Shown here piece after piece: positions 1 through 37,477 of a stretch of DNA of 37,477 nt (position 1 is the first letter of the stretch; the number at the start of each line of letters is the position of its first letter). Below the pieces are notes generated by a model. The model was not told where the DNA came from and searched no databases. It saw only the letters and a program-made list of their open reading frames with translations. The DNA comes from Moraxellaceae bacterium. Lineage in GTDB: Bacteria; Pseudomonadota; Gammaproteobacteria; Pseudomonadales; Moraxellaceae. Location of the stretch: contig CANBZV010000005.1 of the NCBI GenBank assembly GCA_947373945.1, positions 1 through 37,477 on the forward strand, in the 5' to 3' direction. Made by a program: the position numbers and the translations under genes.

Positions 1-368
1 GCAACCGAAAAGAAAATATGCAACAACTCCCCGTATGACACCTCGCTCGGATCAAAGGTAATTTGTACGGATTCGGCATGATCAGTAACACCCGTACTAA
101 CGACCTGATAATGCGCCGTCATTTCGCCACCACCAGCATAACCAGCAAATACTTTTCTTACACCGTGCACATGTTCAAAGACACCTTGCATACCCCAAAA
201 ACAGCCACCTGCCAATACTAGAGTTTGCCGGGTTGATGTCGTTTTGGGCTGATCTAATGCCGGAGGCGCAATGACTACAGGTTCTTCGGCGGCTTGTAGC
301 GGTAGTTGCCAGCCTGTGCAGATGGCTGTTACCAATAGTAGAGACATATATCGTGTGCTTGAAAACAT
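1..368 (-). CDS. msrA: Peptide methionine sulfoxide reductase MsrA with N-terminal signal peptide (partial, C-terminus outside window)
   Basis: Reverse-strand translation from ATG at 368: MFSSTRYMSLLLVTAICTGWQLPLQAAEEP...LVLAGGCFWGMQGVFEHVHGVRKVFAGYAGGGEMTAHYQVVSTGVTDHAESVQITFDPSEVSYGELLHIFF. GCFWG catalytic motif is diagnostic. Not in the ORF track because its stop lies outside the window. Confidence 0.93.
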   Translation of the reverse strand, partial: MFSSTRYMSLLLVTAICTGWQLPLQAAEEPVVIAPPALDQPKTTSTRQTLVLAGGCFWGMQGVFEHVHGVRKVFAGYAGGGEMTAHYQVVSTGVTDHAESVQITFDPSEVSYGELLHIFFSV

Positions 369-465
369 CTTCCCGTACTCCAAATGTCATACCCTAAAAA
401 TAAACTCAGCATGAGATGACATAGCTTTGATGCAGGAACTGGACAGGTGTTACAACGCATGATCG

Positions 466-522
466 TAGGGGCGAATTTATTCGCCGATTGTTTGCGGAAA
501 TAGGCGAATAAATTCGCCCCTA
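466..522. repeat. REPIN/REP-like inverted repeat (20-bp perfect arms, 17-nt loop)
   Basis: TAGGGGCGAATTTATTCGCC (466-485) and GGCGAATAAATTCGCCCCTA (503-522) are exact reverse complements. Confidence 0.8.
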
Positions 523-587
523 AGCTTGCATATGTCGGCAGATGGACTCCAAATCGAGTCGGGAATGGCGAAAGGCAAACCCATAAA

Positions 588-618
588 AAAACCCTGCATA
601 ATCAATATGCAGGGTTTT
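588..618 (-). terminator. Intrinsic terminator for the 638-1018 gene
   Basis: Stem accctgcat/atgcagggt with flanking A-run (T-run on minus strand), just downstream of the stop at 638. Confidence 0.75.
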
Positions 619-637
619 CTTTAATCGCCACTAAACG

Positions 638-1018
638 TTAAACCACGCGATTTTTTGGCTCTACCGCTAACGGCGACTCAATCACCGTTGCTTTACTTTC
701 TTCTAACTGCTCTGTTTCGCTTTTTAAATTTTTCTGAATAATTAATTGATCTTCAATCGCTTCAAAGGCATGACTCGCCAACTCACCGACTTCCTGATTG
801 ACACGGCGAATCGCCTCATAAACCTGACCAAAGCTTTTATCCCACAACTCATCGCGCTTTTCTGGCTCGACATTGAGCAAGCCATTTTTCTCTAATACCG
901 AAAAAGGCAAATCTGCGATGGTTTTATGAATTTGCTCGACCGAGGTCGCGCCTTTATCAATTGCTTGTTGCACGAGGTCTTTCAAGGCTTCTAAACGGGT
1001 TAGGGTTTTACTCATCAT
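638..1018 (-). CDS. Small helical phasin-like / conserved hypothetical protein
   Basis: ORF of 126 aa with RBS-like aaggagagg upstream; helical sequence KTLTRLEALKDLVQQAIDKGATSVEQIHKTIADLPF; phasin-like character is a weak inference. Confidence 0.6.
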   Translation of the reverse strand: MMSKTLTRLEALKDLVQQAIDKGATSVEQIHKTIADLPFSVLEKNGLLNVEPEKRDELWDKSFGQVYEAIRRVNQEVGELASHAFEAIEDQLIIQKNLKSETEQLEESKATVIESPLAVEPKNRVV

Positions 1019-1105
1019 CCTCTCCTTATCAATAAATTTTGCCCTTCACACACGGTCATCCCCGACGACAGGAAATGATGATGCGGAAGGACAAAATATT
1101 AGGGT

Positions 1106-2263
1106 CTACGCCGCCACACTTTCAGCAGCAGGGCTAGTAAACATTGACATGACGGAGCTTACTTTAGCAATCGCAACATCAGCACTGGCCTCGACTTTAC
1201 GACGAGTGGGCAAGGAATATTTGAAAATCCGTTGCACAACTGTCGCAAACTGCTTGGTAAAGGGACCGGTGTTGTAATGTTGACCATAACGGGCACAGAT
1301 TTCCTGTACTTTCTCGGCCATTTCCGGATAACGCAACGCTGGAATATCAGGAAACATATGATGTTCAATTTGGCGGCTTAAATGGCCAGTCATAAACTCA
1401 AAAGTTCTGCTACCGGTAATATTGCCCGAACCACGCAACTGGCGCAAATACCACTCACCTCGTGTTTCGTTTTCGATGTTATCAGGAAACATTTCGGCAT
1501 CGGCAGTGAAATGACCACAGAAAATAATGCCAAAAGTCCATAAATCACGAATGGTATTGGCGGCGATATTACCCGTTAATACCGGCAAAAATGACGGCCC
1601 GGCAAGCACCGGAAAAAAGACATGATCTTTGGCGCTTTGACGTAGCACTTTTTGGGCAAACGGTTTTAAATCGGCACCTAATTGGGCAAACGATCGTGTA
1701 CCGTTGGCAACATTTTCCAGCTCTAAATCATAGAGCGAAATGCCCCATTGGAAATTAATCGCCAAGGCTGCCGCGCTTAACGGCTGCACTAGATGATAAG
1801 GCTTCCACGGTTGTTCATCAGTTAAACGCAATACTGAATAGCCCACATCGCGGTCACGGCCGACGACATTGGTATAGGTATGATGAAGGTAGTTATGAGA
1901 GTGACGCCATGAAGCGCTCGTTGATGCATGATCCCATTCGTAATTGCTGCCACGTAAACTGGCATCATTCATCCAGTCGTATTGACCATGAATGACGTTA
2001 TGACCCAGTTCCATGTTTTCAATAATTTTCGACACGCCCAACAAGCTTGCACCTGCTAACCAAAAGGGCGGCAACCAGCCCAACACTAAGGAACTACGAC
2101 CCGCGATTTCGGTATAACGCACCAGATTACGCACGCGATAAATATAATCAGCTTCTTTTTTGCCGACTGTCGCTAGTGTGTCTTTGCGCAAGCTATCTAA
2201 CTCGTCGCCAAAGGCTTTGACTTCAGCAGCCGATAACACCCGACTTTTACTGATAGCACCCAT
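1106..2263 (-). CDS. Membrane fatty acid (acyl-CoA/acyl-lipid) desaturase
   Basis: His boxes in GHNVIHGQYDW, HSHNYLHHTYTN, RQIEHHMFP. ORF track starts at 2293, but ATG at 2263 follows a strong RBS (agggagagga) and aligns with the paralog start. Confidence 0.9.
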   Translation of the reverse strand: MGAISKSRVLSAAEVKAFGDELDSLRKDTLATVGKKEADYIYRVRNLVRYTEIAGRSSLVLGWLPPFWLAGASLLGVSKIIENMELGHNVIHGQYDWMNDASLRGSNYEWDHASTSASWRHSHNYLHHTYTNVVGRDRDVGYSVLRLTDEQPWKPYHLVQPLSAAALAINFQWGISLYDLELENVANGTRSFAQLGADLKPFAQKVLRQSAKDHVFFPVLAGPSFLPVLTGNIAANTIRDLWTFGIIFCGHFTADAEMFPDNIENETRGEWYLRQLRGSGNITGSRTFEFMTGHLSRQIEHHMFPDIPALRYPEMAEKVQEICARYGQHYNTGPFTKQFATVVQRIFKYSLPTRRKVEASADVAIAKVSSVMSMFTSPAAESVAA

Positions 2264-2293
2264 GATTCCTCTCCCTAACACGATCCGTTTCAC

Positions 2294-2325
2294 GCTTTCT
2301 TCTGCTGATAGCAGCAGAAGAAAGC
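2294..2325. other. Strong 13-bp stem-loop in the leader between the two desaturase genes
   Basis: gctttcttctgct (2294-2306), gatagc loop, agcagaagaaagc (2313-2325); perfect inverted repeat. Confidence 0.75.
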
Positions 2326-2355
2326 TGAGGGGGGACTAAACTTACAAACAGAACA

Positions 2356-3516
2356 TTAAGCTGCTAATTTATCGGCGATCACTTTTGGTAATGGCACGAT
2401 CCGCGCAACTTTTGCACCTACAGACTCTTTAGCCACGTCGGCTTTAGGGCCGATTGGCAAGGCGTATTTGAAAATACGGCCTACCACTGTCGAGAACTGC
2501 TTGGTGAACGAGCCTGTGTTGTAGTTCTGGCCGTAACGGGCAGCAATTTCTTGCACCTTAACTGACAGCTCTTCATAACGTGCTCCAGGAATGTCTGGGA
2601 ACATATGGTGTTCAATCTGATGGCTCAGGTTGCCGGTCAAGATGTTAAAAATCTTGCCACCTTTCAGGTTACTGGAGCCGCGCAACTGACGTAAATACCA
2701 GCCACCACGCGTTTCGTTTTCCAAAATTTCAATCGGGAACGTCTCGGCATCTTCAGTAAAGTGACCACAGAAGATAATCGCGAAAGTCCAGAAGTTACGC
2801 ATCAGGTTGGCGACGAAGTTACCTGCCAACACTGGCAAAAACATCGGGCCAGCCAGTAACGGGAACAAGATATAATCCTTGCCGAACTGACGACGCATTT
2901 TCACCACCATCGGCTTCAGTTGTTGACGCACTTCAGCCCAAGTCTTTTCACCGGCAACTACTTTTTCCAACTCCAGCGCCTGCAACGCCAGTGTCCACTC
3001 AAAAGTCACCGCCAAAACAGTCGCTAGAATCGGGTTGGCAAGGAAACGTGGCTCCCACTTTTGTTCGGGGAACAAACGCAATACGCCGTATCCGATGTCG
3101 TGATCCATGCCGCGAACATTGGTATAAGTGTGATGCATAAAATTGTGGGTATGACGCCAGTTATCAGCAGTACACACAGTATCCCACTCGTAGGTGTTAC
3201 CACGCATCGAGGCATCGTTCATCCAGTCGTATTGACCGTGCATGACGTTATGGCCCAACTCCATGTTCTCAACAATTTTCGATACGCCGAGCAACGCAGT
3301 ACCAGCTAACCATGCTGGTGGCAACCAGCCCAAGAACATCAATGTCGAACGGCCAGCCACTTCACTGTAACGGACAAAGTTACGAATTTTGTAGATATAG
3401 TCGGCATCTTTTTCACCCAATGACGCCATTGTTTCTTTACGCAACGCATCTAATTCGTCGCCAAAGGCTTTGATTTCTTCAGTGCTTAAGTCACGGCTTT
3501 TGCTGGATGTAAACAT
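2356..3516 (-). CDS. Membrane fatty acid (acyl-CoA/acyl-lipid) desaturase, paralog of the adjacent gene
   Basis: His boxes GHNVMHGQYDW, HTHNFMHHTYTN, HQIEHHMFP; extensive similarity to the 1106-2263 product. Confidence 0.92.
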   Translation of the reverse strand: MFTSSKSRDLSTEEIKAFGDELDALRKETMASLGEKDADYIYKIRNFVRYSEVAGRSTLMFLGWLPPAWLAGTALLGVSKIVENMELGHNVMHGQYDWMNDASMRGNTYEWDTVCTADNWRHTHNFMHHTYTNVRGMDHDIGYGVLRLFPEQKWEPRFLANPILATVLAVTFEWTLALQALELEKVVAGEKTWAEVRQQLKPMVVKMRRQFGKDYILFPLLAGPMFLPVLAGNFVANLMRNFWTFAIIFCGHFTEDAETFPIEILENETRGGWYLRQLRGSSNLKGGKIFNILTGNLSHQIEHHMFPDIPGARYEELSVKVQEIAARYGQNYNTGSFTKQFSTVVGRIFKYALPIGPKADVAKESVGAKVARIVPLPKVIADKLAA

Positions 3517-3585
3517 GATCTTTATCTCGCTAAAATTTGCTTCGTTTCACTCCTCTCCCTAGGCATTAGGAAGAGGAAACAACAA

Positions 3586-4653
3586 TTAGATATCCAAGGT
3601 CACGGCGCTTAATGGCTCGCTGACACATATACGAATTTGGGTGTTTGGCTGGTCATCAATCGCGCCTGTTACTAGGTCACGCACCACACCCGACACTTTT
3701 GTGCAGCTACAGGTTTTGCACATACCGATACGGCAACCGTAAACGGGGCGTGCACCTGCGGCTTCAGCACTTTCCAAAATGCTCGCTTTGCTGTTGAGCA
3801 TCGTTTGTTGGCTGCGACGTAAGGTAATAGGCATGTCGTTAGCAGTCGCATCGCTGCTCAACGCCGCTGGGCCAAACAACTCTTGTTTCAATTGGGCGCT
3901 GATACCCTGCTCTGCCCATACTTTGCTGACTGCGCCCATCAAACCTTGTGGGCCGCAGATGTACGTCATACGCTCGGCATAATCAGCGTAAACATTCGCT
4001 AACTGCGTTGGGCTAAAACGACCGGTAATACCTGTTTCTGCCAAGGCATAATTCAGTTTCAACGATGGATGCTTAACCGCTAATTCCACCAACTCATCAG
4101 CAAATGCCAAATCTTTGTCGGTGTTGGCGTAGTACATCACCGCTACATCCAAAGTTGGTTGACGCTTTAACGCTTCAACCAAGATGCTGTAAATCGGGGT
4201 CACACCGCTACCACCAGCAATCAACAACATTTTGTTAGGTAATTGCGCGGGTAAGACAAAGTCGCCACCCACATCACCCAACTCAATGACATCACCGACA
4301 CTGAGGTTGTCATGCAACCAGTTCGATACTTTGCCGTTTGGCTGACGCTTTACTGCAATCTCAATGACGTTGTCAGTTGGTGCGCTGACCAAGCTGTAGC
4401 AACGCTCACGGAAGCTGCCGTCGATCATCACACGGAAGGAGACAAACTGACCGGCTTCAAAAGACTTCCAGTTTTTATTAGGCTGGAAAACAAAGCGTTT
4501 GATGTCTGGAGTTTCGTCATCAATAGCAACCACACGGGCAACAACGCGGCTGACTGTGAGCATTGGATTGACATGTGAAAACATGAAATCAAGCCAATCT
4601 TCTTTGACGAGGGTTCCGACAACACGATTGACGATAGGGTTAAGTGCTGACAT
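3586..4653 (-). CDS. Ferredoxin reductase (FAD/NAD-binding plus C-terminal 2Fe-2S ferredoxin domain), likely electron donor to the desaturases
   Basis: FAD motif RCYSLVSAP, NAD-binding GGSGVTPIYSIL, 2Fe-2S cysteines CRIGMCKTCSC; operon-like order with the desaturases. Confidence 0.9.
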   Translation of the reverse strand: MSALNPIVNRVVGTLVKEDWLDFMFSHVNPMLTVSRVVARVVAIDDETPDIKRFVFQPNKNWKSFEAGQFVSFRVMIDGSFRERCYSLVSAPTDNVIEIAVKRQPNGKVSNWLHDNLSVGDVIELGDVGGDFVLPAQLPNKMLLIAGGSGVTPIYSILVEALKRQPTLDVAVMYYANTDKDLAFADELVELAVKHPSLKLNYALAETGITGRFSPTQLANVYADYAERMTYICGPQGLMGAVSKVWAEQGISAQLKQELFGPAALSSDATANDMPITLRRSQQTMLNSKASILESAEAAGARPVYGCRIGMCKTCSCTKVSGVVRDLVTGAIDDQPNTQIRICVSEPLSAVTLDI

Positions 4654-4676
4654 GACTGAAACTCCAAACTAAACAT

Positions 4677-4694
4677 AGTGAACATCTGTGCACT
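4677..4694. promoter_or_regulatory. Candidate TetR (FabR/DesT-type) operator O1
   Basis: AGTGAACA-TC-TGTGCACT, imperfect palindrome (7/8 arm match), 24 bp upstream of the reductase start. Confidence 0.65.
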
Positions 4695-4717
4695 AAATAT
4701 AACGCATTTAAAAACTT

Positions 4718-4735
4718 AGTCAACACTTGTACACT
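4718..4735. promoter_or_regulatory. Candidate TetR operator O2
   Basis: AGTCAACA-CT-TGTACACT, same 18-bp architecture as O1. Confidence 0.6.
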
Positions 4736-4922
4736 TAATTTTTAAAAATTTGTCGTCACGCCCTACATACCTTAAAGCAAAAAACATATTAAATAGTTGA
4801 TTTTAATCAATAAAAAACAATTTTCACTACATTAAAACAGTGTACAAAAAAGAAAACAGTTGATGTAATTATCTAGATACAGGCTTTTTATTTGGCTAAT
4901 AGGCGCATTTTTTGTTAAAATT

Positions 4923-4940
4923 AGTGCACACCTGTAACGA
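4923..4940. promoter_or_regulatory. Candidate TetR operator O3 in front of the regulator
   Basis: AGTGCACA-CC-TGTAACGA; good left half, degenerate right half; 13 bp upstream of the proposed ATG at 4954. Confidence 0.5.
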
Positions 4941-4953
4941 CCGACAGAACACT

Positions 4954-5601
4954 ATGACGATTCGTGACGAACGTAAGCAACAAACACGACAAACCCTACT
5001 CGATGCTGCGCTCAAATTGATGAGTGACGGCCGCAGTTTTGTCAGTATTAGTTTGCGCGAAGTGACGCGTGAAGCGGGTGTCGTACCGACGGCGTTTTAT
5101 CGTCATTTTCGCGATATGGATGAACTGGGTTTAGCGCTGGTTGATGAGGTATGCCTAAACTTACGCCGTTTATTACGTGATGAGCGCTTGAAAGCAGGTG
5201 CTGGCCATATTGCCATTCAAAGCTCGGTGATGATGTTTTTGCTCTATGTCCGCCAAGAAGCGCGTTATTTTGACTTTTTGGCGCGCGAACGTTTGAGCGG
5301 CTCGGTAAAAATCCGTGAAGCAATTCAGCGTGAAATTAATCATTTAGCGACTGACTTAACCGTCGATTTTCGTTTATTCCCCGAAATGCAAAATCTACCC
5401 AGCGATGACCTAAATATGATTGCCAATTTAGTCGTCAATACCGCGATTAACTGGTGTGGTGAGATTTTGTCCCTACCGGCTGAACAAGTACGTCTGCAAT
5501 ATGAATTAAGCATGCGCGCCGTCAAACAACTGCGGCTGATTTTTGTCGGCGCGATGCACTGGCGCAGTGATAAAGGCGAGATTGCCAAAACTGCCTCATA
5601 G
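4954..5601 (+). CDS. TetR-family regulator, FabR/DesT-like, divergent from the desaturase operon
   Basis: N-terminal HTH: MTIRDERKQQTRQTLLDAALKLMSDGRSFVSISLREVTREAGVVPTAFYRHFRDMDELGLAL. The track's start at 4912 overlaps O3; ATG at 4954 matches family N-termini better. Confidence 0.88.
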   Translation: MTIRDERKQQTRQTLLDAALKLMSDGRSFVSISLREVTREAGVVPTAFYRHFRDMDELGLALVDEVCLNLRRLLRDERLKAGAGHIAIQSSVMMFLLYVRQEARYFDFLARERLSGSVKIREAIQREINHLATDLTVDFRLFPEMQNLPSDDLNMIANLVVNTAINWCGEILSLPAEQVRLQYELSMRAVKQLRLIFVGAMHWRSDKGEIAKTAS

Positions 5602-5812
5602 CACTCTCCTTCATATAGCGCTATCCTGGCCGCGTTAACAGCCCTGCAATGCTGTCATTATTCAGACTCGCAGAAAACCATTTTTTGTATCTGTTCGCAT
5701 CTCCTGCAAAATTCATCTGCTCCTGCTGTACTTTCTATGCCGCGGGGGATAGTGTATAAATTAAAGTCGATTTAGAATCGCCAAGACCTTCTTATTTTCA
5801 GGGATAGACCCT

Positions 5813-7135
5813 ATGCGCTTTCACTCTCTTTATTTAGCCGTTGCGCTGATGGCCGCCGCACCTGCTTTCGCAGATGATGTATTACAACAAGCCGACACAC
5901 TGATTCGTCAACAACAAGCAGCTCAAGCTTATGAGCTATTAGCACCATTAGAAGACGAACGCGCAGGCGATCCTCAATATGACTACTTACTTGGTGTCTC
6001 ACTATTAGAGACTGGCGACCCTAGTCGCGCTATCTTTGCCTTTGAGCGTTGCCTAGCCGTTGAACCTAAAAATGGCCCTTGTCGTGTACAAATGGCACGT
6101 ACGCATCTAGCCATTGGTGAAACACCTGATGCTCGCGCTGAATTACAAACCATTAAAGAATACAACCCACCTGCTGATGTGCAGGCATTGGTTTCCCAAT
6201 ATTTGGGCGTCATTGATAAAGTTGAAAAACAGCAAAAACGCCACATCACTGCCTACGCCCAAGCAGGGGTCGGCTATGACAGCAACATTAATAGCGCACC
6301 ATCCGATGCCAATAAAGCTGCCGCGATTTTTCCAACGGTGTTTGGTATTGCACCCACTAACCCAACTTCCGAAGAAGCAGGTTATGCCAGTGTACTGGCG
6401 GGAGCAGGTCTACAATACAAAATCACGCCAAGCTTGATTGGCTTGGCTGATATCAACTTGCAAAATCGTAGTTTCAACAATCACAATGAATCAAACTATC
6501 AAACAGCCGATGTCAGTGCAGGTGCCGCCTATCAGCACAGTCGCTCGCAAATTATTGGCAAACTGCAATATCAAAACATGTGGTTAGATAGCCAGTCGTA
6601 TCGTAACTCCTTCGGGGTTTTAGGGCAGTATCAATATAGTGTGTCTGATTTGGCGCAACTGGCTGCTTTCACGCAATTGAATCAATTACGTTACGATGGC
6701 GCGCTGTCTAATCGCGATGCCGATCGCATGACACTCGGTGTAGCTTACTCACAAGCGTATGACTCCAAAATGAGTCCCGTTTTCTACAGCAGCTTGTATG
6801 GCGGCAACGAAAACACTAAAGAATCGGCGTTCGACTGGCTAAGCCAAGACTTTTTAGGCTTACGAGTGGGCGGCTCACTACAACTGAGCGAGAAGCTAAA
6901 ACTCAATGGGGCTGCCAGCCTCGAAAAACGTGACTTTCAGGCTAGCTTCCCATTTCTGTTAGTCCCGAAAAAACGCGAAGACTCACAAGTTGATCTAAGT
7001 ATTGGCTTAGCATGGAAACTATCTCCCAAGTTAAGCCTACAACCCAATTATGCTTATACACGCACCAACTCCAATATCGATACCATTGACTCTACTCGTC
7101 ATATCGTGGGTGTTGATTTGCGTTTTGACCTCTAA
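5813..7135 (+). CDS. TPR + C-terminal outer-membrane beta-barrel protein (Slam / DUF560-like)
   Basis: Signal peptide MRFHSLYLAVALMAAAPAFA; TPR-like LLGVSLLETGDPSRAIFAFERCLAVEPKNGPCRVQMARTHLAIG; GVGYDSNIN motif followed by alternating beta-strand pattern to the C-terminus. Confidence 0.78.
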   Translation: MRFHSLYLAVALMAAAPAFADDVLQQADTLIRQQQAAQAYELLAPLEDERAGDPQYDYLLGVSLLETGDPSRAIFAFERCLAVEPKNGPCRVQMARTHLAIGETPDARAELQTIKEYNPPADVQALVSQYLGVIDKVEKQQKRHITAYAQAGVGYDSNINSAPSDANKAAAIFPTVFGIAPTNPTSEEAGYASVLAGAGLQYKITPSLIGLADINLQNRSFNNHNESNYQTADVSAGAAYQHSRSQIIGKLQYQNMWLDSQSYRNSFGVLGQYQYSVSDLAQLAAFTQLNQLRYDGALSNRDADRMTLGVAYSQAYDSKMSPVFYSSLYGGNENTKESAFDWLSQDFLGLRVGGSLQLSEKLKLNGAASLEKRDFQASFPFLLVPKKREDSQVDLSIGLAWKLSPKLSLQPNYAYTRTNSNIDTIDSTRHIVGVDLRFDL

Positions 7136-7152
7136 GCAAGGAGCACACAGAT

Positions 7153-9585
7153 ATGTTTACTACACAACCTATATTAAGCCCAAAAGGCTTATTGGCAGCA
7201 ATGGTTGCCACACTCTTGTCAGGGCAAGCACTTGCCGATACGGCTGGCCGCGTTAGTTTTATTTTTGGTGATGTGTCGGCCGTCAATACTATTGATGGTT
7301 CTCGTCGCACATTAAGCAAAGGTGATTTGGTTAATAGTGGCGAACGTTTGGAAACAGGCAAAGGCCGCCTGCAAATTCGCTTCACTGATGGCAGTTTTGT
7401 TTCGTTGCAACCAAATACCGTGTTTGGCTTAGACAATTACAGTTTTAGCAAAACCAAACCTGAAGAAGGCTCGTTGCTATTTAACTTTCTACGTGGTGGC
7501 ATGCGTACAGTAAGTGGGGCCATTGGCAAAATCAACCGTGCGAACTACAAGATCAAAACCCCCGTTGCAACCATTGGTATTCGTGGCACAGGTTACGCGG
7601 GTAGCATGAATAACGGCACGTTGGTGATTAGCGTTAGTAAAGGCATTGTTAATCTTACCAACGATTTTGGTAGCAGCAACGTACCCGCAGGTCAAACCTT
7701 CCAAACACAGCAAGGCAGAGCGCCTGAACCCGCACCGGAAGGCGTAAGCGCTCAAGCACGTGCAGACTCACCTGACAGTGGCGAACAGCAGGAAGATCGC
7801 CAAGAACGCCGCGACAACACACCGATTGGTGGGGGCTTGCAAATATCAACCACTGTGATTGCTGCGGTAGATGACGCGGCCACTGATGATACGGGGACCA
7901 TTATTACGCCTCCTGAATTAGGCGTGCTGTATCCAAACTCAACCATTACCATTGATAATAATGCGAACCCAACTACCTCACAGATATCACCGTTCTATGC
8001 CCTGACGCAGGCCAAAGTACGCACGAGCACTAACTTTTTATCAAGCTCGCAACTAGGAGCAACATTTAATAACACCACGGGCAGCGAGCGCAATGCCTTG
8101 ACTGCTGTAGATGAAGTCAATGCAAATGTTGACGGCACGTTATTCAAAAACAACGTTTTTACAGCAGGTTCGTTAAAAACTGCAAACGTCACAACACTTG
8201 GCGCATTATCTTTTGGTGAGTGGACCAATGGCACGGGAACATTTGACGGCCAAGCGTTAACATTGTCCAGCAGCCAATTTTTACCCTATATCGTTGGTCT
8301 GCAAGCAACTGATGTCAATGAAAGCCAAAAAGTCACTTATAGCCTAGATAAAGGTTCACTTGCTCGCAGTAACACGACTAATCTAACCGGCGTACTTGAT
8401 CATCTAAATCTGGATGTCAACTATGCTCAAGGCTTAATCGATGTCGATATGAAGGTGATTTTTAATGGCAGTGACTATATCGTCAATAAAACAGGCATTC
8501 ATCGCTTCCAAGTCGACAACTCGGGTGGTGCCGAACTTGACGGTTTACTGGCAACAAGCTCTACCACGGCTAATTGTGCCCAAGGGGGATGCCCAACGAC
8601 CTTGAGCATTTTCTTTGCTGGTTTAAATGTGGCCAACAAAGTATTTGGCACACAAGCGGGTGCCGCTTATATCATTAATTTAGCTGATGACTCTACCCTG
8701 TCTGGCGTTGGTGCACTGGCTGCATCCAACACCCAAGTCATTGCACAACGAGACCCTTTAAATCAAATTGACGGTAGCAAAGACACCATTTACTCGGCAA
8801 GCTTTGTCTCGAACTCCCCATCCTTCCCTCTTAAAAGTGAAGCCAGCCTGACAGGTAAATTTGATCCGACAACAGGTGAGCTACTAGTTGCCAGCCGCCC
8901 AACTGGAGAACTCTACGGTAGAGTGGATAATGAATTTTCTGCCACTACACTGAATGTTGGCTCGTTTAATAAAGTGCTATCGTGGGGTCAATGGCACAAT
9001 GGCGACTTAAACAACCCTAGTTTCCCTACTGGCGTTACGCTAAATCCTACCGATGATCTACACTATATTATCGGTCAAACCACTACTGCGACAGATATGG
9101 CTAATGCTGCTGGCAGCGTTCGTTACAGTTTCGTTGGCGGCACCAGTCAAGCCATACTTGATAAATTTGCCAGTTTCGTAGCTCAAACTGGCAGTCTTGA
9201 TGTTGACTTCACTAAAGCCACAGCTAATGTAAGCATGACGTTCACAGGCTTTGATTTAGGCACATTCAATAACCCTGCTGGCTTTAATACTCTGACAGCA
9301 ACGGGTGCAACCACTCTCACAGGTACATCTGCCCTGTCCTTTACAGGCATGACTGTCAACGCGACTGATACCAGAGTAAATCCAAACACCTTAACCTGTC
9401 CAACATGTACCGGCACAGCGATGGGCGGATTTGCGGGGACATTAACGGTCTCTGGTGCGCCACAAGCTGTGGGCTTGGGTTACCACATATCAGGAACGGC
9501 CATGAACGCTCAAACTACTACGCAAACAGCGTTTGATGTTGGCGGCACACAAGGCTTTGGCAACCCTGTAGACCCTACGCTCTAG
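7153..9585 (+). CDS. Exported FecR-domain protein with two C-terminal TbpB-like / repeated beta domains
   Basis: FecR-domain sequence GRVSFIFGDVSAVNTIDGSRRTLSKGDLVNSGERLETGKGRLQIRFTDGSFVSLQPNTVFGLDNY...KTPVATIGIRGTGY; signal peptide ending QALA/DTAG; RBS aaggag; 17 nt after the upstream gene. Confidence 0.82.
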   Translation: MFTTQPILSPKGLLAAMVATLLSGQALADTAGRVSFIFGDVSAVNTIDGSRRTLSKGDLVNSGERLETGKGRLQIRFTDGSFVSLQPNTVFGLDNYSFSKTKPEEGSLLFNFLRGGMRTVSGAIGKINRANYKIKTPVATIGIRGTGYAGSMNNGTLVISVSKGIVNLTNDFGSSNVPAGQTFQTQQGRAPEPAPEGVSAQARADSPDSGEQQEDRQERRDNTPIGGGLQISTTVIAAVDDAATDDTGTIITPPELGVLYPNSTITIDNNANPTTSQISPFYALTQAKVRTSTNFLSSSQLGATFNNTTGSERNALTAVDEVNANVDGTLFKNNVFTAGSLKTANVTTLGALSFGEWTNGTGTFDGQALTLSSSQFLPYIVGLQATDVNESQKVTYSLDKGSLARSNTTNLTGVLDHLNLDVNYAQGLIDVDMKVIFNGSDYIVNKTGIHRFQVDNSGGAELDGLLATSSTTANCAQGGCPTTLSIFFAGLNVANKVFGTQAGAAYIINLADDSTLSGVGALAASNTQVIAQRDPLNQIDGSKDTIYSASFVSNSPSFPLKSEASLTGKFDPTTGELLVASRPTGELYGRVDNEFSATTLNVGSFNKVLSWGQWHNGDLNNPSFPTGVTLNPTDDLHYIIGQTTTATDMANAAGSVRYSFVGGTSQAILDKFASFVAQTGSLDVDFTKATANVSMTFTGFDLGTFNNPAGFNTLTATGATTLTGTSALSFTGMTVNATDTRVNPNTLTCPTCTGTAMGGFAGTLTVSGAPQAVGLGYHISGTAMNAQTTTQTAFDVGGTQGFGNPVDPTL

Positions 9586-9599
9586 GCAATTCTCACACT

Positions 9600-9627
9600 A
9601 AGCGCGGACTAGCTCCGCGCTTTTTTA
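9600..9627 (+). terminator. Intrinsic terminator after the FecR-domain gene
   Basis: aagcgcgga ctagc tccgcgctt followed by T-run. Confidence 0.9.
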
Positions 9628-9636
9628 TTTACGCAA

Positions 9637-10245
9637 CTAGGCTACTGGTATCGTACTACCAATACTCTCCCGCACCATCATCCGCTGCATAAACCGCGCT
9701 AGATTTGGATACAGCTCACGCCAGTTCAACTCGGCAAATCTGAAGTCCAAATAGCCCAAACAACAGACAGTAGCAATATCAGCCAACGTAAAGCGCTCAC
9801 TGACAAAAAACTCTTCGTCACCCAAAGCCACCGACATAGCTTCTAAACCCAAATTTATTTTTTGCTGCTGACGCTGAATCCAGTCTTGGCTTTGCAATGA
9901 CTCTGGCCGACGTTTTTCAATAAAGATAGTGGCGGCAGCATCGGCAATGCCATCCGCTAATGCCTCTTGTCGCTTGACCGCAATCAATGCATGTGGTTGA
10001 TGGGGGATAAAGGCGCGACTAGGCAGCAAGGTATCGAGATACTCGACAATCACACGAGAATCAAACAATGTTTGGCCATCATCCAACACCAGCACAGGCA
10101 CCTTACCCAAGGGATTAAACTGCGGTACGTTTGTCTCGGCATTCCAGGGAATATCAATCACCAGCTCACAGTCAATTTCTTTTTCCTGTAAGACGATACG
10201 TACTTTACGTGCAAAAGGACTCGTTAATGAGGCTAGTAGTTTCAT
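9637..10245 (-). CDS. Glutathione S-transferase family protein (YibF-like)
   Basis: MKLLASLTSPFARKVRIVLQEKEIDCELV...NPLGKVPVLVLDDGQTLFDSRVIVEYLD; C-terminal FTLADIATVCCLGYLDFR. Confidence 0.9.
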   Translation of the reverse strand: MKLLASLTSPFARKVRIVLQEKEIDCELVIDIPWNAETNVPQFNPLGKVPVLVLDDGQTLFDSRVIVEYLDTLLPSRAFIPHQPHALIAVKRQEALADGIADAAATIFIEKRRPESLQSQDWIQRQQQKINLGLEAMSVALGDEEFFVSERFTLADIATVCCLGYLDFRFAELNWRELYPNLARFMQRMMVRESIGSTIPVA

Positions 10246-10270
10246 CTCCGCTCTCCCAGAGTAAGTAATG

Positions 10271-10294
10271 AAAAAGCCCGCACAGTGGCGGGCT
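10271..10294 (-). terminator. Intrinsic terminator for dsbA
   Basis: agcccgc acagtg gcgggct with A-run (T-run on minus strand). Confidence 0.85.
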
Positions 10295-10323
10295 AATCGT
10301 TTTCTTTAGGCGGCGCGAACAGC

Positions 10324-10941
10324 CTATTTCTTAGCTGCACTACGCTCTTTGGCAATCAGGTAATCGGTTACATCCAGCACTTTTGCCGTTTCACCTGTGA
10401 CCACATATTTGCCATTCACGACAATCGCAGGCACACCATCAATTTGGTATTTTTGTGCCAACGCCTTTGACTGCGCAACTTTACCTGTTACGGCAAACGA
10501 GTTGAATAAGCCATGAAATTTAGCGCTATCAACACCATAACGTTGATAAAAACTAGCTAAGCTATCTTCATCAAAAATACGCGCTTGTTTTTCATGAATA
10601 GTGTTAAACAATGGTGTATGGGTTTGCTCAACCAGCCCCATCATTTCAACAGAATAAAAACCACGAGCATTACCTTCCCATACGGGATTTAGCGATGCTG
10701 GGGTACGCACAAAATTAACATCCTTAGGCTTGGTCTTTAACCAGTTCGTTATAAACGGATCTAAACGAAAACAATGCGGGCAGCCGTACCAAAAAAACTC
10801 ACGAACTTCGACAACGCCAGGCGTTGTTGTACCAGGTGAGGCCAATACTTTGTAGTCTTTGCCTTCAACAAAAGCAGTTGTTGCCGCTAATACGGGCATG
10901 CACACCGTCATCAAAGCAATGGCAGCAAGTTTTTTTAACAT
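10324..10941 (-). CDS. dsbA: Thiol:disulfide interchange protein DsbA
   Basis: Signal peptide; FFWYGCPHCFRLDP (CPHC active site); GVPAIVVNGKYVV cis-Pro loop. Confidence 0.93.
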   Translation of the reverse strand: MLKKLAAIALMTVCMPVLAATTAFVEGKDYKVLASPGTTTPGVVEVREFFWYGCPHCFRLDPFITNWLKTKPKDVNFVRTPASLNPVWEGNARGFYSVEMMGLVEQTHTPLFNTIHEKQARIFDEDSLASFYQRYGVDSAKFHGLFNSFAVTGKVAQSKALAQKYQIDGVPAIVVNGKYVVTGETAKVLDVTDYLIAKERSAAKK

Positions 10942-11030
10942 AAGCCCCTCGAAGGTCTATATTTGAATATTACACAGAGGATAACGGAAAATTACGTTAA
11001 CCATTAGCCACAGACTGTGCATTTTTTGTA

Positions 11031-11062
11031 TAAAAACAAACGCCCTGTAATCAGGGCGTTTG
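11031..11062 (-). terminator. Intrinsic terminator for the cytochrome c4 gene
   Basis: caaacgccctg taat cagggcgtttg, T-run on minus strand. Confidence 0.88.
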
Positions 11063-11080
11063 TTAGATTTACCTGCAGAA

Positions 11081-11734
11081 TTAATGCAAGCCAGAAACAT
11101 AATTGGCCAACGCATCAATATCTTTATCAGACAGCTTAGACGCCACCATCTGCATAATGCCTAGTTCGCCTGCTTTGGCAGAGTCATTAGTGCGTTTTTG
11201 ATCGGTATTATCATCACGACCTGCGGCACGGAAAGCCGTTAATTGCGTTTTGATATAATCAGGATGTTGGCCGCCCAATTTCGGGAAAGCCGCCAAATTA
11301 TTACCTTTACCCGCAGGGCCATGGCAGCCCGCACAAGGTGCAACACCCGTGACCGGATTGCCACCACGATACAAATGCTCACCTTTTTCGATCAATTTGG
11401 GATCCGCCAAATTAACACCCGACTTCTGCAACGAGAAATACGCGGCTAAATTTGCAAAATCTTGATCTGTTTTATCCGCAACCAACGCAACCATCATCGG
11501 ATTCACTCGACGGCCACTTTTCATATCTTGCAACTGCTTATAAATATACTTGGCATTTTGACCTGCCAACTTCGGAAAGTTAGGCGCTGCGCTATTACCA
11601 TCAGCACCATGACAAGCAGCACATTGGCCAGCCATTGCCTGACCAGCAGTCGCATCGCCTTTAGGCATGACAACGCCTGCAAAAGCAGAAGATACGGACA
11701 AAAGAGTAACTAAAGCAGCAAAAGACTTCTTCAT
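11081..11734 (-). CDS. Diheme cytochrome c4
   Basis: Two CXXCH sites (CAACHG, CAGCHG); signal peptide MKKSFAALVTLLSVSSAFA. Start at 11734 preferred (ggaag RBS) over the track's 11746. Confidence 0.92.
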   Translation of the reverse strand: MKKSFAALVTLLSVSSAFAGVVMPKGDATAGQAMAGQCAACHGADGNSAAPNFPKLAGQNAKYIYKQLQDMKSGRRVNPMMVALVADKTDQDFANLAAYFSLQKSGVNLADPKLIEKGEHLYRGGNPVTGVAPCAGCHGPAGKGNNLAAFPKLGGQHPDYIKTQLTAFRAAGRDDNTDQKRTNDSAKAGELGIMQMVASKLSDKDIDALANYVSGLH

Positions 11735-11750
11735 AACAGCTTCCAATAGC

Positions 11751-12044
11751 TTATTGAGACATGAATTTAATCAGAGCGACGTAGTCGGCATCACTACAAT
11801 CGTTACACAAACCTTTGGCTGGCATATTTTTATAGCCACTATGAATGTGGGAAAGCAAGGTGTCGGTACCTTGTTTTAGTCGCGGTTGCCATGCGGCGGC
11901 ATCACCTTTTTTAGGCGCACCTAAAACACCCGTACCATGACAAGTGACACACGCTTTGCTGTATTTATCTTCAACACCCGCAGCGTATGCTTGGCTACCA
12001 ATAATGACACCAAAGCAAGCGACAACTATCGCCAACTTGTTCAT
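11751..12044 (-). CDS. Monoheme cytochrome c5 family protein
   Basis: CVTCHG heme site, PAKGLCNDCSDADYVALIKFM; signal peptide MNKLAIVVACFGVIIGSQAYA. ATG at 12044 preferred over the track's 12146. Confidence 0.9.
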   Translation of the reverse strand: MNKLAIVVACFGVIIGSQAYAAGVEDKYSKACVTCHGTGVLGAPKKGDAAAWQPRLKQGTDTLLSHIHSGYKNMPAKGLCNDCSDADYVALIKFMSQ

Positions 12045-12203
12045 AACTCTCTCCCACGGTTCAAACCGTTGCGCGATTATATCGTTAACTGTTACGAACT
12101 GTAATACCCTTATCAGCAGGACGTGATTATTGCTTGATATAATCACAGGCCAACTTCTTGTACTATAGCCACCTTTAATTCATCCGAACTCGATAGACCG
12201 ACC

Positions 12204-12872
12204 ATGAGCGCACAAAACCCCGTACTTACGCTGCTTGAAAAAGCCAAATTCATGACCAGCGCGCCACGCTTGTCAGCTTGCCCGCCAAATATCGGTTATG
12301 AAGTGGCATTTGCAGGTCGCTCTAACGCGGGTAAATCCAGTGCGATCAATACCTTAACTCGTCAGCGACAATTAGCACGGGCGTCAAAAACACCGGGACG
12401 CACGCAATTACTGAATTACTTCAGTCTAGATGAAGAACGCCGTTTAGTCGACTTACCCGGTTATGGCTACGCTGCCGTGCCTTTGGCGATGAAGCTGGCT
12501 TGGCAAAAAGAACTGGAAAACTATTTAATTAAACGTGAAAGTTTGCAAGGTTTGATTTTGTTGATGGATATTCGTCATCCGATGCAAAAATATGACGAGA
12601 TGTTATTGAACTGGGCACAAGAGCGCAATTTGCGCGTGCATATCTTGCTCACCAAATGCGACAAGCTCAATCGCGGTCCGTCAATGCTGGCTCTGCAAGA
12701 GGTCAAAAAACAGCTACTGGCCAAAAAACTGGTCGCTTCCATTTCACTATTTTCGTCACTAAACAAACAAGGCTTAGAAGATGCGGCAGTGATATTGGGT
12801 GATTGGTTGAATTATCCGCCGCCAGACATTGCTGCTAATCTGGATATCATTGAACCGATTATTGCCAGCTAA
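12204..12872 (+). CDS. engB: Ribosome biogenesis GTPase EngB/YihA/YsxC
   Basis: FAGRSNAGKSSAINTLTRQRQLARASKTPGRTQLLNYF...LVDLPGYGYA...LTKCDKLNRG. Confidence 0.96.
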   Translation: MSAQNPVLTLLEKAKFMTSAPRLSACPPNIGYEVAFAGRSNAGKSSAINTLTRQRQLARASKTPGRTQLLNYFSLDEERRLVDLPGYGYAAVPLAMKLAWQKELENYLIKRESLQGLILLMDIRHPMQKYDEMLLNWAQERNLRVHILLTKCDKLNRGPSMLALQEVKKQLLAKKLVASISLFSSLNKQGLEDAAVILGDWLNYPPPDIAANLDIIEPIIAS

Positions 12873-12873
12873 C

Positions 12874-13491
12874 ATGATGGTTATGCCGACTAAAGCTTTT
12901 AGCACTACCTTAACTTTACTGATTATTATCGTTACATGGATTCAGCCCATTTGGCCTTATGAGCAAGGGCTGCATAACTCCATGACGGTGGTCGGCGCTG
13001 TGTTTTTATGGCGCTATTTGCAAAAATACACCATGACCGATGGTCATTTTTTGCTGATTTGCTTTTTTATTATCATCCATAGTATTGCCGCCCATTGGCT
13101 GTACTCCAACGTCCCTTATGACCAATGGGCTCGCCGGTTATGGGGCACGTCGCTGAGCGAGATGTTTGGCTGGCGACGTAATCATGCCGATCGCTTGATT
13201 CATATACTTTATGGTTTGTGTTTAACACCCGCGATTACACACTATTTTGTCCAACGCTATCGCATTAACCCGCACACAGGGTTCAAGCTGGCCGTTGGTA
13301 GTGTGATGGTTACAAGCTTAGGTTATGAATGGTTTGAATGGCTGGTTGCCATCACTTTATCACCCCAGGATGCTGAAGCCTATAACGGCCAGCAGGGTGA
13401 TATGTGGGACGCCCATAAAGATATGCTCTGTGCGACGCTCGGTAGTTTGGTGTGGTGGTGGAAATATAGCGACCACAAAAAAGCCGCATAG
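12874..13491 (+). CDS. DUF2238/YjdF-like integral membrane protein
   Basis: Multi-TM; HNSMTVVGAVFLWRYLQKYTMTDGHFLLICFFIIIHSIAAHWLYSNVPYD...GDMWDAHKDMLCATLGSLV. Start set just after the engB stop. Confidence 0.82.
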   Translation: MMVMPTKAFSTTLTLLIIIVTWIQPIWPYEQGLHNSMTVVGAVFLWRYLQKYTMTDGHFLLICFFIIIHSIAAHWLYSNVPYDQWARRLWGTSLSEMFGWRRNHADRLIHILYGLCLTPAITHYFVQRYRINPHTGFKLAVGSVMVTSLGYEWFEWLVAITLSPQDAEAYNGQQGDMWDAHKDMLCATLGSLVWWWKYSDHKKAA

Positions 13492-13513
13492 CACACGCTA
13501 CACGGCTTTGATT

Positions 13514-13534
13514 GGGAGTGACTCAATCACTCCC
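13514..13534. terminator. Possible bidirectional terminator between convergent genes
   Basis: gggagtga ctcaa tcactccc in the short convergent gap. Confidence 0.5.
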
Positions 13535-13549
13535 CCTTCACTTTAGCGC

Positions 13550-15367
13550 TTAGTTAAACGCAAAATGGTCGTTTTCCATTTGCATTAACGACTTCGACGG
13601 CGACAACATGCTGCCGGCATGAGCCGAAGCACGCGGCAACAAACGCTCAAAGTAAAACTCTGCGGTTTGCAATTTGGCTTGGTAGAACTCAGGTTGTTCA
13701 GCACCGCCGTTATCCAATTTATCTTGGGCAACTGAGGCTTGTAACGCCCAGAAATAAGCCATGGTCACATAGCCCGAATACATCAAGAAGTCATTACACG
13801 CCGAGCTAACAATATCGCGGTCTTTACGCGCAGTGAGCATAATACGCGTGGTGAGATAGTTCCATTGCGCACAGGCTTTGGTCAAATCCCAAACATAACG
13901 ACGCATTTTTTTGTCACGGGCATGACGGCCACAGAACTTCAGGATTTCGGCGGTAAAATCACGCACCGCTTTACCTTTGCTTTGCAGCAAGACTTTACGA
14001 CCTAATAAATCAAGCGCCTGAATACCAGTGGTGCCTTCGTACAAGGTTGCAATACGCGCATCACGGGCGATTTGCTCCATACCATGTTCTTTGATGTAGC
14101 CATGACCACCAAATACTTGCATACCGATGTTCGCAGCCTCCAAACCTAATTCCGTCAAGAAACCTTTTAGAATCGGCGTGAAGAAGCCCAATTTATCATC
14201 CCAATGCTCATATTTTTGTGAGTCATTTTCGACAATGCCATTGGTCATATGGTCGGCATATTGCGCAGCGAAATAAATCATCGCCCGTCCGCCTTCGGCA
14301 ACCGCTTTTTGCGTCAACAACATACGGCGCACATCAGCATGATAAATCAGCGCATCCGCTACTTTTTCTGGCTCTTTTTTACCCGATAAGGCGCGCATCG
14401 AACGACGCTCTTTGGCATACGCCAATGCACCTTGGTAAGACAATTCAGCATGTGCAACACCCTGAACTGCAGTGCCAATCCGTGCGGTGTTCATAAAGGT
14501 AAACATCGCCTCTAAGCCTTTGTTGGGCTGGGCAATCAAATAACCTGTGGCTTCATCAAAGTTAATCACGCAAGTCGCTGACGCTTTAATACCCATTTTG
14601 TGTTCGATAGAACCGCAGGCTACCGCATTACGCTCACCGACAGTACCATCGTTATTCGCCAAGAATTTTGGCACGATAAACAACGAAATACCGCGTGTGC
14701 CTGGAGGAGCATCAGGTAAACGCGCCAACACGATGTGAATAATATTTTCTGCCAAATCGTGATCACCGGCCGAAATAAAAATCTTGGTGCCGGTTAATTT
14801 GAATGAACCATCGGGTTGCGGCTCAGCTTTAGTTTTTACTTGGCCAAGATCAGTACCACATTGCGGCTCGGTCAAACACATGGTGCCTGACCAACGACCT
14901 TCAACCAATGGCGGCATAAACAGGTTTTTTTGTGCGTCAGTGCCGTGCTGCATAATGGTATTCATGCAACCCAAGCTCAAACCCGGATACATGGTAAACG
15001 ACCAGTTCGCCGTACCCATCATTTCAGCTTTTAACAAATTCATCGACATCGGCAAGCCTTGGCCACCGTATTCGGCAGGGTGCGACAAACCTTGCCAGCC
15101 ACCCGCAACGTATTGATCGTAGGCGTCTTTAAAGCCCTTAGGTGTTGTGACGATGCCATTGTCAAAATGACAGCCTTCTTCATCACCCGACAAATTGATA
15201 GGAGCCAAGACTTCTTCACAAAAACGACCACATTCACTGACAATGGCATCAACCATATCAGGGGTCGCATCACCGCCATTACTCAATGACGCATAATGCG
15301 CTGGGAAATCAAATACTTCATTCATCAAAAAGCGCATGTCGCGCAAAGGAGCCTTATAAGTTGGCAT
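13550..15367 (-). CDS. Long acyl-CoA dehydrogenase (about 605 aa)
   Basis: MCLTEPQCGTDLGQVKTKAEPQPDGSFKLTGTKIFISAGDHD; QVFGGHGYIKEHGMEQIARDARIATLYEGTTGIQALDLLGRK. Confidence 0.95.
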   Translation of the reverse strand: MPTYKAPLRDMRFLMNEVFDFPAHYASLSNGGDATPDMVDAIVSECGRFCEEVLAPINLSGDEEGCHFDNGIVTTPKGFKDAYDQYVAGGWQGLSHPAEYGGQGLPMSMNLLKAEMMGTANWSFTMYPGLSLGCMNTIMQHGTDAQKNLFMPPLVEGRWSGTMCLTEPQCGTDLGQVKTKAEPQPDGSFKLTGTKIFISAGDHDLAENIIHIVLARLPDAPPGTRGISLFIVPKFLANNDGTVGERNAVACGSIEHKMGIKASATCVINFDEATGYLIAQPNKGLEAMFTFMNTARIGTAVQGVAHAELSYQGALAYAKERRSMRALSGKKEPEKVADALIYHADVRRMLLTQKAVAEGGRAMIYFAAQYADHMTNGIVENDSQKYEHWDDKLGFFTPILKGFLTELGLEAANIGMQVFGGHGYIKEHGMEQIARDARIATLYEGTTGIQALDLLGRKVLLQSKGKAVRDFTAEILKFCGRHARDKKMRRYVWDLTKACAQWNYLTTRIMLTARKDRDIVSSACNDFLMYSGYVTMAYFWALQASVAQDKLDNGGAEQPEFYQAKLQTAEFYFERLLPRASAHAGSMLSPSKSLMQMENDHFAFN

Positions 15368-15689
15368 AGTTCACCTCACATCAATAATAGTTATAATTCT
15401 AACCCTTTTTAATCTGATGACATTGACAGCACAATAGCTTTCTACGGGCATTTTGGTGAATACCCAGTCACCATTTGTCGAATATTTGTCCAAGCATGAG
15501 GGATTACGACACAAGAAAACATTGCAGACTGTCACGATAACCATTATTTCGAAGCACTTTTTATGTTATCTATATGAGGTTATGTCAAAACTGCCACCAC
15601 TTAGACCACCGTCCTAATACCTTGCTAGAGAACCAGGACTAACCCGTGGTCTTGGTCACCGTGCTGATTTGCCTTTTTGGAGCATGCTT

Positions 15690-16352
15690 ATGACAGTCAC
15701 AACCGCAAATCGAGATACCCGAGCAGGTGCTGCGGTTTACACTAAAACCGCCCTCAAATTATATGATTTTTGGGTTCATGGTTTTTCGAATCACTATTTA
15801 TGGCATTGCCCAACCGAGCAATTACATGCCCTCTATCAACGTCACACCTCCGCCAATCATTTAGAGGTAGGTGCAGGCACAGGCTTTTTTCTCAAACAAG
15901 TGCCGTTCAGGATGCTCAAGCCGCGTATCGTGTTGATGGATTTGAATCCCAACACCTTAGAAACAGCCTCACGTGCCATTCATCATTATCAGCCTGCGGG
16001 CGTATTGAATGATATTTTGGCAACGCAACAACCAACCATGCCCGCGTTTGACTCAATAGCCTTTAATTACGTTTGGCACTGTTTGCCTGCATCTGCCAAC
16101 AAAGCGCAGGCTTTTACCCACCTCAGCCGTTTACTCAATGAGAGCGGTGTGTTATTTGGTGCCACATTACTTGGTAAAGGCGTGCCGTTAAATCCGTTGG
16201 CCAAAGCAGTGATGAAACTCTATAACAAAAAAGGCATTTTTGGTAATCATGCCGATGATCGCGCCTCGCTGGAAGCGGCACTTGCTGCCAATTTTAGCCG
16301 CTACGACATTCGCCAAGAAGGCGCCGCCGCCTTGTTTACCGCATGGAAATAA
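15690..16352 (+). CDS. Class I SAM-dependent methyltransferase
   Basis: NHLEVGAGTGFFLKQ (motif I) and VLMDLNPNTLETASRAI. The track begins at a TTG (15669); ATG at 15690 has a better-spaced ggag RBS. Confidence 0.85.
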   Translation: MTVTTANRDTRAGAAVYTKTALKLYDFWVHGFSNHYLWHCPTEQLHALYQRHTSANHLEVGAGTGFFLKQVPFRMLKPRIVLMDLNPNTLETASRAIHHYQPAGVLNDILATQQPTMPAFDSIAFNYVWHCLPASANKAQAFTHLSRLLNESGVLFGATLLGKGVPLNPLAKAVMKLYNKKGIFGNHADDRASLEAALAANFSRYDIRQEGAAALFTAWK

Positions 16353-16384
16353 ACTTCCCCCTAACAATTGATGAGGACAGCTTG

Positions 16385-17530
16385 ATGAGTGAATTACACA
16401 GCAGCGAATTAGAACAGTTTCGCGACATGGTAAAACGGTTTCTGGATAAAGAAATCAAACCCCATTATGACCAATGGGAAAAAGACGGCATTATTCCACG
16501 GGATGTTTGGTTAAACATGGGTGCCAACGGTTTATTGGCGGTTGATTTACCCGAAGAATATGGCGGTTCAGGCGTTTCTTACCTGTATTCGATGATTGTA
16601 TTAGAAGAAGCGTCGCGCGCGAATTTTGCCTCATTAGCCACAGGCTTATCTGTTCACTCTGATATCGCCGCGCCTTATGTGTTGCATATTGGCAATGAAC
16701 AACAACGTCAACAATGGTTGCCGAAAATGGCCAGTGGTGAAGTCATTGGCGCTATTGGCATGACCGAGCCAGGTGCAGGTTCAGACTTACAAGCCATTCG
16801 CACATCCGCCATTTTGAACGGCGACCATTATGTACTCAATGGTTCTAAGACCTTTATTACCAATGGTCAACATGCGGGCTTAGTGATTCTAGCTGCTAAA
16901 ACCGATCCCACTGGCGGTGCTAAAGGCGTGAGTTTGTTTTTAGTGGATATGAGTTTACCCGGCTGTGCGCGTGGTCGTAATCTCGAAAAAATGGGCTTAC
17001 ATGCCCAAGACACTTCAGAGTTATTTTTTGATAACGTCAAATTGCCCCTGAACAGCTTACTCGGTGAAACAGGTCGCGGTTTTGCCAGCATGATGAATGA
17101 GCTACCGCGCGAGCGCTTGAATCTGGCAGTGTGTGCTGTGGCCGCTGCTGAAGGCTTATTGGCAGATACCATCGCTTACACCCAAGAACGTAAAGCCTTT
17201 GGCAAACCGATCTGCCAATTGCAAAACACTCGTTTTACGTTAGCGACTTGTCATACTGAGATTGCCATTAATCGCGCATTCGTCAATAACTGTGTGCAGT
17301 TGTATATGGACGGCAAACTGGATGCCACTCAAGCCGCTGTCGCCAAGCTCGCCAGCACGGATATGCAAGGTCGTGTCGCGGATGCCTGCCTGCAAATGTT
17401 TGGCGGCTATGGTTATATGCTGGAATATCCAGCCGCTCGTGCCTATGTTGATGCGCGTATTCAACGTATCTATGGAGGCACTAATGAAATCATGAAAGAA
17501 GTGATTGCTCGCTCCCTCGTCGGGCGATAA
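16385..17530 (+). CDS. Acyl-CoA dehydrogenase (about 381 aa)
   Basis: IGAIGMTEPGAGSDLQAIRTSAILNGDHYVLNGSKTFITNG; LQMFGGYGYMLEYPAARAYVDARIQRIYGGTNEIMKEVIAR. Start at ATG 16385 with a gagga RBS. Confidence 0.95.
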   Translation: MSELHSSELEQFRDMVKRFLDKEIKPHYDQWEKDGIIPRDVWLNMGANGLLAVDLPEEYGGSGVSYLYSMIVLEEASRANFASLATGLSVHSDIAAPYVLHIGNEQQRQQWLPKMASGEVIGAIGMTEPGAGSDLQAIRTSAILNGDHYVLNGSKTFITNGQHAGLVILAAKTDPTGGAKGVSLFLVDMSLPGCARGRNLEKMGLHAQDTSELFFDNVKLPLNSLLGETGRGFASMMNELPRERLNLAVCAVAAAEGLLADTIAYTQERKAFGKPICQLQNTRFTLATCHTEIAINRAFVNNCVQLYMDGKLDATQAAVAKLASTDMQGRVADACLQMFGGYGYMLEYPAARAYVDARIQRIYGGTNEIMKEVIARSLVGR

Positions 17531-17716
17531 TCTAAAGTTGATCTTTGCCCAAAGGGACTTGGGCCATACTGGCGTGATGCCGAGCTGATTTTATGGGTAT
17601 GTTTTCAGGATAATGCTATAAAAAACATGCGTTAGCGCATTTAAGATGACAATTCTTTACGCCTGAATACTACCTGTTGATTAATAATTCACTTATTAAT
17701 ACAGAATAAAAAAGAG

Positions 17717-18436
17717 GTGTTTATGTGGAAATACTTCCGACTTATTAGCCTACTGATCGCGCTGGGACAAGTGTCTGTTAGTCATGCGGCTGATGATGAC
17801 CTCGATGAGTTGCAAACCAAACTGACTAACCAATGGTCGTTGGTTAAAAATGACCGCTTACGCAATATTAAAACCTATGCCAAGCAAGAAGATGGTAAAC
17901 GGTTCCGTTCGTTCAAAGTCGAAGCTGTTCTCAACACCAAATTTGAAACGGTAGCACGGGTATTATTGGACTTCGAAAGTTACTCACACTGGTGGTGGGA
18001 GGTCAGGGAATCGAAGTTATTACGCAAAGACTCGCCGACCAATTATTATTTTTACATGGTTCATCGTGCGCCCTATGGCCTCCCTGATCGTGATGCCATT
18101 CTGCACGCAACGATTGACCCACAAACCCCTACACGCAAAACCATTCTATTAAAAGTCGAAGCGAATACCGATATGCTGCCTTTGAAGCCGCCATTGGTAC
18201 GCATGATCGCCGAAGACATGAGTGTTAGATTCACACCTCTTTCTGATTACCGTGTATTACTTGAAGCTGAAGGTTATGTAGATCCTGGCGGCAAAGTTCC
18301 GTCGTGGGCGAATAACTTCATTCAACGCAGTGCGCCTTATAGTATTTTATTGGGCCTGCAACGAATGGTTCAGCAAGACGAATATCGCCTCAGTAAGTCA
18401 CCCCTCCCATTCCCTATTGACAGTACACCTGAATAA
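17717..18436 (+). CDS. Exported START/SRPBCC-like lipid-binding domain protein, tandem copy 1
   Basis: Signal peptide; DDLDELQTKLTNQWSLVKND; YYFYMVHRAPYGLPDRDAILH; EGYVDPGGKVPSWANNFIQRSAPYSILLGLQRM. Confidence 0.8.
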   Translation: MFMWKYFRLISLLIALGQVSVSHAADDDLDELQTKLTNQWSLVKNDRLRNIKTYAKQEDGKRFRSFKVEAVLNTKFETVARVLLDFESYSHWWWEVRESKLLRKDSPTNYYFYMVHRAPYGLPDRDAILHATIDPQTPTRKTILLKVEANTDMLPLKPPLVRMIAEDMSVRFTPLSDYRVLLEAEGYVDPGGKVPSWANNFIQRSAPYSILLGLQRMVQQDEYRLSKSPLPFPIDSTPE

Positions 18437-18559
18437 GTCGCAGCATGGTGACTATACGTACTTGCATTTGCTATTGCTTTTTTGGCGTTTACGCCTAGTC
18501 TCAATGTATAAGTGATATCAATATAACGACAGAAAGAACAATAACGGAGCACCTTTGTT

Positions 18560-19282
18560 ATGCGTCAGTCCCTAAAGCTACTCGCTCTACCCCTAGGTCT
18601 ATTATTAGCAAGCGCCTCTGCACAAGCATCGAATGATGACCTCGACGAATTGCAAACCAAACTCACCAACCAATGGAGCCTGGTGAAAAACGATCAACGT
18701 CATGGACTGAAGACATATGCCAAACAAGAGGACGGTAAACGGTTTCGCTCTTTCAAAGTTGAAGCCATATTAGACGGCGATATGGCGTCTTTTGTGCGCA
18801 TGATTACGGGCTTTGACGATTATAAGAAGTGGTCTTGGCAGGTACTTGAGTCAAAAATGCTCAAAAAGGTATCACCCACCGAGTATTACTTCTATGTCAC
18901 GCATGATGCCCCTTACGGCGTACCAGACCGCGATATTATCTTGCATATGGTCATTGAGCCACAAAGCCCAAGCCGCCCTTTCTTGAGTGTCAAATTCAAT
19001 GCCGTGCCTGATTACATGCCCGAGAGACCACCATTTGTACGGATGCTCGCTGAAGACATGTCCGCGAAAGTCACGCCATTGCCTAATGGTAAACTCCAAG
19101 TGATTAATGAGGGTTACGTGGATCCAGGTGGTGCGATGCCGTCTTGGTCGATTAACTTTGTGCAGCGTAACGCACCATACTCTACCCTCTTGGGGATGAG
19201 TCGTCGCTTACAACAGGAAGAAGTCATCGGCTCCAAAGTCCCGTTACCATTCCCTGTTTATGATGCCGATAAACTGCCTTAA
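18560..19282 (+). CDS. Exported START/SRPBCC-like protein, tandem copy 2
   Basis: Signal peptide; DDLDELQTKLTNQWSLVKND identical to copy 1; YYFYVTHDAPYGVPDRDIILH; EGYVDPGGAMPSWSINFVQRNAPYSTLLGMSRR. Confidence 0.8.
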   Translation: MRQSLKLLALPLGLLLASASAQASNDDLDELQTKLTNQWSLVKNDQRHGLKTYAKQEDGKRFRSFKVEAILDGDMASFVRMITGFDDYKKWSWQVLESKMLKKVSPTEYYFYVTHDAPYGVPDRDIILHMVIEPQSPSRPFLSVKFNAVPDYMPERPPFVRMLAEDMSAKVTPLPNGKLQVINEGYVDPGGAMPSWSINFVQRNAPYSTLLGMSRRLQQEEVIGSKVPLPFPVYDADKLP

Positions 19283-19307
19283 TCCCTTAATTTAACGCCT
19301 AATGCTA

Positions 19308-19344
19308 TCTAGCCAAACACTCAACACCCGTGTGTTTGGCTAGA
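19308..19344. terminator. 13-bp perfect hairpin between START copies 2 and 3
   Basis: tctagccaaacac (19308-19320) / gtgtttggctaga (19332-19344); no strong T-run, so terminator function is uncertain. Confidence 0.45.
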
Positions 19345-19460
19345 ACTCTGCTGACAATTGACGGCTTGCATCATCGTCAATGCCATACTAGTATCCAGCC
19401 TAATTAGTCAAACCCAGCATCATACGCTTTGGCTTTATTAAGAATAAATATGCCTCTGCT

Positions 19461-20255
19461 ATGCGTATAAAAACACAAAAACTGATTAGGCAAGAGCCGG
19501 GCATTTATATCATCGTGAATATCATCAAACGTTTTTTTGGTCGTTCTTCCTACGTACTCGCTATGGTTTATGCGTTTGGTGTTGCCCCCGTAGTGGCCAG
19601 CGAGCATGACCCTTTAGACGGCCTGCGCTCAGGACTATCAAATGAATGGCGTTTAATTAAAGATGATAAACATCGACAAGTTAAAACCTATGCCAAACTG
19701 GAAGACGAGCAAAAAATCCGTTCATTTAGAGTCGAAGGTTTGCTTAAAGCAAAAGCAGAAACACTCGTGCGGGTGATGCTGGATTTTAATAATTACTATA
19801 ATTGGTATTGGGAAGTGCAGGAGTCTCGTCTGTTAAAACAGGTATCGCCAACAGAGTATTACCTGTATTTGATACATCGTGCGCCATATGGCCTACCAGA
19901 TCGTGATGTCATCTTGCATGCCATCATTGAGCCACAAAATAAAAATCAAAACTATGTGTTATTAACTGTCGAGGCAGTACCTGATTTTTTGCCTCTACAA
20001 CCAAAGCTGGTACGTATGCCCGCTGAAAACATGACCATTCGATTTACGCCTTTAGCCAACAACATTGTACAAATTGAAGCCGAAGGTTTTATCAACCCGG
20101 GAGGCAAAGTACCCGCCTGGGATGCCAACTTAATCCAACGCAATGCGCCTTATGCGGTCACACTGGGCTTGCAACGAATGGCTTTACAAGACAAATACAT
20201 GCTTAGCCACTCCGAGCTACCGTTTCCTGTGTATGACTATGATAACTTACCTTGA
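19461..20255 (+). CDS. Exported START/SRPBCC-like protein, tandem copy 3
   Basis: DPLDGLRSGLSNEWRLIKDDKHRQVKTYAKLED; YYLYLIHRAPYGLPDRDVILH; EGFINPGGKVPAWDANLIQRNAPYAVTLGLQRM. An in-frame GTG at 19515 would give a more typical signal peptide. Confidence 0.78.
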   Translation: MRIKTQKLIRQEPGIYIIVNIIKRFFGRSSYVLAMVYAFGVAPVVASEHDPLDGLRSGLSNEWRLIKDDKHRQVKTYAKLEDEQKIRSFRVEGLLKAKAETLVRVMLDFNNYYNWYWEVQESRLLKQVSPTEYYLYLIHRAPYGLPDRDVILHAIIEPQNKNQNYVLLTVEAVPDFLPLQPKLVRMPAENMTIRFTPLANNIVQIEAEGFINPGGKVPAWDANLIQRNAPYAVTLGLQRMALQDKYMLSHSELPFPVYDYDNLP

Positions 20256-20326
20256 TACTGTGTGAGATATAATCAAAACGCAGTGCTTTTCATCCTAAAA
20301 GCGATTTTACGCTAGGACATTTAATC

Positions 20327-21055
20327 ATGATAAAAAAAATACTATTAGTGACCCTGAGTAGCTGTTTACTTTTTTCCGCTATCCCTAGTCACGCTGAAGG
20401 AGAAATTGACGAATTTCGTAGCCAGCTTAACAATCAATGGCAATTAGTCAGAAATGACCGCCTGCATAATCTCAAGACATACGCACGTTTAGAAGACGGC
20501 AAGCATTACCGCTCATTTAAAGTAGAAGCAATTGTTGATGCGCCCCCCGAATCTGTCGCTCGCGTGCTGCTTGATTTTGAAAACTACACCAAGTGGTTCT
20601 GGAAAACCCGCGAGTCCAAACTGATTCGTCAAAGCTCACCCACTGAATACTATGTCTATATGGTTCATGATGCCCCTTACGGTCTGCCTGACCGTGATAC
20701 GGTGTTAAAAGGTGTTATTGAACCACAAACCAAAACCAAACACTGGTTAACCCTCAGAGTCACTGCCGTACCCGACATGCTTCCAGCAAAGCCGCCATTA
20801 GTTCGTATGGTTGCCGAAGACATGACAATTAGAGTGACGCCCATTGGTACTAATCAAGTCGAAATGATTACCGAAGGTTATTTTGATCCGGGTGGTGTTG
20901 TACCTGCATGGGCAGCCAACTTCGTCCAACGAAGCGCTCCATACGCAGTTATGGTGGCCCTACAGCGCATGTCACAACGCGATGAATATCTAAAAAGCAA
21001 AACGCCACTACCCTTTCCGATCTATAACTTCAGCGATTTACCCTCTATTAATTAA
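20327..21055 (+). CDS. Exported START/SRPBCC-like protein, tandem copy 4
   Basis: Signal peptide MIKKILLVTLSSCLLFSAIPSHA; YYVYMVHDAPYGLPDRDTVLK; EGYFDPGGVVPAWAANFVQRSAPYAVMVALQRM. Confidence 0.8.
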   Translation: MIKKILLVTLSSCLLFSAIPSHAEGEIDEFRSQLNNQWQLVRNDRLHNLKTYARLEDGKHYRSFKVEAIVDAPPESVARVLLDFENYTKWFWKTRESKLIRQSSPTEYYVYMVHDAPYGLPDRDTVLKGVIEPQTKTKHWLTLRVTAVPDMLPAKPPLVRMVAEDMTIRVTPIGTNQVEMITEGYFDPGGVVPAWAANFVQRSAPYAVMVALQRMSQRDEYLKSKTPLPFPIYNFSDLPSIN

Positions 21056-21109
21056 AGTTAACGCGCATCATCACTAACGCTTAACCAACCAAGCGCTTGG
21101 CTTGACCCA

Positions 21110-21140
21110 AATGACAGTAATAAAGCCATTTACTGTCATT
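21110..21140. other. 11-bp perfect hairpin between START copies 4 and 5
   Basis: aatgacagtaa / ttactgtcatt. Confidence 0.5.
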
Positions 21141-21344
21141 GCCCCTTCTGCTCTTTTAGCTTCTGATAGCCCGCCCAATAAAAACAGTATTCATTTGTAG
21201 CACTGTTTTAGACATTCAAAACAACAATGCCCGATTTGCAAAGCGTGATATACATCGTTGTCATTTGTTGATGCTTAACCAGCCAAAACCGACATGTGCG
21301 TATGTCTCAGATTTGCTTACAGGGTTATCAAACGAGAAAAGAAT

Positions 21345-22076
21345 ATGCAATTGTCTTTGTCAGTACGCCTACTTATCCTGTGTTTTAGCGCCCTGCTATA
21401 TGGCAACAGCGCACTTGCCTCTGGTGATAATGAATTAGATGGTCTGCGCTCAAACCTGGGCCGCGAATGGGTCATGACTAAAAACGATCAACGACGAAAC
21501 ATCAAAACTTATGCCCGTTTAGAAGATGGCAAACAATATCGTTCTTTTAAAATTGAAGCGGTATTAGACTCTTCGGTCGAAGCGTTGGCGCATGTGTTAT
21601 TGGATTTTGAAGGCTATACGCGTTGGTACTGGAAGACCCGTGAATCGCGTTTAGTGCAGCAAAAAACACCGACCGAGTTTATCGTCTATATGGTTCATGA
21701 AGCACCGTACGGTATACCTGATCGTGATGCCGTACTGCAAGGCATAGTTGAACCGCAAACCAAGACCAAACGTTCATTAACGTTAAAAGTGAGCGCTTTG
21801 CCGAACTATATGCCCACTAAACCGCCTTTAGTACGTATGCCCGCCGAAGATATGAGTGTGAAATTCTCCCCGCTACCAAATGGAAAAGTACAGCTAGAAG
21901 CTGAAGGCTATTTTGATGCAGGCGGCACAGTTCCCGTATGGGCGGCTAATTTTGTTCAGCGTAGCGCACCTTATGCAGTCGTTTTAGGCCTGCAACGGAT
22001 GGTGTCTTTAGATGAATATCGTAAGGCCAAAAAATCGCTCGACTTCCCGATTTATAACTACGACGACTATCAATAA
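21345..22076 (+). CDS. Exported START/SRPBCC-like protein, tandem copy 5
   Basis: ATG at 21345 follows gagaaaagaa and gives signal peptide MQLSLSVRLLILCFSALLYGNSALA; FIVYMVHEAPYGIPDRDAVLQ; EGYFDAGGTVPVWAANFVQRSAPYAVVLGLQRM. Confidence 0.8.
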   Translation: MQLSLSVRLLILCFSALLYGNSALASGDNELDGLRSNLGREWVMTKNDQRRNIKTYARLEDGKQYRSFKIEAVLDSSVEALAHVLLDFEGYTRWYWKTRESRLVQQKTPTEFIVYMVHEAPYGIPDRDAVLQGIVEPQTKTKRSLTLKVSALPNYMPTKPPLVRMPAEDMSVKFSPLPNGKVQLEAEGYFDAGGTVPVWAANFVQRSAPYAVVLGLQRMVSLDEYRKAKKSLDFPIYNYDDYQ

Positions 22077-22094
22077 TCGTTAATAACCAATGAC

Positions 22095-22122
22095 AAAAAG
22101 GCGCAAATCTTCGCGCCCTTTG
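22095..22122. terminator. Terminator-like hairpin between convergent START copy 5 and aroE
   Basis: aaaaaggcgcaaatcttcgcgcccttt; T-run on minus strand. Confidence 0.6.
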
Positions 22123-22125
22123 TTG

Positions 22126-24447
<2,322 letters not shown>

Positions 24448-24448
<1 letters not shown>

Positions 24449-25587
24449 TAAACACCACTTTTTAACTGTTCATAGCCACCAGTGACGGTAGCGACTCGTC
24501 CTGCCAACTCCAGCTCCATCAATAAACCCGCCAAATCCGCTGCATCCCAAGTGCCTTGTTCCATCAACGCATCAAAATGCTGTATTTGCCAGCCTAACAC
24601 CGCTAATACTTGCTCTGCCTCACTACTCACTGGTAGTAACTCAATTGTTGCGAGTGACCTCATGCCACCCATGCCGCTTTGGGCCTGACCCAAGCGCGAA
24701 GCAATATCTTCCAAAATATGATTAGGCTCTTCGACCAGTGTTGCTCCCTGACGAATCAAGGCATGACAACCTTTTGCTTGCGGATTAAATACCGAACTAG
24801 GAATAGCCCATACGTCACGGTTTTGCTCGGCCGCCAAACGTGCGGTAATTAACGAACCGCTCTCCAAAGCCGCCTCAACGACCAGCACGCCTAAACTCAA
24901 ACCACTAATAATACGATTACGGCGGGGAAAATGATAATTAATCGGCGGCGTATGAGGCAAGAACTCACTGATTAATAAGCCATCATGATCAACAATTTGC
25001 TCTGCTAACGTCTGATGCTGCTTAGGATAAATCTCGCATAAGCCCGTACCCAATACCGCGAGAGTAATACCTTTTGCCTTGACGGTGGCATAATGCGCGG
25101 CACCATCTATACCTAACGCCAAGCCGCTGGTAATGGCAATGCCACGCTGCGATAACTCGGTCGCAAACTGTTCGGCCAATTTTATGCCATTTTGGGTCGG
25201 TCGACGACTACCGACCATCGCCACTTGTGGCCACGACAATTGTGATACTTCTCCTCGACAAAACAACAAAGGAGGAGCATCGGGAATTTCTTTGAGCAAT
25301 GGTGGATAGCGGGCATCATGCAGTGTGATGACGTGTTGCTGACTTTGTTCGATACTCTTGAGCGCCTTAGCGACATCCCGTTGCAACTCTTGATCACGCC
25401 CCTGCTGCCAGTCCCGAATAAGCACTAAGCTTTTTTCGGCGATGCCCGCTTGTTGCCAATCGACCATTGACGCAGTTATTGCACGGGTTGGCTCATTAAA
25501 ATAGCGCAATAACTTGTGCATTGCTGACGAAGATTGACCCACCAAGCGCCACAGCAACAGCCAGTCTAAAAACAGTTGTTCTGTCAT
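24448..25587 (-). CDS. dprA: DNA processing protein DprA
   Basis: VAMVGSRRPTQNGIKLAEQFATELSQRGIAITSGLALGIDGAAH; GTGLCEIYPKQHQTLAEQI; LVVEAALESGSLITARLAAEQNRDVWAIP. Confidence 0.96.
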
Positions 25588-25611
25588 TACCTCATCCTTG
25601 AATTAATCGCC

Positions 25612-25641
25612 ATAAAAAAGGGCCGTCTATCCAGACGGCCC
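25612..25641 (-). terminator. Intrinsic terminator for the LysM gene
   Basis: gggccgtct atcc agacggccc with T-run on minus strand. Confidence 0.9.
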
Positions 25642-25675
25642 ATATGCAGAGGACTGCAAAACCTACAATCAGGAG

Positions 25676-26779
25676 TTAATCACCGCTAACAGGCGGACGA
25701 ACTTCGTCACCGATATTCACCACAGTTGCAGCGCGCAAGATAATCGCATAACTGACTTTATCGAAGCTACGGAATACCATTGCTAAACCTGTACGCTCAG
25801 AAGGCATACGAACAATATCATCTTTAATACGATCGCGAACGACACTACCGCGCTGATAAACAGCAAAGGTATTGCCTTGTTTAACACCATCACGATCGCC
25901 ACGGTTTAAGACAATCACACTGTTCAAACCGCCTGAACCCAACGAATTCAGAATACGGATGATACGGCCTGGTTTGACATTAACTGGGTTGCTCGGGAAG
26001 AAAATCGGGGTAACCGAACGGCCTTCACTCGCAAACAACCGATCCTCAATGCGCACTTCCTGAGTTGTACGAGTCAACTCCAGATTCGCAATGTCATCCT
26101 GAACAGCAGTAATATTGCCTGAGCCAATATCTTCAGCTTCAACACCTAATGGCTCTTTAGTCTCTGGGTCGGTATAGCGAACACCTTTACGGTAAACGCC
26201 AAAACTATTGCCCAACTCCATGCCCTTGCCACGCGCATAAACGGTATCACCTTGACCAGTAATCACACGATTAGCAGCACCGGCAACCACATAAGGGGCT
26301 TTGGCAAATTCCGCTTCGTCAACAATACGACTATCCGAGAGATACGCACGAATGGACTGCAACGGAATAGCAGGAATAGCGACACTTAATTCTTCAGAGC
26401 GAATTTGTGGCTGCAATCTGGATGTACCATCTCCAGAAGATACACTCGCTCTGTTGGTCATATTGGCAATAACTTCAGCACAACCGCCGCCATTATCTAA
26501 GGCAACAACTGAACGTTCTTCAATATGGCACAACACCAATTTATCGCCAGGAAAAATAAGATGGGGGTTACGAATCTGCTGATTCGCCTGCCAAATCTCT
26601 GGCCAGCGCCACGCATCCTGTAAATAACGATTGGCAATATCCCATAGGGTATCGCCTTTTTTCACTGTATAACGCTCAGGAGCGGAGGCTTTTACATCAA
26701 CAGATTTAGTATCCGCTTGCAAAGGTGCAGCAAAAACTGTTGAAACTAACGCAATTAACACCAATTTTTTCATTATCAA
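25676..26779 (-). CDS. LysM-domain exported protein
   Basis: Signal peptide; LysM YTVKKGDTLWDIANRYLQDAWRWPEIWQANQQIRNPHLIFPGDKL. Confidence 0.92.
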   Translation of the reverse strand: MIMKKLVLIALVSTVFAAPLQADTKSVDVKASAPERYTVKKGDTLWDIANRYLQDAWRWPEIWQANQQIRNPHLIFPGDKLVLCHIEERSVVALDNGGGCAEVIANMTNRASVSSGDGTSRLQPQIRSEELSVAIPAIPLQSIRAYLSDSRIVDEAEFAKAPYVVAGAANRVITGQGDTVYARGKGMELGNSFGVYRKGVRYTDPETKEPLGVEAEDIGSGNITAVQDDIANLELTRTTQEVRIEDRLFASEGRSVTPIFFPSNPVNVKPGRIIRILNSLGSGGLNSVIVLNRGDRDGVKQGNTFAVYQRGSVVRDRIKDDIVRMPSERTGLAMVFRSFDKVSYAIILRAATVVNIGDEVRPPVSGD

Positions 26780-26935
26780 TTCCCTTCTTGGCGGGACTTA
26801 TGGTCGCAAGTTAACAAGACCGCTATAATAAGCACAGAGCCGTTATTCTCATTTTCGACTCAATAGACGCACTTTTACAACAAGCTCAAGAGCTTAGCAA
26901 GCATTGTTGTGATTTAACAGCAGGTAATTCGCATT

Positions 26936-27442
26936 ATGGCAAAACTTCCGATTTTGCACTTCCCCGACCCTCGTTTACGAACGAAGGCCAAACCTGTGTC
27001 TGTGGTGGATGATAACATCCGCCAACTGGCTAATGATATGCTAGAAACGATGTATGATGCACCTGGAATTGGCTTAGCCGCATCACAAGTTAATCGTCAT
27101 ATTCGTCTAGTCGTTATGGATATTACTGAAGATAAAAGCCAACCGATGGTTTTTATTAATCCGGTGATTACTGTGCTCTCTGATGAAACGCTTCCCTACG
27201 AAGAAGGCTGTTTGTCGGTACCGAGTGTTTACGATTTTGTTGATAGGCCAAAACGCATTCTAGTTAAAGCACTGAATGAACATGGCCAAGAATTCAGCCT
27301 TGAAGCTGATGGCTTACTGGCCGTCTGTTTACAACATGAGCTGGATCATTTGAATGGCAAATTGTTTGTTGACTATCTCTCGCCACTCAAACGTCAGCGT
27401 ATTAAAGCCAAGTTGTTAAAACAGCAGAAACAACAGGCTTAA
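26936..27442 (+). CDS. def: Peptide deformylase
   Basis: [30 protein letters not shown]: three canonical motifs. Confidence 0.97.
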
Positions 27443-27467
27443 GCTTGAACACCTAACCCCCTCCCGG

Positions 27468-27489
27468 CCTCCCCCTTAGCAGGGGGAGG
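27468..27489. repeat. GC-rich palindromic repeat-like element (8-bp stem)
   Basis: cctccccc ttagca gggggagg in def-fmt intergenic region. Confidence 0.55.
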
Positions 27490-27553
27490 GGCTACGTCAA
27501 AAAATTTGACTATATTTGCCAGAGGGGAACATTAATTTTAGAGGCATTTTTCT

Positions 27554-28519
27554 TTGGCTAGTCCGCTCCGCATCGTTTTTGCAGGCACTCCCGCGTTTGC
27601 CGCAGAATCATTACGCGCTTTATTACACACGCAACATGAGGTGGTGGGTGTTTATACCCAGCCTGACCGCCCTGTAGGACGTGGCCGCGAATTAAAGCCC
27701 AGTGCCGTTAAAGAACTGGCACTGGCACGGAAATTACCCGTGTTTCAGCCTTTATCGCTTCGTGATGGCAGTGCCCAAGCCGAGTTAGCCGAACTAGATG
27801 CTGATTTAATGGTCGTTGCTGCTTACGGCCTGATTTTGCCCAAAGCCGTATTGGAAATGCCGCGTCTGGGCTGTATTAATGTCCACGGCTCGTTGTTACC
27901 GCGCTGGCGTGGTGCTGCCCCGATTCAACGGGCGATTTTGGCTGGCGATAAAGAAACCGGTATTACTATTATGCAAATGGATGTTGGTTTGGATACTGGC
28001 GCGATGTTGTACAAAATGTCCTGCCCTATTTCCGAACACGACACCTCGGCTAGTCTACATGACCGTTTGGCACTCCTCGGCGGCGATGCCTTGCTGACGG
28101 TGTTAGAGGCCATAGAAAACGACGAACCCTATCAACCCGAAGCCCAAGATGAAGCCTTGGCGACTTATGCGACTAAACTGACGAAAGAAGAAGGCCAAAT
28201 TGATTGGTCATCCTCAGCATTAGCGATTGTCCGTGCCGTTCATGCCTTTAATGCGTGGCCCGTCGCTTATACGCAGGTACAAGGGCAAACGGTACGTATT
28301 TGGCAAGCCCATCTCGCGAGCGAACAAACGACAACCGCGCCGGCGGGCATGATTATTCGGGCTGACAAACAAGGCTTATGGATCGCGGCGGGTGATGGCG
28401 CTGTCGTAGCTATTGATAGTTTGCAACTGCCTAACGGCAAGGCACTCAACTATGGCGATGTGCTCAATTCGCGTAAAGAACTCTTTCAACTTGGTACTAC
28501 CCTAGGCGCGCCCGCTTAA
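27554..28519 (+). CDS. fmt: Methionyl-tRNA formyltransferase (apparent TTG start)
   Basis: LRIVFAGTPAFAAESLRALL; GLILPKAVLEMPRLGCINVHGSLLPRWRGAAPIQRAILAGDKETGITIMQMDVGLDTGAML. Confidence 0.96.
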   Translation: MASPLRIVFAGTPAFAAESLRALLHTQHEVVGVYTQPDRPVGRGRELKPSAVKELALARKLPVFQPLSLRDGSAQAELAELDADLMVVAAYGLILPKAVLEMPRLGCINVHGSLLPRWRGAAPIQRAILAGDKETGITIMQMDVGLDTGAMLYKMSCPISEHDTSASLHDRLALLGGDALLTVLEAIENDEPYQPEAQDEALATYATKLTKEEGQIDWSSSALAIVRAVHAFNAWPVAYTQVQGQTVRIWQAHLASEQTTTAPAGMIIRADKQGLWIAAGDGAVVAIDSLQLPNGKALNYGDVLNSRKELFQLGTTLGAPA

Positions 28520-29817
28520 TGAGCAAACTCAATCTCCGCGCCCTCGCCGCTCAGGCATTAACACCCATTATTGAACAACAGTCTTCACTCAGTCGTTCGT
28601 TGCCGCCGATACAAGAACGCTGCCCCGAACGCGACCGCGCGCTGCTACAAAATCTGGTGTATGGCACGGCACGCGAATGGCTATATTTTCAGGCCATCAC
28701 CAAACCGCTAGTCAATAAACCGATTAAAGATACAGCGGTGCTGGCGTTGTTGGCATTGGGTATTTATCAGTTATTACGCACGCGTATTCCTGCTCATGCC
28801 GCGATTGCCGAAACCGTGGAAGCAGCACGGCAACTGGGTTTTGGCCATACCACCGGCTTATTAAATGCCTTGTTGCGGCGCTTTCAACGTGAGTCGGAAG
28901 TGCTGTGTCAGAATGCTGCTAAATATCAGCATGCACATCCTGATTGGCTGGCTAAACAACTGCAAAAAGATTGGCATGAACACGCTTATCCGATGATGGA
29001 AGCCAACAATCAACCGGCGGCGTTAACTTTGCGGGTCAATAACCGTCAGGTATCGCGCGAACAGTATTTAGCGTTGTTAGCGGCTGAAAACATTGAGGCG
29101 ACACCTTGCCAGTTTGCGCCTGAAGGCCTGCGTTTAGCGCAATTGTGTGATGTCACCCAATTGCCTTTATATAACGAAGGGGGTTTTTCGGTGCAGGATG
29201 AGTCAGCGCAGTTGGCAGCGCACGTACTCAATCCCGCAGCGGCCAGTGTTATTCTGGATGCCTGTGCTGCTCCGGGTGGCAAAACAGCGCATTTGCTGGA
29301 ATTAGTAGATAGTCAGAAATTAGTGGCTATTGATAGTGATCGCCAACGCGTCAAACGAATTGACGAAAACCTCGCCCGCTTGCGTTTAAACTTTGCTCAT
29401 GTGCAGGTATTAACGGCAGATGCCGCTCACCCTGAACAATGGACGAATGGCCAACAATTTGATGCCATTCTGTTAGATGCACCGTGTACAGCAACGGGGG
29501 TTATTCGCCGTCATCCCGATATTAAATTACTTCGTAAAGCCAGCGATGTTGCCCAAACCGTAGCCTTGCAAGCACAGATTTTGGCGGCCTTATGGCCAAC
29601 CTTAAAAGTCGGTGGTCGGCTGTTATATGCGACTTGTTCGGTATTAAAGGCCGAGAACGAATTGCAAATCGGTTCATTTGTTCATCACACCGCTAATGCT
29701 AAAGAGATTGCGATTGTTGCCGATTGGGGAATAGAACGGCCTCATGGTCGGCAATTATTTCCGAGCGTCAATGGTGGTGATGGCTTTTATTATGCGCTCT
29801 TGGAGAAAACCGCTTAA
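28519..29817 (+). CDS. rsmB: 16S rRNA (cytosine-967-C5) methyltransferase RsmB
   Basis: NusB-like N-terminus; DACAAPGGKTAHLLEL; LLDAPCTATGVIRRHPDIK; LLYATCSVLKAENE. Confidence 0.96.
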   Translation: MSKLNLRALAAQALTPIIEQQSSLSRSLPPIQERCPERDRALLQNLVYGTAREWLYFQAITKPLVNKPIKDTAVLALLALGIYQLLRTRIPAHAAIAETVEAARQLGFGHTTGLLNALLRRFQRESEVLCQNAAKYQHAHPDWLAKQLQKDWHEHAYPMMEANNQPAALTLRVNNRQVSREQYLALLAAENIEATPCQFAPEGLRLAQLCDVTQLPLYNEGGFSVQDESAQLAAHVLNPAAASVILDACAAPGGKTAHLLELVDSQKLVAIDSDRQRVKRIDENLARLRLNFAHVQVLTADAAHPEQWTNGQQFDAILLDAPCTATGVIRRHPDIKLLRKASDVAQTVALQAQILAALWPTLKVGGRLLYATCSVLKAENELQIGSFVHHTANAKEIAIVADWGIERPHGRQLFPSVNGGDGFYYALLEKTA

Positions 29818-29924
29818 TGTTTTGGCTGGTTGAACTGGGTTTTGTGATTGTCGTCTTTGGCGGACTGGCGTTGCTGGTTTGGTATAAGAGTCGGCAGTTG
29901 GATAAAAGAGACAAGGGCGATTGA
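29817..29924 (+). CDS. Candidate 35-aa single-transmembrane microprotein, overlapping the rsmB stop (TAATG)
   Basis: MFWLVELGFVIVVFGGLALLVWYKSRQLDKRDKGD: one hydrophobic helix and positively charged tail; below the ORF-track size cutoff. Confidence 0.5.
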   Translation: MFWLVELGFVIVVFGGLALLVWYKSRQLDKRDKGD

Positions 29925-29938
29925 GGTAAGAAGATGAA

Positions 29939-30024
29939 TAGCCCATGTGGAACACGGGAACCCAGCAATAACACACCGCAAACAGTGTTATTGCCGCAGG
30001 TGTCCGGCATTATCATGTGGGCTA
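29939..30024. repeat. Nested imperfect inverted-repeat element
   Basis: Outer arms TAGCCCA (29939-29945)/TGGGCTA (30018-30024); inner arms GCAATAACAC (29965-29974)/GTGTTATTGC (29985-29994). Confidence 0.6.
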
Positions 30025-30102
30025 CGCGGGGCTGAATTTAACTGACAAAAGATAACAACATCTGCGCTCGCTAAACTTATCAGCATTTAGAAAGGACTCT
30101 AA

Positions 30103-31710
30103 ATGAACACATTGATTAAAACTATTTTATTGCTAACTTCCTTTTTTACCCTGTCATTTGCCCACGCTGAGATTTATAAATGGGTGGATGCCAATGGTAA
30201 AACACACTTCAGTGACAAAGACCCTCGCTTTAGTTCCGCCAAACCAATTGAAGCCTCTAATCCAATTATTGAGCCAAAGCAACCGACATCAAAAGTCAGG
30301 CTAAAAGATATCAAATTTGAAGACGCAGCCCTAGCTTCTTGCATCAGGGATGCCGCAGGAAAAAATGGTTATGATGCCGTCTTTGCTAATGAAATTAAGG
30401 ACTTAACCTGTAATAATATTGGCTCACTCACAGGCATTGAAAACCTCAGCTCACTCTGGCAACTCATACTTGTCAAAACGGAAATTAAGGATTTAACCCC
30501 AGTTTCGACACTTAAAAATTTGCGCATGTTGATAATTGAAGGCTCACAGATAGATGATGTTTCCCCTCTAAGCAATCTCAGCAACCTCCCTCAACTAGTA
30601 CTGACAAAAGCACATATTGAAAGTGTTGAACCGCTGCGTAATTTGTCTGGATTAATTCACTTGGATCTCAGTAACAATCGTATAAAGTCAGTCGTTGCTT
30701 TAGAAAAGCAGACGCAGCTTATAACACTTGGACTGGAAGGCAACCCTCTCAACTGCACTCAAGTGGTAGATTTATATGTTAAGTTGATTGCAGGCCAAGA
30801 AAATACTAAACCAATATACACATCAATTTATCCTGCATGTGAACAGGAATTATCAGCGCGCAAGCCTGATATCTTAGCTGCGGAAAAATCTATTCAAGAG
30901 AAGCTCACACATCAGCCCAATATTACAAGTCAACAAAAAGAGCAAAGCAACACTGATCGAAGCGTGCAAGAGTTAGTATCTAAGCGTGATACTAAAGGCT
31001 TATCCAGTTGGCTAGCGAAAAATCAAAATGCGTTTACTGACTTCAAAATAAATGGGATGCCTTTATTTAATTTAGCAGTCCAGTACTATCTCAATCAGCC
31101 GAATAATGACGATGACTTTCAGTTTCTTGAATGGTTGCTTAAACACGGAGCTAAAACTAACAGCAAGGATACGAACGAAAGAATAGCCCTTACCTATTTG
31201 TACGACTCTGTCCAACTTAATACAAAAAACAAACCACTGTTAAAGTTTTTGTTGAAACATGGTACCGATATTAACTATGCGCCACCGAATCGTCCCACTG
31301 TTCTCGTTGTCGCTGCTGCTGAAGGTAAACTAGACTGGGTCAAAGAGTTGATTGCGTTGGGAGCCAATATTAATGGCCAAGATGGGTTCGGACGCACGGC
31401 TCTGATGATGTCCTATGGCAATCAATTTTATCAAGTTTTTGACTATCTACTCAATGCAGGTGCGAATATTCAGCTGCGCGATCAGAATGGGGCAGCATTA
31501 ATTCATTTCGTTGCGTGGCAACTGAATAGTAGGCCAAATGACGAACGGAGCGGAAAAGCCAAACACTATGCGGTGATGTTGCTGGAAAGGAAATTGAAAT
31601 TTAATTTGAATAATAAGTATGACCGCGAGGCATACCAAAAGTGTGTAAGGTATTTACCTATATACTTTCAACATATTAAGCCTGAGCAGTTAATAAAAAG
31701 AGAAACTTAG
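30103..31710 (+). CDS. Exported DUF4124 - leucine-rich repeat - ankyrin repeat protein
   Basis: Signal peptide; EIYKWVDANGKTHFSDKDPRF (DUF4124); LRR units LTPVSTLKNLRMLIIEGSQIDDVSPLSNLSNL...LIHLDLSNNRIKSV; ankyrin units LLKFLLKHGTDINYAPPNRPTVLVVAAAEGKLDWVKELIALGANINGQDGFGRTALMMSYG. Confidence 0.82.
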   Translation: MNTLIKTILLLTSFFTLSFAHAEIYKWVDANGKTHFSDKDPRFSSAKPIEASNPIIEPKQPTSKVRLKDIKFEDAALASCIRDAAGKNGYDAVFANEIKDLTCNNIGSLTGIENLSSLWQLILVKTEIKDLTPVSTLKNLRMLIIEGSQIDDVSPLSNLSNLPQLVLTKAHIESVEPLRNLSGLIHLDLSNNRIKSVVALEKQTQLITLGLEGNPLNCTQVVDLYVKLIAGQENTKPIYTSIYPACEQELSARKPDILAAEKSIQEKLTHQPNITSQQKEQSNTDRSVQELVSKRDTKGLSSWLAKNQNAFTDFKINGMPLFNLAVQYYLNQPNNDDDFQFLEWLLKHGAKTNSKDTNERIALTYLYDSVQLNTKNKPLLKFLLKHGTDINYAPPNRPTVLVVAAAEGKLDWVKELIALGANINGQDGFGRTALMMSYGNQFYQVFDYLLNAGANIQLRDQNGAALIHFVAWQLNSRPNDERSGKAKHYAVMLLERKLKFNLNNKYDREAYQKCVRYLPIYFQHIKPEQLIKRET

Positions 31711-31753
31711 CCTCTTTACGCACGATTAACAGCGTGCCGTATAGTTCACTTAA

Positions 31754-31771
31754 GGCGCATGATCATGCGCC
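31754..31771. repeat. 18-bp perfect palindrome
   Basis: GGCGCATGATCATGCGCC is self-complementary. Confidence 0.7.
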
Positions 31772-32007
31772 GCATTTGAAGCTCACTGCAAACAGTGCGT
31801 TACAACGCACCCAATAAATCTGATCTATGCTTGTGAAAGCTGAGAGTGTTACGGACCCCTGTGATAGCAGGCGATACGTGGCAACTGTCCTGCACTCAGC
31901 GCGTTTTATGAGCATACAAATGGGGCTTCCGCATTGTTTCCTGACATGGTCGAGATACCGTGATAGCGTAACCGACCTCAAACGGCAGACTCCAAAGGGA
32001 TAAGGTC

Positions 32008-35000
32008 ATGTATACGTCAGCCTCTAGCAGCAAGAATTCGGTTATGGTCAATATTGGACTGGCAATAGCCTATTTTTTCGCTGGCACTATCGGCCTGTTG
32101 CTGGCCACCCCACCGGGCTATGCCACCTCGGTCTGGCCCGCTGCAGGTATCGCGTTGGGCGCCGTGTTGTTGTATGGCTGGCGTTGCTTGCTGGGTGTTG
32201 TGTTGGGGTCGCTGTGCATTAACATCCTAATTACCGTGCGCGCATCCGGTCAGGGCATATTGGATATCGGCTGGATCGTGCCGCTGCTGATTGCACTAGG
32301 CGCTGGTGCTCAGGCATGGGCTGGGCAAATTCTTATCCGCCGTTATGTCGGCCCGACTCTGCATCTGGATGACCCGGAAGCCATTCTCAAAGTGCTTGCC
32401 TTAGGCGGGTTTTTAGCAACATTGGTCAATGCGACTTGGAGTATCACCCTTCTATACTCCATTCAGGCAATTCATGCTGACCGTATTGTCCAGAACTGGG
32501 TAACGTGGTGGATAGGCGACAGCATTGGCGTTCTCGTCTTCACCCCGCTGGTACTGGTATGGGGCATTCCCAAACCTTGGTTCGACCGTACACGCGCGCT
32601 GATGGTGACGGCTGTTTTGGTTAGCGCCTTCGGCCTGACTGTTCTAGGGTTTCTTCTGGTGGTCAAACTGGAGGCACAGGACAGGGTTGGTCGTTTTCAG
32701 GCCAACGGTGCGCAGGCTGTCACCCAAATCGAGCGCCGTTTTGCCGAATATGAGGCGTTTGCCCGAGATTGCCATGGCTTGTTCAACGCCAGTACGCAAG
32801 TAACACGGCTGGAGTTTCATCGTTTCACGCACCACTGGCTAGAGCGGCATCCCGAAGTTCAAGCGGTAGAATGGGCACCCATTGTCCGGCATCAGGATCG
32901 AGCAACGATGGAGAATGCGGCTTCGCTGGAAATCGGCGGCTCCCCGTTTGAATTCATCAGCCGCCCAGAACAGGGTCAAACGCACCAGCGATCGCCAGAT
33001 AGGAATGATTATGCCCCCCTTCTCTATGTCGAGCCGTTGGCAGCCAATCGGATAGTGCTTGGCTATGATGTTGCAGGTGAGCCATTACGTCGCCAGCTGC
33101 TGGAAATGGCGGCTCAGGAGGGTGAGCCCGTTGCTTCAGCTCCGCTCCAGTTGGCGCAGGATACCGAGCATCATCCGGCCATTGTGATCTACACCCCCGT
33201 TTTTCGGAACCCAGAACAGAAGTCTGGTCAATGGCAGGACTTGGCGGGATTCATTGTCATGGCACTAAAAACAGATCAGGTTATCGGTCAAATGGCACCG
33301 CAGTTTGCCGACGACGGTCTGATGTTGGCAGTAATCGACAAGGCGACTGGCAAGCCGATTTTTGGGGAAACACCGCCGATACGCCAGCGCAATGTCGCCA
33401 TACAAATGGGATTACATTTTCAGGATCAGGGCATTATCGGTAAGCGCCAATGGCGCTTTGATGTTTGGCCTACCGAAACCCGACTTGCCAGCTATGAGTC
33501 ATGGTTGACATGGACGGTTCTGGTCACAGGCTTGATTGGCACCAGTCTAGCGGTCAGTTTCAGCCTGATAAATAGCGGTAGAAGATACTATCTGGAGCGG
33601 GCGGTCACCAGTCGTACCCACGAATTGCAAGAGCGCAATGCCGAGTTGGAAGTCGCCCGCATCGAGGCGGATCAGGCCAATGCCTCCAAAGGGGTATTTT
33701 TGGCCAATATGAGCCATGAAATCCGCACCCCGATGAATGCCATTCTGGGGATGGTGCACCTGCTGACACAAACGGAGCTCACACCAAGACAGCGCGATTA
33801 CGCCAGTAAAACCCAGTCGGCGGCTAAATCATTACTTGGCATCCTAAACGACATTTTGGATTTCTCCAAAGTAGAAGCAGGCAAGATGGAGCTGGATCTA
33901 CACCCGTTTAGAATTGACAAACTGATGCGCGACTTGTCCGTCATCTTGTCAGCGAATACAGGCGATAGAAATGTTGAAGTATTGCTGGATGTTGATGCCG
34001 AATTGCCAGTGAGTGTGATGGGTGACTCGCTACGGCTACAGCAAGTATTGATTAATCTGGCGGGCAACGCGATCAAATTCACCCAGAATGGTGAAGTCGT
34101 GGTAACGCTGACACTGGAAAAGCTGGGCGATAACAACGTCACTATTGGCTTTGCCGTGCGCGATTCGGGCATTGGTATTCCCGCCGACCAGTTAGGGCAT
34201 ATTTTTGAAGGTTTTACCCAAGCCGAAGCATCGACATCACGACGTTTTGGCGGTACAGGTCTTGGCCTTGGTATTAGCAAACGTCTGGTCGCGCTCATGG
34301 GTGGCGACTTGCAGGTGGAGAGCACGCTCGGTGTGGGCAGTCGTTTCTACTTCGCGATTTCCTGCCCTCGTATCCATGACGAACCCTCTTTGCACGACCA
34401 ATATGTCGCCTCTGCCATACCTTTGGCTCTGACATGCGCACAACCCTTAAAAACACTGGTGGTTGATGACAACGCATCCGCAAGAACGGTATTAGGGCAT
34501 ATTATTCAGTCCTTGGGCTGGCAGGTTGATGTCGTGTCAAGCGGACAAGAGGCGCTCGCTTTACTGGAACATCCCGAAAATAGCGGCTTTCCTTATGATG
34601 TCGTGTTTATGGACTGGAAAATGCCCGACATGGATGGCTGGCAAACCACGTGCCATATTCACCAGCGCTATCAGGGTCAGAAACTGCCCATCATCATTAT
34701 GGTTACCGCGCAAGATCGGGAACGTCTGGCACAACGGATGCTGACCGAAGCGGTGGCGTTGGACGGCTTTCTGGTTAAACCCGTCACCGCATCCATGTTG
34801 TTTGATGCCGTAGTTGATGCTAATGCGGGAGCAATGGGGGTAGCGGCCAAGACCTTCGCATTACCTTCGTCCACTCGCTTGGCGGGCTTACGGCTGCTGG
34901 TGGTGGAAGATAATCACATGAACCAGCAAATCGCCCGTGAATTACTGGGCAACGAAGGCGCAGAGGTCGTAGTGGCAAGCAATGGTAGACTGGGTGTGGA

Positions 35001-35670
35001 AGCTGCATTAACCACTCAGCCGCCCTTTGATGTCATTCTGATGGATATACAAATGCCTGATATGGATGGCTATACCGCGACAGAGCAAATACGCCGTCAT
35101 GAGCACATGAAAACCGTGCCCATTATCGCCATGACCGCCAATGCCATGGCTTCGGACAAAGCCGCCTGTCTAGCGGCAGGGATGAACAACCATATTGGCA
35201 AACCGATTGATGTGACTATTTTGGTTAACACCATCCTGCATTATTGCGCGCCAGAAACGAATCGCTCCCCGCAAGAGATTACGTTAGCACCCACTGCGGT
35301 AGAGACACCCTCATCGGGCAAAATCAATATTGAGCTCGCGCTCAAGCGTTTGGGTGGCAAAAAGAAGTTGCTTATCAATCTTGCCGAGCGTTTTATTGCC
35401 GATACCGCAACCACCGCAGCAGACTTGCAACAGCAACTGCGGCAAGGCAACTATGATGATGTCGCCCATAAGCTACATTCCTTAAAAGGTTTGGCGGGGA
35501 CTGTTGGCGCGACTGAGCTTGCCACGCTGCTGGCGGATATGGAGAGTCAATTAGAGAGCTTAAACTCCCCTGCGGCGATTGACAGCGCAATCAACACACT
35601 GGCAACAGAGTTATATGCCAGCAGAGCAGCATTGGCCACAATAGCTCAGCAGTTAAGGGCGGCTGGCTAA
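32008..35670 (+). CDS. Hybrid sensor histidine kinase (MASE1 - CHASE - HisKA - HATPase_c - REC - REC - HPt)
   Basis: MASE1-like ATPPGYATSVWPAAGIALGAVLL; CHASE-like HPEVQAVEWAPIV; H-box FLANMSHEIRTPMNAILGM; RFGGTGLGLGISKRLV; two REC domains (VFMDWKMPDMDG, ILMDIQMPDMDG); HPt KLHSLKGLAGTVGA. Confidence 0.93.
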   Translation: MYTSASSSKNSVMVNIGLAIAYFFAGTIGLLLATPPGYATSVWPAAGIALGAVLLYGWRCLLGVVLGSLCINILITVRASGQGILDIGWIVPLLIALGAGAQAWAGQILIRRYVGPTLHLDDPEAILKVLALGGFLATLVNATWSITLLYSIQAIHADRIVQNWVTWWIGDSIGVLVFTPLVLVWGIPKPWFDRTRALMVTAVLVSAFGLTVLGFLLVVKLEAQDRVGRFQANGAQAVTQIERRFAEYEAFARDCHGLFNASTQVTRLEFHRFTHHWLERHPEVQAVEWAPIVRHQDRATMENAASLEIGGSPFEFISRPEQGQTHQRSPDRNDYAPLLYVEPLAANRIVLGYDVAGEPLRRQLLEMAAQEGEPVASAPLQLAQDTEHHPAIVIYTPVFRNPEQKSGQWQDLAGFIVMALKTDQVIGQMAPQFADDGLMLAVIDKATGKPIFGETPPIRQRNVAIQMGLHFQDQGIIGKRQWRFDVWPTETRLASYESWLTWTVLVTGLIGTSLAVSFSLINSGRRYYLERAVTSRTHELQERNAELEVARIEADQANASKGVFLANMSHEIRTPMNAILGMVHLLTQTELTPRQRDYASKTQSAAKSLLGILNDILDFSKVEAGKMELDLHPFRIDKLMRDLSVILSANTGDRNVEVLLDVDAELPVSVMGDSLRLQQVLINLAGNAIKFTQNGEVVVTLTLEKLGDNNVTIGFAVRDSGIGIPADQLGHIFEGFTQAEASTSRRFGGTGLGLGISKRLVALMGGDLQVESTLGVGSRFYFAISCPRIHDEPSLHDQYVASAIPLALTCAQPLKTLVVDDNASARTVLGHIIQSLGWQVDVVSSGQEALALLEHPENSGFPYDVVFMDWKMPDMDGWQTTCHIHQRYQGQKLPIIIMVTAQDRERLAQRMLTEAVALDGFLVKPVTASMLFDAVVDANAGAMGVAAKTFALPSSTRLAGLRLLVVEDNHMNQQIARELLGNEGAEVVVASNGRLGVEAALTTQPPFDVILMDIQMPDMDGYTATEQIRRHEHMKTVPIIAMTANAMASDKAACLAAGMNNHIGKPIDVTILVNTILHYCAPETNRSPQEITLAPTAVETPSSGKINIELALKRLGGKKKLLINLAERFIADTATTAADLQQQLRQGNYDDVAHKLHSLKGLAGTVGATELATLLADMESQLESLNSPAAIDSAINTLATELYASRAALATIAQQLRAAG

Positions 35671-35680
35671 GTTAAGTATA

Positions 35681-36064
35681 CTAACTAAACTGTGCCTTAG
35701 CCCACAACGCGCGAATTTCATCGGCCAGTGTGGTGATGTCAACGGGTTTGGCCAACACGCCAATTGCGCCAGTATCCAATAGCATTTGCACTTTCTCGAG
35801 CCGTGTCTCACCCGTCATAAATATGGCAGGAATGGCCGAAAAGTCAGGTTGCTGGCGCAAAGTCTGTAAGGTAGTCGGGCCATCCATAACCGGCATAACC
35901 ACATCCAGCAATAGCAAATCAGGTAGCTCCACCGGCAATGCCTGTAGCAACTGAGCACCGCCGCCGAAAGCGTTAATTTGAAAATCATCTTCCAGCGCCA
36001 ACTGTACTAGCTCGCGAATATAGTCCTCATCATCAACATAGATAATACGCTGGAGTGCTTTCAT
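35681..36064 (-). CDS. Single-domain (CheY-like) response regulator
   Basis: MKALQRIIYVDDEDYIRELVQLAL...PDLLLLDVVMPVMDGPTTLQTLR...IFMTGET...GVLAKPVD. The track starts at 36187; the domain begins at ATG 36064. Confidence 0.85.
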   Translation of the reverse strand: MKALQRIIYVDDEDYIRELVQLALEDDFQINAFGGGAQLLQALPVELPDLLLLDVVMPVMDGPTTLQTLRQQPDFSAIPAIFMTGETRLEKVQMLLDTGAIGVLAKPVDITTLADEIRALWAKAQFS

Positions 36065-36301
36065 AAGATTTTGGCCATCAACAAAGGTTAGGGTGTTAGT
36101 TAAGCGCCCGATATTCAGCAGTTTCTTGCCGAAATGCAATGCAAATTTAATTCGAGGCAGCAGAATAGTGACCCGCCACAGGCTCAATGACGCCCCATAT
36201 ACGATGCGTCACCAAAGATCCTGCAAGTAAACTATATAGGCAATATCCCATAGGCCAGCCCCCATAAATCCGCTAGTATCAAACAGAGCCTTATGGAGAT
36301 G

Positions 36302-37477
36302 ATGGCCATGATTGATACCAACACTGACCCCCATGCCCCGCTTCGGGATGACATTCGCTTAATGGGTACTCTGCTGGGCGACACCTTACGCCAGCAAGTC
36401 GGACAGTCTTTATACGACAAGGTGGAAGCCATTCGCATACTGGGCAAACAAGCTCGGGATGGTAATCAAAGCGCCAGCCAACAACTCGACCAACTACTGT
36501 CCGCACTTAGCGATGACGAATTATTACCGGTCGCCCGCGCCTTCACGCAATTTCTCAATCTGGCCAATATCGCCGAACAATATCATCGCATCCGCCGTCA
36601 TCGGGCTTGGGAACGGCTCGACAACGCCCTACCTCAACCCGGCTCTATTCGTGAACTATTCCCGCGACTGGTTAGCCAAGGCATTAGCCCTGAAGTACTT
36701 TGGCACGCCGTACAGCAACTCGATGTCGAACTGGTACTGACCGCGCACCCGACGGAAATCAGTCGCCGCACGCTCATTCAAAAATATGACAACATCGCCA
36801 AATGTTTGGAAACGCTTGATTATGTGCATTTAACACCGATTGAACGGCAATCCGAACTTGGCCAACTCAAGCATCATATTATTGCCGCATGGCGTACCGA
36901 CGAGATTCGGCGCAACCGCCCAACACCCATCGATGAAGCAAAATGGGGCTTTACTGCCATTGAGCAAACGCTGTGGTACACCATTCCGCAATTTCTGCGT
37001 GAGTTTGATGATGTCGTTTTTGAACACACCGGCCAGCATCTACCATTGACCCAAGCGCCTATTCGTTTTGCGTCGTGGATGGGCGGTGATCGCGATGGCA
37101 ATCCGAATGTCACCCATCTTGTTACCGAGGAAGTATTACTGCTATCGCGTTGGCAAGCCGCCGAATTGTATTGGCGCGATATCGATGCCATACGCTCCGA
37201 GCTGTCGATGGAAGATTGTAGCCCCGCCATACGCGCCATTGTCGGCGAACAGTGTCGCGAGCCTTATCGGGAATTATTGCGCGAAGTGCGCGATCGGCTA
37301 GCGTTGACGCGAGATTGGGCGGCAGCGCGGCTGCGTGGCGAAACCGTAGATGATACGGGTATTTATCGTCAAGCCGCCGATCTGTTGCAACCACTACTGC
37401 TCTGCCATGACTCGCTGAATAGCTGCAATATGGCCGACATTGCTAATGATGAGCTGACCAATATTATTCGGCGCGTC
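36302..37477 (+). CDS. ppc: Phosphoenolpyruvate carboxylase, partial (N-terminal part)
   Basis: Open frame from ATG 36302 to the window end: MAMIDTNTDPHAPLRDDIRLMGTLLGDTLRQQ...LVLTAHPTEISRRTLIQKYDNIAKCL...FASWMGGDRDGNPNVTHLVTEEVLLL. Missing from the ORF track because it has no stop in the window. Confidence 0.96.
   Translation, partial: MAMIDTNTDPHAPLRDDIRLMGTLLGDTLRQQVGQSLYDKVEAIRILGKQARDGNQSASQQLDQLLSALSDDELLPVARAFTQFLNLANIAEQYHRIRRHRAWERLDNALPQPGSIRELFPRLVSQGISPEVLWHAVQQLDVELVLTAHPTEISRRTLIQKYDNIAKCLETLDYVHLTPIERQSELGQLKHHIIAAWRTDEIRRNRPTPIDEAKWGFTAIEQTLWYTIPQFLREFDDVVFEHTGQHLPLTQAPIRFASWMGGDRDGNPNVTHLVTEEVLLLSRWQAAELYWRDIDAIRSELSMEDCSPAIRAIVGEQCREPYRELLREVRDRLALTRDWAAARLRGETVDDTGIYRQAADLLQPLLLCHDSLNSCNMADIANDELTNIIRRV

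Follow-up and report, generated by a model that had tools for sequence, protein, structure and literature searches.

A recurrent gene pair of environmental bacteria probably encodes a Slam-type translocator and a FecR-TbpB-like cargo protein

Can a protein with a FecR domain be the cargo of a Slam-type outer membrane exporter? The question is raised by two adjacent genes of a freshwater Agitococcus-type bacterium, located in the 37,477-nt stretch of DNA analysed here (the window). The preliminary description of this locus took their products for a Slam/DUF560-like barrel protein and an exported FecR-domain partner that the barrel moves to the cell surface. Both open reading frames are present as described, encoding 440 and 810 aa with 17 nt from stop to ATG, as is the terminator after them, with 9 pairs and a TTTTATTT tail (Table 1); its six G-C pairs are the highest number among the terminators found in the region. 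From the analyses below, we consider the two genes likely to be a dedicated pair of translocator and cargo, of the Slam/type 11 secretion system (T11SS) kind.

Table 1. Features of the gene pair, with positions in the window
Feature	Position	Strand	Basis
TPR + SlipAM (DUF560) 14-strand β-barrel outer membrane protein, proposed translocator, 440 aa	5813..7135	+	ORF, Pfam, AF2 model
Signal peptide of translocator, residues 1-20 (APAFA before the cleavage site, DD after it)	5813..5872	+	Read directly from sequence
Periplasmic TPR helices, residues 22-142	5876..6238	+	AF2 model, pLDDT mostly 85-97; TPR_19
14-strand barrel, residues 143-439	6239..7129	+	DSSP of AF2 model; SlipAM 150-426
AAGGAG, ribosome-binding-like site of partner gene	7138..7143	+	Sequence
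FecR-TbpB-like partner protein, proposed cargo, 810 aa	7153..9585	+	ORF, Pfam, module HMM, AF2, Foldseek
Sec/SPI-type signal peptide without lipobox, residues 1-28	7153..7236	+	Sequence; AxA-type sites throughout family
FecR β domain, residues 30-193	7240..7731	+	PF04773, AF2 strands, PDB matches 4m0n, 6ovk
Retention-module-like part (LapA/MpIBP), residues 32-96	7246..7440	+	NCBIfam NF033682, homologues, 5ix9
Lobe 1: β handle-like segment (264-349) + TbpB-like barrel module (352-529)	7942..8739	+	Module HMM, AF2, Foldseek
Lobe 2: β handle-like segment (547-605) + TbpB-like barrel module (609-803)	8791..9561	+	Module HMM, AF2, Foldseek
Rho-independent terminator, closes pair	9600..9622	+	9 pairs, TTTTATTT tail

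The 440-aa outer membrane protein (OMP) is a member of the SlipAM/DUF560 family. Its Pfam match to SlipAM (44.5 bits, with the cut-off at 22) runs across positions 6 to 274 of the 288-position profile, and SlipAM was found by Pfam in 47 of the 48 members of the barrel family, with TPR_Slam reaching E<=0.1 in 28 of the 48 (best 1.4e-4). The N-terminal TPRs (TPR_19, 59.8 bits) and the GVGYDSNIN motif reported earlier are both there. Slam barrels have 14 strands, and the AF2 model of the OMP (pLDDT 91.2) comprises TPR helices and exactly 14 strands by DSSP, which together with the SlipAM match bears out the Slam-like reading of the barrel.

The partner carries the FecR domain attributed to it (PF04773, residues 65-166, 44.6 bits against a cut-off of 24), the only domain matched by Pfam in the window protein. 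It had also been described as non-lipidated, and we agree: the signal peptide ends in SGQALA ahead of DTAG, a cleavage site without a lipobox. Across 93 FecR-type ORFs of related loci, the lipobox pattern has just two matches, both within the hydrophobic segment and each followed by an AxA-type site.

Missed in the first reading were two tandem modules in the C-terminal part of the partner, matched by the module HMM at residues 352-519 (E 8e-35) and 608-789 (E 1e-33). By computation, these C-terminal lobes appear related in sequence and predicted fold to TbpB, HphA and fHbp. A profile of 45 modules searched against 177,635 PDB sequences gave two TbpB entries as its top two matches, 5kkx (1.2e-4) and 4qq1 (1e-3), the third match standing at 0.62. 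In Foldseek, ranks 1 to 14 for the partner model are TbpB (E 8.8e-10 to 3.5e-5), followed by HphA, fHbp, HpuA, LbpB and NHBA, nearly all of them Slam/T11SS cargo; the model is of moderate quality (pLDDT 81, pTM 0.49), and single-lobe TM-scores are only about 0.4-0.5. The relation to TbpB emerged only through this profile and the fold search, single-sequence PDB searches with the OMP and with the partner giving TPR noise or nothing. Pfam TbpB_B_D is found in 4 of the 45 modules (best 1.7e-4), and the NCBIfam model slam_lipo (NF041636, "Slam-dependent surface lipoprotein") in 13 of 50 partner homologues (best 3.3e-9), with matches that span most of the profile and lie below the cut-off where shown. 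Since the window partner itself matches neither model and the homologues match weakly, we describe it as a divergent variant that works like such cargo. The module occurs in one to four copies in 78 of 84 partners and in the great majority extends to the C-terminus; no module could be detected in the other six or in the most distant pairs (L050, L053 and L054).

The two genes are linked almost without exception. Searching with the barrel sequence only, we found a FecR gene adjoining the barrel gene in 80 of 80 related loci from Moraxellaceae and Betaproteobacteria, directly downstream in 79. Dozens of environmental bacteria have the pair, among them the cultivable Agitococcus lubricus. The genome of the window holds a second, paralogous pair (barrel 52% and partner 43% identical), and two Agitococcus relatives have tandem pairs; in these cases both genes are duplicated together, as one unit. 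This second pair and the adjacency in all 80 loci place the linkage far from chance. In a class search based on Pfam alone, the classical Slam genome had four places over the cut-off, none with FecR beside it, whereas 14 of the 15 such places elsewhere adjoin FecR. Moreover, in the same genomes the module is present in all 10 FecR proteins with a barrel neighbour, compared to none of the six without one. The mirror-tree correlation is high (r=0.85) but is given little weight, since it includes shared species history. As to other neighbours, 40 of 63 loci have a GT41 glycosyltransferase gene after the pair; its product has TPRs, as in O-GlcNAc transferases, and in Agitococcus it is not beside the pair.

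Slam1/TbpB work (PMC9090332) suggests how such a pair could operate. The FecR protein would be exported by Sec, its SPI signal peptide cleaved, and the cargo may then be kept unfolded in the periplasm, held by chaperones. The TPR/SlipAM OMP would recognise it via the C-terminal TbpB-like barrel modules, and the C-terminal lobes would cross the outer membrane through, or helped by, the 14-strand barrel, to take up their fold on the outer side. The FecR domain would form the N-terminal "effector" or anchor end. The earlier proposal that the FecR protein is the cargo gains support from the predicted TbpB/HphA/fHbp-like lobes, whereas the FecR domain itself need not reach the surface.

Two other functions for the pair have to be weighed. 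The barrel could be a polysaccharide or small-molecule exporter resembling the TPR-barrel proteins BcsC, PelB and EpsL, with the FecR protein as a periplasmic accessory. BcsC is indeed the best Foldseek match of the OMP model in the PDB and PelB is also listed, but hundreds of outer membrane barrels match, with no Slam structure among the matches listed, so this comparison is uninformative in separating the window OMP from other outer membrane barrels, and a likeness in TPRs plus barrel is generic. BBP2_2 scores slightly higher than SlipAM on the window OMP in Pfam, and EpsL matches below threshold; however, the OMP misses the curated thresholds of both EpsL (39.6 bits versus 275) and BcsC (18.9 versus 858), while SlipAM fits nearly the whole family and the barrel model has 14 strands. 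The invariant partner, moreover, has lobes of Slam-cargo type instead of enzymatic or polysaccharide-binding ones, and the scanned neighbours showed no polysaccharide synthase. We therefore regard an exporter of this kind as improbable. It is highly improbable that the partner is instead a sensor or anti-sigma-like protein regulated by the OMP, in the manner of FecA/FecR. Foldseek does match its FecR fold to the signalling domain of PupR and to a putative anti-sigma factor, but the signal peptide is of the cleavable type and the model has no further transmembrane-type helix, so no portion of the partner is left in the cytoplasm for sigma-factor binding. With the FecR domain directly after the signal peptide, we reject an anti-sigma role on topology. 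Pfam finds no TonB-dependent receptor domains in the OMP, and neither sigma factors nor receptors are among the neighbours scanned.

Within the translocator-cargo reading, the FecR domain may stay periplasmic as an anchor because it resembles the retention module of LapA/MpIBP; retention modules are periplasmic and keep adhesins in the secretion pore (PMC13090378). In this refinement, which we hold to be possible though not the expected case, the FecR/retention-like N-terminus would dock on the TPRs or plug the barrel, with only the TbpB-like lobes outside, and the translocator would also be the anchor, taking the role of the lipid in classical Slam cargo. The LapA retention model NF033682 matches the window partner (E 4.6e-6, 26.9 bits) and 49 of 50 homologous partners (best 8.4e-11), but the window partner and the individually shown homologues (highest 40.3 bits) score below the 50-bit cut-off, and only part of the FecR domain is covered. 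The N-terminal profile (A6) has as its top PDB match 5ix9 (1.1e-3), the domain that anchors an RTX adhesin to the surface, which superposes on the partner model over 63 columns at 1.3 A; yet the FecR fold may merely share ancestry with both. Three further points favour retention: a lipid anchor is absent family-wide; several genomes of one family have a FecR domain fused ahead of the TPR-barrel protein, a position that can only be periplasmic; and Slam probably recognises its cargo by a signal at the C-terminus (PMC9090332), so that the N-terminus of the cargo can lag behind. Against it, non-lipidated cargo of the haemophilin type is freely secreted, no LapG homologue (PF06035) was found in the pair's own genome, which is 75% complete, and LapG-type motifs ([TAP]AAG) occur in only 5 of 84 partners, leaving a LapG-style release unsupported. 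A broader proposal, which we consider possible but less likely than not, is a lipid-free T11SS branch in which the FecR N-terminus sits in the periplasm on the SlipAM translocator, one to four TbpB-like lobes lie outside, the exporter is the anchor, and in many species the cargo is first glycosylated by a GT41 enzyme encoded alongside. If true, this branch would supply cargo for environmental T11SS proteins without known cargo.

The proposed translocator-cargo pair can be placed among known systems. With Slam1/TbpB (T11SS subcluster 1A; PMC9090332, PMC8406197) it shares the SlipAM barrel with N-terminal TPRs, adjacent genes, and two TbpB-like cargo lobes, each apparently made of a handle-like segment and a barrel. 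In contrast to that system, its cargo is not lipidated, has an extra FecR domain ahead of the lobes and varies from one to four lobes, no TonB-dependent receptor was found beside the pair, and the hosts are environmental rather than mucosal. Haemophilin/HphA-HsmA and HrpC-HrpB (subcluster 1B) likewise have an SPI signal peptide, a C-terminal TbpB-like barrel and an adjacent DUF560 OMP, and HphA structures are among the Foldseek matches of the partner model; their cargo is small, single-barrel and released, whereas the present one adds the N-terminal FecR/retention-like domain. The LapA/MpIBP RTX adhesins resemble the partner in their N-terminal retention module, in sequence and model, but the likely exporter here is a SlipAM barrel and the lobes are TbpB-like. 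The trio of OMP, cargo and GT41 genes recalls HMW1A/B/C two-partner secretion (PMC3983070), although OMP and cargo are unrelated, the GT41 here has O-GlcNAc transferase-like TPRs, and glycosylation is putative. With FecR anti-sigma regulators, the partner shares the PF04773 domain and not their cytoplasmic sigma-binding part or a transmembrane helix.

T11SS OMPs fall into ten published similarity-network clusters. The verified translocators number seven (PMC12282271), every one of them belonging to cluster 1, which is animal-associated; the remaining nine clusters, mostly of water and soil bacteria, lacked a characterised protein (PMC8406197). The main text of the two T11SS surveys consulted does not mention FecR, and no such cargo is named there for the environmental bacteria that carry the pair. 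In the open-access literature, we found no paper joining FecR with type XI secretion or "surface lipoprotein assembly modifier", nor with retention module and LapA. The pair offers environmental T11SS translocators a specific candidate cargo that is widely conserved, and FecR, commonly taken for a signalling domain, may now be linked to surface display. It makes two ideas testable in Agitococcus lubricus: that Slam-type exporters may display non-lipidated proteins, and that an exporter may itself act as the anchor.

The two genes stand in the window as the preliminary description had them, co-directional, separated by 17 nt and with a terminator after the second, and each of these structural claims proved correct. 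The genome belongs to the Agitococcus group of Moraxellaceae, and the nearest pair among named genomes is that of Agitococcus lubricus. Upstream genes resemble a fatty-acid desaturase, a ferredoxin-type reductase and a TetR regulator (window 2356-5601; Pfam check on the TetR gene only), and similarly sized and oriented genes precede the A. lubricus pair (L037). Elsewhere in the window, a hybrid histidine kinase with a MASE1-CHASE sensor (32008-35670) adjoins a protein with DUF4124, leucine-rich and ankyrin repeats (30103-31710).

Coordinates of the gene pair and of associated features in related loci (L numbers denote sequence pieces around loci)
Feature	Position	Strand	Remark
OMP gene (TPR + SlipAM, 440 aa)	window 5813-7135	+	first of co-directional pair
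Partner gene (FecR domain, 810 aa)	window 7153-9585	+	17 nt after OMP gene, AAGGAG upstream
Strong terminator	window 9600-9622		closes pair
TPR + GT41 (OGT/HMW1C-family) gene	L062:10363-12489; L098:8662-10815; L136:8628-10751; 37 further loci		same strand, downstream of FecR partner
FecR-TPR-barrel fusion	L054:6269-8314		same gene as L170

Searching about 85,000 genomes with the barrel sequence only, we found 198 relatives, and in all 80 loci kept, which are the best barrel matches rather than a random sample and come in many cases from related Betaproteobacteria, a FecR gene adjoins the barrel gene; in 79 of them it is co-directional and lies immediately downstream. An independent Pfam SlipAM scan of 184 genomes of the class gave a FecR neighbor at 14 of 15 places over the cut-off, leaving out the window's own genome and one genome with classical high-scoring Slams, where none of four SlipAM places has such a neighbor. 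Since the window's genome has only four FecR-domain genes in total, chance adjacency is negligible. That genome holds a second pair (barrel 52% and partner 43% identical to the first), and tandem pairs occur in two relatives with their members most alike pairwise; the pair is also copied as a unit. At L038:6567-15188 and L042:3-5783, the entire pair is tandemly duplicated, with cargo lobe number differing between copies. The second pair (L006:4119-7754) adjoins a two-partner secretion locus encoding a YDG/MBG-repeat protein and a ShlB-type transporter (L006:3-4061), and neighbors of comparable size occur in A. lubricus (L041). The locus also occurs in metagenome bins recorded as Pedobacter, Klebsiella pneumoniae and Bordetella parapertussis (L069, L103, L111, L121), names that look doubtful, through misnaming or contamination.

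The OMP is matched over nearly the full profile by Pfam SlipAM (PF04575, formerly DUF560; 44.5 bits), as well as by BBP2_2 and TPR families; among 48 aligned family members, SlipAM matches 47 and the specific TPR_Slam model 28. Its AlphaFold2 model from this alignment (mean pLDDT 91.2) has helices at 22-142, then exactly 14 strands. Because its PDB matches are outer-membrane barrels generally, with BcsC at the top and no Slam structure among the 50 listed, the assignment rests on sequence profiles and strand count, which place it as a predicted translocator of type 11 secretion (T11SS).

FecR is the sole Pfam annotation on the partner, which also carries two copies (residues 352-519 and 608-789) of a module of about 170 residues, typically WGRW...HYVxGxPT...Y.L.G.T.PT...L..DF...C..GC...GFFAGxxAxxAGLxY...GAAAF. 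The module is present in 78 of 84 full partners, in one to four copies mostly at the C-terminal end, and in 10/10 FecR proteins with a barrel neighbor versus 0/6 without one in the same genomes. A distinct FecR-protein lineage lacking both barrel neighbor and TbpB-like modules is kept in relatives (L007:6692-9115, L044, L046, L047, L048). Against all PDB sequences, a 45-module profile ranks TbpB first (5kkx, E 1.2e-4) and second (4qq1, 1e-3), the third match being at 0.62. Pfam TbpB_B_D matches 4 of the 45 modules (best 1.7e-4), and the NCBIfam "Slam-dependent surface lipoprotein" model covers 13 of 50 partners over most of its profile (best 3.3e-9), yet under its cut-off. In the AlphaFold2 model (pLDDT 81, pTM 0.49 for the whole protein), FecR strands (30-193) and a low-confidence linker precede two lobes, each a small beta segment plus a barrel module. 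Foldseek against PDB places TbpB at ranks 1-14, followed by HphA from two species, fHbp, HpuA, LbpB and NHBA, while the N-terminal part matches FecR-type domains. No other single result weighs as much as this dominance of known Slam/T11SS cargo, since OMP and gene order played no part in the search. Single-lobe TM-scores of about 0.4-0.5 indicate a distant relationship. The partner is a candidate T11SS cargo by predicted fold, though it falls short of curated thresholds.

Partner residues 32-96 resemble the LapA-type adhesin retention module, whose model matches 49 of 50 partners at E<0.01 (best 8.4e-11), scoring below the curated threshold in each case for which a bit score was given. The surface-anchoring domain 5ix9 ranks first against the N-terminal profile (1.1e-3) and superposes on the partner model at 1.3 Å over 63 columns. 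Moreover, FecR is fused ahead of the TPR-barrel itself in two genomes of one bacterial family (G041, G247) and, by coverage, probably in three more (G254, G255, G257), where it must be periplasmic; these genomes encode a further FecR protein nearby. Together, these observations favor, but do not prove, a role of the partner's FecR domain in docking or anchoring in the periplasm. LapG was not found in the window's genome, which is 75% complete, so Lap-type regulated release is unsupported.

Of the 63 loci whose sequence extends far enough, 40 have a TPR-bearing GT41 glycosyltransferase gene (PF13844) after the pair on the same strand; in 22 of these 40 it overlaps or lies no more than about 110 nt away. 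In Agitococcus, GT41 does not adjoin the pair, and two such genes lie elsewhere in the genome. In an Alcaligenaceae locus, a CHASE2-guanylate cyclase gene occupies its usual place (L071:8814-11102). Among GT41 enzymes are O-GlcNAc transferases and also HMW1C, which glycosylates the adhesin of the HMW1 two-partner system in the cytoplasm and is called its "third partner" (PMC3983070). The likeness lies in a GT41 gene beside OMP and candidate cargo genes, and a natural guess is that the enzyme could glycosylate the cargo.

In the Slam1/TbpB system, unfolded cargo is held by Skp, Slam is the translocon, and recognition of a C-terminal cargo signal has been proposed (PMC9090332). The pair probably works by analogy, its transport being putative: the partner would reach the periplasm via Sec, its SPI signal peptide would be cleaved off, and its C-terminal lobes would be sent outward. 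Judged by signal peptides, every partner examined appears non-lipidated, like the soluble cargoes of subcluster 1B (PMC8406197). Verified T11SS translocators all belong to cluster 1, and the remaining nine clusters, mostly from water and soil bacteria, have no characterized protein (PMC8406197, PMC12282271). The main text of two genome-scale T11SS studies does not mention FecR, which may still have a supplementary-table entry. Because of this absence, and with the OMP assigned on sequence and model and the partner by fold, we file the pair as a variant form of T11SS, putative in transport.
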